Of a stretch of 64,000 bases of DNA, positions 1 to 64,000 are shown piece after piece; the first letter of the stretch is position 1; each line of letters starts with the position of its first letter. The position numbers were made by a program, and so were the translations under genes. The DNA is taken from assembly GCF_000716535.1 (NCBI RefSeq), contig NZ_JNWV01000027.1, positions 1 through 64,000 on the forward strand. Reading direction: 5' to 3'. Under the pieces are notes generated by a model. That model was not told where the DNA came from, searched no databases, and saw nothing but the letters and a program-made list of their open reading frames with translations. Source of the DNA: Streptomyces flaveolus. GTDB taxonomy: Bacteria; Actinomycetota; Actinomycetes; Streptomycetales; Streptomycetaceae.

Positions 1-99
1 CAGCCGGTGGCCGTTCTTGTATCCGGACTCTCACTCCGACGCCGGGGCAAACGCCCGGATCAGGTGGGAACCCGTACACCACTTCTCAGGACGCAACCG

Positions 100-713
100 G
101 TCGGCCGCAGACCGCAGACCGCGAGGCTGGGGCCAGTCAGGCCGACACGCTGCGAACTCGTGCCGCTGGAACCGGTCCGGCCGACAGACCACAGATGGCA
201 TCCGCGAGGCTGGGGCCGATCAGGCCGGCAGATCGCAGACCGCAGACCGTGAGGCTTGAACCGATCAGAAAGGCAGACCGCGGCCCCGCGAGGCAGGGAT
301 CAATCAGCGTGGCAGACCGCAGACCCGCCAGGCTTGAACCGATCAGGACGGCAGACCGCGCCCCCCGCCCCCGAGGCAGGGGCCAATCAACGTGGCAGAC
401 TCCGGACCCCGAAGCAGGGGCCAATCAGTCCGGCGACCGCAGATCCGCGACGCCGGGACCGAGCAGGCCGACAGACCGCAAACCGCAGACCCGCCAGGCT
501 TGAACCGATCAGCCCGGCAGACCGTGGCCCCCAGGCAGGGGCCAATCCACGCAGACTCCGTACCCGGAGGCCGGGCCGATCAGGCCGGCGACCGCAGATC
601 CGCGACGCCGGGACCGATCAGGCCGGCGGACCGCAAACCGCAGAGCCGCCAGGCCGGGACAGATCAGGCCGGCGGACCACAGACCGGAGAATCCGCCAGG
701 CCGAGGCCGATCA
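100..713. repeat. Degenerate tandem repeat array
   Basis: About a dozen imperfect units of roughly 35-50 bp share the core GATCAGGCCGGC followed by GACCGCAGACC and a GCGAGGC(T)GGGGCC or CGCCAGGCTTGAACC variant. Units differ by substitutions and small indels, so no single reading frame is kept; the Pro/Arg/Gln-rich open frames on both strands look like by-products of the repeat. The last core overlaps the stop codon of the downstream-reading hydrolase gene, so the array lies directly 3' of that gene. It is not CRISPR: there are no invariant repeats or regular spacers. Function is unknown. Confidence 0.7.
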
Positions 714-1757
714 GGCCGGCGGGGACGCGAGCCAGTCGAGCAGGATTCGGTTCGTCTCGTCCGGGCGTTCCTGCTGCACGAAGTGCCCGCATCCGTCCAG
801 GATGTGCGAGCCGAGCAGCCCCGGCAGGGTCTCGGCGGAGGCCTTCAGGGCGCCGGCCGGCCAGGCCGGGGAGGCATCCCGCTCACCCCCGATGAACAGC
901 GACGGCTGCGTGATCGGGGCGCCCGCGTGATCGGCCAGGTCCGCCCAGTCCCGGTCCATGTTCCGGTACCGGTTCAGGGCCCCGGTCGTCCCGCTCCGCT
1001 CGAACTCACCGGCGTACACGTCGAGGTCCCGCTCCCCCAGCCAGGACGGCAGTACGCCGACCGGGAAACGGTCACGCAGAGTGCCGCCGGGGCTGACGAA
1101 GTAGGGGGCGGGGGCGCCCGGCGCGGGCATGGTGTCGGCGGACAGGGCCGCGTAGAAGCCGGCGAGCCACCCCCGCACGTCGGGCTCGATCTCGGCCTCC
1201 GCGCGGCCCGGCCGCTGGAAGTACGAGACGTAGAACTCCTCCCCGCCGCCGTCTCCGGTCCCGTCCCCCGCCATCGTCGCGAAGACCTCGCTGGGCCGCG
1301 GGCCGCCCGGCGGGGTGTACGGCACGCTCAGCAGACCCACGGCCCGGAACACGTCCGGCCTGGTCAGCGCGGACACGGCGGCGATCGACGCGCCCCAATC
1401 GTGCCCGACGACCACCGTGGACCGCTCACCCAACGCCTCCACCACGGCGACGTTGTCCGCGAGCAGGTCCAGCATCCGGTACGCGTCCGCGGACTCCGGC
1501 TTGGACGAACGCCCGTACCCACGCACGTCGATCGCCACCGCCCGGTAACCGGCGGCGGCGAGCACCGGCAACTGGTGACGCCATGCGTACCAGGACTCCG
1601 GAAAGCCGTGCAGGAGCAGCACGAGGGGGCCCTGATCGCCTTGCTGCACGGCGTGGGTGCGGCCGGCGGCGGTGGGGAGGAGGTGGTGGGTGAGGGCGGT
1701 GCCGCCCGGAGTCCCGGCGGAGGCTGCGGGGGCGGCGCTGGGGGTGGTGGGCGGCAT
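711..1757 (-). CDS. Alpha/beta hydrolase, epoxide hydrolase-like
   Basis: 348 aa alpha/beta-hydrolase-fold enzyme. HGFPESW (residues 50-56) supplies the HGxP oxyanion motif of epoxide hydrolases. GHDWG places the nucleophile as Asp120 rather than Ser, which is the epoxide hydrolase/haloalkane dehalogenase pattern. DVRGYGRSSKP and a C-terminal GCGHFVQQERP (catalytic His) complete the family signature. It probably hydrolyses an epoxide to a diol in the cytosol; the substrate is unknown. The first ~20 residues are Ala/Pro-rich and unconserved, so the start could be slightly later, but an AAGG sits just upstream of this ATG. The gene appears monocistronic and its 3' end merges into a tandem repeat array. 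Confidence 0.85.
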   Translation of the reverse strand: MPPTTPSAAPAASAGTPGGTALTHHLLPTAAGRTHAVQQGDQGPLVLLLHGFPESWYAWRHQLPVLAAAGYRAVAIDVRGYGRSSKPESADAYRMLDLLADNVAVVEALGERSTVVVGHDWGASIAAVSALTRPDVFRAVGLLSVPYTPPGGPRPSEVFATMAGDGTGDGGGEEFYVSYFQRPGRAEAEIEPDVRGWLAGFYAALSADTMPAPGAPAPYFVSPGGTLRDRFPVGVLPSWLGERDLDVYAGEFERSGTTGALNRYRNMDRDWADLADHAGAPITQPSLFIGGERDASPAWPAGALKASAETLPGLLGSHILDGCGHFVQQERPDETNRILLDWLASPPA

Positions 1758-2181
1758 GGGGCCTTCTGGTGATGGTGTGCCTGCGCGAGCCGAATCTGCG
1801 GTGTGGGTGGTGCCGGTGTGGTCGGCCCGGGTGGGGCGCCGGTTCCGTGCAGTCGGTGACGGGGACGATCATCGGTCGGGGCGCGCGGTCGGTGACGGAG
1901 CCGGGCGGACCGTCGGCGCCGGGCCGCGGCCCAGCGGTGTGGGCGGGCCGTCGGTGCCGGGCTCGTGGCTCTGGGGGCGGGCCGCCCGTCGGGACGGTGT
2001 GCGCGGGCGCGCCGGTGTCCGACGGCTCGCGCTCGGACGGTCGGTCGGGGCCCGCGCGACGATGATCCGCTGGACGGGTCCGGCGAGCACGAGGGTTGTT
2101 GCCCGTTCGGCAAAAGGCGACGGTGTGCGAGGGCACCGCGGCCGGCCGCCTCTGGGTCGCCGTCGAAGGCGCCCGCACACG
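1758..2181. other. Intergenic, no gene recognised
   Basis: About 420 bp between the hydrolase start and the tRNA-Val terminator. Open frames here are low-complexity Arg/Pro/Gly products of GC-rich DNA with no recognisable domain. The stretch should hold the hydrolase promoter, but I see no convincing -35/-10 pair. Confidence 0.5.
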
Positions 2182-2218
2182 CCGACGGCCCACCTGCTGG
2201 TCGCAGGTGGGCCGTCGG
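2182..2218 (-). terminator. Terminator of tRNA-Val(CAC)
   Basis: Perfect 16-bp inverted repeat (2182-2197 with 2203-2218) around a 5-nt loop, just beyond the 3' end of the minus-strand tRNA. There is no U-tract, as usual for streptomycete hairpin terminators. Confidence 0.8.
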
Positions 2219-2224
2219 TCCGGG

Positions 2225-2296
2225 TGGGCGATACTGGGTTCGAACCAGTGACCTCTTCGGTGTGAACGAAGCGCTCTCCCACTGAGCTAATCGCCC
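2225..2296 (-). tRNA. tRNA-Val (anticodon CAC)
   Basis: 72-nt cloverleaf on the minus strand. The acceptor stem GGGCGAT pairs with ATCGCCC, the anticodon stem is CTTCG/CGAAG with loop TTCACAC, and the T arm ACTGG/CCAGT encloses TTCGAAC. Anticodon CAC reads GUG. CCA is not encoded. The body closely matches the three tRNA-Val(GAC) genes near 9.2-9.5 kb. Confidence 0.96.
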
Positions 2297-2380
2297 GGGC
2301 GCAGGAAGAACATTACCCCATGTCAGGGGGTGCCTCCGACCGGAGCGGGGCGGCGAGGGCCGTCCGCCCCGGAAGTTCCG

Positions 2381-2857
2381 TCACTGGTCCTTGATCTTCC
2401 ACGGCATGACGAAGCCGAACTTCCACAGGTAGATCCCGGCGAGCACGCCGATGATCACCAGCCCGATCACGGTCAGTGCGATGTTGCGGCGGCGCACCTT
2501 GGGGTCGAGGGCCCGGTGGGCCGCCTCGGTGACCTTGCGCTTGGTCCAGCGGAGCACGAGCTGGGCCCAGACGAACTCGGTCGCCCAGATGGCCATGCCC
2601 CCGAAGATCACCACCCAGCCGGGCCCGGGCAGCGGCAGCATGACGATCCCCGCGCCGACCACCGCGAGGCCGACCACGAAGACCCCGACCTGCCAGCTCA
2701 GGTGCAGGAGCCGGCGGGCCTTGATGAATTCCGGCGCGCGTGAGCCGAGCCCGCGCTCGGCCTCGTGCCCGGCCTGCTGCTCGCCCTCGGGCCGGTCCGT
2801 CCTCGCCTCGTCCGCTGCCACGGCGACCTCGCCCGGCTCGTCACTCCCCGTATTCAT
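2381..2857 (-). CDS. PGPGW-motif membrane protein (TIGR02611-like)
   Basis: 158 aa from the ATG at 2857; an in-frame start 33 nt upstream is possible. The N-terminal ~45 residues are charged and disordered. They are followed by two hydrophobic segments around the hallmark PLPGPGW motif, a basic loop with LDPKVRRRNI, and a third transmembrane segment near the C-terminus (IGLVIIGVLAGIYLW). This is the PF09656/TIGR02611 family of putative actinobacterial membrane proteins with no known biochemical role. It is divergent from ssgB across ~190 bp. Confidence 0.85.
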   Translation of the reverse strand: MNTGSDEPGEVAVAADEARTDRPEGEQQAGHEAERGLGSRAPEFIKARRLLHLSWQVGVFVVGLAVVGAGIVMLPLPGPGWVVIFGGMAIWATEFVWAQLVLRWTKRKVTEAAHRALDPKVRRRNIALTVIGLVIIGVLAGIYLWKFGFVMPWKIKDQ

Positions 2858-2949
2858 ACAGACAAACCCTACCCGAGTGAATCCAGTCACTGGAATGGTC
2901 GTAGGTCTGGTACGAGTTCTCGGCCGGAAGAGTTACGTAAACACACGCA

Positions 2950-2967
2950 AAACCCTCAGAGGGGTTT
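2950..2967. promoter_or_regulatory. Inverted repeat upstream of ssgB
   Basis: AAACCC (2950-2955) and GGGTTT (2962-2967) are complementary, with CCTCAGAGG nested in the centre. It lies about 80 nt before the ssgB start in the shared divergent region, so it could be an operator for ssgB or for the membrane protein. No regulator is assignable. Confidence 0.35.
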
Positions 2968-3048
2968 ACAACGGCACCGTAGGTGGCATGTCGATTTCGC
3001 CGACGTGCGAATCCCCGAGCGCACACTGAGCGAAAGGCCCTGGCGCTT

Positions 3049-3462
3049 ATGAACACCACGGTCAGCTGCGAGCTGCACCTGCGCCTCGTTGTGTCGAGCG
3101 AGTCCTCCCTGCCTGTCCCCGCAGGCCTGCGGTACGACACGGCCGACCCCTACGCCGTGCACGCCACCTTCCACACCGGAGCCGAGGAGACCGTCGAGTG
3201 GGTGTTCGCCCGCGACCTCCTCGCCGAGGGGCTTCACCGGCCCACCGGCACCGGCGACGTCCGCGTCTGGCCATCCCGCAGTCATGGTCAGGGCGTCGTG
3301 TGCATCGCCCTCAGCTCCCCGGAGGGGGAAGCCCTGCTTGAGGCCCCCGCGCGGGCCCTGGAGTCCTTCCTGAAGCGAACCGACGCCGCCGTGCCGCCCG
3401 GCACGGAACACCGGCACTTCGACCTGGATCAGGAGCTCTCGCACATCTTGGCGGAGAGCTAG
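3049..3462 (+). CDS. ssgB: Sporulation regulator SsgB (SsgA-like protein)
   Basis: 137 aa, the expected SsgB length. It is a single SALP domain, with the N-terminus MNTTVSCELHLRLVVSSESS, central FARDLLAEGL and GDVRVWPSRS, and C-terminal HFDLDQELSHILAES. In Streptomyces, SsgA-like proteins control sporulation-specific division; SsgB localises to future septum sites and recruits FtsZ in aerial hyphae. The start is set by conservation; in-frame codons upstream give an unconserved extension. In S. coelicolor ssgB is reported to depend on the stress sigma factor SigH, but I cannot assign that promoter here by eye. Its presence is a strong marker for a morphologically complex actinomycete. Confidence 0.95.
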   Translation: MNTTVSCELHLRLVVSSESSLPVPAGLRYDTADPYAVHATFHTGAEETVEWVFARDLLAEGLHRPTGTGDVRVWPSRSHGQGVVCIALSSPEGEALLEAPARALESFLKRTDAAVPPGTEHRHFDLDQELSHILAES

Positions 3463-3779
3463 GTCGCGGCCCTTCCGAGCAGCCCGGCGCCGTCCACTCG
3501 GGGAGACGGCTCGGGCCAAGACAACCGCATACGGCACAGGCCGGCGCCGTCACCGTGAGCGTCACGGAGGCGGCGTCCAGCTGTGGGCGCCCGGCTGCGC
3601 TCCGTGTGCGTCCGACCGCGCTCCGTCCGGGTGGCCCGGCGCGGGAACTCCCGGGGGACGGGCCGCGTTCCACCGGCGAGCGAGAGGTCGGGCACACACG
3701 GGTGCGGTGGGCGCGGTTGTCGCTACCATCGGCCAGCATCGGCGGGCGCCCGCCCGACCCCCAGGCCAGGGAGCGAAAC
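3463..3779. other. Intergenic between ssgB and CGNR gene
   Basis: 317 bp without a supported gene. An in-frame open extension upstream of the CGNR gene exists but has no conserved content. This stretch should contain the CGNR gene promoter. Confidence 0.5.
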
Positions 3780-4340
3780 GTGCTGATCACCCACGACACC
3801 CGGTGCGCCCTCGACACCGTGGTGGATCTGGTGAACACCGCGCCGGAGGACGACGCGGCGGCGGACGGACTGCCCGATGTCCCGGCTCTTGCGGATTTCG
3901 TACGAAGCCACAAGATGAGCGATGTCGGATTGCTCTCGGAGTTCGACCTCTCCGCGGTGCGCAGGGTCCGGGCGCGGTTCGCGGCGATCTTCGCGGCCCC
4001 GGACGCCCGGTCCGCCGCAATGATGATCAACGAACTGGTCGCCGCGGCGGGCACCACGCCCCGTCTGACCGACCACGACGGCTATGACTGGCATGTGCAC
4101 TACTTCGCCCCGGGTGCTTCCGTGGCGGACCATCTCGCCGCGGACTGCGGGATGGCACTCGCCTTCTTCGTCGTGGCCGGCGAGCAGGAACGGCTGCGGC
4201 GCTGCGAGGCACCGGACTGCCGGCGCGCCTTCGTGGATCTGTCCCGCAACCGCTCGCGCCGCTACTGCGACAGCCGCACCTGCGGCAACCGTCTGCACGT
4301 CGCCGCCTACCGGGCCCGGCGCAAGGAGGCGGCGGGCTGA
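3780..4340 (+). CDS. CGNR zinc-finger regulator (ABATE-type)
   Basis: 186 aa. The N-terminal ~125 residues resemble the ABATE domain, a putative stress-induced regulator region. The C-terminus carries the CGNR zinc finger: CEAPDC, then YCDSRTCGNR, giving four zinc-binding Cys, followed by the basic AAYRARRK. The family is taken to be DNA-binding and transcriptional; targets are unknown. A GTG start is chosen because GGGAG lies six nt upstream and the domain begins shortly after (LITHDTRCALDTVVDLVNT). It stands alone between ssgB and a convergent small ORF. A second CGNR protein is encoded at 62.0 kb. Confidence 0.88.
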   Translation: MLITHDTRCALDTVVDLVNTAPEDDAAADGLPDVPALADFVRSHKMSDVGLLSEFDLSAVRRVRARFAAIFAAPDARSAAMMINELVAAAGTTPRLTDHDGYDWHVHYFAPGASVADHLAADCGMALAFFVVAGEQERLRRCEAPDCRRAFVDLSRNRSRRYCDSRTCGNRLHVAAYRARRKEAAG

Positions 4341-4439
4341 GAAGACGACGGGCCGAGAAGGCGGCGGGCCGAGGTGTTCTCCGCCCGCCCCGGTGCGACG
4401 TCGGTCCCGGCGGGTGGCGCCGGGACGGACGTGTACGGC

Positions 4440-4592
4440 TCACAGCAACAGCAGGTCGTGCAGCGCAGCCATGAGCAGCAGACACCCGATCACCGCAAGG
4501 AAGATCATCAGCGGTGGCTGGGAAAGGGCGAAGAGGCACCCGCGCGGCTCGTCCTTCGGCGGCGCGGCCTCGCTCTGTTGCGTGTCCAGCAT
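4440..4592 (-). CDS. Small single-pass membrane protein
   Basis: 50 aa from the ATG at 4592. An acidic hydrophilic head (MLDTQQSEAAPPKDEPRG) is followed by one transmembrane segment (PPLMIFLAVIGCLLLMAAL) and the tail HDLLLL. The frame stays open further upstream to a GTG at 4718, but that extension is Arg/Ser-rich and unlikely. The ribosome-binding site is weak (CGCGAG close to the ATG). No family is recognised; the soluble-head/TM layout is typical of small conserved streptomycete proteins. Confidence 0.5.
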   Translation of the reverse strand: MLDTQQSEAAPPKDEPRGCLFALSQPPLMIFLAVIGCLLLMAALHDLLLL

Positions 4593-4746
4593 CTCGCGGC
4601 CGATGATGGCGCACCCGACGGGCCGTCCGCGATCAACGCTCACGGATCTTGGGGAGTTCGCCGAATACCGTGAGGTCTCGTTCGGGTCGTGAACGATTCC
4701 GGACGTCCACTGACCCACTGTGTCGTTTCAGCGAGTCATGTGACTG

Positions 4747-5190
4747 TCATATGCCGTGCTTCTTCAAGATGGCCTCGATGTCGCTGAAGTCCTCGGCCGA
4801 GTCGGCGGCCCGGGGCGTGCCGGTCCGCGGCCCGGCCGTGGGGCGCGCCATGGGCCGGGGAGCCTCGCCCAGGGACGGCGCCGAGGCCGCGGGTGCCACC
4901 GCGTCCCGCCCGGCCGCCTCGCGACCCGCACCTCCGCGCCGTCGCTCCACGGCGCGGGTGCCGGCGAACAGCAGCCAGGCCGCGCCCAGCACTCCGAAGC
5001 CCGCCCAGGCGGTGGGGCTGAGGGCGGTGTCGGCCAGCCAGCCGACGACCCCGGTCATGACCAGGCCGATCGGCACCAGCGAGTAGGCCGCGAGGCGGGC
5101 CGCCGCCAGGAAACGCTTGCGGTAGGCCGTGACCACCGCGATACCCAGGCCCGCCGCGGACACGGCGGAGCAGACTGTCTCGGCAATCAT
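4747..5190 (-). CDS. Two- to three-TM membrane protein, hypothetical
   Basis: 147 aa. The start ATG at 5190 follows a strong AGGAGG. Hydrophobic segments lie at about residues 5-22, 36-55 and 62-77. A Pro/Ala/Arg-rich cytoplasmic linker then ends in an acidic-amphipathic C-terminal tag, DFSDIEAILKKHGI, which looks like a conserved protein-interaction tail. No catalytic motif is visible. It is transcribed away from the DsbA-like gene at 5.4 kb. I do not recognise the function. Confidence 0.72.
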   Translation of the reverse strand: MIAETVCSAVSAAGLGIAVVTAYRKRFLAAARLAAYSLVPIGLVMTGVVGWLADTALSPTAWAGFGVLGAAWLLFAGTRAVERRRGGAGREAAGRDAVAPAASAPSLGEAPRPMARPTAGPRTGTPRAADSAEDFSDIEAILKKHGI

Positions 5191-5310
5191 CCGTCCTCCT
5201 GGCGGGCTCGTTCGTCGCTTCCATCGTGCACCGCCCCGTGCCCGCGATGCCATGCCCCAGCCAGACATCAGGGACATCTCCGGGTCACCTCCTACGGAAG
5301 TGCCGGTCCT

Positions 5311-5348
5311 GGTCAAAGCCCGGAGTGCTCCAGGTCAAAGCCCGGAGT
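5311..5348. repeat. 22-bp-period direct repeat
   Basis: GGTCAAAGCCCGGAGT occurs at 5311-5326 and again at 5333-5348, and CCGGTCCT flanks both ends. It sits ~75 nt upstream of the DsbA-like gene, in its probable promoter region. It could be two operator half-sites two helical turns apart or a simple duplication. Confidence 0.6.
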
Positions 5349-5423
5349 ACCGGTCCTCGGCCCCCGCGGGCCGGCCCAGGTCCCGATTGGGTCGCCCGGC
5401 CCCGGCCTGGAAGACTGGTGGCC

Positions 5424-5948
5424 ATGAGCGACTCCTCCCCCGCACGCACCGAAGCCCTCGTCCTCGACGTCTGGTGCGAACTGCAGTGCCCCGACTGCCG
5501 CACCGCCCTGGAAGACGTCCGCGCCCTGCGCGCCCGCTACGGCGACCGACTGGAGCTGCGGCTGCGGCACTTCCCGCTGGAGAAGCACAAGCACGCCTTC
5601 GCCGCCGCCCAGGCCGCCGAGGAGGCGCTGGAGCAGGGCAAGGGCTGGCCGTACGTGGAGGCCGTGCTGGAGCGGGTGGAGGAGCTGGACCGTCAGGGAG
5701 AACCCTTCCTGGTCGAGGTGGCCCGGGAACTCGGCCTGGACGCGGAGGAGTTCGACACGGCGTTGATCGACGGCCGGCACATCCTGGCCGTCGACGCCGA
5801 CCAGGCCGAGGGCAAGGCGATCGGCGTCACGGGCACCCCGACGTACGTCATCGACGGCGAGCGCCTCGACGGGGGCAAGAGCCAGGAGGGCCTGCGCGAG
5901 CGCATCGAGGAGATCGCGGACCGGCTGCTGGCCGGCCGGGAGGCCTGA
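5424..5948 (+). CDS. DsbA/FrnE-like thioredoxin-fold protein
   Basis: 174 aa, cytoplasmic (no signal peptide). An N-terminal beta strand leads to C18 and a CPDC redox pair (C22/C25), where DsbA-type oxidoreductases carry CxxC. A helical insertion follows (LEKHKHAFAAAQAAEEAL), then GVTGTPTYVIDG with the cis-Pro after the Thr, diagnostic of DsbA-fold proteins. It probably acts as a thiol-disulfide oxidoreductase or isomerase related to FrnE. The ATG at 5424 is chosen because the conserved fold starts directly after it; an upstream in-frame ATG would include the direct-repeat region. Confidence 0.82.
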   Translation: MSDSSPARTEALVLDVWCELQCPDCRTALEDVRALRARYGDRLELRLRHFPLEKHKHAFAAAQAAEEALEQGKGWPYVEAVLERVEELDRQGEPFLVEVARELGLDAEEFDTALIDGRHILAVDADQAEGKAIGVTGTPTYVIDGERLDGGKSQEGLRERIEEIADRLLAGREA

Positions 5949-6057
5949 CGGAGGGCGGGGCGAGGCTCCGGGCGGCTGACGAGGGCCCGGCGGCTCGCGC
6001 CCCGTCGCTCCACGGCACGCGGCAGCGGCACGGGCACAGGCGCGGGAACGGGCACGC

Positions 6058-6107
6058 GCAGTCCTACAGCAGCGGCTTGCTCGCAGTCCTACAGCAGCGG
6101 CTTGCTC
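6058..6107. repeat. Perfect 25-bp tandem duplication over a stop codon
   Basis: The 25 bp at 6058-6082 are repeated exactly at 6083-6107. On the minus strand the unit reads through the last codons (SKPLL) and stop of the GNAT gene ending at 6089. The downstream copy is therefore an untranslated echo of the gene's 3' end. Confidence 0.95.
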
Positions 6108-6913
6108 AGGGAATGGGTCACCGTCTCGTAGCCGAGCGACGCGTACAGCCGCTCGGCCGGGGTGTTGCCCGCGAACACGTTGAGGCCGAGGACCGTCCGG
6201 CCGGCCTCGATCGCCTGGCGCTCCGCCAGCAGCATGAGCGTGCGGCCGTGTCCTCGGCCGCGGTGGGCGGCGTCGGCCTCCACGTCGAACACGAACGCCT
6301 TGGTTTCCTCCAGGGCCAGCCAGAGGGTGCCCACCCGGACGCCCGCGTGCTCCAGCACGCTGAAGAGCACGCCCTCGGTCGCGAGCCCGTGCGGCAACAG
6401 CCGCGCGTGGTCGTCGCGGGCCTTGGCCCGGGCCGCGGCCTCGGGGATGCCCCGCCCGATCCACCCGCGCGCGTACCGCTCGCTCTCCGCCTCCTGCCAG
6501 GCGGCGAACTCGGCCTCGGTCATGGGTCGCGCGTGGCTGCCCGGGGGCAGCGCGGGCGGGGTGCTGCCGAGGCGTTTCTCCATGCCGCGGTTGCGCACCG
6601 TGTAACCGAGAGCTCCGAACAGGCGCAGCGCGGCGTCCGCCGTGGCGGGCACCACCGCCTCCATCTGTACGCAGCCCCAGGCGCGGGCCGCCTCCTCCGC
6701 GGCGAGCGCGGCCACGGTGCCCCGGCCACGCCGCCGGTCGGGCTCGGCGATCCGCAGGTCGATGAGGCGGGCCACCGAGGCGCCGAGGGACGGCGAGGTG
6801 CCGAGGTGGATCTCGCCGACGGGACGGCTGTTCACGCACACCGCGTAACGGCGGGAACGGGATCCGTCGGGGTGCTGCTGGAGCGGCTCGGCCGGCCGCA
6901 GGGTCGTGGTCAT
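6089..6913 (-). CDS. Tandem GNAT-domain acetyltransferase
   Basis: 274 aa with two GNAT-fold halves. The first (residues ~1-120) has the motif A-like DRRRGRGTVAALAAEEA and GALGYTVRNRGMEKRL. The second (~130-274) has the stronger acetyl-CoA loop HRGRGHGRTLMLLAERQA and a classical ending, NVFAGNTPAERLYASLGYETV. The C-terminal half looks catalytic. The acceptor substrate is unknown. The start is placed at the ATG at 6913 (MTTTLRP); another Met lies six codons upstream. The last five codons plus stop lie inside a perfect 25-bp tandem duplication. Confidence 0.85.
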   Translation of the reverse strand: MTTTLRPAEPLQQHPDGSRSRRYAVCVNSRPVGEIHLGTSPSLGASVARLIDLRIAEPDRRRGRGTVAALAAEEAARAWGCVQMEAVVPATADAALRLFGALGYTVRNRGMEKRLGSTPPALPPGSHARPMTEAEFAAWQEAESERYARGWIGRGIPEAAARAKARDDHARLLPHGLATEGVLFSVLEHAGVRVGTLWLALEETKAFVFDVEADAAHRGRGHGRTLMLLAERQAIEAGRTVLGLNVFAGNTPAERLYASLGYETVTHSLSKPLL

Positions 6914-6962
6914 CACAGGTGTTCTACCCACGACGACCGCCCGCGTCAGCCCGTTTTCCGGC

Positions 6963-7784
6963 TCAGGGTTCCAGGTTCCGTCCGGCCTGCTCGTCGAAGA
7001 TCCGCATGGCCTCGGCGGCCACCGGGCCCCCGGCGCCGGGCAGTTCGCGGTCGTCGATCTGGTGCAGGGCCTGTACGTCCCGCAGGGTGGAGGTCAGGAA
7101 GACTTCGTCGGCGCGCTGGAGGACGTCCAGCGGCAGGTCGGTCTCCTTGGCGCCGACCCACTCGATCACCAGGGCCCGGGTGATGCCGGCCAGACAGCCG
7201 GAGGTGACCGGCGGGGTGTGGATCTCGCCGTCCAGGACGACGAAGACGTTGGACCCGGTGCCCTCGCAGAGCTGTCCGACGGTGTTGCCGAACAGTGCCT
7301 CGGAGGCGCCGTGTTGGTGGGCGCGGGCCAGGGCGACGACGTTCTCGGCGTACGAGGTGCTCTTCACGCCGGCGAGGGCGCCGCGTTCGTTGCGGGTCCA
7401 CGGGACGGTGATCGCCGCCGTGGAGTCCGGGCGGCGGCTGGTCCCGCCGACGGCGACCACGAGGGTCGGGCCCTGTTCGCCCCGGTCGGAGCCGAGTGGG
7501 CCGTGGCCGCCGGTGTAGGTGATCCGCAGCCGGCCGAGCGGCACCGGGTCCGCCTCCAGGACGGCCGTACAGGCGCGGCGCACCTCGTCGTGGTCCGGGT
7601 CGGGCAGGCCGAGGCTGCGGGCCGAGCGGGTCAGCCGGTCCAGGTGCCGGGTGAGCGCGAACGGTGTGCCGTGGACCGCCTTGACGGTCTCGAAGACGCC
7701 GTCGCCGACGGTCAGCCCGTGGTCGAGGACGGAGATCCTGGCGGACTCCATGTCCCGCAGCTCGCCGTCCAGCCAGATCCTCAC
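6963..7784 (-). CDS. pabC: Aminotransferase class IV / aminodeoxychorismate lyase
   Basis: 273 aa fold-type IV PLP enzyme. MRIWLDGEL and VLDHGLTVGDGVFETVKA form the N-terminal part. KSTSYAENVVALARA holds the PLP lysine (the K of VKSTSY), and GTGSNVFVV and TSTLRDVQAL complete the cofactor site. It probably converts 4-amino-4-deoxychorismate to p-aminobenzoate plus pyruvate in the folate pathway. Support comes from the partner gene: its GTG start shares four nucleotides (GTGA) with the stop of the chorismate-binding enzyme upstream, so the two are translationally coupled. A branched-chain or D-amino-acid aminotransferase is the alternative. Confidence 0.85.
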   Translation of the reverse strand: MRIWLDGELRDMESARISVLDHGLTVGDGVFETVKAVHGTPFALTRHLDRLTRSARSLGLPDPDHDEVRRACTAVLEADPVPLGRLRITYTGGHGPLGSDRGEQGPTLVVAVGGTSRRPDSTAAITVPWTRNERGALAGVKSTSYAENVVALARAHQHGASEALFGNTVGQLCEGTGSNVFVVLDGEIHTPPVTSGCLAGITRALVIEWVGAKETDLPLDVLQRADEVFLTSTLRDVQALHQIDDRELPGAGGPVAAEAMRIFDEQAGRNLEP

Positions 7785-8836
7785 AGCAGCGCCCCCTCGG
7801 TCTCGTCGTACGTCCCCGACGCTACCGCGAGCAGCCGGGACGCTTTCAGCTCGGTCTCCCGCCACTCCCCTTCGGGGTCGGACCCCCAGGTGATGCCGGC
7901 TCCGGTGCCGAAGCGCAGGGCGCCCGCGGCGCGGTCGATCCAGAAGGTCCGGATGCCCACGGCCAGCTCGGCGGTGCCGCGGTCGGCGTCCACCCAGCCG
8001 ATTCCGCCGCAGTACGGGCCGCGCGGTGCCGTCTCCAGCGCCTCGATGATCCTGAGGGCGCTCGACTTGGGGGCGCCGGTGACCGAGCCGGGCGGGAAAG
8101 CCGCGGCCAAAAGCTCCGGCCAGCCGGCGTCCGCCCGCAGCTCGCCGCGGACGGTGGAGACGAGGTGGACGAGCCCCGGGTGCTTCTCCACGGCGCACAG
8201 GTCGGGGACGGTCACGCTGCCGGTCGCGCAGACGCGGCCGATGTCGTTGCGGACCAGGTCCACGATCATCACGTTCTCGGCGTGGTCCTTCTCCAGGAGG
8301 TCCGCCTCGGTGCGTCCGGTGCCCTTGATCGGTCCCGACTCGACGGTACGGCCGTCCCGGCGCAGGAACAGCTCGGGCGAGGCCGTGGCGATCTCCACGC
8401 CGTGCTCCGGCAGCCGGATCGTTCCCGCGTACGGCGCCGGGTTGCCGCGGGCCAGCAGGGCGGTCAGGGCGTCCACGTCGGCGTCGGGGCCGACCGGCGC
8501 GCTGAGCACGCGGCAGAGGTTGGCCTGGTAGACCTCGCCGGCCGCGATGTGCTCGCGGATGCGGTGGACGGCCGCCGTGTACGCGGCGCGGTCCAGGGAA
8601 GAGGTCCAGCCCCCCGGCCGCGGGCCGCGCCAGCCGCCGGGCACCGGCGCGGGCACCGGCTCCTCGCGTACGTCCGCGAAGCGCGCGCAGGTCAAACGGC
8701 CCTCGAAGTCCGCGCAGACGGCCCAGAAGCCGGTGGAGTCGAGGGCCGCCGGATCGCTGGTGACGTCGAGGAGGCCGGTGGCGACGCGGTCGCCGAAGCG
8801 GGCCAGCGGGGGGAGTCCGGGTGGGTGGTGGAGCAC
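7781..8836 (-). CDS. pabB: Chorismate-binding enzyme, aminodeoxychorismate synthase I
   Basis: 351 aa. It holds the chorismate-binding domain of the anthranilate/ADC synthase family: AAGEVYQANLCRVLS, TASPELFLRRDG, then PIKGTGRT, where the Lys of PIKG supports PabB over TrpE. DLVRNDIGRVC, PGSVTGAPKSSALRIIEALE and CGGIGWVD complete the signature. It would aminate chorismate using ammonia from a PabA subunit encoded elsewhere. The GTG at 8836 (VLHHPPGLPPLARFG) is preferred; the longer frame would run over the region upstream with no conserved content. The stop overlaps the start of the lyase gene, forming a two-gene p-aminobenzoate operon. Confidence 0.87.
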   Translation of the reverse strand: MLHHPPGLPPLARFGDRVATGLLDVTSDPAALDSTGFWAVCADFEGRLTCARFADVREEPVPAPVPGGWRGPRPGGWTSSLDRAAYTAAVHRIREHIAAGEVYQANLCRVLSAPVGPDADVDALTALLARGNPAPYAGTIRLPEHGVEIATASPELFLRRDGRTVESGPIKGTGRTEADLLEKDHAENVMIVDLVRNDIGRVCATGSVTVPDLCAVEKHPGLVHLVSTVRGELRADAGWPELLAAAFPPGSVTGAPKSSALRIIEALETAPRGPYCGGIGWVDADRGTAELAVGIRTFWIDRAAGALRFGTGAGITWGSDPEGEWRETELKASRLLAVASGTYDETEGALL

Positions 8837-8944
8837 GTGGTCGAGTCTAGGGCGGGTGTCCGGGAGGTGGCTCCGGGATGTCCCGGAGGAGGTCCTGGCC
8901 ACGGGGTCCGCCGGGTGCACCGCAGCACGCTGCGCAAACGCGTT

Positions 8945-8973
8945 TTTGTACTGGCCCGGGAATCCGCTAGAGT
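8945..8973 (+). promoter_or_regulatory. Promoter of the tRNA cluster
   Basis: TTTGTA (8945-8950) and TAGAGT (8968-8973) are separated by 17 nt, a good vegetative -35/-10 pair. The -10 lies ~40 nt before the first tRNA, in a stretch that is AT-richer than its surroundings. Confidence 0.65.
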
Positions 8974-9014
8974 TCAACACGTCGCCGGGACGCGGGAGCG
9001 GACCGAAACGACAA

Positions 9015-9087
9015 GCGGACGTAGCTCAGTTGGTAGAGCGCAACCTTGCCAAGGTTGAGGTCGCGAGTTCGAGCCTCGTCGTCCGCT
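9015..9087 (+). tRNA. tRNA-Gly (anticodon GCC)
   Basis: 73-nt cloverleaf. The acceptor GCGGACG pairs with CGTCCGC, the anticodon stem is CAACC/GGTTG with loop TTGCCAA, and discriminator T ends it. CCA is not encoded. It is first in the five-tRNA cluster. Confidence 0.96.
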
Positions 9088-9125
9088 CGAAGGAGAAGGG
9101 GTCGTCCCGATCCCCTTACACTCCT

Positions 9126-9196
9126 GGTGGAGTGGCCGAGAGGCGAGGCAACGGCCTGCAAAGCCGTCTACACGGGTTCAAATCCCGTCTCCACCT
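9126..9196 (+). tRNA. tRNA-Cys (anticodon GCA)
   Basis: 71-nt cloverleaf. The acceptor GGTGGAG pairs with CTCCACC, the anticodon stem is ACGGC/GCCGT with loop CTGCAAA, and discriminator U73 fits tRNA-Cys identity. The next three bases (9197-9199) read CCA, so this one may carry an encoded CCA. Confidence 0.95.
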
Positions 9197-9200
9197 CCAA

Positions 9201-9272
9201 GGACGATTAGCTCAGCGGGAGAGCGCTTCCCTGACACGGAAGAGGTCACTGGTTCAATCCCAGTATCGTCCA
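9201..9272 (+). tRNA. tRNA-Val (anticodon GAC), copy 1
   Basis: 72-nt cloverleaf. The acceptor GGACGAT pairs with ATCGTCC, the anticodon stem is CTTCC/GGAAG with loop CTGACAC. Anticodon GAC reads GUC and GUU. It starts 4 nt after tRNA-Cys. Confidence 0.96.
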
Positions 9273-9312
9273 CTGGATCTTCGGATCCTGGGTCTTCTCG
9301 AAGATCCCACCC

Positions 9313-9384
9313 GCGCGATTAGCTCAGCGGGAGAGCGCTTCCCTGACACGGAAGAGGTCACTGGTTCAATCCCAGTATCGCGCA
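9313..9384 (+). tRNA. tRNA-Val (anticodon GAC), copy 2
   Basis: The body is identical to copy 1 but the acceptor stem is changed to GCGCGAT/ATCGCGC, with pairing preserved on both sides. Confidence 0.96.
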
Positions 9385-9413
9385 CTGCCTGTGACTCTCG
9401 GGTCACAGCCCGC

Positions 9414-9485
9414 GGACGATTAGCTCAGCGGGAGAGCGCTTCCCTGACACGGAAGAGGTCACTGGTTCAATCCCAGTATCGTCCA
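9414..9485 (+). tRNA. tRNA-Val (anticodon GAC), copy 3
   Basis: The sequence is identical to copy 1 across the 72-nt gene, including the GGACGAT/ATCGTCC acceptor stem. It is last in the cluster and followed 10 nt later by a strong hairpin. Confidence 0.96.
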
Positions 9486-9495
9486 CACAGCAAGG

Positions 9496-9526
9496 AGCCC
9501 CCGGCCGTCTCGCACGGCCGGGGGCT
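9496..9526 (+). terminator. Terminator of the tRNA cluster
   Basis: Perfect 13-bp stem AGCCCCCGGCCGT (9496-9508) with its complement at 9514-9526 and loop CTCGC, followed by TTCT. It sits between the tRNA cluster and a convergent gene and could act in both directions. Confidence 0.9.
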
Positions 9527-9537
9527 TCTGCGTGTGC

Positions 9538-9834
9538 TCAGCTGGAGAAGAGCATGTGGCCGAAGCTCTTGTGGCGCTGGTGGCCGTAGTGACCGTGACC
9601 GCCGTGGCCGCCGTGCGGGGCGCCCCAGGCGGGCGCGGGCGGGGCCGCCGGATAGGCCTGCGGGGCGGCGGGCGGGGGCGGCGCGGCCGGCTGCGACCAC
9701 TGGGCCTCCAGGCGGGTCAGCGCCTCCAGCTCGCCGTAGTCGAGGAATATGCCGCGGCAGCCGCTGCACTGCTCGATCTGGACGCCGTTGCGGTTGTAGG
9801 TGTGCATCGGCGCATGGCACTTCGGACACTGCAT
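9538..9834 (-). CDS. TFIIB-type zinc-ribbon protein
   Basis: 98 aa. The N-terminal zinc ribbon has two CxxC pairs: CPKCHAPM (C3/C6) and CSGCRGIFLDYGELEAL (C23/C26), the zf-TFIIB (PF13453) signature. The rest is a Pro/Ala linker and a Gly/His-rich tail (HGGHGGHGHYGHQRH). It is probably a small nucleic-acid or protein-binding adaptor of unknown role. A GAGGAG lies ~12 nt before the ATG. It is convergent with the tRNA terminator. Confidence 0.85.
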   Translation of the reverse strand: MQCPKCHAPMHTYNRNGVQIEQCSGCRGIFLDYGELEALTRLEAQWSQPAAPPPPAAPQAYPAAPPAPAWGAPHGGHGGHGHYGHQRHKSFGHMLFSS

Positions 9835-9915
9835 GGTCGGCTCAACTCCTCGCCGGTCGGTCCTGCTCAGGTGTTTCCCCAGGACAGACTCCGTCCGGCC
9901 CCGGGCGGTTGCAGC

Positions 9916-10914
9916 CTAGTCCCGGAATCCGGGCGCGGACCGAGGGGGGCGCGGCAGGCCGGCGGGGACGGACGGCATGCGCGCGCAGGCGTCCACCACG
10001 GCCTGTTCCACCTCGTCCAGCGGGCGGCCGGCGGCGAGCGCCTTGGTGACCGCCAGGGCGGCCGTCTGCACGGTGAGCGCGCGGGCCGGGACGTCCAGGG
10101 CGGTCCAGGGGTCGCCGTCCACGGGTACGGCCGGGCCGCCGGCCTCGCGGTAGGCGGTCAGGAAGCGGGTCCACTCGTCGGGCGGGAGGAGTCCGCAGGC
10201 GTACCAGGCGGCGGGGCGGGCGAGGTCCCAGGCCGGGACGCCGGCACCGAGGTCGTCGACGTCGATCAGCTTCCACGGGCCGTCCGGTGCCGGGTGCCGG
10301 ACGAGCTGGCCGAGGTGCAGGTCGCCGTGGCACAGGGCCGACGGGCCGGGCATCGGCGCCTCCGCGCGGGCCCAGGCGGGCAGGGCGGCCCAGGCGTCCA
10401 GGACGGGACGGGCGACCGGGTGCGCGGCTGCTCCGGGCGTTCCGCGCAGGGCCGCGCGGAGGCGGTCGAGCGCGCGGGCGGCTTTGGCGGGGCCGCGCAT
10501 CGGGGGGAGGCCGGCCGGGACGGGGGTGCGGTGCAGGCGGGCGAGGAGGGTGGCGGCGGCCTCCCAGGGGGCGGCGTCCGGGTCGTCCGGGTCCACGGGG
10601 ACGCCGTACGGCCAGAAGGTCACCGGGCGGTCGTACAGGGTGGCCGTGTCCCGGGTGAGCGGGGGCAGGAGCAGGTCGGGAACGCCGGCTGCCGTCGTGA
10701 CGCGGAGGGCGAGCGCGACGGGGTCCGTGTCCGGGGCGTGGGCCTTGGCGACGGTGGCGTCGTGACGGACGACGGTGGCGTCCTGGCGGTCGGCGAGGGG
10801 GGTGCTGCGGCAGGAGCAGGGGGTGGTGGGGGTACGGGGGTGCGCCGCGGCCTTGGCCTGGTCGGCCAGCGCGGATATGAGGGCGGGGTTGCCGGTGTCG
10901 GTGTCTGCGGTCAA
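9916..10914 (-). CDS. Aminoglycoside phosphotransferase-family kinase
   Basis: 332 aa APH/choline-kinase-fold protein. LCHGDLHLGQLV is the Brenner-type catalytic loop (catalytic Asp in HGD) and KLIDVDDLG is the Mg-binding equivalent of DFG. N-lobe features are weak (VVRHDATVAKAH may hold the ATP lysine). Such proteins phosphorylate small molecules such as aminoglycosides, macrolides, homoserine or choline; the substrate cannot be read from sequence. No resistance genes lie nearby, so a housekeeping small-molecule kinase is as likely as a resistance enzyme. Confidence 0.82.
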   Translation of the reverse strand: MTADTDTGNPALISALADQAKAAAHPRTPTTPCSCRSTPLADRQDATVVRHDATVAKAHAPDTDPVALALRVTTAAGVPDLLLPPLTRDTATLYDRPVTFWPYGVPVDPDDPDAAPWEAAATLLARLHRTPVPAGLPPMRGPAKAARALDRLRAALRGTPGAAAHPVARPVLDAWAALPAWARAEAPMPGPSALCHGDLHLGQLVRHPAPDGPWKLIDVDDLGAGVPAWDLARPAAWYACGLLPPDEWTRFLTAYREAGGPAVPVDGDPWTALDVPARALTVQTAALAVTKALAAGRPLDEVEQAVVDACARMPSVPAGLPRPPRSAPGFRD

Positions 10915-10993
10915 GGGGGCCTCGGGCGGGGTGGGGTGTCGGGGCGAGGGTACCGGGGCGGCTGGGGCTCACGGCTGTGCGGCGCGGCGCGCT

Positions 10994-11021
10994 GCGGTTC
11001 CCCAGGAGCGCGGGGAACCGC
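10994..11021. terminator. Hairpin of GCGGTTCCCC type
   Basis: GCGGTTCCCC (10994-11003) pairs with GGGGAACCGC (11012-11021) around an 8-nt loop. It lies between the minus-strand small membrane-protein gene and the APH gene. A related GCGGTTCCCCGCGC stretch recurs near 35.95 kb, so it may belong to a dispersed intergenic element. Confidence 0.55.
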
Positions 11022-11088
11022 GCGGAGTGCCCCCACGCGTCCGCAGCCGGCATGCGACCCGCGTGCCGACGGCGCCTGGGAAACGGCC

Positions 11089-11122
11089 AATGCCGGCGCA
11101 GCTCCCCAGCTGCGCCGGCATT
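11089..11122. terminator. Perfect 15-bp hairpin
   Basis: AATGCCGGCGCAGCT (11089-11103) pairs fully with 11108-11122 around a CCCC loop, followed by T on the plus strand. It lies downstream of the minus-strand gene at 11210, for which it is a credible terminator. Confidence 0.75.
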
Positions 11123-11209
11123 TGTGCCGTCCGCCGTACCCCCGTCCCCACGGGGTTTCATGGATGGATGTCCCCGCCCGGACCGCTCTTCCGGGCCTGG
11201 GGTCGCCGC

Positions 11210-11386
11210 TCAGCGCCCCAGCATCGCACCCACGGACGACGCCTGTGTGGCCACCGTCTCCCAGCCGTCGAAGACGAGCAGGAGCAGGGCCGCCAGGGGA
11301 AGGGCCATGAGCGTCGCCACCAAGGGGTGGCGACGGCCCGTCCGGCGGGGGGCGAACGCCGTGCGTCGCGGTGCCGTGTAGGCCAT
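11210..11386 (-). CDS. Small single-pass membrane protein
   Basis: 58 aa. A strongly basic N-terminus (MAYTAPRRTAFAPRRTGRRH) is followed by one hydrophobic segment (LVATLMALPLAALLLLVF) and a short outer tail (DGWETVATQASSVGAMLGR). The start is well supported by AGGAGAGGG 4-11 nt upstream. This is a type II-like anchor or exported small protein with no recognised family. It is divergent from the Ser/Thr kinase gene across 600 bp. Confidence 0.68.
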   Translation of the reverse strand: MAYTAPRRTAFAPRRTGRRHPLVATLMALPLAALLLLVFDGWETVATQASSVGAMLGR

Positions 11387-11989
11387 GGTCCCTCTCCTGA
11401 CCGTGTCGGTTGTCGTCGGCAGCGGCGGGTGTCTGACCTCGGGGGACGAGTGCTGCACCCGCCGCTTGACCTCAAATCTAGGCGCGCGGCGACCACCGGG
11501 CGTCATGCCCGCGTACCGATTGCCGGGCCTCCATGAGGATGAGCCATGACCTGCGATGTACTCCCCTGGGTGGAGGCGCGGGCCGGTGTCTCGGGGTCTT
11601 CCCGGAGGGGTAGCCCACTCTGTCCCGTTATTTCCGACGCGCTCTATGGGGTGAGTTGAGTGACTTCGATCACTCCCGTCCGGGTCGGCGGGGGTGCCGG
11701 GGGTGGATCGAGTTCCGGGGCGCGGGCGCGGCGGCAGGTCGCCGCCGGCCACGGGCCGGTGGGCGTGCGTACCCGTGCACCGCAGCCCAGCAGGACGGCA
11801 ACCTCCCTGCCGCGCCGACCGGTTGAGGCCACCGGTGGCGCGAAGTCGCCGCGGGCGGGAGCTTGCTGACCGGGTTTCACCTCCCCCGGACGGCCGACAC
11901 AATCCATCCGGCCCAGAGGGCGCGGCCTCTGCGCGCAGGCGGCCGTGGAAACGTAAGCTGTGCCACGTCACAGGGACCGGGCAGCGGGG
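11387..11989. other. Intergenic upstream of the Ser/Thr kinase
   Basis: About 600 bp between two divergent genes. Several short Arg/Pro-rich open frames exist on both strands but none has a ribosome-binding site plus conserved content. TAAGCT at ~11955 is a possible -10 for the kinase. I see no RNA gene or repeat. Confidence 0.5.
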
Positions 11990-13462
11990 ATGAACATGGC
12001 GATGATGCGCCTGAGGCGCGAGGACCCGCGCGTCGTCGGCTCGTTCAGGCTTCACCGACGGCTCGGCGCGGGCGGGATGGGCGTGGTCTATCTCGGCTCC
12101 GACAAGAAGGGGCAGCGGGTCGCCCTGAAGGTGATCCGGCCCGATCTGGCGGAGGACCAGGAGTTCCGGTCGCGGTTCGCGCGCGAGGTGTCGGCGGCGC
12201 GGCGGATCCGGGGCGGGTGCACGGCCCGGCTGGTCGCCGCGGACCTGGAGGCCGAGCGGCCGTGGTTCGCCACCCAGTACGTACCGGGACCGTCCCTGCA
12301 CGACAAGGTCGCCGAGGAGGGCGCTCTCGGCGCGGCGGACACGGCGGCGATCGGCGCGGCCCTGTCCGAGGGGCTGGTCGCCGTGCACGAGGCCGGGGTC
12401 GTCCACCGGGACCTGAAGCCCTCCAACATCCTGCTGTCCCCGAAGGGGCCGCGGATCATCGACTTCGGCATCGCCTGGGCCACCGGGGCCTCCACGCTCA
12501 CCCACGTGGGCACGGCCGTCGGCTCCCCCGGCTTCCTCGCCCCGGAGCAGGTGCGCGGGGCGGCGGTCACACCGGCCACCGACGTCTTCTCGCTGGGCGC
12601 GACCCTGGCGTACGCCTCGACCGGCGACTCGCCGTTCGGGCACGGCAGTTCCGAGGTGATGCTGTACCGGGTGGTGCACGAGGAGCCGCAGCTCCACGGC
12701 GTACCGGACGCGCTGGCCCCGCTGATCCGGGCCTGCCTGGCGAAGGACCCCGACGAACGGCCCAGCACGCTCCAGCTGTCGCTGCGGCTGAAGGAGATCG
12801 CCGCCCGGGAGGCGCAGGGCCTGGACGGCGTACGGCCGCCCGCGCCGCGTGCCGCCGAGGCGGACCGGCCCACCGGGCGGCTCGCCGACACCTACCCCGA
12901 GCAGCAGCGCACCCAGCGGCGCGCCTCCCCCGGTACGCCGCTGCCGCGTGGCGGCACCCCCGCCCGGGGCGGTGCGCCCTCCGTGTCCTCCCGGGGCGGG
13001 GTGTCCGCGCGCGGCGATGTGCCGTCCCGTGGCGGAGCGTCCTCGCGCGGCGGGGTGCCCTCACGCGGTGGCAGCGGTGCGCGCGGTGGCGGTGCCGCGA
13101 CCTCCCGGCCGGGTACGGCGCGCCCCACCCCGGTGCCGCGCGGCGGCGGCCCGCGCTCCGGTGGCGGCCGGCCCGCTCAGCGCGGCGGTTCCGGTCGGCC
13201 GGGGCAGCGCCCGACGGGGAGCCTACGGCGGCCGGCCAATCCGCGGCTGCTGCGGCAGCGGCTGTTCGTGTTCGTGGTGGTGACGCTGCTCGTGGCGCTC
13301 GGGATCGCGGTGGCCCAGGGCTGCCAGGGCCCCGCGCGCGGTCTCGGCGACGACGGCGTCCCCCAGCAGCAGCACACCCGGCCGGAGCACTCGCCGCTGG
13401 GCGACGTGACGTTCGTACCGAACCCGAACAGGTCGGCCGTGAGCCGCGACGCCGGCAACTGA
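11990..13462 (+). CDS. Transmembrane Ser/Thr protein kinase (PknB-like)
   Basis: 490 aa. A kinase domain (residues ~18-275) has all canonical motifs: P-loop LGAGGMG (25-31), ATP lysine K47 (VALKV), HRDLKPSN (139-146), DFG (158-160) and APEQ (184-187). A juxtamembrane linker (~280-420) is full of RGG/SRGG tripeptides. A single transmembrane helix (~425-442) and a 48-residue outer tail follow. It has no PASTA repeats, so it is not a canonical PknB. It probably autophosphorylates and phosphorylates cytosolic targets on Ser/Thr. Start choice among ATGs at 11990, 11996 and 12002 is uncertain; GCGGGG precedes the first. Confidence 0.9.
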   Translation: MNMAMMRLRREDPRVVGSFRLHRRLGAGGMGVVYLGSDKKGQRVALKVIRPDLAEDQEFRSRFAREVSAARRIRGGCTARLVAADLEAERPWFATQYVPGPSLHDKVAEEGALGAADTAAIGAALSEGLVAVHEAGVVHRDLKPSNILLSPKGPRIIDFGIAWATGASTLTHVGTAVGSPGFLAPEQVRGAAVTPATDVFSLGATLAYASTGDSPFGHGSSEVMLYRVVHEEPQLHGVPDALAPLIRACLAKDPDERPSTLQLSLRLKEIAAREAQGLDGVRPPAPRAAEADRPTGRLADTYPEQQRTQRRASPGTPLPRGGTPARGGAPSVSSRGGVSARGDVPSRGGASSRGGVPSRGGSGARGGGAATSRPGTARPTPVPRGGGPRSGGGRPAQRGGSGRPGQRPTGSLRRPANPRLLRQRLFVFVVVTLLVALGIAVAQGCQGPARGLGDDGVPQQQHTRPEHSPLGDVTFVPNPNRSAVSRDAGN

Positions 13463-13503
13463 GGGCCGTCCGCGAGGGTTCAGCGGGCGCGGGTTAAGGC
13501 CGG

Positions 13504-14322
13504 TCAGGACTCCGGCCGGCCCGTGGCCACCGCGTAGAAGGCCACCGCGGCCGCCGCGCCCACGTTGAGCGAGTCGACGCCGTGGGACATCGGGATGCGG
13601 ACCCACTCGTCGGCGGCGACCAGCGCCTGCGTGGACAGCCCGTCGCCCTCGGCGCCGAGCATGAGCGCCACCCGGTCCATCCTGTGCGGGGCGGCCTCGT
13701 CGAGGGTGCGGGCCTTCTCGTCCGGGGTGAGCGCGAGCAGGGTGAAACCGGCCTCGCGGACCGAGTCCAGGCCCTTGGGCCAGGTCTCCAGCCGGGCGTA
13801 CGGCACCGAGAACACCGCGCCCATGGAGACCTTGACGCTCCGCCGGTACAGCGGGTCGGCGCAGTCGGGCGACAGCAGCACCGCGTCCATGCCGAGGGCC
13901 GCCGCCGAGCGGAAGATCGCACCGATGTTGGTGTGGTCGTTCACCGACTCCATGACCACCACCCGGCGGGCGGAGCGGAGGAGTTCGCCGGCCGTCGGCA
14001 GCGGCTTGCGCTGCATGGAGGCGAGGGCGCCGCGGTGGACGTGGTAGCCGGTGACCCGTTCGGCGAGTTCCGGGCTGACGGCGTAGACGGGCGCGGGGAG
14101 TTCGTCGATGACGTCGCGCATGACGTCGATCCACTTGGCCGAGAGCAGCATCGACCGCATCTCGTAGCCGGCTTCCTTGGCCCTGCGGATGACCTTCTCG
14201 CCCTCGGCGATGAACAGGCCCTCGGCGGGCTCGCGCTTGCGGCGCAGCTCGACGTCGGTCAGGCCCGTGTAGTCGGCGAGGCGCGGGTCGTCGGGGTCCT
14301 CGACGGTGATGAGATCGGCCAC
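13504..14322 (-). CDS. TrmH/SpoU-family RNA methyltransferase
   Basis: 272 aa from a GTG start. The N-terminal substrate-binding part (RRKREPAEGLFIAEGEKVIRRA) matches the rRNA 2'-O-methyltransferase N-domain. The C-terminal SPOUT domain has the knot motifs ESVNDHTNIGAIFRSA (motif 1, N and R catalytic), LMLGAEGDGLS (motif 2) and IPMSHGVDSLNVGAAAAVAFYA (motif 3). It would transfer methyl from SAM to a ribose 2'-OH of rRNA or tRNA. It is convergent with the kinase. The exact RNA target cannot be assigned; thiostrepton-resistance methyltransferases are distant relatives. Confidence 0.9.
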   Translation of the reverse strand: MADLITVEDPDDPRLADYTGLTDVELRRKREPAEGLFIAEGEKVIRRAKEAGYEMRSMLLSAKWIDVMRDVIDELPAPVYAVSPELAERVTGYHVHRGALASMQRKPLPTAGELLRSARRVVVMESVNDHTNIGAIFRSAAALGMDAVLLSPDCADPLYRRSVKVSMGAVFSVPYARLETWPKGLDSVREAGFTLLALTPDEKARTLDEAAPHRMDRVALMLGAEGDGLSTQALVAADEWVRIPMSHGVDSLNVGAAAAVAFYAVATGRPES

Positions 14323-14407
14323 AGGGTGATACTGCCTTGTCCTGGGTGTGGTGCCAACGGCTGGGAAGGGGTGGGTTACCGGCGGGTTACGCGTGATCAG
14401 GCCAAGG

Positions 14408-15640
14408 TCACGCCGAGGGCTCCGGGCCGACCCGCACCACCTCGCCGATGACGATGACCGCCGGGGGCTTCACGTCCTCGGCGCGGACCGTCTCGGCGAC
14501 CGTGGCCAGGGTGGCGTCCACGCGCCGCTGCGCGGCCGTCGTCCCCTCCTGCACCAGGGCGACCGGTGTCGCGGGCGACTTGCCGTGCGCGACAAGCGTC
14601 TCGGCGATCTTCCCGATCTTGTCGACGCCCATCAGGACCACCAGGGTGCCGGTGAGCCTGGCCAGCGAGGGCCAGTCGACCAGCGAGCGCTCGTCGTCCG
14701 GCGCCACATGGCCGCTGACGACCGTGAACTCGTGGGCGACTCCCCGGTGCGTGACCGGGATGCCGGCCGCGCCCGGCACCGAGATCGAACTGGAGATGCC
14801 GGGGACCACCGTGCACGGGATGCCGGCCTCGGCGAGCGCCTGGACCTCCTCCATGCCCCGGCCGAAGACGAACGGGTCGCCGCCCTTGAGCCGCACGACC
14901 GCCTTGCCCTGCTTGGCGTGCTCGACGAGCGCGTTGTTGATGGCCTCCTGGGCCATGTAGCGGCCGTAGGGGATCTTCGCCGCGTCGATCACCTCGACGT
15001 GCGGCGGGAGTTCGGCGAGCAGGTCGCGCGGGCCGAGCCGGTCGGCGATGACGACGTCCGCCTCGGCGAGCAGGCGCCGGCCGCGGACCGTGATCAGGTC
15101 GGGGTCGCCGGGGCCGCCGCCGACCAGGGCCACGCCGGGGGTGCGGGTGCGGTGGTGCGGGGCGACGAGGGTGCCGTCGCGCAGGCCCTCGACGACCGCG
15201 TCCCGGATGGCCGCGGTGTGCCGGGGGTCGCGGCCCCGCGCGTGCGTGGTGAGTACGGCGACGGTGACGCCCTCGCTGTGGCCGGTCGCCGGGGTCCACG
15301 CCGTCGCCTGGTCGGCGTCGTCGGAGCGGACGCACCAGACGCGGTGGCGCTCCGCCTCGGCGGAGGCGGCCGCGTTCGCCGCGGGGTCGCTGGTGGCGAT
15401 GAGGGCGTACCAGGCGTCGGCGAGGTCGCCGTCCTCGTACCCGCGCCGCACCCAGGTGATCTCGCCGGTGTCCGCCATGGCCTCGACCGAGGGGGTCGCC
15501 TCCGGGGAGACGAGGACGATGTCCGCGCCGGCCGCGATGAGCGCCGGGAGGCGGCGCTGGGCGACCTGGCCGCCGCCGAGAACGACCACGCGACGGCCGG
15601 AGAGGCGGAGGCCTACGGGGTATGCGGGGTGTTCGGCCAT
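14408..15640 (-). CDS. cobA: Siroheme synthase-like fusion: precorrin-2 dehydrogenase / uroporphyrinogen-III methyltransferase
   Basis: 410 aa. Residues ~8-150 are an NAD-binding precorrin-2 dehydrogenase module (VVVLGGGQVAQRRLPALIAAGA). Residues ~165-405 are the SAM-dependent uroporphyrinogen-III C-methyltransferase: VALVGGGPGDPDLITVRG, LGPRDLL, RLKGGDPFVFGRG, PGISSSISVPGAAGIPVTHRG. It makes precorrin-2, and possibly sirohydrochlorin, feeding cobalamin and siroheme synthesis. It is shorter than E. coli CysG (457 aa), mainly in the middle region, so the ferrochelatase activity is uncertain. GAGGAG precedes the ATG at 15640. TAAAAT at 15708-15713 is a possible -10. Confidence 0.9.
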   Translation of the reverse strand: MAEHPAYPVGLRLSGRRVVVLGGGQVAQRRLPALIAAGADIVLVSPEATPSVEAMADTGEITWVRRGYEDGDLADAWYALIATSDPAANAAASAEAERHRVWCVRSDDADQATAWTPATGHSEGVTVAVLTTHARGRDPRHTAAIRDAVVEGLRDGTLVAPHHRTRTPGVALVGGGPGDPDLITVRGRRLLAEADVVIADRLGPRDLLAELPPHVEVIDAAKIPYGRYMAQEAINNALVEHAKQGKAVVRLKGGDPFVFGRGMEEVQALAEAGIPCTVVPGISSSISVPGAAGIPVTHRGVAHEFTVVSGHVAPDDERSLVDWPSLARLTGTLVVLMGVDKIGKIAETLVAHGKSPATPVALVQEGTTAAQRRVDATLATVAETVRAEDVKPPAVIVIGEVVRVGPEPSA

Positions 15641-15735
15641 GAGGGGCGGCTCCTCGTGCAGCGGTGCGATGGGCGCGCTGCACCTTCGGAGCGGCCCTGA
15701 CGTGCAGATTTTAAGCTGTGGGCAGGGCACAGGAC

Positions 15736-15771
15736 ACGGGTGGTCCGACAGCTGAACACCGGACCACCCGT
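15736..15771 (-). terminator. Terminator after bluB-cobT
   Basis: An 11-bp stem (15736-15746 with 15761-15771; core GGTGGTCC/GGACCACC) around a 14-nt loop, immediately 3' of the minus-strand fusion gene and upstream of cobA. Confidence 0.72.
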
Positions 15772-15781
15772 CCCGCGGGGC

Positions 15782-18700
15782 CTACTTCTCCGTGACCCCC
15801 GCCGAATCGAACGTGGCCACCTCGTGCATCGCCCGCGCCGTGCTCTGGACCAGCGGCAGGGCGAGCAGGGCGCCGGTGCCCTCGCCCAGGCGGAGGTCCA
15901 GGTCGACCAGGGGGCGCAGGCCCAGCTTGTTCAGGGCCGCCACGTGGCCAGGCTCGGCGCTGCGGTGGCCGGCGATGCAGGCCGCGAGGACCTCCGGGGC
16001 GATGGCGCGGGCCACGAGGGCCGCCGCGCCGGCGCTGACACCGTCCAGGATCACCGGCGTACGCAGCGAGGCGCCGCCGAGCAGCAGGCCCACCATGGCC
16101 GCGTGCTCGAAGCCGCCGATCGCCGCGAGGACGCCGATCGGATCGGCCGGGTCCGGCTGGTGGAGTTCCAGGGCACGGCGCACGACCTCCGTCTTGCGGG
16201 CGAGCGTCTCGTCGTTGATGCCCGTGCCGCGCCCCGTCACCTCCGCCGGGTCGGCGCCGGTGAACACGGAGATCAGCGCGGCGGACGCGGTGGTGTTGGC
16301 GATGCCCATCTCACCGGTGAGCAGCGCCTTGTTGCCGGCCGCCACCAGGTCGCGGGCGGTCTCGATGCCCACCTCGATGGCCGCCCTGGCCTCCTCACGG
16401 GTCATCGCGGGTCCGGTGGTCATGTCGGACGTACCGCCGCGGATCTTGCGGGGCAGCAGGCCCGGGGTGGCCGGCAGGTCGGCGGCCACGCCCACGTCCA
16501 CGACGCACACCTCGGCGCCGACCTGACTGGCGAAGGCGTTGCAGACGGCGCCCCCGCCGAGGAAGTTGGCCACCATCTGGGCGGTGACCTCCTGCGGCCA
16601 GGGGGTGACGCCCTGGGCGTGCACGCCGTGGTCGCCGGCGAAGATGGCGACGGCGGCGGGCTCCGGGATCGGCGGCGGGCACTGCCGGGACAGCCCGCAG
16701 AGCTGTGCGGAGATGATCTCCAGCATGCCGAGCGCGCCGGCCGGCTTGGTCATGCGCTTCTGGCGCTCCCATGCCTCACCGAGCGCCTTGGCGTCGAGCG
16801 GGCGGATCTGTGCGACGGTCTCGGCAAGCAGGTCGTGGGGTTCCTCTCCGGGCAGGGCGCGGCGGCCGTACGTCTCCTCGTGCACCACCCAGGACAGGGG
16901 GCGTCGCTTGGACCAGCCGGCCTGCATCAGCTCGGGCTCGTCCGGGAACTCGTCGACGTACCCGACACACAGGTAGGCGACGACCTCCAGGTGCTCGGGC
17001 AGGCCGAGCGCGCGGACCATCTCCCGCTCGTCGAAGAAGCTGACCCAGCCGACGCCGAGGCCTTCGGCACGGGCGGCGAGCCAGAGGTTCTCCACCGCGA
17101 GCGCCGAGGAGTAGGGCGCCATCTGCGGCTGGGTGTGACGGCCGAGCGTGTGCCGGCCGCCGCGGGTGGGGTCCGCGGTGACGACGATGTTGACCGGGGT
17201 GTCGAGGATGGCCTCGATCTTCAGTTCCTTGAACTGCTTGGCCCGGCCCTTCGGCAGCGACTTGGCGTACGCCTCGCGCTGCCGCATCGCCAGTTCGTGC
17301 ATCGTCCGCCGGGTCTCGGCGGACCGGATGACGACGAAGTCCCAGGGCTGCGAGTGGCCCACGGACGGCGCGGTGTGCGCGGCCTCCAGGACTCTGAGCA
17401 GCACCTCGTGCGGGATGGGGTCGCTGCGGAAGCCGTTGCGGATGTCGCGGCGCTCGCGCATCACCTTCAGGACGGCCTCGCGCTCGGCGTCGGCGTAGCC
17501 GGGTGCGGCGGGGCCCGGGGACTGTCGTGCTTCCGCCACTGGGACCGCGCTCTCTTCCTGGTCGGCGGCCCTGGTCTGCAGGTCCTCCGCGTGCTGGACG
17601 ACATCGGGGGTGGGCACCCCGGCCGGCTCGCCCTCGCGGGGCGCGGGCACGACGAGGGGGTGCGGCGGGGTGGGCGCCAGGTGCGGGGTGGTCGGCACCT
17701 GGCCCTCCACCGGCACGAACTCCCCGAGCGGCCGCGGATCCGCCCCCACGGGGAGCCCGGAGGGCAGCGGCTGCTCCGGGTGCTGCGCGTGCGGGGCGTC
17801 GGGTACGTCGGTCCCCGGCGCCGCGTCCGGGTGCGGGACGGCCTGTGCGGCCGGGGCGTCGGTGGCGTGCGGGACGCTCTCGGCGAGCTGCGGACCCTGG
17901 AGCACGACCGGCTCGACCACCTCGACGGCCTCGGGGGCGCCGGCACCCACGGAGGGGGCGGGTACGGCGGTCTGCGCCGGGTTCGCCCGTGCCGCATCGG
18001 CGTGGGGGGCCTCAGCGGGCACGGGTACGGCTGGGACCGGTGCCTGGGTGCCGTCGGCGTGGGGCACCTCCGCGGCCGGGGTGGCGGGCTGCGGCGTCTG
18101 GGGGGCGGCCGGGTCGGCGCCGTCGACCGCCACCTGGGCGACCGGCGCGTCGAGAACCTGGGCGGTGGCCGCGTCGGGAGCCGCGACCTCGTTCCGGGCG
18201 GCAGCCGCGGCGGTGGCTTCGCCCGCGCCGTGGGGGGCGACCGCATCGGGCGACTCGACCGCGCCCTGGGGAGCGACGGGGGCGTGGGCCTCGGCGGGAA
18301 GGTGGGGCTGGGCGGCGCCGGCGGCGTGCGCGGCGGCAGCCTGCTGGGCTTCGGCGCTCTGCTCGGCGCCGGTCGGCTGCGCAGGGTGGGCGGGCTGCGG
18401 CACCTCGGCGAGCTGCGCGTCGCCGGCAACCTGCTGCGCCCCTTCGGGCGTCTGCGCGCCGCTGTTGGCCTGCGGGGCGTCGGCCGGCTGCGGAGCACCA
18501 GCAATCTGCTCGGCGCCGGACGGCTGCGCGGCATCGGCGGCCTGCGACGTGCTGGCGACCTGCCCGGCATCGACGGCCTGCGGCGCCTCGGCGGGCTGCG
18601 CGTCGCCGGCGACCTGAGCCGCGTCGGCAGCCTGCGGCGCCTCGGCAAACTGCGCACCGTCGACGGCCTGTACCGCGTCGGGAGCCTGCTCAGCAACAGG

Positions 18701-20113
18701 AACCTGCGCAGGGTCGGCGGGCTGCGCGGCAGCCTGCGGAGCCTCGACACTCCGGGCACCACCGGCAGCCTGCGCCACGTCGGCAACCTGCGCCACGTCG
18801 GCAGCCTGCCCGACAACAGCAGCCTGTGCGGGGTCGGCGAGCTGCGCCGCGTCCGTAGCGTCCACAGCGGCCACCTCCCCGGCAGCCGGGGCCGGCCCGG
18901 CATCGCTGGGCTGCGAAGCCTCGCCCGGCTGTGCGCCATCGGCTGTCTCCGCCGGCGCCGGCGGCTGAGCCGTCGCCTCGGCAGGCGCACCGGCGACCGG
19001 AGCCGCGTCCGCAGCCCCCTCGGCACCGGTGGTCTCCGAAGGCAGCGCGCCGGCCGGTGCGGCCTGTTCCGGCGCCGTCTCGGCCGGAGCGCTCTGGTCC
19101 GCCGAGTCCGCCCCGGCGGCCTCCGGCAGCGGGGGTACCTGACCGGCCGCGGTCTGCTCGGCGCCCGCTTCAGCTCCCCGCACACCGCCCGGAACCCCGG
19201 CGACCTGCGCCGGCCCGGACTCGGCGTCAGCGGTCTGTACGGCCTGACCCGCCGGGTTCGCCTCGGCCGCGGGCGCCGCGTCGGCGACGGCACCGCCCTC
19301 ACCGGAAGCCACGTCCGCCCCGGTCACGCTCATCTGGGCAGCCTCCGCACCCGGCTCCCCTAGAGCCTGCGCGGCCTCGGTGCCCTGCGTCGCCGGTGCC
19401 GTGTACACCCCGTCGTGCGCGTGGACCGGCTGGACCCCGTCGTGGCCGTGGACGACCTGCACGTGGCCGGTGTCGCCGGTCGGGGACGACGCCTGGCTGG
19501 TGAGGCGGGCCACCGCCGCCTGGGCCGCGTCGGACGGGCCAACCGTTTCGGCAGCCGGGGCCTGGGTGGCGACCTGGGCCGCGCCCCAGGGGGCAGCGCT
19601 CTGCGGGGCTGCCTGGGACTGGGCGTCGAGGTATTCGGGGCCGCTCGCCGCCGGTCCGGGCTGCCGCACCGGCGCTCCCGCGGGGCCGCGGTCGGCGAGG
19701 GAGCGGACCGGGCTGGCGGAGGTGTCGGGGATCGGCGGGCCGAGGTGCAGCGGGCGGCGCGGCGGCTGCGGGGCGGCCGTCGGGTCGTGCGGCGCCGAGA
19801 GGATGGGTGACGGCGGTACCGACGCCGGGCCCGTGTCGGGCAGGCGGACACCGCTGAGGTCGACGGAGCCGCTGTCACGGCCGGACGTCTCGTGCGGGCC
19901 CGGCTCGTGGACGGCTTCCACCACCGGTTCCGGAGCGGGTGGCGGCACCTCGTTGCCCCACGCGCCCTGGGCACCCGGCAGCAGCAGGTCTTCGTCCTCG
20001 GCGGGAGCCTCGGAGAGGTAGGTGTACGCACCGTGCGCGGGGACGCCCGGCTGCTCCACCATGCCTGCGCTCTCCGGCTGCCCCTCGCCCGGGACCTGGC
20101 CGGTGTCGGTCAT
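15782..20113 (-). CDS. cobT: BluB-CobT fusion with long low-complexity N-terminus
   Basis: 1,443 aa. Residues 1-870 are Ala/Pro/Gln/Glu-rich and apparently disordered, with a run of Q-x-A-D/E-x-x hexapeptides at ~421-592. Residues ~878-1085 are a BluB-type flavin-destruction enzyme (RERRDIRNGF, PSVGHSQPWDFVVI, GLGVGWVSFFD, PELMQAGWSKRRPL), which makes 5,6-dimethylbenzimidazole from FMNH2. Residues ~1100-1440 are CobT, which transfers phosphoribose from nicotinate mononucleotide to DMB: FAGDHGVHAQGVTPWPQEVT, GGGAVCNAFA, GEMGIANTTASAA and GEGTGAL (E1411, equivalent to the catalytic Glu of Salmonella CobT). The fusion couples base synthesis to activation. The ATG at 20113 follows GCGAGGGG. Confidence 0.92.
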   Translation of the reverse strand: MTDTGQVPGEGQPESAGMVEQPGVPAHGAYTYLSEAPAEDEDLLLPGAQGAWGNEVPPPAPEPVVEAVHEPGPHETSGRDSGSVDLSGVRLPDTGPASVPPSPILSAPHDPTAAPQPPRRPLHLGPPIPDTSASPVRSLADRGPAGAPVRQPGPAASGPEYLDAQSQAAPQSAAPWGAAQVATQAPAAETVGPSDAAQAAVARLTSQASSPTGDTGHVQVVHGHDGVQPVHAHDGVYTAPATQGTEAAQALGEPGAEAAQMSVTGADVASGEGGAVADAAPAAEANPAGQAVQTADAESGPAQVAGVPGGVRGAEAGAEQTAAGQVPPLPEAAGADSADQSAPAETAPEQAAPAGALPSETTGAEGAADAAPVAGAPAEATAQPPAPAETADGAQPGEASQPSDAGPAPAAGEVAAVDATDAAQLADPAQAAVVGQAADVAQVADVAQAAGGARSVEAPQAAAQPADPAQVPVAEQAPDAVQAVDGAQFAEAPQAADAAQVAGDAQPAEAPQAVDAGQVASTSQAADAAQPSGAEQIAGAPQPADAPQANSGAQTPEGAQQVAGDAQLAEVPQPAHPAQPTGAEQSAEAQQAAAAHAAGAAQPHLPAEAHAPVAPQGAVESPDAVAPHGAGEATAAAAARNEVAAPDAATAQVLDAPVAQVAVDGADPAAPQTPQPATPAAEVPHADGTQAPVPAVPVPAEAPHADAARANPAQTAVPAPSVGAGAPEAVEVVEPVVLQGPQLAESVPHATDAPAAQAVPHPDAAPGTDVPDAPHAQHPEQPLPSGLPVGADPRPLGEFVPVEGQVPTTPHLAPTPPHPLVVPAPREGEPAGVPTPDVVQHAEDLQTRAADQEESAVPVAEARQSPGPAAPGYADAEREAVLKVMRERRDIRNGFRSDPIPHEVLLRVLEAAHTAPSVGHSQPWDFVVIRSAETRRTMHELAMRQREAYAKSLPKGRAKQFKELKIEAILDTPVNIVVTADPTRGGRHTLGRHTQPQMAPYSSALAVENLWLAARAEGLGVGWVSFFDEREMVRALGLPEHLEVVAYLCVGYVDEFPDEPELMQAGWSKRRPLSWVVHEETYGRRALPGEEPHDLLAETVAQIRPLDAKALGEAWERQKRMTKPAGALGMLEIISAQLCGLSRQCPPPIPEPAAVAIFAGDHGVHAQGVTPWPQEVTAQMVANFLGGGAVCNAFASQVGAEVCVVDVGVAADLPATPGLLPRKIRGGTSDMTTGPAMTREEARAAIEVGIETARDLVAAGNKALLTGEMGIANTTASAALISVFTGADPAEVTGRGTGINDETLARKTEVVRRALELHQPDPADPIGVLAAIGGFEHAAMVGLLLGGASLRTPVILDGVSAGAAALVARAIAPEVLAACIAGHRSAEPGHVAALNKLGLRPLVDLDLRLGEGTGALLALPLVQSTARAMHEVATFDSAGVTEK
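18338..18853 (-). repeat. Hexapeptide (18-bp) repeat tract inside cobT
   Basis: In residues ~421-592 of the fusion protein Gln recurs every six residues for about 28 units, with Ala-rich filling such as QLADPA, QVADVA, QPAEAP and QAADAA. There is one R-for-Q replacement, one extra Q and one single-residue slip near residue 560. The DNA therefore repeats with an 18-bp period. Flanking sequence is also Ala/Pro-rich but not phased. Confidence 0.85.
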
Positions 20114-20454
20114 GCGTACCCCTCGCCCATCGGTTAGTGCTCCTACGACCAGCTCACCCGGAACGGCGCACCGACCGCCCGCAGTGAAGAACGAGCGTCC
20201 GTGCCCAGCGGCACGACGACCCGCCGGAAAAGGCGACAAAGCCATTCAGTGGCATTGTCCCGGTCGTCGCACCGTCGCGACAGCAAGATCCGCGACAGCC
20301 CGCTGTGGACTGCGCCACGTTGCGCGTCCTCCGGTTCCGCCGTACCACACCCACCCCAAAACGGGCGCGCGTTCCGGACATTGGTGAACGAAGTTCGGCC
20401 CACCGGTGCGGTACAACGATCGGCCAGCCTACCGCGCGCGGTACGACAACAGGA
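20114..20454. other. Intergenic between cobL and cobT
   Basis: 341 bp, minus-strand leader of the cobT fusion gene. I searched it for a cobalamin riboswitch. One GCCACTG occurs (minus strand, ~20256), but the other conserved B12-box elements are absent, so I do not call one. No gene is supported. Confidence 0.5.
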
Positions 20455-21678
20455 TCACGGGGCGCGGTCCGGAAGCACCCCGGTGAGCAGGAACGCAACG
20501 TTCCGCTCGGTCTCGGTCCAGGCCCGGGTGTCGAGTTCGACGGACTGGAGCAGGGCGCACTCGACCCGGTATCCGTGCTCGGCCAGGTCGCGGCCGACGC
20601 GTTCGGCGGCGTCCCGGGTGGCGGCGTGCGTGACGATGCGCTGCGGGCGCCGGTCGGCGACCGCGGAGACGACGGCCGGTCCCCCGCCACCGACCCGTAC
20701 GACGTCCGGTTCGTGAAGGTTTTCGAGGACGTGCGGGGCGCTGCCGTGCACGATCTGGAGCTGGACGCCGAAGCGGCGCGCGGCACTCTCGGTGCGGGCG
20801 CAGGCAGCCGGGTCGTGGTCGACGGCGATGACGGCCGCGCCGGCGCGCGCGGCCTCGGCGGCGAACGCGCCGCTGCCGCAGCCGATGTCCCAGACGAGGT
20901 CGCCGACGCGGGGCCCGAGGCGCGCGAGTTGGGCGGCGCGCAGCAGTTGGGTCTCGCCCTCGCCGAGACCGCCGGCCGGTCCTGCGTCGTAGCTCTGGTC
21001 GGGCTGCACCCAGCCGCGCGGGCCGGCGCCGGGGTCGCGTCCGGCGATCCAGCCGCCGCCCTCCTGCGCGGCGGCCGGTCCGCCGATGACGATGACGACG
21101 TTGGGGTCGCGCCAGCTGTGGTCGGCGGCCTTGTCGGAGGTGACGACGCTGACCTGTTCGCGTTCGGTGCCCAGTTCCTCGCAGATGACGAAGGTGCGGT
21201 GCACGCCCTCCAGGAGGAGGCCGAGTTCGGCGGGGCCGGCGCCCGGCGAGGTGAGGACGGCGACCTTGGTGTGGGCGCGGCACACGTTCACGGCCCGGCG
21301 CAGGGTGCGCGGGTGGGCGACGACGACCTGGGCGTCGTCCCAGGGCATGCCGGCGCGGGCGAAGGCGGCGGCGACGGAGGAGACGGCGGGGACGACCTCG
21401 ACCTCCAGGCCGAACTCCGGCGCGCGCAGGGTTCGGACCACACCGAAGAAGCCGGGGTCGCCGTCGGCGAGTACGACCGCGGTGCCGCGGTGGGCGGCGA
21501 TGCGGCGGGCGGCCAGGGCGAGGCTGCCGAGGCGGACGCGTTCGGCGGTGGGCGGGACCTCGGGCAGCGCCAGGTGGTGGGCGGCGCCGGCCACGAGGGT
21601 GGCGGCGCCGAGGGCGGCCCGTCCCGCGTCGGTCAGCGGCGAGCCGTCCCAGCCGATCACCGTGACCCGGTCGGCCAT
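20455..21678 (-). CDS. cobL: Precorrin-6Y C5,15-methyltransferase (CbiE-CbiT fusion)
   Basis: 407 aa. The N-terminal half is a CbiE tetrapyrrole methylase (VTVIGWDGSPLTDAGRAALG, VLADGDPGFFGVVRTL, VPAVSSVAAAFARAGMPWDDA). The C-terminal half is the CbiT SAM methyltransferase (GETQLLRAAQLARLGPRVGDLVWDIGCGSGAFAAEAAR). It methylates precorrin-6Y at C5 and C15 with decarboxylation of the C12 acetate. The ATG at 21678 is where the CbiE strand begins. It lies upstream of the cobT fusion on the same strand, separated by 341 bp, so it may have its own transcript. Confidence 0.93.
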   Translation of the reverse strand: MADRVTVIGWDGSPLTDAGRAALGAATLVAGAAHHLALPEVPPTAERVRLGSLALAARRIAAHRGTAVVLADGDPGFFGVVRTLRAPEFGLEVEVVPAVSSVAAAFARAGMPWDDAQVVVAHPRTLRRAVNVCRAHTKVAVLTSPGAGPAELGLLLEGVHRTFVICEELGTEREQVSVVTSDKAADHSWRDPNVVIVIGGPAAAQEGGGWIAGRDPGAGPRGWVQPDQSYDAGPAGGLGEGETQLLRAAQLARLGPRVGDLVWDIGCGSGAFAAEAARAGAAVIAVDHDPAACARTESAARRFGVQLQIVHGSAPHVLENLHEPDVVRVGGGGPAVVSAVADRRPQRIVTHAATRDAAERVGRDLAEHGYRVECALLQSVELDTRAWTETERNVAFLLTGVLPDRAP

Positions 21679-21769
21679 CGTCGTCAGTCTCCCGTGGTTC
21701 TGCGCAGGTCTTCGAGGGGGGAATGCCCGGGGCGGGCTCCGTGAGGGTACCTGGTGAAGCTCGGAAGGC

Positions 21770-22408
21770 TCAGTTCCAGTCCGAGTACGACGTGAAACCC
21801 CCGGTGTCGGCCAGCTGCTCGCCGACCCCGGCGAGGTCCTCCGGGAGCAGGCTCCAGACGATGACGTCCGTGCGCACCTCGGTCCAGGCACCGTCCTCGG
21901 TCCTGGCGCGGGCTATCCAGGCGTTGCGCAGGACGCCCTCGCTGATGCAGCCGATCTTCTGGGCCACCTGCTGGGAGGCGGTGTTGTCGGCGGCGGTGCG
22001 CAGTTCGAGCCGTTCGAACTTCTGGTCGTGGAAGAGCCACTGGGCGGTGGCGAGGACGGCTTCGGAGGCGTAGCCCTCGCCGCGCGCCCAGGGGGCGATG
22101 ACGTAGGCGATCTGGCTGGCGCGGACGCGCCAGTCCGTGTTCCTGAGGTGGACGATGCCGACGAGCCTCTGGGTGAGGAACTCGGTGACGGCGAGGACTA
22201 TGCCGCGGCCCTCGGTGCGTTCGTCCGGGGCGACGCGGGTGATCCACCGGTGGGCGTCGGCCTCGGTGTAGGGGTGGGGGACGGTGGTCCAGGCGACGAC
22301 CTGCTCGTCGTTCATCATGTCGGCCAGGGCGGGCACGTCGTCCTCGTCGAGGGGACGCAGCACCAACCGCTCCGTGCTGATGGAGATGTTGGGGAAGGTG
22401 CTCGTCAT
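21770..22408 (-). CDS. RimJ/RimL-like GNAT acetyltransferase
   Basis: 212 aa. The N-terminus has the TERLVLRPLDEDDVPAL signature of RimJ/RimL-type N-acetyltransferases. VLAVTEFLTQRLVGIVHLRN, YVIAPWARGEGYASEAVLATAQWLF (acetyl-CoA loop) and NTASQQVAQKIGCISEGVLRNAW follow the fold order. It probably acetylates a protein N-terminus or small amine. A GGAG lies 8 nt before the ATG. It is downstream of the metQ terminator and upstream of cobL, likely as a separate unit. Confidence 0.88.
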   Translation of the reverse strand: MTSTFPNISISTERLVLRPLDEDDVPALADMMNDEQVVAWTTVPHPYTEADAHRWITRVAPDERTEGRGIVLAVTEFLTQRLVGIVHLRNTDWRVRASQIAYVIAPWARGEGYASEAVLATAQWLFHDQKFERLELRTAADNTASQQVAQKIGCISEGVLRNAWIARARTEDGAWTEVRTDVIVWSLLPEDLAGVGEQLADTGGFTSYSDWN

Positions 22409-22509
22409 GCGCCGCTCCGTAACCTTCGGAAGTTCCTCGAAAGACCGTCAGGACCGTCAGGTCTGCTGAACTGCCCAGCATGCAGCATGAAACCACTGAA
22501 CCGCACGAC

Positions 22510-22540
22510 GGGGTCCACACCCGGTGAGGGAGTGGACCCC
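22510..22540 (-). terminator. Terminator of the methionine ABC operon
   Basis: GGGGTCCAC (22510-22518) pairs with GTGGACCCC (22532-22540). An outer CGCAC (22502-22506) can also pair with GTGCG (22541-22545) across a bulge. It lies 30 nt 3' of the last metQ stop codon. Confidence 0.78.
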
Positions 22541-22569
22541 GTGCGTCGCGAAACGCCGTGTGCGCGCCG

Positions 22570-23391
22570 TCAGCCGCCGGTCGCCGGCAGGACGGACCCG
22601 TGGTACTTGTCCTGGATGAACGTCCGCACCTCGGGCGAGAGGAGCAGCTTCGCGAGCTTCTTCACCCGTGGGTCGTCCTCGTCGCCGCGCTTCACGGCGA
22701 GGAGGTTGGCGTAGGGGTTGTCCTTCGCCGACTCCAGGAGGACCGCGTCCCTGGTGGGGCTGAGGCCCGCGTCCTGGGCGTAGTTGTTGTTGACGACCGC
22801 GGCGTCCACGTCGTCGAGCGAGCGGGGCAGCTGCGCGGCTTCCAGCTCCCGGAACTTCAGGTGCCGGGGGTTGGACGTGACGTCCGCGGGGGACGCGTCG
22901 GTGCCGGCGCCGGCCTTCAGTCCGATGACGCCGCCCGCGGCCAGCAGCTTGAGGGCGCGGCCCTCGTTGGTGATGTCGTTCGGCACGGCGACGGTGGCTC
23001 CGTCGGCGAGCTCGGTGACCTTCTTCGCCTTGTGGGAGTAGACGCCCATGGGCGGCAGGTAGGGCTTGACCACGGGGACGAGGTCGGTGCCCTTGGACTT
23101 GTTGAAGTCGTCCAGGTAGGGCTGGTTCTGGTAGAGGTTCGCGTCCAGCTCGCCCTCCTGGAGGGCGGTGTTCGGCAGGACGTAGTCCGTGAACTCCTTG
23201 ATCTCCAGCTTCAGGCCGGCCTTGGCGGCGAGGTGGTCCTTGACGTAGGTGAGCACCTCGCCGGCCGGGACGGCGGTGGCGCCGACGACGAGGGTGTCGT
23301 CCTCGCCACCGCCCTTGCCGGAGTCCGTGCCGGAGCCGCAGGCGGTCAGGCCGAGGGCCAGGGCCGCGACGGCGATGACGGACATGCGCAT
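22570..23391 (-). CDS. metQ: Methionine ABC transporter binding lipoprotein, copy 2
   Basis: 273 aa NlpA/MetQ-family lipoprotein. It has a short signal and the lipobox LTAC (Cys18), then VVGATAVPAGEVL, the domain core IKEFTDYVLPNTALQEGELDANLYQNQPYLDDFNKSKGTDLV, IAVPND-type AVPNDITNEGRALKLL, and C-terminal SPEVRTFIQDKYHGSVLPA. It delivers methionine to MetI/MetN. It lies 20 nt downstream of a second, clearly paralogous metQ, so this is a local duplication with possibly different ligand preference (L-Met, D-Met or Met-sulfoxide). It is last in the operon, followed by a hairpin terminator. Confidence 0.92.
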   Translation of the reverse strand: MRMSVIAVAALALGLTACGSGTDSGKGGGEDDTLVVGATAVPAGEVLTYVKDHLAAKAGLKLEIKEFTDYVLPNTALQEGELDANLYQNQPYLDDFNKSKGTDLVPVVKPYLPPMGVYSHKAKKVTELADGATVAVPNDITNEGRALKLLAAGGVIGLKAGAGTDASPADVTSNPRHLKFRELEAAQLPRSLDDVDAAVVNNNYAQDAGLSPTRDAVLLESAKDNPYANLLAVKRGDEDDPRVKKLAKLLLSPEVRTFIQDKYHGSVLPATGG

Positions 23392-23411
23392 CGGTTCGGT
23401 CCCCTCGGGGC

Positions 23412-24242
23412 TCAGAAGGACGGGATGACCGAGCCCTGGTACTTGTCCTCGATGAACTTCTTGACCTCGGGCGAGGTGAGGAGCTTGGCGAGCTTCTTCA
23501 CGCGCGGGTCCTTCTCGTTGCCCTCCTTGACCGCGAGGAAGTTGCCGTACGGGCTGTTCTTCGCGGACTCCAGGACCAGGGCGTCCTGGGCGGGCTTGAT
23601 GCCGGCGGAGATGGCGTAGTTGCCGTTGATCACGGCCGCGTCCACGTCGTCCAGGGAGCGCGCGGTCTGGGCCGCCTCGACCTCCTTGAACTTGAGGTCC
23701 TTGGGGTTCTTGGTGATGTCCTGCGGGGTCGCCTCGGTGCCGACGCCGTCCTTGAGGGTGATGAGCCCGTTGGCGGCGAGCAGCTTCAGGGCGCGGGCCT
23801 CGTTGACGGCGTCGTTCGGGACGGCGATGGTCGCACCGCTCTTGAGGGCGTCGGCCTTCTTGACCTTGTGGGAGTACAGGCCGAGCGGCTCCAGGTGCAC
23901 CGTGACGACGGGCGCGATGTGGGTGCCGCGCTTCTTGTTGAAGTCGTCGAGGTACGGCTGGTTCTGGAAGTAGTTGGCGTCCACCGAACCGTCCTCGGTC
24001 GCCGTGTTCGGCGTGATGTAGTCGGTGAACTCCTTGACCTCCAGGTCGAGGCCCGCCTTCTTCGCCAGCTTGTCCTTGACGAAGTTCAGGATCTCGGCGT
24101 GCGGGGTCGGGCTCGCGGCGACGACGAGCGGGCCGCTGTAGTCGGAGGAGGCGGAGTCCTTGTCCGAGCCGCAGGCGGTGAGCCCGAAGGTGACGGCTCC
24201 GGCGGCGAGGACGGCGGTGGTGAACTTGGCGGTGTTACGCAC
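23412..24242 (-). CDS. metQ: Methionine ABC transporter binding lipoprotein, copy 1
   Basis: 276 aa NlpA/MetQ lipoprotein with lipobox LTAC (Cys24) and the same motif order as its neighbour (VKEFTDYITPNTATEDGSVDANYFQNQPYLDDFNKKRGTHI; IAVPNDAVNEARALKLL; SPEVKKFIEDKYQGSVIPSF). The pair differs mainly in the first domain and around the ligand-proximal Asn/Tyr region, so both are probably functional. GTG start with AAGGAAAGG upstream. It is third of four cistrons in metN-metI-metQ-metQ. Confidence 0.92.
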   Translation of the reverse strand: MRNTAKFTTAVLAAGAVTFGLTACGSDKDSASSDYSGPLVVAASPTPHAEILNFVKDKLAKKAGLDLEVKEFTDYITPNTATEDGSVDANYFQNQPYLDDFNKKRGTHIAPVVTVHLEPLGLYSHKVKKADALKSGATIAVPNDAVNEARALKLLAANGLITLKDGVGTEATPQDITKNPKDLKFKEVEAAQTARSLDDVDAAVINGNYAISAGIKPAQDALVLESAKNSPYGNFLAVKEGNEKDPRVKKLAKLLTSPEVKKFIEDKYQGSVIPSF

Positions 24243-24362
24243 GAAAAGTGCCTTTCCTTAAGGGTGGTGCGACCCCGGATTCAGGGGCTGTCGGCGCGAA
24301 GCGCCGTCGTTGAGGGGTGGTGGTCGGGTGACGGGTGGGCGAACGGGGAACTCTGCGGAAGC

Positions 24363-25100
24363 TCAGGCGACCTTGCTGACGTCGGCCGCCGCCGGCTCCT
24401 GGGCCTTCAGCAGGCGGAGCTTGGGCGCCGGGCCCGACCGGCCGCCCCGGCTGTGCAGGGTGCGGGCCGCGAAGTCGCCGGCGAACTGGATGAGGGAGAT
24501 GGCGACGGCGAGGACCGCGACGGTGATCCACATGAGCTCGGTCTCGAAGCGCTGGTAGCCGTAGCGGACGGCGAGGTCGCCGAGGCCGCCGCCGCCGACG
24601 GTGCCGGCCATGGCGGAGTAGCCGATGAGGGCGATGAGCGTGGTCGTGGTGGAGGCGATCAGCGAGGGCAGGGCCTCGGGGATCAGGACCTTGCGGACGA
24701 CCGTCCAGGTGTTGCCGCCCATGGACTGCACCGCCTCGACCAGGCCGTGGTCCACTTCGCGGACGGCCGTCTCGACCAGGCGGGCGAAGAAGGGGATGCC
24801 GCCGATGGCGAGCGGCACGATCGCGGCGGTGGTGCCGATGGTCGTGCCGGTGACCCAGCGGGTGAAGCTCATCAGCGCGACCATCAGGATGATGAACGGC
24901 ATGGACCGGCCGATGTTCACGACCTGGCCGACCACCTTGTTGGCGACGACGTTCTGGACCAGGCCGCCCCGGTCGGTGACGACGAGGAGGAGGCCCAGCG
25001 GGAGGCCGGCCGCGACGGCGATCAGGGTGGACCAGAGCACCATCGTGAGCGTCTCGGAACACGCCTGGGACAGCAGCGGCTGCATCTCGGACCAGGTCAC
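24363..25100 (-). CDS. metI: Methionine ABC transporter permease
   Basis: 245 aa inner-membrane permease with about five transmembrane helices. The EAA-type coupling loop is VEAVQSMGGNTWTVVRKVLIPEALPSLIA. NIGRSMPFIILMVALMSFTRWVTGT is the typical MetI signature. Its ATG overlaps the metN stop by four nt (ATGA), indicating translational coupling. The C-terminal ~25 residues (APKLRLLKAQEPAAADVSKVA) are an extra cytosolic tail. Confidence 0.94.
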   Translation of the reverse strand: MTWSEMQPLLSQACSETLTMVLWSTLIAVAAGLPLGLLLVVTDRGGLVQNVVANKVVGQVVNIGRSMPFIILMVALMSFTRWVTGTTIGTTAAIVPLAIGGIPFFARLVETAVREVDHGLVEAVQSMGGNTWTVVRKVLIPEALPSLIASTTTTLIALIGYSAMAGTVGGGGLGDLAVRYGYQRFETELMWITVAVLAVAISLIQFAGDFAARTLHSRGGRSGPAPKLRLLKAQEPAAADVSKVA

Positions 25101-26131
25101 TTGGCACCTTCCTTCACCAGCAGGGCCTCCTGGCCCACCACGTCGATCTGCAGGCCCTGTTCGCGCAGGAAGCCGACCGGCACCACGTTGTCCTCGTAGC
25201 GGCCGGGCAGTTCGATGCGCATGCGGCCGATCTGGAGGCCGCCGACGGTGTCGATGGCGGCGCCGAGGATCGATATGTCGATGTTGTAGGTGCGCGAGAG
25301 CTGGGAGATGACGGGCTGGGTGGCGGCCTCGCCGTGGAAGGTGATGTCGAGGACGGTCCGGTCGGTGCCGGTGGCCTCGCCGCCGACGGGGAACAGCGCG
25401 GCGGCCAGCTCCGAGCCCGGGGTGGCCAGCAGCTCGCTGACCGTGCCGGACTCCACGATCCGGCCCTTCTCCATCAGGGCGGCGGAGTCGCAGATCGACT
25501 TCACCACGTCCATCTCGTGGGTGATGAGCAGGACGGTCAGGCCGAGCTGCCGGTTCAGGTCGCGCAGCAGCTGGAGGATGGAGCGGGTGGTCTCCGGGTC
25601 GAGGGCGCTGGTGGCCTCGTCGGAGAGCAGGACCTTGGGGTCGCCGGCGAGGGCGCGGGCGATGCCGACGCGCTGCTTCTGGCCGCCGGAGAGCTGGGCG
25701 GGGTAGGCCTTCGCCTTGTCGGCGAGGCCGACCAGGTCGAGCAGCTCCAGCGCCTTGCGGGAGCGGGTCCGGCCGGACTGGCCGAGGATCTCCAGCGGCA
25801 GTTCGACGTTGTCCTGCACGGTCCGCGAGGACAGCAGGTTGAAGTGCTGGAAGACCATGCCGATCCGGCTGCGGGCCCGGCGCAGTTCCCGGCCGGCGCG
25901 CGGGCCGCGCCCGGCCAGGGCGGTGAGGTCCTGCCCGGCGACGGTCACGGTGCCGGAGGTGGGGCGCTCCAGCAGGTTGACGCAGCGGATGAGCGAGGAC
26001 TTTCCGGCGCCGGACTGGCCGATGACGCCGTAGACCTCGCCTTCGCGGACGTGAAGATCGACGCCGTCGAGGGCGGTGACCTCACGGCCGCGGGAGCGGT
26101 AGACCTTGGTCAGGCCCGAGGTGGTGATCAC
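25097..26131 (-). CDS. metN: Methionine ABC transporter ATP-binding protein
   Basis: 344 aa. Walker A is GQSGAGKSS, followed by Q-loop FQHFNLLSSRTV, signature LSGGQKQRVGIARAL, Walker B VLLSDEATSALDPET and H-loop THEMD. The C-terminal NIL domain (~residues 262-340: QPVISQLSRTYNIDISILGAAID) is the methionine-sensing regulatory domain of MetN that causes trans-inhibition. The start is set at GTG 26131 (VITTSGLTKVYRS); an open extension of 40 codons upstream overlaps the leader region and is not conserved-looking. First structural gene of the operon, 164 nt after a Cys/Met-rich leader ORF. Confidence 0.93.
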   Translation of the reverse strand: MITTSGLTKVYRSRGREVTALDGVDLHVREGEVYGVIGQSGAGKSSLIRCVNLLERPTSGTVTVAGQDLTALAGRGPRAGRELRRARSRIGMVFQHFNLLSSRTVQDNVELPLEILGQSGRTRSRKALELLDLVGLADKAKAYPAQLSGGQKQRVGIARALAGDPKVLLSDEATSALDPETTRSILQLLRDLNRQLGLTVLLITHEMDVVKSICDSAALMEKGRIVESGTVSELLATPGSELAAALFPVGGEATGTDRTVLDITFHGEAATQPVISQLSRTYNIDISILGAAIDTVGGLQIGRMRIELPGRYEDNVVPVGFLREQGLQIDVVGQEALLVKEGAK

Positions 26132-26295
26132 GTGGGTTTCCGTCACTGTCGAGTGCGCGGGCGTGGGTGTGCCCGGGCACGGGTGCATGCGGTTCCGGCA
26201 TGGGGAGATGGATGTGCGTCTCGTACGGCCTACGGCGCACGGACATGCCACGGGTCTCGCTTCGGGGCGCGAGGCTCAGCTGATGCGGGGGCCCT

Positions 26296-26394
26296 CTAGA
26301 AGGCGCACATTCGACACATCAGGCGACACATACAACGAGCACCGGGCGTCAGGGTCGCCTCGGTCGCAAAGGTGCGGCAGCTCGTCGTGGTCAT
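26296..26394 (-). CDS. Putative Cys/Met leader peptide upstream of metN
   Basis: 32-codon ORF starting ATG at 26394 and ending TAG at 26296. Its second half reads RCMCRLMCRMCAF: four of its five Cys and three of its four Met lie within 10 residues just before the stop. It precedes the methionine importer operon on the same strand, where an attenuator leader peptide would be expected. Downstream hairpins include one at 26214-26240 (GTGCG/CGCAC closing CGTA/TACG) and a GTGCCCGGGCAC self-complement. No good ribosome-binding site is visible, so it may be translated leaderless. Function is inferred from composition and position only. Confidence 0.5.
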   Translation of the reverse strand: MTTTSCRTFATEATLTPGARCMCRLMCRMCAF

Positions 26395-26716
26395 GTGAGA
26401 AGTAAAGCAGACGAACGGTCCTGACCCGCCGCCTCTGTCCGCATGGTGGACAGCCGCGGACAGGGGTGACGGGATGCCCGGCCACCCTCGGTGACCTGCG
26501 CTCTCCCGCCCTTCACCAGCGCGGACAAGGCCGAGGGGGCCTCTGCACCAGGTCGGCGTCCGGCCCGGCCGCCCGGTGGGCTGTGGCCAATGCCACGGTG
26601 GTCACGCCGGCCGCGACGGGCCGGGCCACTGCCTTCCGGCACCGGGCGGGCGGGACCCCGCCGCGTACGGCGGGGGCGGCGGCGATGGGCTGTTTCCGCC
26701 GTAATAAGGTCACGGC
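26395..26716. other. Divergent promoter region, metN leader and 26.7-kb genes
   Basis: 322 bp between the leader ORF (minus) and the membrane-protein gene (plus). CTGTCCGC (26435-26442) and GCGGACAG (26456-26463) form an 8-bp inverted repeat with an internal GGACAG, ~40-70 nt upstream of the leader ORF; it could be an operator for the methionine operon. GCCGTAATAAGG (~26697-26708) precedes the plus-strand ATG. No gene is supported. Confidence 0.5.
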
Positions 26717-27076
26717 ATGCTCAATGCCCTGACGCTGGTGACCGGGGTCGCCGCGCTGTTGCTCGCCGCCTGGTGCGGCTGGGCCGCGTATCGCGACCAG
26801 CCGACGAAGGACTGGCACTTCATCGGCATGGCCGTGGTGTCGCTGCTGGCCCTGGTCCAGCTGGTGATCGGGGTCGTGCAGCTGGCGCGGGGCGAGAAGC
26901 CGGAGCAGGGCACGACGATCTTCGTGGCCTATCTGCTGGGCGCGTTCGCGTGCGTTCCGGCGGCGGGCTTCATGTCGCTGGCCGAGCGGACCCGCTGGGG
27001 TTCGGTGACGGTGGCCGCCGGCGGTGTGGTGCTGGCCGTGCTGGAAGTGCGGCTCTTCGACATCTGGGGAGGCTGA
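26717..27076 (+). CDS. Four-TM membrane protein, hypothetical
   Basis: 119 aa, predominantly hydrophobic, with four predicted transmembrane helices (residues ~3-22, 37-57, 68-87, 95-114) and short polar loops (YRDQPTKDWH, RGEKPEQG, ERTRWG). No conserved catalytic motif. Its stop is one base before the GTG of the next membrane-protein gene, so the two form an operon and may be subunits of one complex. Family not recognised. Confidence 0.78.
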   Translation: MLNALTLVTGVAALLLAAWCGWAAYRDQPTKDWHFIGMAVVSLLALVQLVIGVVQLARGEKPEQGTTIFVAYLLGAFACVPAAGFMSLAERTRWGSVTVAAGGVVLAVLEVRLFDIWGG

Positions 27077-27077
27077 G

Positions 27078-27497
27078 GTGACGGCGGCACAGGAGAAGCC
27101 GGCCCGTTTGATCAGCGGGCCGGGCATGCTGCTCGTCTGGTTCTACGGCGTGATGGTGGTCGGCGCGGTGTCGCGGTCCGCCTACCAGATCTCCACGGAG
27201 TTCGACCGGGCGCCGCTCGCGTACTCCCTGTCCGCCGTGGCCGGCGTGGTCTACGGGTTCATCACGTACACGCTGGTGCGCGGCGGGGAGACGGCGCGCC
27301 GGGCGGCACTGGTGTGCTGTGCGGCGGAGCTCGCGGGCGTGCTGATCGTCGGTACGTGGACCTTGATCGAGCCGTCCGCGTTCCCGGACGCGACGGTGTG
27401 GTCGAAGTACGGGATGGGGTACGTCTTCATTCCCGTGCTCCTGCCGCTCTCCGCGATGTACTGGTTGCGGAAGGCGCCCGCCCTGCGGGGTGCCTGA
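27078..27497 (+). CDS. Membrane protein, hypothetical, operon partner
   Basis: 139 aa from the GTG at 27078, preceded by GGGGAGG. There are four hydrophobic helices: GMLLVWFYGVMVVGAVSRSAY, LAYSLSAVAGVVYGFITYTLV, AALVCCAAELAGVLIVGTWTL and YVFIPVLLPLSAMYWL. It has the composition of a small integral membrane protein of the same general type as its upstream partner. No function can be assigned; it is convergent with the GNAT gene 23 nt downstream. Confidence 0.78.
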   Translation: MTAAQEKPARLISGPGMLLVWFYGVMVVGAVSRSAYQISTEFDRAPLAYSLSAVAGVVYGFITYTLVRGGETARRAALVCCAAELAGVLIVGTWTLIEPSAFPDATVWSKYGMGYVFIPVLLPLSAMYWLRKAPALRGA

Positions 27498-27520
27498 GGG
27501 CTGTCGGCGGGCGCCTCGCC

Positions 27521-28018
27521 TCACGCCGTCTGCGCGTACGCGCCCGCCTGCTTCTCCAGGATGATCATCTCCACGCCGTCGGCGCCCTTGGCCCGGCCGA
27601 CCGTCTCGTAGCCGGACCGGCGGTACAGCCGGAGGTTGCCCTCGCTGCGGTGGCCGGTGAAGAGGCGGAACCTGGTGGCGCCGCGCTCGTCCGCCAGCGC
27701 GGCCTCGGCCGTGCGCAGCAGCCTCGCGCCGATGCCGTGGCCCTGGAGGCGGGGGTGGACGCAGAGCTTGCCGATGGCCGCGGCGCCGTCCTCGGTGACC
27801 TTGCCGCGCACCGAGCCGACCACCTCGTCGCCGAGCCGGGCGACGAAGACGCAGTCGGCCGCGACCTCCTGACGGACTGATTCCAGGCTCTGCACGAGCG
27901 GGTCGATGCGGTAGTTGCCGTACAGCGCCGCCTCGCTCTGGAAGCACAGGTACTGGAGCCGGAAGATCTGCTCCGCGTCCTGTTCGGTCGCCACCGAGAT
28001 GGTCACGCTCATGCCCAT
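27521..28018 (-). CDS. GNAT acetyltransferase
   Basis: 165 aa single GNAT domain: EQDAEQIFRLQYLCF at the N-terminus, VGSVRGKV, the acetyl-CoA loop VHPRLQGHGIGARLLRTAEA, and the C-terminal LFTGHRSEGNLRLYRRSGYETVGRA. The ATG at 28018 is chosen because GGGAGG lies 9 nt upstream; the next Met two codons later is also possible. Substrate unknown. It follows the sigma-factor gene on the same strand by 45 nt, so co-transcription is possible. Confidence 0.87.
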   Translation of the reverse strand: MGMSVTISVATEQDAEQIFRLQYLCFQSEAALYGNYRIDPLVQSLESVRQEVAADCVFVARLGDEVVGSVRGKVTEDGAAAIGKLCVHPRLQGHGIGARLLRTAEAALADERGATRFRLFTGHRSEGNLRLYRRSGYETVGRAKGADGVEMIILEKQAGAYAQTA

Positions 28019-28063
28019 GTGCGCATGCCTCCCGCTCACCTGATCATCTGTCGTCCCCCACTC

Positions 28064-28570
28064 CTATCCCCGCGCTTCGCACGCCGCAACCTCCGGCGTG
28101 AGCAATCGGCGCAGACATCCCAGACATCGGGAACGTTCCGGGCCGAGACTGCCCTGTGAGATACCCAACTCCCCCGCGATCTCCCGGTAGGTGAGGTCCT
28201 TCGGCGAGAGCAGCGCCTCGATCAGACGGGGGCAGCGGCCGGGCAGGCGGCGGACCGCGTCCCGCAGGGCGCGGTAGCGGGCGGCGGTCAGGACGTGCTG
28301 TTCCGGCCCGGGCCGGAGGTCGTCGGCCGGGTCGGTGCCGTACGGCCGTTCAAGGCGGACGGTGCGGCGGGTGCGGCGGGCCTCGGCGCGGACGGCCTTG
28401 CGCAGCCAGCCGTGCGGGTCCGGCGGCGGCCCGTCGGTCTCCAGCCGCTCCAGGAGCCGGAGCCAGACGGCCTGCTCCAGGTCGCCCGGTTCGCCTCCCC
28501 CGGCATATGCCTCGGCGGAGGCCTCGGCGGTGAGCAGGGGATGCAGCGCGGCTACCAGGTCGTGCGTCAT
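28064..28570 (-). CDS. Small sigma-70-family (ECF-like) factor
   Basis: 168 aa from MTHDLVAALHP. Region 2 is recognisable (LEQAVWLRLLERL, DPHGWLRKAVRAEARRTRR), and region 4 has a helix-turn-helix (LTYREIAGELGISQGSLGPERSRCLGCLRRLL). A Cys cluster at the C-terminus (CLGC, plus C164) is unusual and could be redox- or metal-sensitive. It would direct RNA polymerase to a small regulon; no anti-sigma gene adjoins it. The in-frame region upstream of this ATG lacks conserved content. Confidence 0.82.
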   Translation of the reverse strand: MTHDLVAALHPLLTAEASAEAYAGGGEPGDLEQAVWLRLLERLETDGPPPDPHGWLRKAVRAEARRTRRTVRLERPYGTDPADDLRPGPEQHVLTAARYRALRDAVRRLPGRCPRLIEALLSPKDLTYREIAGELGISQGSLGPERSRCLGCLRRLLTPEVAACEARG

Positions 28571-28584
28571 ATGCGGAACGACGA

Positions 28585-28614
28585 GCCGCCCCGGCGGCGG
28601 GTTGCCGGGGCGGC
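28585..28614 (-). terminator. Terminator after glpQ
   Basis: Perfect 11-bp stem GCCGCCCCGGC (28585-28595) with 28604-28614 around an 8-nt loop, between the glpQ stop and the sigma-factor start on the minus strand. Confidence 0.8.
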
Positions 28615-28691
28615 GTGCAGTCAGCCCGAACGGAGTGCCGGGAGGTGCTGCGGTTGACGGCCAGGGCGCCAAGGGACGTCCGGACGGGCCG

Positions 28692-29867
28692 TCAGTCCTT
28701 CAGGAAGTCGGCGCGGGCCAGCAGTCCGGTGTCGGCGTTGTCGGTGAAGACGCCGTCGATCCCGGTCGCGAGGTACGTCTTGAATGCGCCGAAGACATCG
28801 CCGTAGGCGTCGGCCGCGGTGCCCTTGCGGTACTCGGCCGGCAGGAAGGGGTTCTCGTTGCGCATCGTGTACGGGTGCAGGATCAGGCCGACCTTGTGCG
28901 CGTCGGAGACCAGCGTGGTCGGCTCGGCCAGCGTGCCGTCCGCCTTCTTCGGGATGATCAGGTCCAGCGTCGGGCCGATGCCCTGGGCGTAACCGGCGAT
29001 CTCGCGCAGGCCCTTGGGCGTGACGAGGTCGGCGACCGTACGCGGGTCGTTCGCCTCGACGAAGTCGTACGGGCGGCTGTTCGCCGAGGAGAGCAGGACG
29101 ACGAGCGGGTTGTCGACCAGCCGGTTCAGCCGCTCGATGCTGGTGGGCTCGAAGGACTGGAGGATGACCGGGGAGTTCCGGCCGTCCTTGCCGTACTTGC
29201 GCAGGAGCTTGGCCACCCGCTCCTCCAGGCCGAGGCCCAGCTTGCGGAAGTAGGTGGGGTGCTTGGTCTCGGGGTAGATCCAGACCTGCTTGCCGCGCTT
29301 GCGGGTCTGCTCGTCCTGCCACCGCAGGACCTCTTCGAAGGTGGGGATCTCCCAGCGGCCGTTGTAGAGGGTGTTGTGCGGCCGGTTGGCCGGGATGCGC
29401 TCGACGGCGCGCAGCGTCTTCAGCTCGGCGAGCGTGAAGTCCTCGGTGAACCAGCCGGTGGTGGGGACCCCGTCGAGCACCTTGGTGGTCCTGCGGTCGG
29501 CGAACTCCGGGTGGGAGGCGACGTCCGTCGTGCCGCCGATCTCCGGCTCGTGCCGGCAGACCAGGTGACCGTCCTTGGTGGGCACCAGGTCGCCCGCCTC
29601 GACCACGTCGGCGCCCAGGTCCAGGGCCAGCTCGTACGAGCCGAAGGTGTGTTCGGGGCGGTAGCCGCTGGCACCCCGGTGGCCGATGATCGTCGGCACC
29701 GGCAGGCTCTTCAGCCCGCCGCCCCCGTGTCCGGCCGTCCGGGCCTCGGCCGCCCGGGCCGTGCCGGACAGTCCGAGGACCGCTCCGCCCGCGCCGAGCA
29801 CCGCGGCGCCGAGGAGCGCCCGCCGTCCCGTTCCCCGCGTCTGCTCGTTCGCCTGGTCGCTGTCCAT
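28692..29867 (-). CDS. glpQ: Secreted glycerophosphodiester phosphodiesterase
   Basis: 391 aa with a twin-arginine signal (RR at 15-16, then ALLGAAVLGAGGAVLGL, AxA-type cleavage near ARA). The GDPD domain has IGHRGASGYRPEHT (His63, Arg64), VVEAGDLVPTKDGHLVCRHEP (Glu90, Asp93), PETKHPTYF and the C-terminal GVFTDNADTGL. It hydrolyses glycerophosphodiesters, including teichoic-acid-type polymers, to glycerol-3-phosphate outside the cell. In S. coelicolor the glpQ genes are PhoP-controlled; here a PHO-box-like repeat lies upstream at 30.1 kb. The ATG at 29867 with GGAGG six nt upstream is preferred over a GTG two codons earlier. Confidence 0.93.
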   Translation of the reverse strand: MDSDQANEQTRGTGRRALLGAAVLGAGGAVLGLSGTARAAEARTAGHGGGGLKSLPVPTIIGHRGASGYRPEHTFGSYELALDLGADVVEAGDLVPTKDGHLVCRHEPEIGGTTDVASHPEFADRRTTKVLDGVPTTGWFTEDFTLAELKTLRAVERIPANRPHNTLYNGRWEIPTFEEVLRWQDEQTRKRGKQVWIYPETKHPTYFRKLGLGLEERVAKLLRKYGKDGRNSPVILQSFEPTSIERLNRLVDNPLVVLLSSANSRPYDFVEANDPRTVADLVTPKGLREIAGYAQGIGPTLDLIIPKKADGTLAEPTTLVSDAHKVGLILHPYTMRNENPFLPAEYRKGTAADAYGDVFGAFKTYLATGIDGVFTDNADTGLLARADFLKD

Positions 29868-30214
29868 GAGCACCCTCCTGCCGCCTTCGTCCGTCGGTGC
29901 GGCCCGATCGTAGGGGCGTGCACATGACGAGAGGGAGGCCCCGGTCCGAACACCCGGGTGCGGTCGGATGTCCTGCGAACGGCGGAAGGTGACGGGCCGT
30001 CGGAGGCGGCCGCCCCCCGGCCGGCGCGATGTCCGTCACACCGTCGCAAGGCCGTTACCCGCCGTCCTCCGCGCGCCACCGCAGGTAAACCCGCGTCAAC
30101 AGTTCGTAAGACCTCGGTGAACCGCGCGTCCCCGATGTGCGCACGGCCCGGCGCCGCGAGTAATGTCCTCACCTGCACAGACTCATATCGCCCCCTTTGA
30201 CATCGGAGGACCCG
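29868..30214. other. Divergent promoter region glpQ / acyltransferase
   Basis: 347 bp between divergent genes. It contains a PHO-box-like array (30079-30122) and TAATGT at ~30162-30167 as a possible -10 for the acyltransferase. No gene is supported. Confidence 0.55.
30079..30122 (-). promoter_or_regulatory. PHO-box-like direct repeats
   Basis: Read on the minus strand from 30122, four consecutive 11-nt units begin GTTCACC, TCTTACG, GTTGACG and TTTACCT. The streptomycete PhoP site is built of 11-nt units with consensus GTTCACC-N4; unit 1 matches fully, unit 3 has 5 of 7, and units 2 and 4 are degenerate. It lies ~210 nt before glpQ and ~95 nt before the acyltransferase. Confidence 0.55.
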
Positions 30215-30886
30215 TTGTCCCGCTTCGCGCTCATCAAGGCAGTGCTCGGACCGATCATGCGCCTGATGTTCCGCCCACAGGTGGAGGGCGTGGAGCACAT
30301 CCCCGGGGACGGCCCGGTGATTCTGGCCGGTAATCACCTCACGTTCATCGACTCGATCGTGCTGCCCCTGGTCACCAAGCGGCAGGTGTTCTTCATCGGC
30401 AAGGACGAGTACGTCACCGGCAAGGGCGTCAAGGGCCGGCTGATGGCGTGGTTCTTCACCGGCGTCGGCATGATCCCGGTGGACCGGGACGGGGCGAGCG
30501 GCGGGGTCGCCGCGCTGATGACCGGACGGCGGATCCTGGAGGAGGGCAAGATCTTCGGGATCTACCCGGAGGGCACGCGGTCGCCCGACGGGCGCCTGTA
30601 CCGGGGCCGTACCGGTATCGCCCGCCTCACCCTGATGACCGGCGCTCCGGTGGTGCCGTTCGCCATGATCGGCACGGACAAGCTCCAGCCCGGCGGCCGG
30701 GGCATCCCGCGGCCCGGCCGGGTCACCGTCCGGTTCGGCGAGCCCATGGAGTTCTCGCGGTACGACGGCATGGACCGGGACCGGTACGTGCTGCGGGCGG
30801 TGACGGACTCGGTGATGGCCGAGGTGATGCGGCTGTCCGGGCAGGAGTACGTGGACATGTACGCCACGAAGGCCAAGGCCGCCTAA
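30215..30886 (+). CDS. plsC: 1-acyl-sn-glycerol-3-phosphate acyltransferase (PlsC family)
   Basis: 223 aa from a TTG start with GGAGG six nt upstream. It has the PlsC motifs: block I NHLTFID (HX4D catalytic pair), block II around KGRLMAWFFTGVGMIPVDRD, block III YPEGTRSPDG and block IV VVPFAMIG. It acylates lysophosphatidic acid to phosphatidic acid at the inner face of the membrane. It is divergent from glpQ, and shared phosphate control is plausible because the PHO-box-like array lies between them. Confidence 0.92.
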   Translation: MSRFALIKAVLGPIMRLMFRPQVEGVEHIPGDGPVILAGNHLTFIDSIVLPLVTKRQVFFIGKDEYVTGKGVKGRLMAWFFTGVGMIPVDRDGASGGVAALMTGRRILEEGKIFGIYPEGTRSPDGRLYRGRTGIARLTLMTGAPVVPFAMIGTDKLQPGGRGIPRPGRVTVRFGEPMEFSRYDGMDRDRYVLRAVTDSVMAEVMRLSGQEYVDMYATKAKAA

Positions 30887-30992
30887 ACCCTCTGACGGAC
30901 CGGCGTGGCACCCGCTTGCGTCCGCCTGCCGGTGGAATCTGCCGCCGACACATCGGGCATTCGGCCGTATCAGGCGGCCATATGACCACACA

Positions 30993-31013
30993 ACATGTCT
31001 GATTCAGACATGT
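30993..31013. promoter_or_regulatory. Palindrome over the multicopper oxidase start codon
   Basis: ACATGTCTGA (30993-31002) and TCAGACATGT (31004-31013) are perfect complements separated by one T. The ATG start of the oxidase gene (30995) lies inside the left arm. A repressor bound here, or the mRNA hairpin itself, would block expression. Confidence 0.6.
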
Positions 31014-32647
31014 CCAAACCTTCTCGGCGTACTCTGCTCCGTACCCCGATCGCCGTCGCCGGCGCGGGACTCCTGGCAGCCTGCACCAGCTCCGGTTCCG
31101 AGCCCAGTTCCGGCCCCCAACACATGAACGGCGGGGAGAAGTTCGTCCCGGCCGGACCCCGGGGGTACGTCAACCCGTCGGATCCGGAAGTGCTGGCCGC
31201 CGAGCGGAAACGCGGGTCCGGCCGCGAACGCACCTTCAGCTTCACCGCCGCCGAGGCCAAGCTGGACCTGGGCGGGCGGGCCGTCCGCACCTGGGCGTAC
31301 AACGAGGAGGTACCGGGCCCGCTGGTGCGGGTCACGGCCGGTGACGTGCTCGACCTGACGCTCGCCAACCGGCTGCCCGCCACGACCACGCTGCACTCCC
31401 ACGGGGTGCGGCTGCGCTGCGACATGGACGGCGTGCCGGACCTGACCCAGCGGGCCATCCACCCCGGGACCGACTTCCGCTACCGCTTCGTCGCCGAGCA
31501 TCCCGGCACCTACCTGCTCCACTCGCACGTGGGCATGCAGCCGGACCGGGCACTGTACGCGCCGCTCATCGTCGACGACCCCAAGGAGCCCCTCGCCTAC
31601 GACAAGGAGTGGGTCGTGGTCCTGGACGACTGGCTCGACGGCGTCGAGGGCTCCACGCCCGAGGGCGTCCTGAGCCAGCTCAAGCCCGGCGGCGCCATGG
31701 ACATGGGGAGCATGGCCATGGGGCCCGGCCACGGTGGCCCGAGCGCTCACCGGTCGGACGCGCACGCGTCGGCGTCCAAGAAGTCCGCGGGGAAGTCCAC
31801 GGGCCCCAACCGGGTGCTGCACGACTCCCACAGCCGCATGCTGCACGGCGAGGGCGGCAGCGTCGCCTACCCGTACTACCTGGTCAACGGGCGCCTGCCC
31901 GACAACCCGTCGGTGTTCCGCTGCCGCCCCGGCGACCGGGTGCGGCTGCGCATCATCAACGCCGGTTCCGAGACCGCCTTCCGGGTCGCGCTGGGCGACC
32001 ACGCGATGACCGTCACCCACACCGACGGCTATCCCGTGAAGCACAAGAGGACCGACGCACTCCTCGTCGGCATGGCGGAGCGGTACGACGTGCTGATCAC
32101 CGCCCGGGACGGGGTCTTCCCCCTGGTCGCACTGCCCGAGGGGAAGAAGGGCAGGGCCGTCGCCGTCCTGCGCACCGGCAAGGGGAGCAAGAACCTTCCC
32201 CCGGCCGACGTCCACCCCGACGAACTCGACGGCAACACCCTGCCCGCGCGCCGTCTCCTGCCCGACGACTCCGTGGCCCTCGCCGACCGGGACCCCGACC
32301 GGGAGATCCGCATCAGGATCACCGGCACCATGCAGAAGTTCGACTGGGGGTTCGACCACAAGCCCTACTCCCCGCAGCAGCGCCACCCGGTCCGCGCCGG
32401 TGAGCGGGTGCGGCTCACCCTCATCAACGCCACGGGCATGTGGCATCCGATGCATCTGCACGGACACACGTTCTCGATGACGGGCCTGGATTCCGTGGGC
32501 GCGCGCAAGGACACCGCGATGGTGCTGCCGCACCGGAAGCTGGTGATCGACTTCGACGCCGACAATCCGGGGCTGTGGATGCTGCACTGTCACAACCAGT
32601 ACCACTCGGAGAGCGGGATGATGACGGTGCTGGGTTACAAGCGCTGA
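30995..32647 (+). CDS. Multicopper oxidase lipoprotein
   Basis: 550 aa. The N-terminus has RR (11-12) and a lipobox LAAC (Cys30), so it is exported, possibly by Tat, and lipid-anchored. Cupredoxin copper ligands appear in order: HSHG (134-137), HSHVG (176-), HPMHLHGH and HCHNQYHSESGMM (C-terminal T1 Cys with a Met axial ligand). A Met/His-rich insert near residues 235-265 (MDMGSMAMGPGHGG) resembles copper-binding inserts of CueO-type enzymes. It probably oxidises cuprous ion or phenolics with O2. Start codons at 30995 and 31010 are both possible; neither has a strong ribosome-binding site, and a palindrome covers them. Confidence 0.93.
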   Translation: MSDSDMSKPSRRTLLRTPIAVAGAGLLAACTSSGSEPSSGPQHMNGGEKFVPAGPRGYVNPSDPEVLAAERKRGSGRERTFSFTAAEAKLDLGGRAVRTWAYNEEVPGPLVRVTAGDVLDLTLANRLPATTTLHSHGVRLRCDMDGVPDLTQRAIHPGTDFRYRFVAEHPGTYLLHSHVGMQPDRALYAPLIVDDPKEPLAYDKEWVVVLDDWLDGVEGSTPEGVLSQLKPGGAMDMGSMAMGPGHGGPSAHRSDAHASASKKSAGKSTGPNRVLHDSHSRMLHGEGGSVAYPYYLVNGRLPDNPSVFRCRPGDRVRLRIINAGSETAFRVALGDHAMTVTHTDGYPVKHKRTDALLVGMAERYDVLITARDGVFPLVALPEGKKGRAVAVLRTGKGSKNLPPADVHPDELDGNTLPARRLLPDDSVALADRDPDREIRIRITGTMQKFDWGFDHKPYSPQQRHPVRAGERVRLTLINATGMWHPMHLHGHTFSMTGLDSVGARKDTAMVLPHRKLVIDFDADNPGLWMLHCHNQYHSESGMMTVLGYKR

Positions 32648-32717
32648 GTCGCGGGGTGGTCCGGACGTGTTGCGGGGGCGGCCGCGCCGCGGCTCGTCGC
32701 GCTCCTGGTCGGCCGGA

Positions 32718-34241
32718 TCACCCTGCGCCTTCCAGCGTCTGGTCGTTCAGCAGGAACCACGCCGCCGCCGACGCCGTCAGGAGGACCGCCGCTCCCGCTC
32801 CGGAGGCCAGGTGGAGGCCGTGGACGAAGCTGTCCCGGGCCGCGTCCAGCAGGGCCGCCGCCTGGGGCGGGGAGAGGTGCGCCGCCGCCTCCACCGCCGC
32901 GCCCAGGGACTCGTGGGCGCCGGCCGGGGTGCCGGACGGGCCCGTGAAGCCGCGGTAGACGCCGGTCACGATGGACCCCAGCAGCGCGATGCCCAGGGCG
33001 GCGCCCAGTTCGTACGCCGTCTCGGACACCGCCGAGGCCGCGCCCGCCTGGTCCTTGGGGACGCTGGAGAGGATGACGTCGGCGGTCACCGTGAAGGAGA
33101 AGCCCGCGCCGACGCCCACGACCAGCAGGGCGGCGCCGAGGACCGGGTAGCCGGTGGACGCGCCGAGCGTCGTCAGCGCGGCCAGGGCGATGCCGACCGC
33201 GGCCAGGCCGCCGGAGACCACCGCGCGGACCGAGAAGCGCCGGGCGGCGCGGCCCGCGAACAGACCGGCCGTCACCGCGCCCACCGCCGCGGGAAGTTCC
33301 GCAAGTCCGGCCTCGAACGGGCGTCGGCCCTGGACGAGTTGCAGGTACTGGGAGAGGAAGAACACCAGGCCCGACATGCCGAGGACGGTCAGCAGGTCGG
33401 CGAGGACCGCTCCGCTGAAGCCACGGCGCCGGAACAGCCGCATGTCCAGCAGCGGGACCGGCATGGTCAGCTGACGGTGGACGAAGCCGTACAGGGCCGC
33501 CGCGCCCAGCAGGGCGGTGCCGAGGGTCGTCCCGGTGAGGCCGTGCGTGGCGGCCTCCTTGACCGCGTAGACCAGGGCGATCATGCCGACCAGCGAGAGC
33601 AGGACGCTGCTCAGGTCCCAGGGCCCCGGGTCGGGGTTGCGGGACTCGGGCAGGGTGCGGATGCCGACCAGCACCAGGACCGCCATCACCGGCAGGTTGA
33701 TCAGGAAGACCGACCCCCACCAGAAGTGCTCGAGGAGGAGTCCGCCGACGATCGGGCCGACGGCCGTACCGGCGGAGGCGGTGGCGCCCCAGACGCCGAC
33801 GGCGAGGCTGCGCTCGCGCGGGTCGTGGAAGATGTTGCGGATCAGGGCCAGGGTGGCGGGCATCAGGGTCGCTCCGGCGACGCCGAGCAGCGCCCGGGCC
33901 AGGATCATCAGTTCCGGTGTCGTCGCGTAGGCGCCCAGCACGGACAGCGCGCCGAACGCCGTGGCCCCGCACAGCAGGATCCGCTTGCGGCCGATGCGGT
34001 CGCCGAGGCTGCCCATGGAGACCAGCAGACCGGCGATGACGAAGGAGTAGACGTCGCCGATCCACAGCAGCTGGGTGCCGGAGGGGTTCAGGTCTTCGCT
34101 GATGTAGGGGGTCGCCAGGCCGAGGACGGTGGCGTCGACGGCCACCAGCAGCACGGCCAGGACGAGGACGGACAGCGCGAGCCAGCGGCCCGGGCGCTTC
34201 ACCGCCTCGGTCGCGTCGGCCGGCCGCAGGGTGCTGGTCAT
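32718..34241 (-). CDS. MFS drug transporter, DHA2 (14-TM) family
   Basis: 507 aa with about 14 transmembrane helices. Motif C-like and motif A segments are VDATVLGLATPYISEDL, GSLGDRIGRKRILL and ALLGVAGATLMPATLALIRNIF, typical of DHA2 proton-antiport efflux pumps such as the EmrB/QacA type. It would export an amphiphilic or cationic toxicant. Its ATG overlaps the stop of the TetR gene upstream by four nt (ATGA), so pump and regulator are one transcript. GAGAGGAAG precedes the start. Confidence 0.93.
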   Translation of the reverse strand: MTSTLRPADATEAVKRPGRWLALSVLVLAVLLVAVDATVLGLATPYISEDLNPSGTQLLWIGDVYSFVIAGLLVSMGSLGDRIGRKRILLCGATAFGALSVLGAYATTPELMILARALLGVAGATLMPATLALIRNIFHDPRERSLAVGVWGATASAGTAVGPIVGGLLLEHFWWGSVFLINLPVMAVLVLVGIRTLPESRNPDPGPWDLSSVLLSLVGMIALVYAVKEAATHGLTGTTLGTALLGAAALYGFVHRQLTMPVPLLDMRLFRRRGFSGAVLADLLTVLGMSGLVFFLSQYLQLVQGRRPFEAGLAELPAAVGAVTAGLFAGRAARRFSVRAVVSGGLAAVGIALAALTTLGASTGYPVLGAALLVVGVGAGFSFTVTADVILSSVPKDQAGAASAVSETAYELGAALGIALLGSIVTGVYRGFTGPSGTPAGAHESLGAAVEAAAHLSPPQAAALLDAARDSFVHGLHLASGAGAAVLLTASAAAWFLLNDQTLEGAG

Positions 34242-34789
34242 GCTTCCTCTCTTCGCAGGGCGCCGCCGAGCAACAGCTCGGCGATCATGGTCGGGAAGTC
34301 CCGGGAGGCCACACGGCCGTCCAGGGTGGCCCAGGCGCAGGAGGCGATCAGCCCGTACAGCGCCTCCGTGAGCCAGACCGGGCTGAGGTCGATGCGGAAC
34401 TCGCCGTCGCGCTGTCCGCGCTGGAAAAGGGCGCCTATCCGGGCGTCCAGGCGCTGCCAGCCCTCGTTCTGCCGGTCGCCCTCCCACAGCTGGTTCTCGC
34501 CGTAGAGGAACGCGAGCAGTCCGGCGGCCGGCTGGATCTCGCGGACGAGCCTGCGGACGGCCTCGGCGGCGGACCCCTCCTCCGGCCTGGCCCGGTCCAG
34601 CGCGCCCTCGCACTCCGCGATGCCGAGCTGCTCCAGCGCCCGGACGAGCGCGTCCCGGCCGGCGAAGTGGCGGTGCAGCGTGGCCCGGCTGATCCCGGCG
34701 GCCTTGGCGACCTCGTCCATGGTCGCGGTGGACTTGCGGGTCAGCAGGGCGGCGGCACTGCGCAGCACGTGGTCACGATCGAGGGCCAT
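34238..34789 (-). CDS. TetR-family repressor of the MFS pump
   Basis: 183 aa. The N-terminal helix-turn-helix (residues ~20-50) is TMDEVAKAAGISRATLHRHFAGRDALVRAL, a TetR signature. The C-terminal ligand domain contains LLAFLYGENQLWEGDRQNEGW. It lies first in an operon with the DHA2 pump and is preceded 19 nt upstream by a perfect 9-bp inverted repeat, the probable autoregulatory operator. Confidence 0.93.
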   Translation of the reverse strand: MALDRDHVLRSAAALLTRKSTATMDEVAKAAGISRATLHRHFAGRDALVRALEQLGIAECEGALDRARPEEGSAAEAVRRLVREIQPAAGLLAFLYGENQLWEGDRQNEGWQRLDARIGALFQRGQRDGEFRIDLSPVWLTEALYGLIASCAWATLDGRVASRDFPTMIAELLLGGALRREEA

Positions 34790-34807
34790 GAGACAACAGT
34801 AGCCCAT

Positions 34808-34827
34808 GTGAGACATTGATGTCTCAC
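34808..34827. promoter_or_regulatory. TetR operator upstream of regulator-pump operon
   Basis: GTGAGACAT (34808-34816) and ATGTCTCAC (34819-34827) are perfect inverted repeats with a 2-nt spacer, 19 nt before the TetR start codon. Size, symmetry and position fit a TetR autorepressor site. Confidence 0.75.
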
Positions 34828-34872
34828 ACTGGGCACGGTCGTCTCGTCGGTGCCGGTCCGGGCGGGTGCTCG

Positions 34873-35844
34873 TCAGTGCCAGGGCAGCTGTCCGCGGCGC
34901 TCCCAGTAGGCGCGCGGGTCCTCCGCCAGCGCGTCGAGGCGCGTCAGCTGGTCCTCGTCGAGGTCGACGGCGGGGGCGTGCAGGTTGGAGACGAGCTGCG
35001 GGACGGTCGCGGCGCCGGAGAGGACGACTCCGGCCCAGGGCCGGCGCAGGATCCAGGCGAGGGCGACCGCGTCGCAGCCCATTCCGGTCGCGGCGGCCAC
35101 GGCCTTCAGCGCGTCCGGGGCGTGCGGCTCGGCCAGCCGGCCGTTCGCCATGCCCTCCTTGACGATCACGGTGAGCCCGGCGTCGTGCGCCTCGGCGAGG
35201 GCGGGCCCGGCCGACGTCTCCAGGGCGTTGTACGTCGACTGCACGGTACGGAAGAGGGGTTCGCCGTCGACCGTGACCGCGAGGGCGGCGCGGATGGCGT
35301 CGGCCTGGGCGGGGCCACTGGTGGAGAAGCCGACGGTGAGGCCCTGGGCGGCGGCTTCCGCCAGCCTGGCGTGCAGGTCCTTGTCGGTGAGGGCCGGGCT
35401 GTCCGGGGTCACCGAGTGGATCTGGTAGAGGTCGAGCCGGTCGCCGAGCAGGGCGTCGGTCTCGGCGCGCTGCCGTTCGTAGGTGGCGAGGCTGTGGTCC
35501 TTTACCTCGTGCCGCTCGGCGTCGGTGGACCAGCCGGCCGTGTAGGTGTAGCCCCACTTGCTGCCGACGACCACGTCGTCGGCCTCGGGGTGGGCGTTCA
35601 GCCAGTCGGCGAGGAACTCCTCGGAGCGGCCGTAGGAGCGGGCGGCGTCGAAGTAGCGGACGCCCTGGGCGTAGGCGGCGTCGAGGAGTTCGTGGGTCCG
35701 GGTGCGCAGCGCTTCGACGCTGCGGTTCTCGCCGAGGTCCTCGTCGCGGCCGAGATTGATGTAGCCGGGGCGACCCACTGCGGCCAGGCCCAGTCCGATG
35801 TGGCAGGTGGGGGTGGTCGCTGTGGCCAGTCGCGCGAAGGGCAT
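34873..35844 (-). CDS. Aldo/keto reductase
   Basis: 323 aa AKR-fold enzyme: GLGLAAVGRPGYINLG at the N-terminus, YFDAARSYGRSEEFLADWL (the D/Y catalytic pair in FDAARSYG), VVVGSKWGYTYTAGW (Lys), DLYQIHSVTPDS (His), VGFSTSGP and the C-terminal cofactor region (VALAWILRRPWAGVVLSGAAT). The tetrad Asp-Tyr-Lys-His is visible. It is NADPH-dependent and cytosolic; the substrate is unknown. GGAG lies 7 nt before the ATG. It is upstream of the TetR operon on the same strand with the operator between them. Confidence 0.9.
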   Translation of the reverse strand: MPFARLATATTPTCHIGLGLAAVGRPGYINLGRDEDLGENRSVEALRTRTHELLDAAYAQGVRYFDAARSYGRSEEFLADWLNAHPEADDVVVGSKWGYTYTAGWSTDAERHEVKDHSLATYERQRAETDALLGDRLDLYQIHSVTPDSPALTDKDLHARLAEAAAQGLTVGFSTSGPAQADAIRAALAVTVDGEPLFRTVQSTYNALETSAGPALAEAHDAGLTVIVKEGMANGRLAEPHAPDALKAVAAATGMGCDAVALAWILRRPWAGVVLSGAATVPQLVSNLHAPAVDLDEDQLTRLDALAEDPRAYWERRGQLPWH

Positions 35845-35996
35845 CGCGGGCTCCGTTCGGTCGGCTCCGGTGGGGCTCGCGACCAACGTAACCCTTGATG
35901 ACCTTCGCCTCAGGACTCGGTCGGTGCGATGTCCCGGCGAGTGCGGGTGCGCCGCGGTTCCCCGCGCCGTTCCCCGCGCCGGCCAGGGGGCGCTCC

Positions 35997-37532
<1,536 letters not shown>

Positions 37533-38726
37533 TCAGGCGAGGTCGCGCTTGGCCGCGATCTTCGACGACAGGCTGTAGATGTCGATGAAGCCCTTGGCCG
37601 CCGACTGGTCGAACGTGTCGCCCGTGTCGTAGGTCGCGAGGTTGAAGTCGTACAGGGACTCCGTCGAGCGCCGGCCGGTGACGACGGCACGGCCGCCGTG
37701 CAGGGTCATCCGGATGTCGCCGGTGACGTGCTGGTTGGCCTCGTTGATGAAGCCGTCCAGGGCGCGCTTGAGCGGGGAGAACCACTGGCCGTCGTAGACC
37801 AGTTCGCCCCAGCGCTGCTCGACCTGCCGCTTGTAGCGGGCGAGTTCACGCTCGACGGTGACGTTCTCCAGCTCCTGGTGGGCGGTGATCAGGGCGATCG
37901 CGCCCGGGGCCTCGTACACCTCGCGGGACTTGATGCCGACGAGGCGGTCCTCGACCATGTCGATCCGGCCGATGCCCTGGGCGCCGGCGCGCTCGTTGAG
38001 CTGCTGGATGGCCTGCAGGACGGTGACGGGCTTGCCGTCGATGGCGACCGGGACGCCCTCCTTGAAGCTGATGACCACCTCGTCGGCCTCGCGCGCGACG
38101 GCCGGGTTGGAGGTGTACTCGTAGATGTCCTCGATCGGGGCGTTCCAGATGTCCTCCAGGAAGCCCGTCTCGACCGCGCGTCCGAAGACGTTCTGGTCGA
38201 TGGAGTACGGGGACTTCTTGGTGGTGGCGATCGGGAGCTGCTTCTCCTCGCAGAAGGCGATCGCCTTGTCCCGGGTCATGGCGTAGTCACGGACCGGGGC
38301 GATGCACTTGAGGTCGGGGGCGAGGGCGACGATGCCGGCCTCGAAGCGGACCTGGTCGTTGCCCTTGCCGGTGCAGCCGTGGGCGACCGTGGTGGCGCCG
38401 TGCTTCTTGGCGGCGGCGACGAGGTGCTTGACGATCGTCGGCCGGGACAGCGCGGAGACCAGCGGGTAGCGGTCCATGTAGAGGGCGTTGGTTTTGATCG
38501 CCGGGAGGCAGTACTCGTCGGCGAACTCGTCCTTGGCGTCCGCGACCTCGGCCTCGACGGCGCCGCACGCGAGGGCGCGCTTGCGGATGACGTCCAGGTC
38601 CTCGCCGCCCTGGCCGACGTCGACCGCAACGGCGATGACCTCGGCGCCCGTCTCCTCGGCGATCCAGCCGATGGCGACGGAGGTGTCCAGACCGCCTGAG
38701 TAGGCGAGTACGACGCGCTCGGTCAC
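37533..38726 (-). CDS. argG: Argininosuccinate synthase
   Basis: 397 aa. ATP pyrophosphatase loop [43 protein letters not shown] and [15 protein letters not shown] are the ArgG signatures. It condenses citrulline and aspartate. GTG start with GGAG eight nt upstream. It lies directly upstream of argH, with an ArgR-type operator ~30-60 nt before its start. In S. coelicolor, as I recall, argG is elsewhere in the genome, so this pairing differs. Confidence 0.96.
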
Positions 38727-38751
38727 GGGTTTCTCCTCACAGTGCATTCGC

Positions 38752-38790
38752 TGACATGCATGAGTATGCAGAACTCTGCATGATTCGTCA
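38752..38790 (-). promoter_or_regulatory. ARG-box region upstream of argG
   Basis: Three TGCAT/ATGCA elements (ATGCATG at 38755, TATGCA at 38765, TGCATG at 38777) are spaced about one helical turn apart and flanked by TGAC and GTCA. This clustered TGCAT pattern fits an ArgR hexamer operator and lies 26-64 nt before the argG start. argR is encoded at 52.9 kb in this window. Confidence 0.75.
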
Positions 38791-38897
38791 ATCTCCCTTT
38801 CGGTTGAACGCGTGCAACCGCTTTCTCGTACTCCTCGCCGAACGCAGGCGCCGCGTTCGTCCGACGACGACACTCCCGACCCGAGTGAGGCATTCGC

Positions 38898-39764
38898 ATG
38901 TCCAGGGCTCTTCCGAAGTACGACAAGCGCCGCGTGGCGATCATCGGCGGCGCCGCGGCCGTGGTGCTGTCCGGCGCGGTGATCGCCGGCTCCGCCCTCG
39001 CCGGCACCCCCGCCGAGAGCGACGGCGCGACCGGTGCCCGCACCCTGGCGAGCCCCGGGACGATCACCTGCCCCGACGTCGCCTCGAAGCTGCCCGCCGT
39101 CCCCGCCTCCGCGAAGGCCGAGGTCGACCGCAATCTGGCCCTCCTCCAGACCCAGATCAACGAGGCCAACACCCGGCTGGCCGACACCGTCGGCCAAGGC
39201 GGCCCCAACTTCGTCAACAACGCGATCCTGGGACCGCTGAAGGACAAGCGCGTGGCCACCGTCAACCGCATCGCCACGGCGATCGGGCGTACGGCGGCCA
39301 AGCCGGCCGGGCTGGACGCGCTGGCGCCCTGCACCCTGAACGCGAACGGCGGCGGGGCATCCACCGGCGCCGCCCCGGACGCCCCGGCGAGCCAGCAGCC
39401 GGGCGCCGGCACGGCGGGCGGGGGCGGTGCGGCGGCGGGCGGGGGCGGCGCGACCGGCGGGAACACCGGGGCGGGGACGATCACCTGCCCCGACATCGCT
39501 TCGAAGCTGCCCGCCGTCCCCGCCTCCGCGAAGGCCGAGGTCGACCGGAACCTCACCCTCCTCCAGACCCAGATCAAGGAGGCCAACACCCGGCTGGCCG
39601 ACACCGTCGGCCAGGGCGGCCCCAACTTCGTCGACAACGCGATCCTCGGCCCGCTGAAGGGCAAGCGCGCCTCGACCATCGACCGCATCGCCATCGCCAT
39701 CGGCCGCACCTCCGCCAGGCCCACGGGCCTGGACTCGCTGGCCGCCTGCACCCTCACCCAGTGA
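38898..39764 (+). CDS. Secreted protein with two near-identical ~94-aa domains
   Basis: 288 aa. A Sec-type signal ([26 protein letters not shown], cleavage near residue 35) is followed by domain 1 (54-147), a Gly/Ala/Pro linker (148-192) and domain 2 (193-286). Each domain begins with GTITCPD and ends with a C-T-L, giving one Cys pair likely to form a disulfide. They share [18 protein letters not shown] and [12 protein letters not shown] with only about 15 differences. The fold looks helical and the family is not recognised. GTGAGG precedes the ATG. It is divergent from argG and followed by a strong terminator. Confidence 0.85.
39057..39755 (+). repeat. Intragenic duplication, 282-bp units
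   Basis: Units at 39057-39338 and 39474-39755 encode the two repeated domains of the secreted protein and are nearly identical at DNA level, including synonymous positions (for example the shared ATCACCTGCCCCGACAT/GTCGC block). This implies a recent duplication or gene conversion. Confidence 0.88.
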
Positions 39765-39776
39765 GGTGACAGGCAA

Positions 39777-39820
39777 GCCGTGGCCGCCCCGTGGGAAGCG
39801 CCGGCCGGGGCGGCCACGGC
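39777..39820 (+). terminator. Terminator after the two-domain secreted protein
   Basis: 14-bp stem GCCGTGGCCGCCCC (39777-39790) with its complement at 39807-39820 and a 16-nt loop, starting 13 nt after the stop codon. Confidence 0.85.
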
Positions 39821-39886
39821 GCCCCCCCTGTGCCGGATCCGCCAATTACTTAGACGGCCGAAGAACTTCCGCCGATACTCGCAGTC

Positions 39887-40474
39887 ATGGGAAAGACCTA
39901 TGAGCGCATAGACGGCAGGCTGCGCACGTTCATCGAGGAGCAGCCCCTCTTCTTCACCGCGACCGCCCCGCTCTCCGGCGACGGCACGGTCAACCTCTCC
40001 CCCAAGGGCCTCAAGGGCTCCTTCGCCGTGCTCGACGAACTCACCGTCGCCTACCTGGACTTCGCCGGGTCCAACGCCGAGACCGTCGCGCACCTCAGGG
40101 AGAACGGGCGGATCACGCTGATGTGGTGCGCCTTCCAGGGCCCGCCGAACATCGTGCGCGTGCACGGCCGGGGCGAGCCCGTCTTCCGCGACGACCCGCG
40201 CTTCCCGGAACTGCTCACCCACTTCCCGGACATCGACCCGAGCCCGCACGGGCTGCGCGCGGTCATCGTCGTCCGCGCCGAACTGGTCCGGGACAGCTGC
40301 GGATACGCCGTGCCCCACATGGCGTACGAGGAGGACCGCGACGTGCACGGCAGGCGCTTCGCCCGCGAGGACGACGCCTCGCTGAGCGCGTACTTCGAGA
40401 AGAAGGAGCACATCGCGACTAGCCTGGACGGCCTACCCGGGCTGCCGTTGCCGCTGCCGCCCTCTACCGTCTGA
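39887..40474 (+). CDS. Pyridoxamine-5'-phosphate oxidase-family protein
   Basis: 195 aa. The split-barrel flavin/PPOX fold is indicated by FIEEQPLFFTATAPLSGDGTVNLSPKG, TVAYLDFAGSNAETVAHLRENGRITLMWCAFQGPPNIVRVHGRGE and RDSCGYAVPHM. These proteins bind FMN or F420. The extended VNLSPKG and GSNAETVAHL motifs belong to the PPOX subfamily that is not PdxH, so vitamin B6 synthesis is unlikely. Its stop is three nt before the next gene's ATG, so it is co-transcribed with the L,D-transpeptidase-like gene. Confidence 0.87.
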   Translation: MGKTYERIDGRLRTFIEEQPLFFTATAPLSGDGTVNLSPKGLKGSFAVLDELTVAYLDFAGSNAETVAHLRENGRITLMWCAFQGPPNIVRVHGRGEPVFRDDPRFPELLTHFPDIDPSPHGLRAVIVVRAELVRDSCGYAVPHMAYEEDRDVHGRRFAREDDASLSAYFEKKEHIATSLDGLPGLPLPLPPSTV

Positions 40475-40477
40475 GCC

Positions 40478-41182
40478 ATGCGCCCCGGTGTGGTCCTCGC
40501 CCTCGTCTCCGCCTCCGCCCTCGCCCTGCTCGGCGCCGCGCCCGGCCGCGGCCCGGTGCCGCTGCCCGCGGGGATGGCGGACACGGGCGGCGGCCGCCAG
40601 CTGATCGTCGCCCAGGCCCCGGACACCAAGGCCACGACGGGCACGGTGAGCTGGTGGGACCTGCGGGACGGCCAGTGGGTCCGGGCCGGCTCCGCACCGG
40701 CCAGGTTCGGAGCGGGTGGGCTGGTCGACGGCGCCACCCGCGAGCAGGGCACGAACTCGACCCCGACCGGGCTGTACGGCCTCCCGTTCGGCTTCGGGAT
40801 CAAGGCCGCGCCGGCCGGCACACAGGTCACGTACCGTCCGGTCCGCAAGAGTTCCTGGTGGTGCCAGGACAACGACTCGCGCTCCTACAACCGCTGGGTC
40901 GACCCGCTCCCCGCCGACTGCCGCGCCGCCGAGGCCGAGCACCTGATCGACTACGGCACCCAGTACGCGCACGGCCTCGTCATCGCCTTCAACTACGACC
41001 GCCCCGTACGGGGACGCGGAGCCGGGATCTTCCTGCACGTCAACGGCCGGGCGGCGACGGCCGGGTGCGTGTCGGTGCCGGAGGACGCCATGCGCCGGAT
41101 CCTCACCTGGACCGACCCGGCGGCGAGGCCGCACATCGCGATCGGCACGGAGAAGGGGGCGACGGCGGTCAGCCGCTACTGA
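40478..41182 (+). CDS. Secreted L,D-transpeptidase-like protein
   Basis: 234 aa. The Sec signal peptide is MRPGVVLALVSASALALLGAAPG. The C-terminal catalytic motif is IFLHVNGRAATAGCVSV, with His187, Gly196 and Cys197: the H...GC core of YkuD-fold L,D-transpeptidases. TPTGLYGLPFGFGI matches the substrate-proximal strand seen in secreted YkuD proteins. It would crosslink or modify peptidoglycan (3-3 links) or attach proteins to it. The canonical SxGC is TAGC here. Co-transcribed with the PPOX gene. Confidence 0.85.
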   Translation: MRPGVVLALVSASALALLGAAPGRGPVPLPAGMADTGGGRQLIVAQAPDTKATTGTVSWWDLRDGQWVRAGSAPARFGAGGLVDGATREQGTNSTPTGLYGLPFGFGIKAAPAGTQVTYRPVRKSSWWCQDNDSRSYNRWVDPLPADCRAAEAEHLIDYGTQYAHGLVIAFNYDRPVRGRGAGIFLHVNGRAATAGCVSVPEDAMRRILTWTDPAARPHIAIGTEKGATAVSRY

Positions 41183-41202
41183 AGCGCTCGGTGACGGGCC
41201 CC

Positions 41203-42669
41203 TCAGGGTGCCGTGGGCAGGATCACCGTGAACGTCGTCGCCCCCGGCCGGCTCTCCAGCTCCACGCTCCCCCCGTGCGCCTCCGTCACCGCCGCCACGA
41301 TCGACAGGCCCAGGCCCGCTCCCCCGCCGGAGGCGTCGGCCCGGCGGCGGTGTTCCGCCCGGGTGAAGCGTTCGAAGACGGTGGGCCGGACGTCCTCCGG
41401 GACGCCGGGGCCGTCGTCGTGGACCGAGAGGGTGGCCTGTTCCGCGTCGGCCTCCAGGGTGATCGTCACCTTCGTGCCGGCCGGTGTGTGCAGGCGCGCG
41501 TTGGCCAGCAGGTTGGCGAGCGCCTGGTGGAGGCGGTGGGCGTCGCCCGGCACCGTCACCGGTTCCTCGGGCAGGTCCAGGGTCCAGCGGTGGGCGGGGC
41601 CGGCGGCGCGGGCGTCCGTCACCGCGTCCAGGACCAGGCGGGTCAGGTCCACCGGCCGGCGTTCCAGCGGGCGGCCCGCGTCGAGGCGGGCCAGGAGGAG
41701 GAGGTCGTCGACCATGTCGCCCATGCGCGCGGACTCGGCCGTGATGCGGCGCAGGGCACGGGTCACCTCCGGTGGCACTGGGCCGGGGTGCAGGAGGGCC
41801 AGTTCGGCGTGGCCGCGGACCGATGCGACCGGGGTGCGCAGTTCGTGGCTGGCGTCGGCGGCGAAGCGGCGCAGCCGCTCCTCCACGGCGTGCCGCTTGG
41901 TGAGCGCGTCCTCCACGTGGCCGAGCATGCGGTTGAAGGCCGTGGCCACCTGGCCGACCTCGCCGTGCGGGTCGGTGTCCGGCGCCCGTGGCGGCAGCGC
42001 GACCTCCCCGCTGGCCAGCGGCAGTTCGCTGACCCGGGTGGCGGTGGCGGCGACCCGGCTGAGCGGTCGTAGCGACCAGCGCACCCAGCAGGCTCCGGCC
42101 ACGCCCGTGACGACCAGGGCCAGGCCGAAGACGACGCCCGCCACCAGTTCCAGCCGGTGGACCGTCGCCTGGACCGGCTCCAGGGGGAGGCCGACGAGCA
42201 GCACGTCCCCGTCCCGGCCGGGCGAGGCGACGACCCGGTAGTCGTCCAGGGCGGACAGGTCGACGGTGTGCGGCCTGCCGTCGGCCGGAACCCGGGCCAG
42301 CCGCTCGGCGTCCCGCGCGGTCAGGTCCACGTCCAGGTCGGCGGCGGGGTCGCCGGAGCGGATCAGCCCCTTGTGGGTGACCTCGCCGTTCAGCAGACGG
42401 GCGCCGAACGTGCCGGTGGCCATGCGGCGGGTGTCGCCCTGTTCGTCGCCGTCGTGGTCGTCGCGGTCGTGGGGCAGCCGGCCGTCGTGTTCCAGGCTCT
42501 CCGGGAAGCGGGTGCCGACCTGGGTGAGCTGTTCGTCCAGGCGCTGGGTGAGGAAGCCGTTCAGTTCCACGACCGCGGCCAGGCCGACGGCCGCGCAGCT
42601 CACCGCCAGCAGCGTCACCAGCCCCACGGTGAGCCGGGTCCGGAGGGTGCGGGGGCCGAGCCGGGTCAC
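41203..42669 (-). CDS. Two-component sensor histidine kinase
   Basis: 488 aa from a GTG overlapping the regulator stop by four nt. TM1 is ~12-34 and TM2 ~174-198, enclosing an extracytoplasmic domain with the His/Asp-rich stretch HDGRLPHDRDDHDGDEQG (61-78). A HAMP (~199-255), the H-box FAADASHELRTPVASV (His275), the N-box NLLANARLH, the G1 box DDGPGVP and G2 GGAGLGLSIV follow. It should sense an outer signal, perhaps metal given the His/Asp loop, and phosphorylate its partner. The pair is divergent from the ferric-reductase locus and convergent with the L,D-transpeptidase gene. Confidence 0.94.
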   Translation of the reverse strand: MTRLGPRTLRTRLTVGLVTLLAVSCAAVGLAAVVELNGFLTQRLDEQLTQVGTRFPESLEHDGRLPHDRDDHDGDEQGDTRRMATGTFGARLLNGEVTHKGLIRSGDPAADLDVDLTARDAERLARVPADGRPHTVDLSALDDYRVVASPGRDGDVLLVGLPLEPVQATVHRLELVAGVVFGLALVVTGVAGACWVRWSLRPLSRVAATATRVSELPLASGEVALPPRAPDTDPHGEVGQVATAFNRMLGHVEDALTKRHAVEERLRRFAADASHELRTPVASVRGHAELALLHPGPVPPEVTRALRRITAESARMGDMVDDLLLLARLDAGRPLERRPVDLTRLVLDAVTDARAAGPAHRWTLDLPEEPVTVPGDAHRLHQALANLLANARLHTPAGTKVTITLEADAEQATLSVHDDGPGVPEDVRPTVFERFTRAEHRRRADASGGGAGLGLSIVAAVTEAHGGSVELESRPGATTFTVILPTAP

Positions 42670-43406
42670 CTGGTCACCGGCTTCAGGACGTACCCGGCGC
42701 CGCGCATGGTGTGGATCATGGGCTCGCGGCCCGCGTCGACCTTCTTGCGCAGGTAGGAGATGTACAGCTCGACGACATGGGCCCGGCCGCCGAAGTCGTA
42801 GGACCAGACCCGGTCGAGGATCTGCGCCTTGCTGAGCACGCGGCGCGGGTTGCGCATGAGGAAGCGGAGGAGTTCGAACTCGGTCGGCGAGAGTTCTATC
42901 AGCTCGCCGGCCCGGGTGACCTCGCGGGCGTCCTCGTCCATCACCAGATCGCCGACGACCAGCCGCGGGCCCTCCTCCTGCGTGCGGGCCATGCCGGCCC
43001 GGCGCAGCAGGCCGCGCAGCCGCGCGACGACCTCCTCCAGGCTGAAGGGCTTGGTGACGTAGTCGTCGCCGCCCGCGGTGATCCCGGCGATGCGGTCCTC
43101 GACCGCGTCCCGGGCGGTCAGGAAGAGCACGCACACATCGGGCTTCACCTCGTGCAGGCGGCGCAGCACGGCGAAGCCGTCGGTGTCCGGGAGCATCACG
43201 TCGAGGACGACGGCGTCGGGCAGCAGCTCCCGCGCGGCGGCGACGGCGGCGGCGCCGTCGCCGGCCGCGCGCACCTCCCAGCGCTCGTAGCGCAGGGCTC
43301 CGGTGAGCACCTCCGCGAGGTCGGGGTCGTCGTCGACGACGAGGACGCGCAGCGGGGTGCCGTCGGGGCGGGTGAGGGCGGGGCGGCCGGAGCGGGTGGT
43401 GTTCAT
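42666..43406 (-). CDS. OmpR-family response regulator
   Basis: 246 aa. The receiver domain has VLVVDDDPD (acidic pocket), the phosphoacceptor Asp69 in VVLDVMLPD, and Lys in DDYVTKPF. The winged-helix output domain is ELSPTEFELLRFLMRNPRRVLSKAQILDRVW ... VVELYISYLRKKVD ... IHTMRGAGYVLKP. The ATG at 43406 has GGAAGG upstream and is preferred over a Met five codons earlier. It is translationally coupled to the kinase. A 9-bp direct repeat with 11-nt spacing in the divergent promoter is a candidate binding site. Confidence 0.95.
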   Translation of the reverse strand: MNTTRSGRPALTRPDGTPLRVLVVDDDPDLAEVLTGALRYERWEVRAAGDGAAAVAAARELLPDAVVLDVMLPDTDGFAVLRRLHEVKPDVCVLFLTARDAVEDRIAGITAGGDDYVTKPFSLEEVVARLRGLLRRAGMARTQEEGPRLVVGDLVMDEDAREVTRAGELIELSPTEFELLRFLMRNPRRVLSKAQILDRVWSYDFGGRAHVVELYISYLRKKVDAGREPMIHTMRGAGYVLKPVTR

Positions 43407-43493
43407 CGCGCCTTCCAGCATCGCCGGTCCGAAGCGGTCCCGGCGTCCCGGGAACCTCTGAGTTTCCTTTGAGTCCGTCCGGCCGGGGCCCCG

Positions 43494-43513
43494 CTCAGAG
43501 CTGTCTCAGAGCT
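43494..43513. promoter_or_regulatory. Direct repeat, candidate response-regulator site
   Basis: CTCAGAGCT occurs at 43494-43502 and 43505-43513, exactly 11 nt apart, 50-70 nt before the ferric-reductase start and ~90 nt from the response-regulator start. OmpR-type regulators bind head-to-tail sites of this spacing. Confidence 0.6.
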
Positions 43514-43562
43514 TCGCCCCGCACAGTGGGCTGGCCGACGGACGAAAGGATGGCGACATCAG

Positions 43563-44921
43563 ATGACCACCGTGGATGCGCGGCGGGCGGCTCCGGCCCC
43601 GCCGCTGCCCGTGACCGCGCGGCGCTCCCCCGCCGGGCCCGTGCTGGCCCTGCTGTGGGTGGGGGCGGCGGCCGTACTCGCGCTCTGGTGGGCGGACACC
43701 GGGTCCGTGGTCGGGGCGGCCGGGTGGCTGACGGGGGCCGGGCGGATCGCCGGACTGCTGTGCGGGTACGCCTGCGCGGTGCTGGTCGGCCTGATGGCGC
43801 GGGTGCCGCTGCTGGAGCGGCGCGTCGGCTCGGACCGGGTGGCGCGCTGGCACGCGCTGGCCGGCCGGTACACCGTGTGCCTGCTGCTCGCGCACGTCGT
43901 GCTGATCCTCGCCGGGTACGCCGCCCAGGACCGGGCCTCCCTGGGGCGCGAGGCGGTGACCGTCGTCCTCGACTACCCGGAGATGCTCAAGGCCACCGCC
44001 GGCACGGTGATCCTCCTCGCGGTCGGCGTGACGTCGGCGCGGGCCGTGCGCCGCCGGACGAGCCACGAGTTCTGGTACTACATGCACCTGCTGACGTACG
44101 CGGCGGTATTCCTCGCCTTCGGGCACCAGCTCGCCCTCGGCGACGAGTTCAACGGCGAGCCGGTCGCGACCGCCGCCTGGTACGCGCTGTACCTGGGCGT
44201 GGCGGGCCTGGTGCTGTGGTTCCGGATCCTCGCCCCGGTACGGCTCAACCTGCGTCACCGCCTGCGCGTGGAGTCGGTCCACAGGGAGGCGCCGGGTGTG
44301 TACTCGGTCGTCGTACGAGGGCGCCGCCTGGACGAACTGGGGGCGCGGCCGGGCGAGTTCTTCCGCTGGCGGTTCCTCGCCGAGGGCATGCGCCGGACGT
44401 CGACGCCGTACTCCCTGTCGGCGCCGCCGCGCCCGGACCTGCTGCGCATCACGGTCAAGGCGCTCGGCGACCACAGCGCGGCCGTGGCCCTGCTGCGTCC
44501 CGGTACCCGGGTGTGGGCGGAGGGCCCGTACGGCGCCCTGACCGCCGACCGGGCCACCGGCCGGCGCACCCTGCTGATCGCGGCCGGCGTCGGCATCACC
44601 CCGCTGCGGGCGCTGTTCGAGACACTGCCCGGCGAGGTCACCCTGCTGTACCGGGCGCGCTCCGCCGAGGACCTGGCGCTCGGCGGCGAGCTGGAGGCGA
44701 TCGCCCGCTGGCGCGGCGGGCGGGTGCTGTACGCGCTCAACGGTCCGGGCGGGGAGCGCCCGCCCCTGACGGCGGACTCCCTGCGCGCCACCTTCCCCGG
44801 CCTCGACGACCTCGACGTCTTCCTCTGCGGGCCGCACGGCTTCGCCCAGGACGTGTACCGGGCGCTGCGGGGGGCCGGGGTGGCGGACCGCCGTATCCAT
44901 CACGAGTCGTTCGAGCTGTGA
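43563..44921 (+). CDS. Ferric-reductase-like transmembrane flavocytochrome, copy 1
   Basis: 452 aa. The N-terminal half is a six-helix ferric-reductase domain with two His pairs, H97/H111 and H175/H188, the spacing of bis-haem ligands in FRE/NOX proteins. The C-terminal half (~228-452) is a ferredoxin-NADP reductase module: FAD-binding TPYSLSAPPR, ITVKALGDHS, VWAEGPYGAL, NAD(P)-binding AAGVGITPLRALFETL and CGPHGFAQDVYRAL, ending HHESFEL. It should carry electrons from cytosolic NAD(P)H through FAD and two haems to an outer acceptor. The ATG lies directly after the divergent promoter. An FMN-binding protein follows 28 nt later. Confidence 0.92.
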   Translation: MTTVDARRAAPAPPLPVTARRSPAGPVLALLWVGAAAVLALWWADTGSVVGAAGWLTGAGRIAGLLCGYACAVLVGLMARVPLLERRVGSDRVARWHALAGRYTVCLLLAHVVLILAGYAAQDRASLGREAVTVVLDYPEMLKATAGTVILLAVGVTSARAVRRRTSHEFWYYMHLLTYAAVFLAFGHQLALGDEFNGEPVATAAWYALYLGVAGLVLWFRILAPVRLNLRHRLRVESVHREAPGVYSVVVRGRRLDELGARPGEFFRWRFLAEGMRRTSTPYSLSAPPRPDLLRITVKALGDHSAAVALLRPGTRVWAEGPYGALTADRATGRRTLLIAAGVGITPLRALFETLPGEVTLLYRARSAEDLALGGELEAIARWRGGRVLYALNGPGGERPPLTADSLRATFPGLDDLDVFLCGPHGFAQDVYRALRGAGVADRRIHHESFEL

Positions 44922-44949
44922 GCCGTCACAGACGCCAGAAGGGCCGGAC

Positions 44950-45402
44950 ATGCACGCGTTGAACAAGAATCGTCCCCTGCGCCGGATCGTGCTGGCGAGC
45001 GCCGCCACCGTCTCCGGGATGGTGCTGCTGCTGGCGCTGAAGCCGCACACGGCGCCCACGGTGGCGACGGCGAGCGCCAAGTCCCACGCCGCGTCAAGCA
45101 GTTCGGCGCCCGGCTCCGCCTCCGGGACCAGGACGGCCACCGGGGACACCGCGCAGACCCGCTGGGGCCCGGTCCAGGTACGCGTCACCGTGCGGGACGG
45201 CCGGCTCACCGACGTCACGGCCGTCGCCTACCCGCAGGACAACCCGCGCGACGAGGAGATCAACAGCTACGCCCTGCCCCAACTGCGGCGCGAGGCGCTG
45301 GCGGCGCAGAGCGCGGAGATCGACACGGTGTCGGGAGCGACGTACACCAGTGACGGTTACCGGCAGTCACTCCAGTCCGCGCTGGACTCGGCGGGGCTCT
45401 GA
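44950..45402 (+). CDS. Membrane-anchored FMN-binding (flavinylated) protein
   Basis: 150 aa. A basic N-terminus and one transmembrane or uncleaved signal helix (residues ~12-30) lead into a Ser/Ala linker and an FMN-binding domain (~65-150). Residues D125-T131 read DTVSGAT, the ApbE flavinylation motif in which FMN is joined to the last Thr (T131). It is therefore a likely outer-face carrier of covalent FMN taking electrons from the flanking ferric reductases. The ApbE transferase needed is encoded 2 kb downstream in the same locus. No iron-sulfur or haem motifs. Confidence 0.9.
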   Translation: MHALNKNRPLRRIVLASAATVSGMVLLLALKPHTAPTVATASAKSHAASSSSAPGSASGTRTATGDTAQTRWGPVQVRVTVRDGRLTDVTAVAYPQDNPRDEEINSYALPQLRREALAAQSAEIDTVSGATYTSDGYRQSLQSALDSAGL

Positions 45403-45461
45403 ACACTCCCGCCCTGTGGCACGTATCTGTGGGCCAAGGGTCAAGTCCCCACGGAGGAACC

Positions 45462-46844
45462 GTGACCACCACGCTCGCAGGCGGACGTGCCGCCCGACGA
45501 CAGACGATGCGCCGCATCCGCCCGCGCCGCTCCCCGGCCGTCCCGCTGCTGCTCGCCGTCTGGGCGGGCGCGGTGGCCGTGCTGTGGCTCTGGTGGCACA
45601 ACACCCCCTCCATCGCCGACGACACCGGCCGCATCCTCGGTGCGGGCCGGATCACCGGTCTGCTGGCCGGCTATCTGATGGCGCTGGTCGTGCTCCAGAT
45701 GGCGCGCGTCCCGGCGCTGGAGCGGCGGGTCGGTTCGGACCGGGTGGCCCGCTGGCACGCGATGAGCGGCCGGTACACGCTGTGCCTGGTCGTCGCCCAC
45801 GTCTTCCTCGTCATGTGGGGGTACGCGCGCCAGGCCGGCCGGTCGCTCGGCGACATCGTCCAGCAGACGACCGACTCCATCGGCCAGCTGCCGGACATGG
45901 GCAAGGCGGCGATCGGCACGGGCCTGTTCGTGGTCATCGGGCTGACGTCCGTCAGCGGGATCCGCCGCCGGCTGCCGTACGACACCTGGTACCACGTCCA
46001 CCTGCTGACCTACGCGGCGGTGTTCCTGACGTTCTGGCACCAGATCACCACCGGCAACGACTTCGCGGTGGAGCCCGCCGCCAAGACCTTCTGGTACGGC
46101 CTGTACGGCGCGGTCACCGCGCTGGTGGTCTGGTACCGCGTCCTCACCCCGATCCGGCTGAACCTCCGGCACCGCATGTACGTGGAGGCGGTGATCGAGG
46201 AGACGCCGGGCATCGTGTCGGTGCTGATCGGCGGGCGGAAGCTGCACCGGATGGGCGCGGAGGCGGGCCAGTTCTTCCGCTGGCGGTTCCTCGCCCCGGG
46301 GATGCGGTTCAGCTCGCACCCGTACTCCCTGTCGGCCGCCCCGCGTCCCGGCATGCTGCGGATCACGGTGAAGGCGATCGGCGACCACAGCGCCCGGCTG
46401 CGCGAGCTGGCGCCGGGGACGAAGGTGTGGGCGGAGGGCCCGTACGGCGCGCTCACCGCGCAGCGCCGCAGCCGGGGCAAGGTGCTGCTGGTCGCGGGCG
46501 GGGTGGGCATCACGCCGATGCGGGCGCTGTTCGAGACACTGCCCGGTGCCGCCGGTGACATCACGCTGCTGTACCGGGCGAACACCACCCAGGACCTGGC
46601 GCTGTGGGACGAGCTGGCGGCCATCGCCGAGGAGCGGGGGGCCCGGCTGATGTACGCGGTGAACAGCCCGGAGGGCGAACGGCCGGACATCTCCGCGGAG
46701 AACCTCCGGCGGAAGATGCCGGACATCGACCGGCACGACGTCTTCATGTGCGGTCCGCCCGGGTTCGCGCAGTCGGTGTACGAGGCACTGCGCGAGGCGG
46801 GTGTGCCCGCCCGCCGTATCCACCACGAGTCGTTCGAGATGTGA
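45462..46844 (+). CDS. Ferric-reductase-like transmembrane flavocytochrome, copy 2
   Basis: 460 aa from GTG with GGAGG six nt upstream. It has the same architecture as copy 1 and strong similarity throughout: RWHAMSGRYTLCLVVAHVF and WYHVHLLTYAAVFLTFWHQ give the two His pairs, HPYSLSAAPRPGML the FAD site, AGGVGITPMRALFETL and CGPPGFAQSVYEAL the nucleotide site, with the ending HHESFEM. It is a paralogue formed with the adjacent FMN-binding gene, so reductase plus FMN-protein appear as a duplicated two-gene module. Electron acceptor unknown. Confidence 0.92.
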   Translation: MTTTLAGGRAARRQTMRRIRPRRSPAVPLLLAVWAGAVAVLWLWWHNTPSIADDTGRILGAGRITGLLAGYLMALVVLQMARVPALERRVGSDRVARWHAMSGRYTLCLVVAHVFLVMWGYARQAGRSLGDIVQQTTDSIGQLPDMGKAAIGTGLFVVIGLTSVSGIRRRLPYDTWYHVHLLTYAAVFLTFWHQITTGNDFAVEPAAKTFWYGLYGAVTALVVWYRVLTPIRLNLRHRMYVEAVIEETPGIVSVLIGGRKLHRMGAEAGQFFRWRFLAPGMRFSSHPYSLSAAPRPGMLRITVKAIGDHSARLRELAPGTKVWAEGPYGALTAQRRSRGKVLLVAGGVGITPMRALFETLPGAAGDITLLYRANTTQDLALWDELAAIAEERGARLMYAVNSPEGERPDISAENLRRKMPDIDRHDVFMCGPPGFAQSVYEALREAGVPARRIHHESFEM

Positions 46845-46860
46845 GCGGAGCTGCGAAGCG

Positions 46861-47450
46861 ATGAGGAAGAGCCACCCCGTGCGGCGGGTCGTGCTGGCCA
46901 CCGCCGCGACCGTGTCCGGTGTCGTGCTGCTGCTGTCGCTGAAGCCGGCGTCGGATCCGGCCGCCGCGTCGGCGGCGGGCGCGGCCCCGCAGGCGACGGC
47001 GGCCGGGCAGGAGTCGCCGCAGGGCGGAACGCGGGGCGCCGCCGGGGCCGGTTCCGGCACGGTGACCGGTGACGCGGCGCAGACGCAGTACGGGGCCGTG
47101 CAGGTACGGCTGACCGTCAGTGACGGCAGGATCACGAAGGCGGAGGCGGTGCAGGCGCCCAAGGGCGGCCTCAGCGACCAGAAGACGCAGCTCGCCGTCC
47201 CCAGGCTCAACCAGGAAGCCGTGGCGGCAAGCAGGCCTCGTCCGGTACCCCGGCTTCCTCCGGCGCGGCGCAGGCGCGGACCGTCACCGGGAAGGCCGTG
47301 CGGACCCAGTACGGGCCGGTCCAGGTGCGGATCACGGTCAGCGGCGGGAAGATCACGAAGGCGGAGGCGGTGCAGGCGCCCAAGGGCGGCCTCAGCGACC
47401 AGAAGACGCAGCTCGCCGTCCCCAGGCTCAACCAGGAAGCCGTGGCGGCG
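46861..47450 (+). pseudogene. Damaged second FMN-binding protein gene (two truncated copies)
   Basis: The ATG at 46861 starts a protein very like the intact FMN-binding neighbour: basic head, TM helix (VVLATAATVSGVVLLLSL), linker, then TQYGAVQVRLTVSDGRITKA to NQEAVAA at ~47228. There the frame is lost. In another frame (from ~47229) sequence resumes as KQASSGTPASSG and a second copy of the same half-domain, which again stops at NQEAVAA and abuts the apbE start. Neither copy has the SGAT flavinylation motif or the C-terminal helix. This is either a real deletion between repeats or an assembly collapse. Confidence 0.78.
47130..47449 (+). repeat. 99-bp perfect direct repeat, 221-bp offset
   Basis: 47130-47228 is identical to 47351-47449. 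The offset of 221 bp is not a multiple of three, so the two copies lie in different reading frames. Both copies break at the same point (after GTGGCGGC) within the FMN-binding domain. Confidence 0.9.
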
Positions 47451-48254
47451 GTGGCTGACACGGTGGCCGAGCCGGCGAAGGCACCCGCCGCGGTGCGTCA
47501 CGCGGAGGAGGTCATGGGGACGGTCTTCTCCTTCGACGTCCGCGGCGGGGATCCGGACGCGGTACGGGCGGCGCTCGCCGAGGCCGTCGCCGGGCTGCAC
47601 CGGGCGGACGCGCTCTTCAGCACCTACCGCGAGGACAGCGAGGTGTCGCGGCTGGCCCGGGGTGAGCTGGACGTCTCGCGGTGCGCTCCCGAGGTGGCCG
47701 AGGTGCTGGAGCTGGCGGCCGAGGCGGAGCGGGTGAGCGAGGGATGGTTCAGCACGCGCTACCGGGGGTCGCTCGACCCCACCGGCATCGTCAAGGGCTG
47801 GGCGGCCGAGCGTGCGGCGCGGGTGCTGGCGGCGGTGGCCGGGGTGCGGGGGGTGAGCGTCAACGGGGGCGGGGACGTGCAGCTGCTGGGCGCGCCGGAG
47901 CCGCAGCGCCCCTGGCGGGTGGGCGTGTCCGATCCGCTCCGGCCCGGCGGGCTGGCGGCGGTGGTCTCGGCGGCCGGCACCGAGGAGCTGGCCGTGGCCA
48001 CCTCGGGTACGGCGGAGCGGGGTGCGCACATCGTGGATCCGCGCACCGGCCGGTCCGCGGTGACGGACCTGGTGGCGGTCACGGTGGTGGGGCCGCGTCT
48101 GACGTTCGTCGACTGCTGGGCCACGGCCGCGTTCGCGATGGGTTCGCGGGCGGGGCTGGCGTGGCTGGAGTCCCTGCCGGACGTGGAGGCCCTGCTGATC
48201 ACCGCGGGCGACGAGGTGCGGTGCACCGGGGGGCTGGCCGCACGGCTGGGCTGA
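47451..48254 (+). CDS. apbE: FAD:protein FMN transferase (ApbE)
   Basis: 267 aa from GTG 47451 (VADTVAEP); an upstream in-frame GTG at 47298 would fuse it to half an FMN-binding domain. ApbE features are HAEEVMGTVFSFDV, LFSTYREDSEVSRL, DPTGIVKGWAAERA, SVNGGGDVQLLG and AVATSGTAERGAHIVDPRTG with the C-terminal metal-site Asp/Thr. It transfers FMN from FAD to Thr/Ser in SGAT motifs. It lacks a signal peptide as read; actinobacterial ApbE proteins can act at or outside the membrane, so the true N-terminus may be affected by the damaged junction upstream. Confidence 0.9.
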   Translation: MADTVAEPAKAPAAVRHAEEVMGTVFSFDVRGGDPDAVRAALAEAVAGLHRADALFSTYREDSEVSRLARGELDVSRCAPEVAEVLELAAEAERVSEGWFSTRYRGSLDPTGIVKGWAAERAARVLAAVAGVRGVSVNGGGDVQLLGAPEPQRPWRVGVSDPLRPGGLAAVVSAAGTEELAVATSGTAERGAHIVDPRTGRSAVTDLVAVTVVGPRLTFVDCWATAAFAMGSRAGLAWLESLPDVEALLITAGDEVRCTGGLAARLG

Positions 48255-48377
48255 GAGCGGCCGGCTCCTGGTTCACGCGGCTCCCGGTCGACCGTCCGGA
48301 AGTTTTTCCTCCGTGACGCCATCCGACTTCCGCCCTGGGACGTATCCCCTGTGAGGCAAGTTCCAGGAGGAAACGAC

Positions 48378-48560
48378 ATGGCCATCTTCAGCAGCCTGCT
48401 GCCCGCGATGCGGGACCGCGACAACGACACGTCCCGGCACGACAGTTCGGGGCACGGGCACCGTCACGGCCACGGCGACCGCCACACCGGCCGGGGCCAC
48501 GGCCACGGCCACGGCCACGGCAATGACCACGGCGACCGCCACGGCCACGACAACTACTGA
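48378..48560 (+). CDS. Small His-rich protein
   Basis: 60 aa with an excellent ribosome-binding site (AGGAGG seven nt before the ATG). A short hydrophobic head (MAIFSSLLPAM) precedes a tail made almost only of Gly, His, Asp, Arg and Asn, with 13 His in the last 40 residues (GHGHRHGHGDRH and GHGHGHGHGND). The His density implies metal binding (Ni, Zn, Cu or Fe) or metal buffering. It sits between apbE and an ABC exporter. No known family assigned. Confidence 0.75.
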   Translation: MAIFSSLLPAMRDRDNDTSRHDSSGHGHRHGHGDRHTGRGHGHGHGHGNDHGDRHGHDNY

Positions 48561-48666
48561 TCGCGTACGACGCTGAGCGGACCGCGGGCCCAAGGACCCG
48601 GTCCGCTCGGCCGATCCCCGAGACGCGACGGGGAACGCACCGAAGAACGCGACGAGGAACGCTGCC

Positions 48667-50481
48667 ATGGCGCACGTCCTGCGGCGTCTGCTCTCCGCGG
48701 GCGAGACCTCCGACGCCGTCGTCGCGGCCGCGCCCCCGGTGCCGCCGCGCGAGGTGTTCCGGCGGTTCTGGCCGTACACCCGCGGCGGCCGGCGCTGGCT
48801 GGCGCCCGTCGTCCTGTTCAGCCTGACCGGTCCCGCCGTCGACGCCGCGGAGCTGTGGCTCTTCAAGGTCCTCGTGGACGACGTGCTCGTCCCCCGGGAC
48901 CTGCACCCCTTCCTGTGGATCGCGCCGGCCTACCTGGGCCTGGTCCTCTGCTCCGGAATCCTCGGCTTCGCCGACGACGTGACGTCCACCTGGGTCGGCG
49001 AGCGCTTCCTGCTCGCGCTGCGCTCCGACGTGTTCCGGCACGTCCAGGGGCTGTCGCTGGGCTTCTTCGAGCGCCGCAGGCTCGGTGACGTGCTGTCCCG
49101 GGTCACGGGCGACGTCGACGCGGTGGAGACGTTCCTGCTCTCGGGGGTGGCGGACGCCCTCTACTACGTCGTCCGCCTCGCCGTCTTCCTCGGCCTGCTG
49201 TTCTACCTGCGCTGGGACCTGACCGTGCTCGCCCTGGTCATCGTGCCCCTGTTCTGGGGTGCCGCCCGGCACTTCTCGCGGCTGCTCAAGGAGGCGTCGC
49301 GGGAGCGCAGGCGCCGCAGCGGCTCGCTCAGCGCGATCGCCGAGGAGTCGCTGGGCAATGTCGCCCTCGTGCAGGCGTACAACCGGCAGGGCTGGGAGGA
49401 GCACCGGTTCGAGCGGGAGAACCTCGGCCGGTTCCGGGCGGCGATGGCCTCGGCGCGGATCCGTGCCGTGTACGGACCCGTCGTGGAGGTCATCGAGGTG
49501 GCCGGCGGCCTCGCGGTGATGGGCCTCGGCACCTGGAAGCTGGCCCAGGGGCAGCTCACGCTCGGCGGACTGCTGGTCTTCCTCGCGCTGATCGGCAAGC
49601 TGTACGGCCCGGTCCGCGGCCTGTCCCACCTCGGCACGACCTTCTACACGGCCTCCGCCTCGGCGGAACGGATCATCGAACTGCTGGACCAGCGGCCCCA
49701 GGTGACCGAGGCCCCGGACGCCCGGCGGACCGGCCGCGCCCGCGGGGACGTGGAGTTCGACGGCGTGTGGTTCCGCTACCCGGGCGGCTCCTCCTGGGCG
49801 CTCGCGGACGTGTCCTTCCACGTGGCGCCCGGGGAGACGCTGGCGCTGGTCGGGGCCAGCGGGGCGGGCAAGTCGACGATCGCCAAGCTCCAGCTCCGCT
49901 TCTACGACCCCGACCGGGGCGCGGTCCGCCTCGACGGGACGGATCTGCGCCGGATCAGCCTGTCCGACGTGCGGGAGAGCGTGGCGGTGGTGCTGCAGGA
50001 GACGCTCGTCTTCCACGGCACCGTCCGGGACAACATCGCCTACGGGCGGCCGGGCGTCACGGACGCGGACATCGTCGCGGCGGCACGGGCGGCCGACGCG
50101 CACGCGTTCGTCGAGCTGCTCCCGGAGGGCTACGACACCCTGGTCGGCCAGCGCGGCCGGACCCTCTCGGGCGGACAGTGCCAGCGCCTGGCCATCGCCC
50201 GCGCGATGATCCGGGACGCGCCCGTGCTGCTCCTTGACGAACCGACGGCCGGGCTCGACGTCCGCTCCGGCCGGCGGATCATGGACCCGCTGCGCCGGCT
50301 CATGGCCGGGCGGACGACCGTCGTCATCTCCCACAACCTGCTGACCGTCCGCGACGCCACGCGCATCCTGGTGCTCGACCACGGCCGGATCATCGAGCAC
50401 GGCACCCACGACGACCTGCTGGGGCACGACGGCACCTACGCCCGGCTGCACCGGCTGCACTCGGGGGCGGCGCGGTCATGA
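48667..50481 (+). CDS. ABC exporter, fused permease-ATPase
   Basis: 604 aa half-transporter. The N-terminal ABC type-1 TM domain (~45-340, six helices) includes GFFERRRLGDVLSRVTGDVDAVETFL. The C-terminal NBD has Walker A GASGAGKST, Q-loop LQET, signature LSGGQCQRLAIARAM, Walker B VLLLDEPTAGLD and H-loop ISHNLL. It probably homodimerises. There is no C39 peptidase domain. Substrate unknown. It follows the His-rich ORF by 106 nt, and its stop overlaps the kinase start by four nt (ATGA). Confidence 0.93.
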   Translation: MAHVLRRLLSAGETSDAVVAAAPPVPPREVFRRFWPYTRGGRRWLAPVVLFSLTGPAVDAAELWLFKVLVDDVLVPRDLHPFLWIAPAYLGLVLCSGILGFADDVTSTWVGERFLLALRSDVFRHVQGLSLGFFERRRLGDVLSRVTGDVDAVETFLLSGVADALYYVVRLAVFLGLLFYLRWDLTVLALVIVPLFWGAARHFSRLLKEASRERRRRSGSLSAIAEESLGNVALVQAYNRQGWEEHRFERENLGRFRAAMASARIRAVYGPVVEVIEVAGGLAVMGLGTWKLAQGQLTLGGLLVFLALIGKLYGPVRGLSHLGTTFYTASASAERIIELLDQRPQVTEAPDARRTGRARGDVEFDGVWFRYPGGSSWALADVSFHVAPGETLALVGASGAGKSTIAKLQLRFYDPDRGAVRLDGTDLRRISLSDVRESVAVVLQETLVFHGTVRDNIAYGRPGVTDADIVAAARAADAHAFVELLPEGYDTLVGQRGRTLSGGQCQRLAIARAMIRDAPVLLLDEPTAGLDVRSGRRIMDPLRRLMAGRTTVVISHNLLTVRDATRILVLDHGRIIEHGTHDDLLGHDGTYARLHRLHSGAARS

Positions 50482-51386
50482 GCGTCACCACCGGGACGGC
50501 CATGCCGCCCCTGGCCCCCGGCGCACAGCCGGTCCCTGGCTACCGGGTCCTGGCGGGGCTCACGCGCACCGGCTGGCTCGACGTCTACGACGCCTGGAGC
50601 GAGGAACGGCACTGCCGGTGTGTGCTCAAGACCGTGCGTCCCGACCGGCGGGGCGAACGGCGGCTCGGTGAGCGGCTGCTGCGCGAGGGACGGTGGCTGC
50701 GCGACTTCACCCATCCCCATCTGGTCCGCGCCTACGACGTCTTCACCGAGCCCGAGCCGCTCGTCGTCCTGGAGACGCTGACCGGCGAGACGCTGTCCCA
50801 CCTGCTGCACCGGCTGCGGCGCCGGCCGTCCGCGGCCGACGTGGCGCTCCTCGGGGCGCAGCTCTGCTCCGCCGTCCACTATCTGCACGGCCGGGGCCTG
50901 CTGCACCTGGACCTCAAGCCGTCGAACGTGGTGGTGGACCGCGGTCTCGCGAAGGTGCTGGACCTGAGCGTCGCGCGGCCTCCGGGGCCCGCTCCGGCGG
51001 GGTTGGGCACCTGCTGCTACCTCGCCCCGGAGCAGGCCCGCGGCGGGACGCTCACGGCCGCCGCCGACGTGTGGGGCATCGGGGTCACCCTGTACGAGGT
51101 CGCGTGCGGTGACCTGCCCTTCGAGTGCCGCACGACCGGAGGGACGGGACACCGGCCCTACGCCGGGGACGAGCCGGGTGACGGCACCGGCACCGGTGAC
51201 CCGGGCGACTGGTACCCGCAACTGGAGCGTGCGGCGCCGCCGATCGCGTCCCGGCGGCGCCTGCCGGCCCCTCTCGCCGCCGCCGTCGACGGCTGTCTGC
51301 GCGCCGATCCGGCGGCGCGGCCCACCGTCGCCGCGCTGGCCGCCGCCCTGGAGGCGGCGCTGCCCGTCCAGCCCCGCGGCGGCTGA
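50478..51386 (+). CDS. Divergent Ser/Thr protein kinase-like protein
   Basis: 302 aa soluble kinase-fold protein. The glycine loop is degenerate (G27 and G32, no GxGxxG), the ATP lysine K51 is present (VLK), the catalytic loop is HLDLKPSN (Asp145 kept, Arg of HRD replaced by Leu), and DFG is replaced by DLS (162-164, Asp kept). APEQ and a C-lobe DVWGIGVTLYEVACGDLPF are normal. So it may be a weakly active or regulatory kinase. No transmembrane helix. It is translationally coupled to the ABC exporter, suggesting it regulates or modifies that system. Confidence 0.88.
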   Translation: MSVTTGTAMPPLAPGAQPVPGYRVLAGLTRTGWLDVYDAWSEERHCRCVLKTVRPDRRGERRLGERLLREGRWLRDFTHPHLVRAYDVFTEPEPLVVLETLTGETLSHLLHRLRRRPSAADVALLGAQLCSAVHYLHGRGLLHLDLKPSNVVVDRGLAKVLDLSVARPPGPAPAGLGTCCYLAPEQARGGTLTAAADVWGIGVTLYEVACGDLPFECRTTGGTGHRPYAGDEPGDGTGTGDPGDWYPQLERAAPPIASRRRLPAPLAAAVDGCLRADPAARPTVAALAAALEAALPVQPRGG

Positions 51387-51395
51387 GCGGCCGGT

Positions 51396-52172
51396 TCACG
51401 CCTCCGGAGTGCGGACCTCCCCCTTCCGTAGCTGCGCGGTGGCGAGGACGGTGCCGTCGGGCGACGTCAGACGGGCGCCGGAGTACCGGGTGAGGTCGAC
51501 GGGGACCGCCACGCCCCAGTTGGCGTGTCCGTCGCGCACGGCGAAGTCGCCGACGCGGACACGCGTGCCGTCGGTGCGCTCCAGGAGACAGCTGACCGTT
51601 CCGGTGTACCGGGTGCCGGGGCGGGTCATGGCGACGGACACGAAGATCCAGCCGGGGCTGCCGGGGTGGGCGTAGACCTCGCCGACGGGCTCCCCGCCGC
51701 GCCCGACCGGGGTCATGTCCCCGACCAGCACCGGCTCCGACTCGACGGCGGGCGGCGGCGAGGCGGTGACCTCCTCGACGGCGGTGCCGACCGCCCAGCC
51801 GGCGAATCCGACGGCGACGGCGAACGCGGCGCCGACCGCGGCGACCCGTACCCGGGCCCGCCGGGCGCCGTGGCGCAGGCCCCGGCGCGAGCGGCCGAAG
51901 ACGCCCGCCGGCCGCCGCTGCCCCTCGGGCGCCGTCATCGACTGGGCGAGGCCACGCGCCACCCGGGTCTCGAAACCGGGCGGCGGCTCGCGGTCCGGCA
52001 GCAGGCCGACCAGCCGGTCGCCGACCAGCGTCAGTTGCCGGATGTACTCCCGGCAGTCCGCGCACCGGTCCAGATGGGCGACCGCCTCGGCCCGCTCCCG
52101 GCCGGGCAGCACGCCCAGCGCCAGCTCGGGACCGATCTCCCGCAGCTTCTCGCAGTTCGCGTCACTGGACAT
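51396..52172 (-). CDS. Zinc-finger anti-sigma factor
   Basis: 258 aa. The N-terminal anti-sigma domain carries HxxxCxxC (H33, C37, C40), a ZAS motif. A Pro/Arg linker, one transmembrane helix (~109-129) and an outer domain of ~120 residues (YTGTVSCLLERTDGTRVRVGDFAV) follow. It should hold the partner ECF sigma factor at the membrane until an outer or redox signal arrives. Its ATG overlaps the end of the sigma gene by 11 nt, so they form one operon. Confidence 0.9.
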   Translation of the reverse strand: MSSDANCEKLREIGPELALGVLPGRERAEAVAHLDRCADCREYIRQLTLVGDRLVGLLPDREPPPGFETRVARGLAQSMTAPEGQRRPAGVFGRSRRGLRHGARRARVRVAAVGAAFAVAVGFAGWAVGTAVEEVTASPPPAVESEPVLVGDMTPVGRGGEPVGEVYAHPGSPGWIFVSVAMTRPGTRYTGTVSCLLERTDGTRVRVGDFAVRDGHANWGVAVPVDLTRYSGARLTSPDGTVLATAQLRKGEVRTPEA

Positions 52173-52749
52173 GGTCGCCTCGTTCCGGAGAAGCGACGGT
52201 GGTGCGCAGCCGTGCCATCGCCGTCCTGATCCGCGTCTTGGCGGTACCCAGCGGGATCCGCTCCACGTCGGCGACCTGCTGGGCCGTCATGCCGTAGATG
52301 CCGGCCATCATCAGTGCCCTGGCCTGTTCCCGTGGCAGCCGTGCCAGGGCGGCCCGGACCTGGGCGGAGGCCTCGTCGGCCAGCGCCCACCGCTCGGGGG
52401 TCTCGGTGACGACGTCCAGCAGCTCTTCGAGGTCCTCGGGCGCCAGCGGCTCCGTCCGCCGGGCCCGGACCGCGTCGACGGCCAGGTTGTGCGCGATGGT
52501 CGTCAGCCAGGTCATGACCGAGCCTCGACGGGAGTCGTAGATCTGGGCGTGACGCCACGCGCGCTCGAACGTCTGCTGGGCGACGTCCTCGGCGAGCTGC
52601 TGGTCCCCGGTGACGGCCACGGCCACGCCGAAGACCCGGTGCTGGAACCTCCGTACGAAGATGACGGCCAGCTCCGGATCTCCGGCGGCCAGCCCGGACA
52701 GCAGAGCCTCGTCCGGGAGGCGGCCGACGGGGAACCGAAATCCCGACAC
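52162..52749 (-). CDS. ECF sigma factor
   Basis: 195 aa from GTG 52749 (VSGFRFPVGRLPDEALL); a GTG 23 codons upstream is less likely. Region 2 is FVRRFQHRVFGVAVAVTGDQQLAEDVAQQTFERAWRHAQIYDSRRGSVMTWLTTIAHNLAVDAVRAR. Region 4 is LPREQARALMMAGIYGMTAQQVADVERIPLGTAKTRIRTAMARLR. Coupled to its anti-sigma gene. Target promoters are unknown. A GTATAC just before the start may belong to its promoter. The pair is convergent with the kinase gene by nine nt. Confidence 0.92.
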   Translation of the reverse strand: MSGFRFPVGRLPDEALLSGLAAGDPELAVIFVRRFQHRVFGVAVAVTGDQQLAEDVAQQTFERAWRHAQIYDSRRGSVMTWLTTIAHNLAVDAVRARRTEPLAPEDLEELLDVVTETPERWALADEASAQVRAALARLPREQARALMMAGIYGMTAQQVADVERIPLGTAKTRIRTAMARLRTTVASPERGDHVQ

Positions 52750-52857
52750 ACCTCTGTATACGTTCGACGGCCGCCAGGGGATTGACCGTCCCCCTGGCCG
52801 CTCGCCGCGGAAGATCACATGCCCATTCTGCGTCCGTCGGCCGGGCCCCGCACGCGG

Positions 52858-53403
52858 TCAGTGCCCGTTCTGCGCCAGCCGCAGCAGATGGTCCGCCAGG
52901 GCCTGGCCCCCGCTGGGATCGCGGCTGATCAACAGCAGCGTGTCGTCACCGGCGATCGTCCCCAGGATGTCGTGCAGTTCCGCCTGGTCGATGGCGGAGG
53001 CGAGGAACTGCGCGGCCCCCGGAGGAGTCCGCAGGACCACCAGGTTCGCCGAGGCCTCCGCGGAGATCAGCAGCTCCTGGGAGAGCCGGCGCATCCGCTC
53101 CTCCTTGGCCGACTCCCCCAGCGGAGCCCGCGGGGTACGGAAGCCGCCCTCGCTCGGCACCGCGTAGATCAGGTCGCCGTCGGTGTTGCGGATCTTCACC
53201 GCGTTCAGCTCGTCGAGATCCCGGCTGAGCGTCGCCTGTGTGACGTTCAGCCCGTCGTCGGCGAGCAGCTTCGCCAACTGGCTCTGCGACCGCACCGGTT
53301 GCCGGTTGAGGATGTCCACGATCCGGCGGTGCCGTGCGGTGCGGGTCTGCGGCACGGCGGGGCCGGCCCCGTTGGCCGCCTCGTGGTCCTGCGCCTCGCT
53401 CAT
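52858..53403 (-). CDS. argR: Arginine repressor
   Basis: 181 aa. The N-terminal winged helix ([49 protein letters not shown]) includes the SRDL motif that contacts the ARG box. The C-terminal hexamerisation/arginine-binding domain is [33 protein letters not shown], with the conserved GTIAGDDT loop. An unusually long N-terminal tail (~20 aa) is normal for Streptomyces ArgR. Its ATG is seven nt after the argD stop. It is last gene of argCJBDR, so it represses its own operon. Confidence 0.96.
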
Positions 53404-53410
53404 CGTCGTC

Positions 53411-54619
53411 TCATTCTCCGGATCGTCCGTCCCCGTCCACAGGGCTCGCCGCGTCGAGGATGCCGGGCAGCGCCCGGAGCAGCGCACCCACCTCGTCGTC
53501 GCGGAGATTCAGCGGCGGCATGAGCCGTACGACGTCGGGGGCGGGCGCGTTCACCAGGAACCCGGCCTCCTGGGCCGCCTGCTGCACCTGCGGTGCGCGC
53601 GGCCCGGTGAGCACGATACCCAGGAGCAGGCCCGCACCCCGGACATGATCGATCAACGGGTGGTTCAGTGCCTCGACGCCGTCCCGCAACCTCCCGCTCT
53701 GCCGCTTGACGTTGTCGAGCAGGCCCTCGCCCTCGATGGTGTCGAGCACGGCGAGTCCGGCGGCGCAGGCGACCGGGTTGCCGCCGAAGGTGGTCCCGTG
53801 CTGGCCGGGCCGCAGCAGTTCGGCGGCCCGGCCGAAGGCCACGGTCGCGCCGAGCGGCAGCCCGCCGCCGAGCTGCTTGGCGAGGGTGACGACGTCGGGC
53901 AGCACGCCCTCGTGGGCCTGGTACTCGAACCAGGTGCCGGTCCGCCCGATGCCGGTCTGCACCTCGTCCAGGACGAGCAGCGCACCCGTGGCGGCGGTGA
54001 TCGCGCGGGCCGCCTTGAGGTAGCCGGCCGGGGGCACGACGACGCCGTTCTCGCCCTGGACGGGCTCGATGACCACCAGGGCGGTGTCCTCGGTGACCGC
54101 GGCGGCCAGCGCCTGCGCGTCGCCGTAGGGGACGTGGGTGACCTCGCCGGGCAGCGGCCGGAAGGGCTCCTGCTTGGCGGGCTGGCCGGTGAGCGCGAGG
54201 GCGCCCATCGTGCGGCCGTGGAAGCCGCCGTCGGTGGCGACCATGTGGGTGCGCCCGGTGAGCCGGCCGATCTTGAAGGCGGCCTCGTTGGCCTCGGCGC
54301 CGGAGTTGCAGAAGAAGACCCGGCCCTCCCGGCCGAACAGCGCCAGGAGCCGTTCGGCGAGGGCGACGGTGGGCTCGGCCATGAAGAAGTTGGAGATGTG
54401 GCCGAGGGAGCCGATCTGCCGGGTCACGGCCTCGACGATCGCGGGGTGGGCGTGGCCCAGCGCGTTGGTGGCGATGCCGCCGACGAAGTCGAGGTACTCC
54501 CGGCCCTCGGCGTCCCACACCTTGGTGCCCTCGCCGCGGACGAGGGGCAGCCGCGGGGTGCCGTAGTTGTGCATGAGCGCGCCCTGCCAGCGCTCGGTCA
54601 GCTCCTGGTTGCCCGTCAC
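53411..54619 (-). CDS. argD: Acetylornithine aminotransferase
   Basis: 402 aa class III PLP aminotransferase: [59 protein letters not shown] and the PLP lysine in [16 protein letters not shown]. It converts N-acetylglutamate-5-semialdehyde to N-acetylornithine. The GTG start overlaps the argB stop by four nt (GTGA). Confidence 0.96.
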
Positions 54620-55524
54620 TGCGCGTCCCCCTCAAGCTCGTCGGGCACGACCATGGTGCCGATGCCCTCGTCGGTGAAGATCTCCAGCAGGATCGAGTGC
54701 TGGACCCGGCCGTCGATCACGCGGGCGGTCGTCACGCCGTTGCGCACGGCGTGCAGGCAGCCCTCCATCTTCGGCACCATGCCGGAACTCAGCTCCGGCA
54801 GCAGCTTCTCCAGCTGGGAAGCGGTGAGCCGGCTGATCACCTCGTCGGAGTTCGGCCAGTCCTCGTAGAGGCCCTCGACGTCGGTGAGGACCATGAGGGT
54901 CTCGGCGCCCAGTGCCGCAGCGAGTGCCGCAGCCGCCGTATCAGCATTGACGTTGTAGACATGTCCGTCGTCCTGGGAGCGGGCGATCGAGGAGACGACC
55001 GGGATGCGGCCGTCGGCCAGCAGCGCCTCGATCGCGCCCGTGTCGAGGGCGGTGATCTCGCCGACGCGTCCGATGTCGACCGGCTCGCCGTCGATCTCCG
55101 GGGTGTGCTTGGTGGCGGTGATGGTGTGCGCGTCCTCGCCGGTCAGCCCCACGGCGAACGGGCCGTGCTGGTTGAGCAGGCCGACCAGCTCGCGCTGCAC
55201 CTGCCCGGCGAGCACCATCCGTACGACGTCCATGGCGTCCTCGGTGGTGACGCGCAGGCCCGCCTTGAACTCGCTGACGATGCCGTGCCGGTCGAGGGCG
55301 GCGCTGATCTGCGGGCCGCCGCCGTGCACGACGACCGGCTTGAGGCCGGCGTGCCGCAGGAAGACGACGTCCTGGGCGAAGGCGGCCTTCAGTTCCTCGT
55401 TCACCATGGCGTTGCCGCCGAACTTGATGACGACGATCTTGCCGTGGTGCCGGGTCAGCCAGGGCAGCGCCTCGATGAGGATCTGTGCCTTCGGCAGTGC
55501 CGTGTGTTTCCGCGTCGTGGTCAT
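54616..55524 (-). CDS. argB: Acetylglutamate kinase
   Basis: 302 aa amino-acid-kinase fold: VIKFGGNAM (ATP phosphate loop), [38 protein letters not shown] (substrate and arginine-sensing region) and [30 protein letters not shown]. It phosphorylates N-acetylglutamate. The N-terminal extension ([23 protein letters not shown]) forms the helix found in arginine-feedback-inhibited hexameric enzymes, so feedback inhibition is likely. The ATG overlaps the argJ stop (ATGA). Confidence 0.96.
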
Positions 55525-56672
55525 GAGGAGTAGGCGCTGTTCTCGTGGACGTAGTCGGCGGTCAGGTCGTTGGTCCAGATGGTCGCGGTCTCGGCGCCGG
55601 CGGCGAGGTCGGCCACGATGTGGACCTCGCGGTAGCGCATGTCGACCAGGTCGCGGTCCTCGCCGACGCTGCCGTTCTTGCAGACCCAGACGCCGTTGAT
55701 GGCGACGTTGAGCTGGTCCGGCTCGAAGGCGGCCTTCGTGGTGCCGATCGCGGAGAGCACGCGGCCCCAGTTGGGGTCCTCGCCGTGGATCGCGCACTTG
55801 AGGAGGTTGTTGCGGGCGATGGAGCGGCCCACCTCGACGGCGTCCTCCTCGCTCGCCGCGTTGATCACCTCGACCTTGATGTCCTTGCTGGCGCCCTCGG
55901 CGTCGCCGATGAGCTGCCGGCCGAGGTCGGCGCAGACCTGCCGCACGGCCTCGGCGAACTCCTCGTACTCCGGGGTGACGCCGGAGGCACCGGAGGCGAG
56001 CAGCAGGACGGTGTCGTTGGTGGACATGCAGCCGTCGGAGTCGACGCGGTCGAAGGTGACCCTGGTGGCCGCGCGCAGCGCCTTGTCCAGGGTCTCGTCG
56101 TCCAGGTCGGCGTCGGTGGTGAGGACGACGAGCATGGTGGCGAGGCCCGGCGCGAGCATGCCGGCGCCCTTGGCCATGCCGCCGACGGTCCAGCCGTCCT
56201 TGGTCACCACCGACGTCTTGTGGACGGTGTCGGTGGTCTTGATGGCGATGGCGGCCTTCTCGCCGCCGTGCTCGCTCAGGGAGGCGGCGGCCGTCTCCAC
56301 GCCCTTGAGGAGCTTGTCCATGGGGAGCAGCACACCGATCAGGCCGGTGGAGCAGACGGCGACCTCGATGGCGCCCCGGCCGAGCACCTCGGCGACCTTC
56401 TCGGCGGTGGCGTGCGTGTCCTGGAAACCCCGGGGGCCGGTACAGGCGTTGGCGCCGCCGGAGTTGAGGACGACCGCCGAGACCTGGCCGCCCTTGAGGA
56501 CCTGCTCGGACCAGAGGACCGGCGCGGCCTTCACACGGTTGGAGGTGAAGACGCCCGCGGCGGCACGGCGGGGCCCGTCGTTGACCACGAGGGCCAGGTC
56601 GGGGTTGCCGTTCTCCTTGATCCCGGCGGCGATGCCGGCCGCCGTGAATCCCTTGGCTGCCGTGACACTCAC
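55521..56672 (-). CDS. argJ: Bifunctional ornithine acetyltransferase / glutamate N-acetyltransferase
   Basis: 383 aa. It has the autoproteolytic ArgJ region [21 protein letters not shown], where cleavage before the Thr of ATML makes alpha and beta chains, plus [24 protein letters not shown] and [10 protein letters not shown]. It recycles acetyl groups from N-acetylornithine to glutamate. GTG start. It is separated from argC by 115 bp containing a REP-like hairpin, unlike the overlapping downstream genes. Confidence 0.96.
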
Positions 56673-56753
56673 TGCATCTCCTTGTTCGCTTCTCCGCCCG
56701 TGCAGCGCAGCGGTGCGGCCATCGTCGTCGTCTGCGGCCCGGCGGCTGCACGT

Positions 56754-56783
56754 ACTCCCCCAGCTACCGCTGGGAGGTGCCCC
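56754..56783. repeat. REP-like hairpin between argC and argJ
   Basis: CCCAGC (56759-56764) pairs with GCTGGG (56769-56774) around TACC, inside the GC-rich block ACTCCCCCAGC...GCTGGGAGGTGCCCC. From memory this block type recurs in intergenic DNA of Streptomyces. It interrupts the arg operon and may attenuate or protect the transcript. Confidence 0.5.
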
Positions 56784-56787
56784 TTGC

Positions 56788-57863
<1,076 letters not shown>

Positions 57864-57872
<9 letters not shown>

Positions 57873-58232
57873 CGCCTTGGGCAGCATCACCCGGCGCGAG
57901 ACGACGAAGGTGACCGGTATCGCCGCCGCGGAGGCGAGCAGCGGAGCGAAGCGGCTGCCGGCGTGCAGGAGGTCGACGATCACGTAGACGCCCGCCGTGG
58001 TGATCAGGAAATTGGTCACGTTCGTCAGCGGGAACAGCAGGAATTTCCGCCAGGTGGGCCGGGTCCGGTAGGTGAAGCGCGCGTTCAGAAAAAAGGAGCC
58101 GATCATGCTGAGCAGAAAAGCCAGGATGTGCGCGGCCAGATAAGGAAGGGCGGTCAGGAACAACAGGTAAAGGCAGTAGTAGGTCGCCGTGTTCACGACG
58201 CCGACCGCCGCGAAGGTCAGAATCTGCCGCAT
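57864..58232 (-). CDS. gtrA: GtrA-family membrane protein
   Basis: 122 aa, four transmembrane helices (LTFAAVGVVNTATYYCLYLLFL, YLAAHILAFLLSMIGSFFLN, FLLFPLTNVTNFLITTAGVYVIV, FAPLLASAAAIPVTFVVSRRVM). The N-x-x-x-Y and F-x-L-N-A-R-F-T-Y-R motifs match GtrA, thought to flip or position polyprenyl-phosphate sugars. Its ATG shares one base with the stop of the GT2 gene (TGATG). The DNA is slightly AT-richer than its neighbours. Its stop codon is part of the argC ARG box. Confidence 0.9.
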
Positions 58233-59182
58233 CAGGGGATGAGATCTTTCGTCCGTTCCACGTTGGTCGCCTTCACCAGGAAGTGCGGGCGCCCCTTCAC
58301 CTCGTAGTAGATGCGGCCGGTGTACTCCCCGATGACTCCCAGCATGACCATCTGGACGCCCGCCAGGGCGGTTACGGCGGTGATGATGGTCACATAGCCG
58401 GGGGTCTGGACACCGTGGGCGAGCGCGGCGCCCACGATCCAGGCGGTGTAGAGGCCCGCGCACAGCAGCAGCCCGACACCGAGCCAGAGCGCGGCGCGCA
58501 GCGGGCGGTTGTTGAAGGAGAGCAGGCCGTCGAGGCCGTAGTTGAGCAGGCCGCGCAGGTTCCAGGAGGTGCGGCCTGCCTCGCGGGCGGCGTTCTGGTA
58601 CTCGAAGGTGGTGCTCGGGAAGCCCACCCAGGCGAACAGGCCCTTGGAGAACCGGTTGTACTCGGTGAGGGCCAGCACGGCGTCCACCACCCGGCGTGAC
58701 AGCAGCCGGAAGTCCCCCACGCCGTCGACGAGTTCGACGTCGACCAGGCGGTTGACGAGCCGGTAGTACAGCCGGGCGGTGAGGGTCCGGGTGAACCGGT
58801 CGCCGGTGCGGGTGCGCTTGGCGATGACCTGGTCGTGGCCCTGTTCGCGCAGCTCGACCATCCGCTTGATCAGCGCCGGCGGGTGCTGGAGGTCGGCGTC
58901 CATGACGATCACCGAGTCGCCCGAGGCGTGCCGCAGGCCGGCCAGCAGAGCCGCCTCCTTGCCGAAGTTGCGGCTGAAGGAGACGTAGCGCACCCGGGAG
59001 TCGAGGTCCGCCAGTTCCTTCAGGACGGCGAGCGTACGGTCCCGGCTGCCGTCGTCGACGTAGACGAACTCCATGTCGTGGCCGAGGGGCAGCAGTTCCT
59101 CGGCGACCTTCTGGACCTCCTCGTGGAAACGGGCGAGGACGTCTTCCTCGTTGTAGCAGGGCGCGACGATCGATATCAGCAT
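58232..59182 (-). CDS. GT2 family polyprenyl-phosphate glycosyltransferase (GtrB/DPM-like)
   Basis: 316 aa. The GT-A domain has SIVAPCYNEEDVL, VYVDDGSRDRTL, SFSRNFGKEAALLAGL and MDADLQHPP (DxD for metal/nucleotide-sugar). Two C-terminal transmembrane helices are RPLRAALWLGVGLLLCAGLYTAWIV and VTIITAVTALAGVQMVMLGVIGEYTGRIY. It probably makes polyprenyl-phosphate-glucose or similar on the inner membrane face, which GtrA then handles. Central member of a yfhO-GT2-gtrA set. Confidence 0.93.
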   Translation of the reverse strand: MLISIVAPCYNEEDVLARFHEEVQKVAEELLPLGHDMEFVYVDDGSRDRTLAVLKELADLDSRVRYVSFSRNFGKEAALLAGLRHASGDSVIVMDADLQHPPALIKRMVELREQGHDQVIAKRTRTGDRFTRTLTARLYYRLVNRLVDVELVDGVGDFRLLSRRVVDAVLALTEYNRFSKGLFAWVGFPSTTFEYQNAAREAGRTSWNLRGLLNYGLDGLLSFNNRPLRAALWLGVGLLLCAGLYTAWIVGAALAHGVQTPGYVTIITAVTALAGVQMVMLGVIGEYTGRIYYEVKGRPHFLVKATNVERTKDLIP

Positions 59183-59203
59183 GCGGGTCCCCCCTGGGCG
59201 CGG

Positions 59204-61756
59204 TCAGAGAGCGGTGGTCACGCGCTCGCGCGGTGAAGTGGTCGTGGGCGGCACCGGGGCGCGCCGGCGGCGGACGGCGGTGAGGGCGGTGAGCAGGGCG
59301 AGCGTCAGCAGCGAGGCGGCGCCCACGGTCGTGCCCAGCCGCAGGCCGGGTGGGTGGAAGGTGCAGGTCAGGCTGGTGGCGGTGCCGTCGAGGGGCACGG
59401 CGATCAGCCCGTGGAAGTCCTCGGCGGGCCGCTCGGGCCCGTCGCCGGTGGCGCAGCGCCAGCCGGCGATCCGGGGGGCCGCGACGACCGCGGTGCCCTT
59501 GCTGCCGGGGCGCAGCCGGGCCCGCACCGTGGCGCCGGAGACGGTCACCTCCGTGGCACCGGTCGCCTTCAGGCGGGCGGCGGCGGTGGCCAGCCGGGCC
59601 GTGTCCAGGCAGCCGACGGCGGCGGACGGGATGCGGCCGGGCCGGTCCGGCCGCAGCTCGATCCGCAGCGACCCCGCGGCGGGGGCGGTGCCGAGCGGCT
59701 CCATGGCGGCGCGGTTGCGCGGGAACTCGAACCGGAACCGGGCGGGTTCCCCGGCGCCGGCGAGCCGCGCGGTGCCGGAGAAGTGCGGGGCCCACAGGTG
59801 CACCTGGGTGCCGGCCGGGCACCGGGCGGTGATCGTCGGCCGGGCCAGGGCGTTCCCGGTGCCGACCCGGCGGGACGGTAGCGGCCGCCCGTCGTCGTCG
59901 TGCACGGTGACACGGGGCACGGTGTAGACGCGGCTGCCGAGCAGCAGTTCCTGGTTGCGGTACGGCGACGGCCCGAACGGCTTCCTGTCGGGCGCGGCCC
60001 GGACGGTGACCAGGGGCGGCACGTCCCGGCGGGTGACGGTCACCGGACCGGCGTGCGGGGACAGGTACTTCTGGTGCGGGTCGGGCGGGGAGTGCACCCG
60101 GGCGCCGACCGAGAAGACGACGTCCGTGACGGCGTTGTCCAGGCTCTGCACGTTCCGGCCGCGCGAGGTCCAGCCGTCGCCGAGGGCGGTGAGGGTGCGG
60201 CTGAGGACGTCCGAGGTGAGGCTGCTGTAGTACTGGGCACCCTCGCCGCCCACCAGCAGCGGGTCGTTGCCGACGGTCTGCTCGCGGCCGGGGTCGGTGC
60301 GGTACCGCGGCCAGTCGTCGGCCCCGGCGATCGCCGCCGCCTGTGTCTCCTGCCGCTCGCCCCAGGGCGTGTAGTCGTCCAGGTGCCCGAGGCGCAGCCG
60401 GGTGTCCACAGCGGAGGTGGCGGCCGTCTCGCCCACCTGGGCGCCGAGGAGCAGGACGACGGCCAGCCCGGCGAGCCGGGTGCGCCGCCCGGCGCGGCCC
60501 AGCAGCACCAGGCCGCCGACGGCGCCCGCGAGGGCGAGCAGCAGCACCGGCCAGGTGTACGGCCGCACCAGCGCGCTGCGGCTCGCGACGGCGATGATCA
60601 GCACGAGCAGCGCGGTCGCGGCACCGAGGGCGCGCCGGTCGGGCAGGCCGTACGCCACGGCGTGCCAGGCGGCGACGACCAGCAGGCCGCACAGCACGAA
60701 CGCCTGCCGGTAGGGGCTGCCCTGCGGGGTGGCGAAGGCGTGCCAGAGCAGGTGGGTGGGGCCCCACTGGAGGGAGAGGGCCACCAGGAGTGCCAGCGCC
60801 GTCCAGCCGGCGCGCACCGGGACCGGGACCGCGCGGTGGAAGGGCAGGGCGAGGGCGAGGAGCAGGGCGGTGATGCCGACGTAGAGGGCCGGGGAGCCGA
60901 AGCCGTAGGTCGCGGGCAGCAGCCGGGCGGCCACGTCCTCGGTGGGTACGGGGGCGAACTGGCGTACGCGGCCGGGGTAGGCGTGCTTCGTGCCGAAGTA
61001 GACGACCGTGACGAGCGGGGCGGCGAGGCCCACGCCGAGGACGGTGGTCAGGGCGGCGCGACCGGCCGTGGCGAGCGCCTGCCGGCGCGGCGGACGGGCG
61101 AGCAGCAGGCGCAGCAGCAGGACGAGGGCGGCGCCGAGGGTGGCCATGTAGGCGGTGTAGAAGTTGGCGGTCCACGCGAGGGCGACGATCAGGACGCCGG
61201 TCAGGCGCCGGCGTCCGGTGAGCGCCCACTCACCGACCAGGCACAGCAGCGGCAGGGCGATCAGGCCGTCGAGCCACATCGGGTTGTAGGAGGCGTCGGC
61301 CGTGCTCCAGCCGCACAGCGCGTACGAGGCGCCGAGCAGGCCCGCCGCCCACCAGCGGCCGGGGCGCAGGGTGAGCAGCAGCCAGGCCATGGCCGCGGCG
61401 GCGGAGGCGGTCTTCAGGAGGGTGACGGCGTAGACGGCGAGGTCGATCTGGTCGCGCGGGAAGAGGGCGACGAGCAGGGCGTAGGGGCTGCCGAGGTAGG
61501 TGCCGAGGTCGGGCAGGAAGGCGGCGCCGTAGCCGGACTGCCAGTTGACGAGGAGGCCGCCGTGGGCCCTGCCGTGCAGTAGGTCCCACAGGTGGGCGTG
61601 GAAGGGCACGTACTGGTTGCCGAGGTCGTTGACGCTCCGGGTGCGGGGGCCGAAGGGATAGCTGCGCGCCAGCACGTCACCGGCGCAGAAGGCGGTGATC
61701 GTGACGGCCGCGGCGAGCAGGGCGGCGGCCTGCCGCGGTCGGGACATCGTTTTCAC
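59204..61756 (-). CDS. YfhO-family multi-TM membrane protein
   Basis: 850 aa. The N-terminal ~430 residues are a GT-C-like membrane domain with about 11-12 helices (TRSVNDLGNQYVPFHAHLWDLLHG, LPDLGTYLGSPYALLVALFPRD). A large extracytoplasmic beta-rich domain (~460-810) and a last transmembrane helix (LGTTVGAASLLTLALLTALTAV) with a basic tail follow. YfhO proteins act in lipoteichoic-acid or other envelope glycosylation using polyprenyl-phosphate sugars. The adjacent GT2 and GtrA genes supply the donor. GTG start at 61756; an ATG three codons later is possible. Confidence 0.88.
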   Translation of the reverse strand: MKTMSRPRQAAALLAAAVTITAFCAGDVLARSYPFGPRTRSVNDLGNQYVPFHAHLWDLLHGRAHGGLLVNWQSGYGAAFLPDLGTYLGSPYALLVALFPRDQIDLAVYAVTLLKTASAAAAMAWLLLTLRPGRWWAAGLLGASYALCGWSTADASYNPMWLDGLIALPLLCLVGEWALTGRRRLTGVLIVALAWTANFYTAYMATLGAALVLLLRLLLARPPRRQALATAGRAALTTVLGVGLAAPLVTVVYFGTKHAYPGRVRQFAPVPTEDVAARLLPATYGFGSPALYVGITALLLALALPFHRAVPVPVRAGWTALALLVALSLQWGPTHLLWHAFATPQGSPYRQAFVLCGLLVVAAWHAVAYGLPDRRALGAATALLVLIIAVASRSALVRPYTWPVLLLALAGAVGGLVLLGRAGRRTRLAGLAVVLLLGAQVGETAATSAVDTRLRLGHLDDYTPWGERQETQAAAIAGADDWPRYRTDPGREQTVGNDPLLVGGEGAQYYSSLTSDVLSRTLTALGDGWTSRGRNVQSLDNAVTDVVFSVGARVHSPPDPHQKYLSPHAGPVTVTRRDVPPLVTVRAAPDRKPFGPSPYRNQELLLGSRVYTVPRVTVHDDDGRPLPSRRVGTGNALARPTITARCPAGTQVHLWAPHFSGTARLAGAGEPARFRFEFPRNRAAMEPLGTAPAAGSLRIELRPDRPGRIPSAAVGCLDTARLATAAARLKATGATEVTVSGATVRARLRPGSKGTAVVAAPRIAGWRCATGDGPERPAEDFHGLIAVPLDGTATSLTCTFHPPGLRLGTTVGAASLLTLALLTALTAVRRRRAPVPPTTTSPRERVTTAL

Positions 61757-61968
61757 ACCCGGTTCCTGTCCGGGTGTCGCGGCGGGTTCCCGTGCGCTGT
61801 GTCACTTTCGCCGGGCGTTGTATTGCGGTGCATTTTCGGCGGTCCTCGCAGAATGTGTGCCCCATCGATTCGCCGACTTAGACGGAGCGTGATTCCGGAT
61901 GGTTGTGCGCTCACCGAAAAGTGAGGCGACATCTTCCGAATACGGGAAACACCGCGTGAATTACATGT

Positions 61969-61998
61969 CCTACCGGAAAACATTCGCTTTCCGGTAGG
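61969..61998 (-). terminator. Terminator after CGNR gene
   Basis: Perfect 11-bp stem CCTACCGGAAA (61969-61979) with 61988-61998 around an 8-nt loop, five nt beyond the stop of the minus-strand CGNR gene. Confidence 0.85.
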
Positions 61999-62003
61999 TG
62001 TTC

Positions 62004-62606
62004 TCAAGGTGAACCGGCTTTGCGGGCCGCGTAGGCCCGGGCCGCCCGGACCCGGTTGCCGCACTTGGTGGTGCACCAGCGGCGGGCGCCGTGGGAGCGC
62101 AGGAACCAGCGGGCGCACCCCTGGGCGGCGCACTCGGTGAGCAGGTCCGCGTCGGCGCCCGTGAGCAGGTCGGTGGCGTCCTCGGCGAGCTGGGAGAGCG
62201 CGGCGGCGGCCGGGTTGCCGGAGTCGGGGACGTCGGCGCGGCGGGGGCCGTCGGCGGTCCAGGCCAGCCGGGGCGTGGCGGGCGCGGCGGCGAGGGTGGC
62301 GTTGAGGGTGTCCAGGGCGTCGGCGGGCGGCTGCGTCCCGGCGGCCCGGGCAGCGAAGAGGGCCCGCAGCGCCTCGCGCAGGACCCGCAGCCGGCCGGAC
62401 TGCCTGCCGTTCAGGCTCACCCGGTCGGGCAGCAACGCGTGCCGGACCAGCCACAGGTGCGCGGCCTCGGTGTCGTCGAGCAGGTCGACCTGGCCGTGGC
62501 TGACCGTGAACCGCGTGTTGACCAGTGCCAGCGCGGCGTACCGGTCCTCGCCGGGGACGGGGAGCTGGTGCAGGTAGACGGGGGCCTCGTGATCCACGGC
62601 TCTCAT
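62004..62606 (-). CDS. CGNR zinc-finger regulator
   Basis: 200 aa. ABATE-like N-terminal region (YAALALVNTRFTVSHGQVDLLDDTEAAHLWL), middle helical region, and the C-terminal CGNR zinc finger ECAAQGCARWFLRSHGARRWCTTKCGNRVRAARAYAARK. AAGGA lies five nt before the ATG. It is divergent from the cysteine desulfurase gene with a 13-bp inverted repeat between the two starts, which makes it a candidate regulator of that gene and of itself. Confidence 0.88.
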   Translation of the reverse strand: MRAVDHEAPVYLHQLPVPGEDRYAALALVNTRFTVSHGQVDLLDDTEAAHLWLVRHALLPDRVSLNGRQSGRLRVLREALRALFAARAAGTQPPADALDTLNATLAAAPATPRLAWTADGPRRADVPDSGNPAAAALSQLAEDATDLLTGADADLLTECAAQGCARWFLRSHGARRWCTTKCGNRVRAARAYAARKAGSP

Positions 62607-62618
62607 GGTAATCCTTGC

Positions 62619-62659
62619 GGTTCTCCGTGAGGAGGACTTAGCGTGTCTCACGGAGAACC
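62619..62659. promoter_or_regulatory. Inverted repeat between CGNR gene and cysteine desulfurase
   Basis: GGTTCTCCGTGAG (62619-62631) and CTCACGGAGAACC (62647-62659) are perfect complements separated by 15 nt. The left arm starts 12 nt before the CGNR ATG and the right arm ends 26 nt before the desulfurase start. Confidence 0.8.
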
Positions 62660-62682
62660 GAGCATGAAACCGTGAGAGGTGA

Positions 62683-63921
<1,239 letters not shown>

Positions 63922-63969
63922 ACGCGTCGGCGCGTGCTTCCACCGAAGCGCGCCCGCGTTGGAGCGCGC

Positions 63970-64000
63970 TTGCCTTGGAGTGTGCTCCAACTCCTACGGT
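63970..64000 (+). promoter_or_regulatory. MerR-type promoter/operator
   Basis: TTGCCT (63970-63975) and TACGGT (63995-64000) are spaced by 19 nt, and a dyad TTGGAG-TGTG-CTCCAA (63975-63990) lies between them. An over-long spacer containing a dyad is the hallmark of MerR-activated promoters. The controlled gene would lie to the right of the window. Confidence 0.5.

What the first reader, a model, noticed from the sequence alone, without database searches (positions are those of the whole stretch)
26214..26394. Cys/Met-rich leader ORF in front of the methionine importer operon
A 32-codon ORF with RCMCRLMCRMC before its stop lies 164 nt upstream of metN on the same strand. Four of five Cys and three of four Met cluster within 10 residues. 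Composition, position and downstream hairpins (26214-26240) fit ribosome-mediated attenuation that senses sulfur amino acids. I know of streptomycete leader peptides for sulfur genes with other sequences, but not this one.
Basis: partly seen in the sequence, partly recalled or inferred. Interest (0 to 1): 0.72.

Follow-up and report, generated by a model that had tools for sequence, protein, structure and literature searches.

The report
Cysteine-methionine leader peptide before metNIQ
The short cysteine- and methionine-rich reading frame in front of a Streptomyces methionine-importer operon is a real leader that is kept across its bacterial family, probably to switch the importer on when sulfur amino acids run short; the leader itself was already reported in one species in 2021.

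Summary
The ORF is real: 26394-26296 (-), 32 codons, 164 nt before metN. I read its counterpart in 126 loci of the same family. It is already in print as S. lividans metL (PMC8079986), with a leaderless start from RNA-seq and unclear termination. New here is the family-wide anatomy. A TCTGNTTTACT element lies 6-7 nt before the ATG in 115 of 115 loci tested. The frame is kept through ten leader lengths. An Arg-Met pair near the stop occurs in 126 of 126, encoded CGA-ATG in 123 although CGA is 1.8% of Arg codons. Cys flanks it in 122. GAGG follows 10-12 nt later in 121, even where the stop has moved by a codon. An outer stem inside the ORF covaries, and a hairpin precedes metN. The spacer to metN is C-rich in 114 of 114, has no T run above four, and a modelled stalled ribosome does not change metN start accessibility (36 loci). 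I favour Cys/Met-sensing attenuation read out by Rho-type termination. Sensing, stalling and read-out are inferred, not shown.

The parts
26296..26394 (-). Leader ORF (metL), 32 codons plus TAG
   Evidence: frame kept in 115 of 115 loci; published homologue in S. lividans
26401..26411 (-). Promoter element TCTGCTTTACT, 6 nt before the ATG; predicted leaderless start
   Evidence: 115 of 115 loci, 101 exact; coordinates
26436..26452 (-). Palindrome TGTCCACCATGCGGACA, possible regulator site
   Evidence: form GTCCr-N3-5-yGGAC in 97 of 126 loci
26305..26313 (-). CGA-ATG-TGC (Arg-Met-Cys), proposed stall codons
   Evidence: Arg-Met 126 of 126, CGA 123 of 126; coordinates
26292..26296 (-). GAGGG, 11 nt after CGAATG
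   Evidence: GAGG at 10-12 nt in 121 of 126 loci
26380..26388 (-). 5' strand of the outer stem of a possible three-way junction
26332..26340 (-). 3' strand of the outer stem of a possible three-way junction
26365..26376 (-). Inner hairpin of the possible junction (CGCA-TGCG)
26342..26363 (-). Second inner hairpin of the possible junction (CCGAGGCG-CGCCCGG)
26256..26273 (-). Hairpin CTCGC-GCCCCGAA-GCGAG after the stop
   Evidence: 102 of 126 loci; U-A to C-G exchange in 3 of 30 genus loci
26132..26295 (-). C-rich spacer without T tract, proposed site of factor-dependent termination
   Evidence: C>G in 114 of 114 loci; longest T run 4 or less in 114 of 114; function inferred
26153..26180 (-). 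Hairpin just before the metN start region
   Evidence: window fold; one pair G-C in 91 and A-T in 16 of 114 loci
25097..26131 (-). metN, start GTG 26131
   Evidence: ABC_tran and NIL domains; start at this place in 114 of 115 loci
24363..25100 (-). metI permease
23412..24242 (-). MetQ-type lipoprotein
22570..23391 (-). Second MetQ-type lipoprotein

Best explanation
This is metL, a leaderless leader ORF that controls metNIQ by ribosome-dependent attenuation. Transcription starts at or next to the ATG, and a ribosome loads on the 5' end. When charged tRNA-Cys and/or tRNA-Met is scarce, the ribosome slows on the tail UGU-CGA-AUG-UGY; the rare CGA codon would slow it further. A ribosome held there leaves the GAGGG segment 10-12 nt downstream at its leading edge. 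This changes the fate of the C-rich, U-poor spacer, most likely by reducing Rho-type termination before metN. With enough Cys and Met the ribosome finishes and leaves, and transcription ends in the spacer. Shown by comparison: the ORF, its frame, promoter spacing, CGA-AUG motif, spacing to GAGG, C-rich spacer and metN linkage. Published: the leaderless start in S. lividans. Inferred: sensing, stalling, and the Rho read-out, which is the weakest step.
For: Promoter element TCTGNTTTACT with 6 nt (36) or 7 nt (79) before ATG in 115 of 115 loci, 101 exact; leaderless start in S. lividans. ATG-to-CGmATG distance is a multiple of 3 in 115 of 115, with ten different distances. Arg-Met in 126 of 126, CGA in 123, Cys on at least one side in 122, against CGA 1.8% and TGT 12.7% in window ORFs. 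In the 11 loci found without the model (9 by metN, 2 by promoter), Arg-Met and CGA are present in 11 of 11. CGAATG-to-GAGG spacing is 10-12 nt in 121 of 126, whereas the stop is 6 nt (18) or 9 nt (108) away. Of 19 family genomes without a model match, 9 have no TIGR02314 hit at E<=1e-80, 9 have a full metN and all 9 of these carry an analogous leader, and one has a metN fragment. Spacer C>G in 114 of 114 against 7 of 15 upstream regions in the window. Longest T run 4 or less in 114 of 114.
Against: No expression, profiling or starvation data for any locus of this study. Single Cys positions are not invariant (107 and 105 of 126), so Cys sensing alone does not explain the pattern. The invariant Arg is not predicted by simple Cys or Met starvation. 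115 of the 126 loci were found by DNA or a model that includes the tail, so its conservation there is partly selected. Local hairpins at GAGG are not clearly commoner than elsewhere in the spacer (23 of 24 against 496 of 630 control segments). C-richness only suggests Rho: 8.2% of random 216-nt window segments reach the same C minus G maximum.
Confidence: 0.6

Rival explanations
1. Same sensing, but the read-out is translational: leader RNA masks or frees the metN ribosome-binding site, as PMC13236596 describes in passing for other uORF systems (passage read).
For: A covarying hairpin sits directly before the metN start region (one pair G-C in 91, A-T in 16 of 114 loci), and the sequence TCGACAGTGACGGAA next to metN is strongly kept within the genus.
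Against: In 36 of 114 loci tested, masking a ribosome at the first Cys, the last Cys or the stop changed the mean unpaired probability of the metN start region by only +0.005, +0.017 and -0.009. The spacer is long and variable (155-359 nt).
Confidence: 0.2
2. The constrained RNA inside the ORF (a possible three-way junction) is itself a ligand-binding riboswitch, and the ORF is secondary.
For: Outer stem of 9 pairs: all 9 in 76, 8 in 15, 5-7 in 9 of the 100 loci that have the anchor. G-C to A-U exchange (52 loci of one exact GAGC/GCTC type, 17 of two exact GAAC/GTTC types) and register-shifted pairing in L009 and L013. Mean 8.62 pairs against 8.36, maximum 8.45, in 1000 shuffles with the register picked anew.
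Against: No Rfam family reaches its gathering score there and only two weak unrelated matches appear at E<=10. In 30 genus loci only 1 pair has a two-sided change, and 131 of 500 shuffles reach that, although the covariation score and the cells-paired measure exceed all 500. 15 of 115 loci lack the anchor but keep ORF and tail. Shuffles do not remove relatedness.
Confidence: 0.1
3. The peptide is a functional small protein acting in trans, not a cis leader.
For: Amino-acid tail kept over the family.
Against: One copy in the own genome; metN follows in 114 of 115 loci; the N-terminal half is replaced between genera; the spacing to a downstream RNA sequence is kept.
Confidence: 0.05

Closest known systems
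metL (SLIV_29928), Streptomyces lividans TK24, PMC8079986 (passages read)
   Same: The same leader at the same place: MSTTSDRTPATEATTTPGARCMCRRMCAF before metNIQ, leaderless start, no typical Rho-independent terminator found.
   Different: That paper describes one species, lists it as methionine-dependent and notes methionines and threonines.
Cys-rich leaderless uORFs of mycobacteria (PMC4633059, passages read; Canestrari 2020 seen only as a title in a reference list; not held)
   Same: Small ORF on a leaderless mRNA with a Cys cluster at its end, before sulfur genes.
   Different: Different sequence and target genes; the tail here always holds Arg-Met. Homology was not tested.
Cys leaders of Mycobacterium, Propionibacterium and Bifidobacterium (PMC1262725, passages read)
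   Same: Cys codons near the stop, no conserved terminator, Rho-dependent termination proposed by its authors as a possibility.
   Different: They precede cys or cbs genes. That survey reported no conserved RNA structure before methionine operons in Actinobacteria.
trp-type transcription attenuators of Streptomyces (PMC1262725, passages read)
   Same: Leader ORF with clustered control codons.
   Different: No GC-rich terminator with a U tract here.

Membership tests
Classical (trp-type) transcription attenuator | Leader ORF with clustered codons for the regulated amino acid | tested here: met
   Tail Cys/Met codons and frame conserved; translation itself not observed.
Classical (trp-type) transcription attenuator | Intrinsic terminator: GC-rich hairpin followed by a U tract before the first structural gene | tested here: not met
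   Longest T run in the spacer is 4 or less in 114 of 114 loci. The two terminator-like matches (26430-26410 and 26430-26414, -) lie upstream of the leader ATG.
Leaderless Cys-responsive attenuators (mycobacterial type) | Transcript begins at the leader start codon | tested here: inconclusive
   Sequence fits: promoter element 6-7 nt before ATG in 115 of 115. Published for S. lividans. Not measured in this genome.
Leaderless Cys-responsive attenuators (mycobacterial type) | Cys codon cluster at the 3' end of the ORF | tested here: met
   322 of 366 Cys codons of 115 leaders lie in the last 12 residues.
Leaderless Cys-responsive attenuators (mycobacterial type) | Downstream expression responds to cysteine supply | not testable with these tools
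   Needs reporters.
SAM riboswitches and Streptomyces-metH/metK RNAs of Rfam | Match to the family model | tested here: not met
   No match in this region at gathering score; at E<=10 only mraW and toga_FSE, both below gathering score.
Nascent-chain arrest peptide (TnaC/SpeFL kind, recalled) | Invariant residues near the end of the peptide | tested here: met
   Arg-Met in 126 of 126.
Nascent-chain arrest peptide (TnaC/SpeFL kind, recalled) | Ribosome arrest that depends on peptide sequence and an effector | not testable with these tools
   Needs toeprinting or profiling.

The most novel reading that the evidence does not exclude
C-R-M-C encoded UGU-CGA-AUG-UGY is a dedicated arrest site: a nascent-chain or codon-context stall that senses methionine, SAM or cysteine directly and is set at a fixed distance from a GAGG switch element, rather than plain amino-acid starvation at Cys codons.
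Probability: 0.2. Interest if true: 0.75.

Novelty: new variant of a known kind. Interest (0 to 1): 0.5.

Why it matters
If right, a whole family of antibiotic-producing bacteria gates its methionine importer with a leaderless leader that reads Cys and Met together and needs no intrinsic terminator. The nearly invariant rare-codon pair CGA-AUG at a fixed distance from GAGG gives a sharp, cheap test of what the ribosome senses. It also refines the published reading of metL as a leader with methionines and threonines, by showing which codons are kept.

Tried and rejected
Rfam scans at gathering score and at E<=10: nothing relevant. Covariation within 30 genus loci: too few changes to judge the fold. 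SD sequestration by folding with a masked ribosome: no effect in 36 of 114 loci. A local hairpin at GAGG: not clearly above control. Pairing of GAGGGC with the loop GCCCCGAA of the hairpin at 26273-26256 is possible in the 102 loci that have that hairpin (GAGGGC in 96, GAGGGT in 6), but I have no test that supports it. The upstream palindrome as a large regulon: 0-2 exact sites per genome in 41 genomes and 8 sites with up to one mismatch in the own genome; the ORFs around the one exact site of the own genome showed no evident sulfur gene by eye, the other sites were not examined. Plasmid search: no match. Structure prediction was not used: a 32-residue leader would give nothing useful.

Corrections: my first shuffle control for the outer stem (mean 8.19, maximum 8.29) did not pick the register anew; one search does (8.36, 8.45) and is the one to use. 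An earlier count said 45 of 60; the answer says 44.

Rows dropped: of 118 loci in the main set, L049 and L058 repeat L007 and L001, and L024 was lost by my own filter (it wants GCGCCCCGAAGC; L024 reads ACGCCCCGAAGC), although its leader and promoter look normal. That leaves 115. L087 has no metN start by my pattern, so spacer counts are 114. Five matching genomes (G010, G014, G027, G034, G036) were not fetched. L138 (metN fragment, G008) was left out. The nine divergent and two promoter-found loci (L127-L137) were not in the promoter, spacer or stem counts; the nine have variants such as TCTGATTTAATCG. In one search, 69 of 150 genomes had no match, 49 of them not listed by the tool and not followed. 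The starts in L129-L137 were picked by me from the ORFs printed. Species are related to each other, so k of n does not count independent events.

Full report
WHAT IS THERE. The ORF at 26394-26296 (-) encodes MTTTSCRTFATEATLTPGARCMCRLMCRMCAF. It precedes a methionine importer operon on the same strand: metN (25097-26131, ABC_tran and NIL domains), metI (24363-25100) and two NlpA-type lipoprotein genes (23412-24242 and 22570-23391). The metN match to TIGR02314 (385 bits) is below that model's curated cut-off of 499.7, so the name rests on the best hit, the NIL domain and the gene order. The metN start is GTG at 26131: GTGATCAC or a close variant stands at that place in 114 of 115 loci. That the genome is a Streptomyces is inference: S. 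lividans metL is alike, and an exact 39-nt pattern made from relative L051 is found in eight records, all titled Streptomyces; all eight carry the leader and seven have the metN start in reach, the eighth stretch ending too soon.

IS IT MORE THAN CHANCE. In the window it is the only one of 195 ORFs of 20-60 aa with 6 or more Cys+Met in ten residues. A DNA search found the region in 35 of 61 genomes: the own genome, 34 of 36 same-genus relatives and 0 of 24 others. A covariance model (R1, 30 sequences) matched 81 of 150 family genomes, in 12 of 17 genera. In 60 genomes drawn from the order it matched 44, all of the window's genus, and none of 15 genomes of two other families. In the class draw it matched 16 of 197, all of the window's genus. 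The own genome holds one copy.

PROMOTER. This spacing fits a start at the ATG; for S. lividans metL a leaderless start from RNA-seq is published. The exact promoter-plus-ATG pattern occurs in 2 of 22 genomes without a model match, and both turned out to carry a divergent leader (L127, L128). Nine further divergent leaders have promoter variants that this exact pattern misses.

CODING EVIDENCE. Ten different ATG-to-CGmATG distances occur and all 115 are multiples of three. The tail is the conserved part. In 126 leaders (115, plus nine found through metN and two through the promoter) the last Arg-Met pair is present in all; its Arg is CGA in 123; Cys precedes it in 107, follows it in 105, and does one or the other in 122. 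Because DNA or model searches that include the tail found the 115, the 11 others are the cleaner sample: Arg-Met and CGA in 11 of 11. CGA is 1.8% of Arg codons in 43 window ORFs and 7 of 387 other Arg codons in the leaders. TGT is 228 of 366 Cys codons in the 115 against 12.7% in the window ORFs. The N-terminal half is replaced in divergent genera, for example MFTTAHTSGTAATATGCRRMCRSCQICRMCGC.

GEOMETRY. After CGAATG, GAGG follows 10 nt (72), 11 nt (42) or 12 nt (7) later, 121 of 126; the other five have GAAGG, GAGC or GAAGC there. The stop codon is 9 nt away in 108 and 6 nt in 18, and in the 16 of those 18 with a scored GAGG it is still at 10-12 nt. So the distance from codons to the downstream RNA is kept while the stop moves. 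I read this as the mark of a ribosome held on the tail; that step is inference.

RNA STRUCTURE. In 100 of 115 loci the first part of the ORF has the anchor of a possible three-way junction with outer stem ACGACGAGC/GCTCGTTGT (window 26388-26380 with 26340-26332). Taking the better of two registers, 76 of the 100 form all 9 pairs, 15 form 8, and 9 form 5-7. The stem changes on both sides between groups (GAGC/GCTC against GAAC/GTTC); L009 and L013 pair one codon over, with a two-sided change between them. Mean pairs are 8.62 against 8.36, maximum 8.45, in 1000 shuffles of the 3' strands; relatedness is not removed by that control. Within the genus the fold hardly varies, and the window sequence folds only moderately better than shuffles (z -2.17 for 142 nt, -1.61 for 275 nt). 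A hairpin CTCGC-GCCCCGAA-GCGAG (26273-26256) is present in 102 of 126, with U-A to C-G exchange in three of 30 genus loci. A hairpin GTGC..GCAC lies just before the metN start region (26180-26153); one of its pairs is G-C in 91 and A-T in 16 of 114 loci. The list also holds many high-scoring pairs that cannot all be helices, so I use it only where pairs form a helix by eye.

READ-OUT. No T run longer than 4 lies between leader and metN in 114 of 114 loci, and the terminator scan of the window stretch finds none there (its two matches lie in the promoter region). Masking a ribosome at three positions does not change predicted accessibility of the metN start in 36 of 114 loci. The spacer, without its last 45 nt, is C-rich: C 46%, G 29%, C>G in 114 of 114, against 7 of 15 upstream regions of the window, a set that includes the gap before metN itself. 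This favours factor-dependent termination but is circumstantial: 8.2% of random 216-nt segments of the window reach the same C minus G maximum. A hairpin at GAGG, which I had hoped would be the switch, is not clearly commoner than in control segments (23 of 24 against 496 of 630).

LINK TO metN. Of 22 genomes searched, 19 are family members without a model match and three are from other families. Of the 19, nine have no TIGR02314 match at E<=1e-80, nine have a full metN and all nine carry an analogous Cys/Met leader, and one has a metN fragment. None of the three others has a match at that threshold; a weaker metN is not excluded. So leader and importer go together in what I examined.

WHAT IS KNOWN. 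metL of S. lividans is in Table 4 of PMC8079986 with a leaderless start; the authors note methionines and threonines and say termination is unclear (passages read). Two narrow searches of an open-paper library return only that paper. Broader ones gave longer, mostly capped lists, of which I opened four papers in all (PMC1262725, PMC8079986, PMC4633059, PMC13236596; passages only, plus the outline of the first), so other mentions are not excluded. PMC1262725 reported no conserved RNA element before methionine operons in Actinobacteria. Cys-rich uORFs on leaderless mRNAs in mycobacteria are described in PMC4633059; the later paper that tests them is known to me only by its title in a reference list and is not held.

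VERDICT. The leader is not new. The conserved CGA-AUG pair flanked by Cys, its fixed distance to GAGG, and the lack of any intrinsic terminator make it a distinct variant of leader-peptide control.

Noticed in passing
26436-26452 (-): A palindrome (TGTCCACCATGCGGACA here) lies upstream of the leader promoter: GTCCr-N3-5-yGGAC in 97 of 126 loci (0.16% of shuffles), centred near -50 (65 loci) or near -60 (30 loci) from the ATG, about one helical turn apart, as for an activator site. Its regulator is unknown.
   Followed up: partly
22570-23391 and 23412-24242 (-): Two successive NlpA/MetQ-type lipoprotein genes follow metI, so the operon appears to have two binding proteins.
   Followed up: no
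26138-26152 (-): TCGACAGTGACGGAA before metN is kept at nucleotide level within the genus although it falls in different frames relative to metN in different species.
   Followed up: no
26305-26334 (-); also L057, L098, L128, L134: The leader tail grows and shrinks by whole codons through near-copies of Cys/Met/Arg units, so it seems prone to in-frame repeat expansion.
   Followed up: no
L028 (genome G002, contig C196) and G002 contig C185: Two places with an equally good match to the leader region in one draft genome; may be an assembly duplicate.
   Followed up: no
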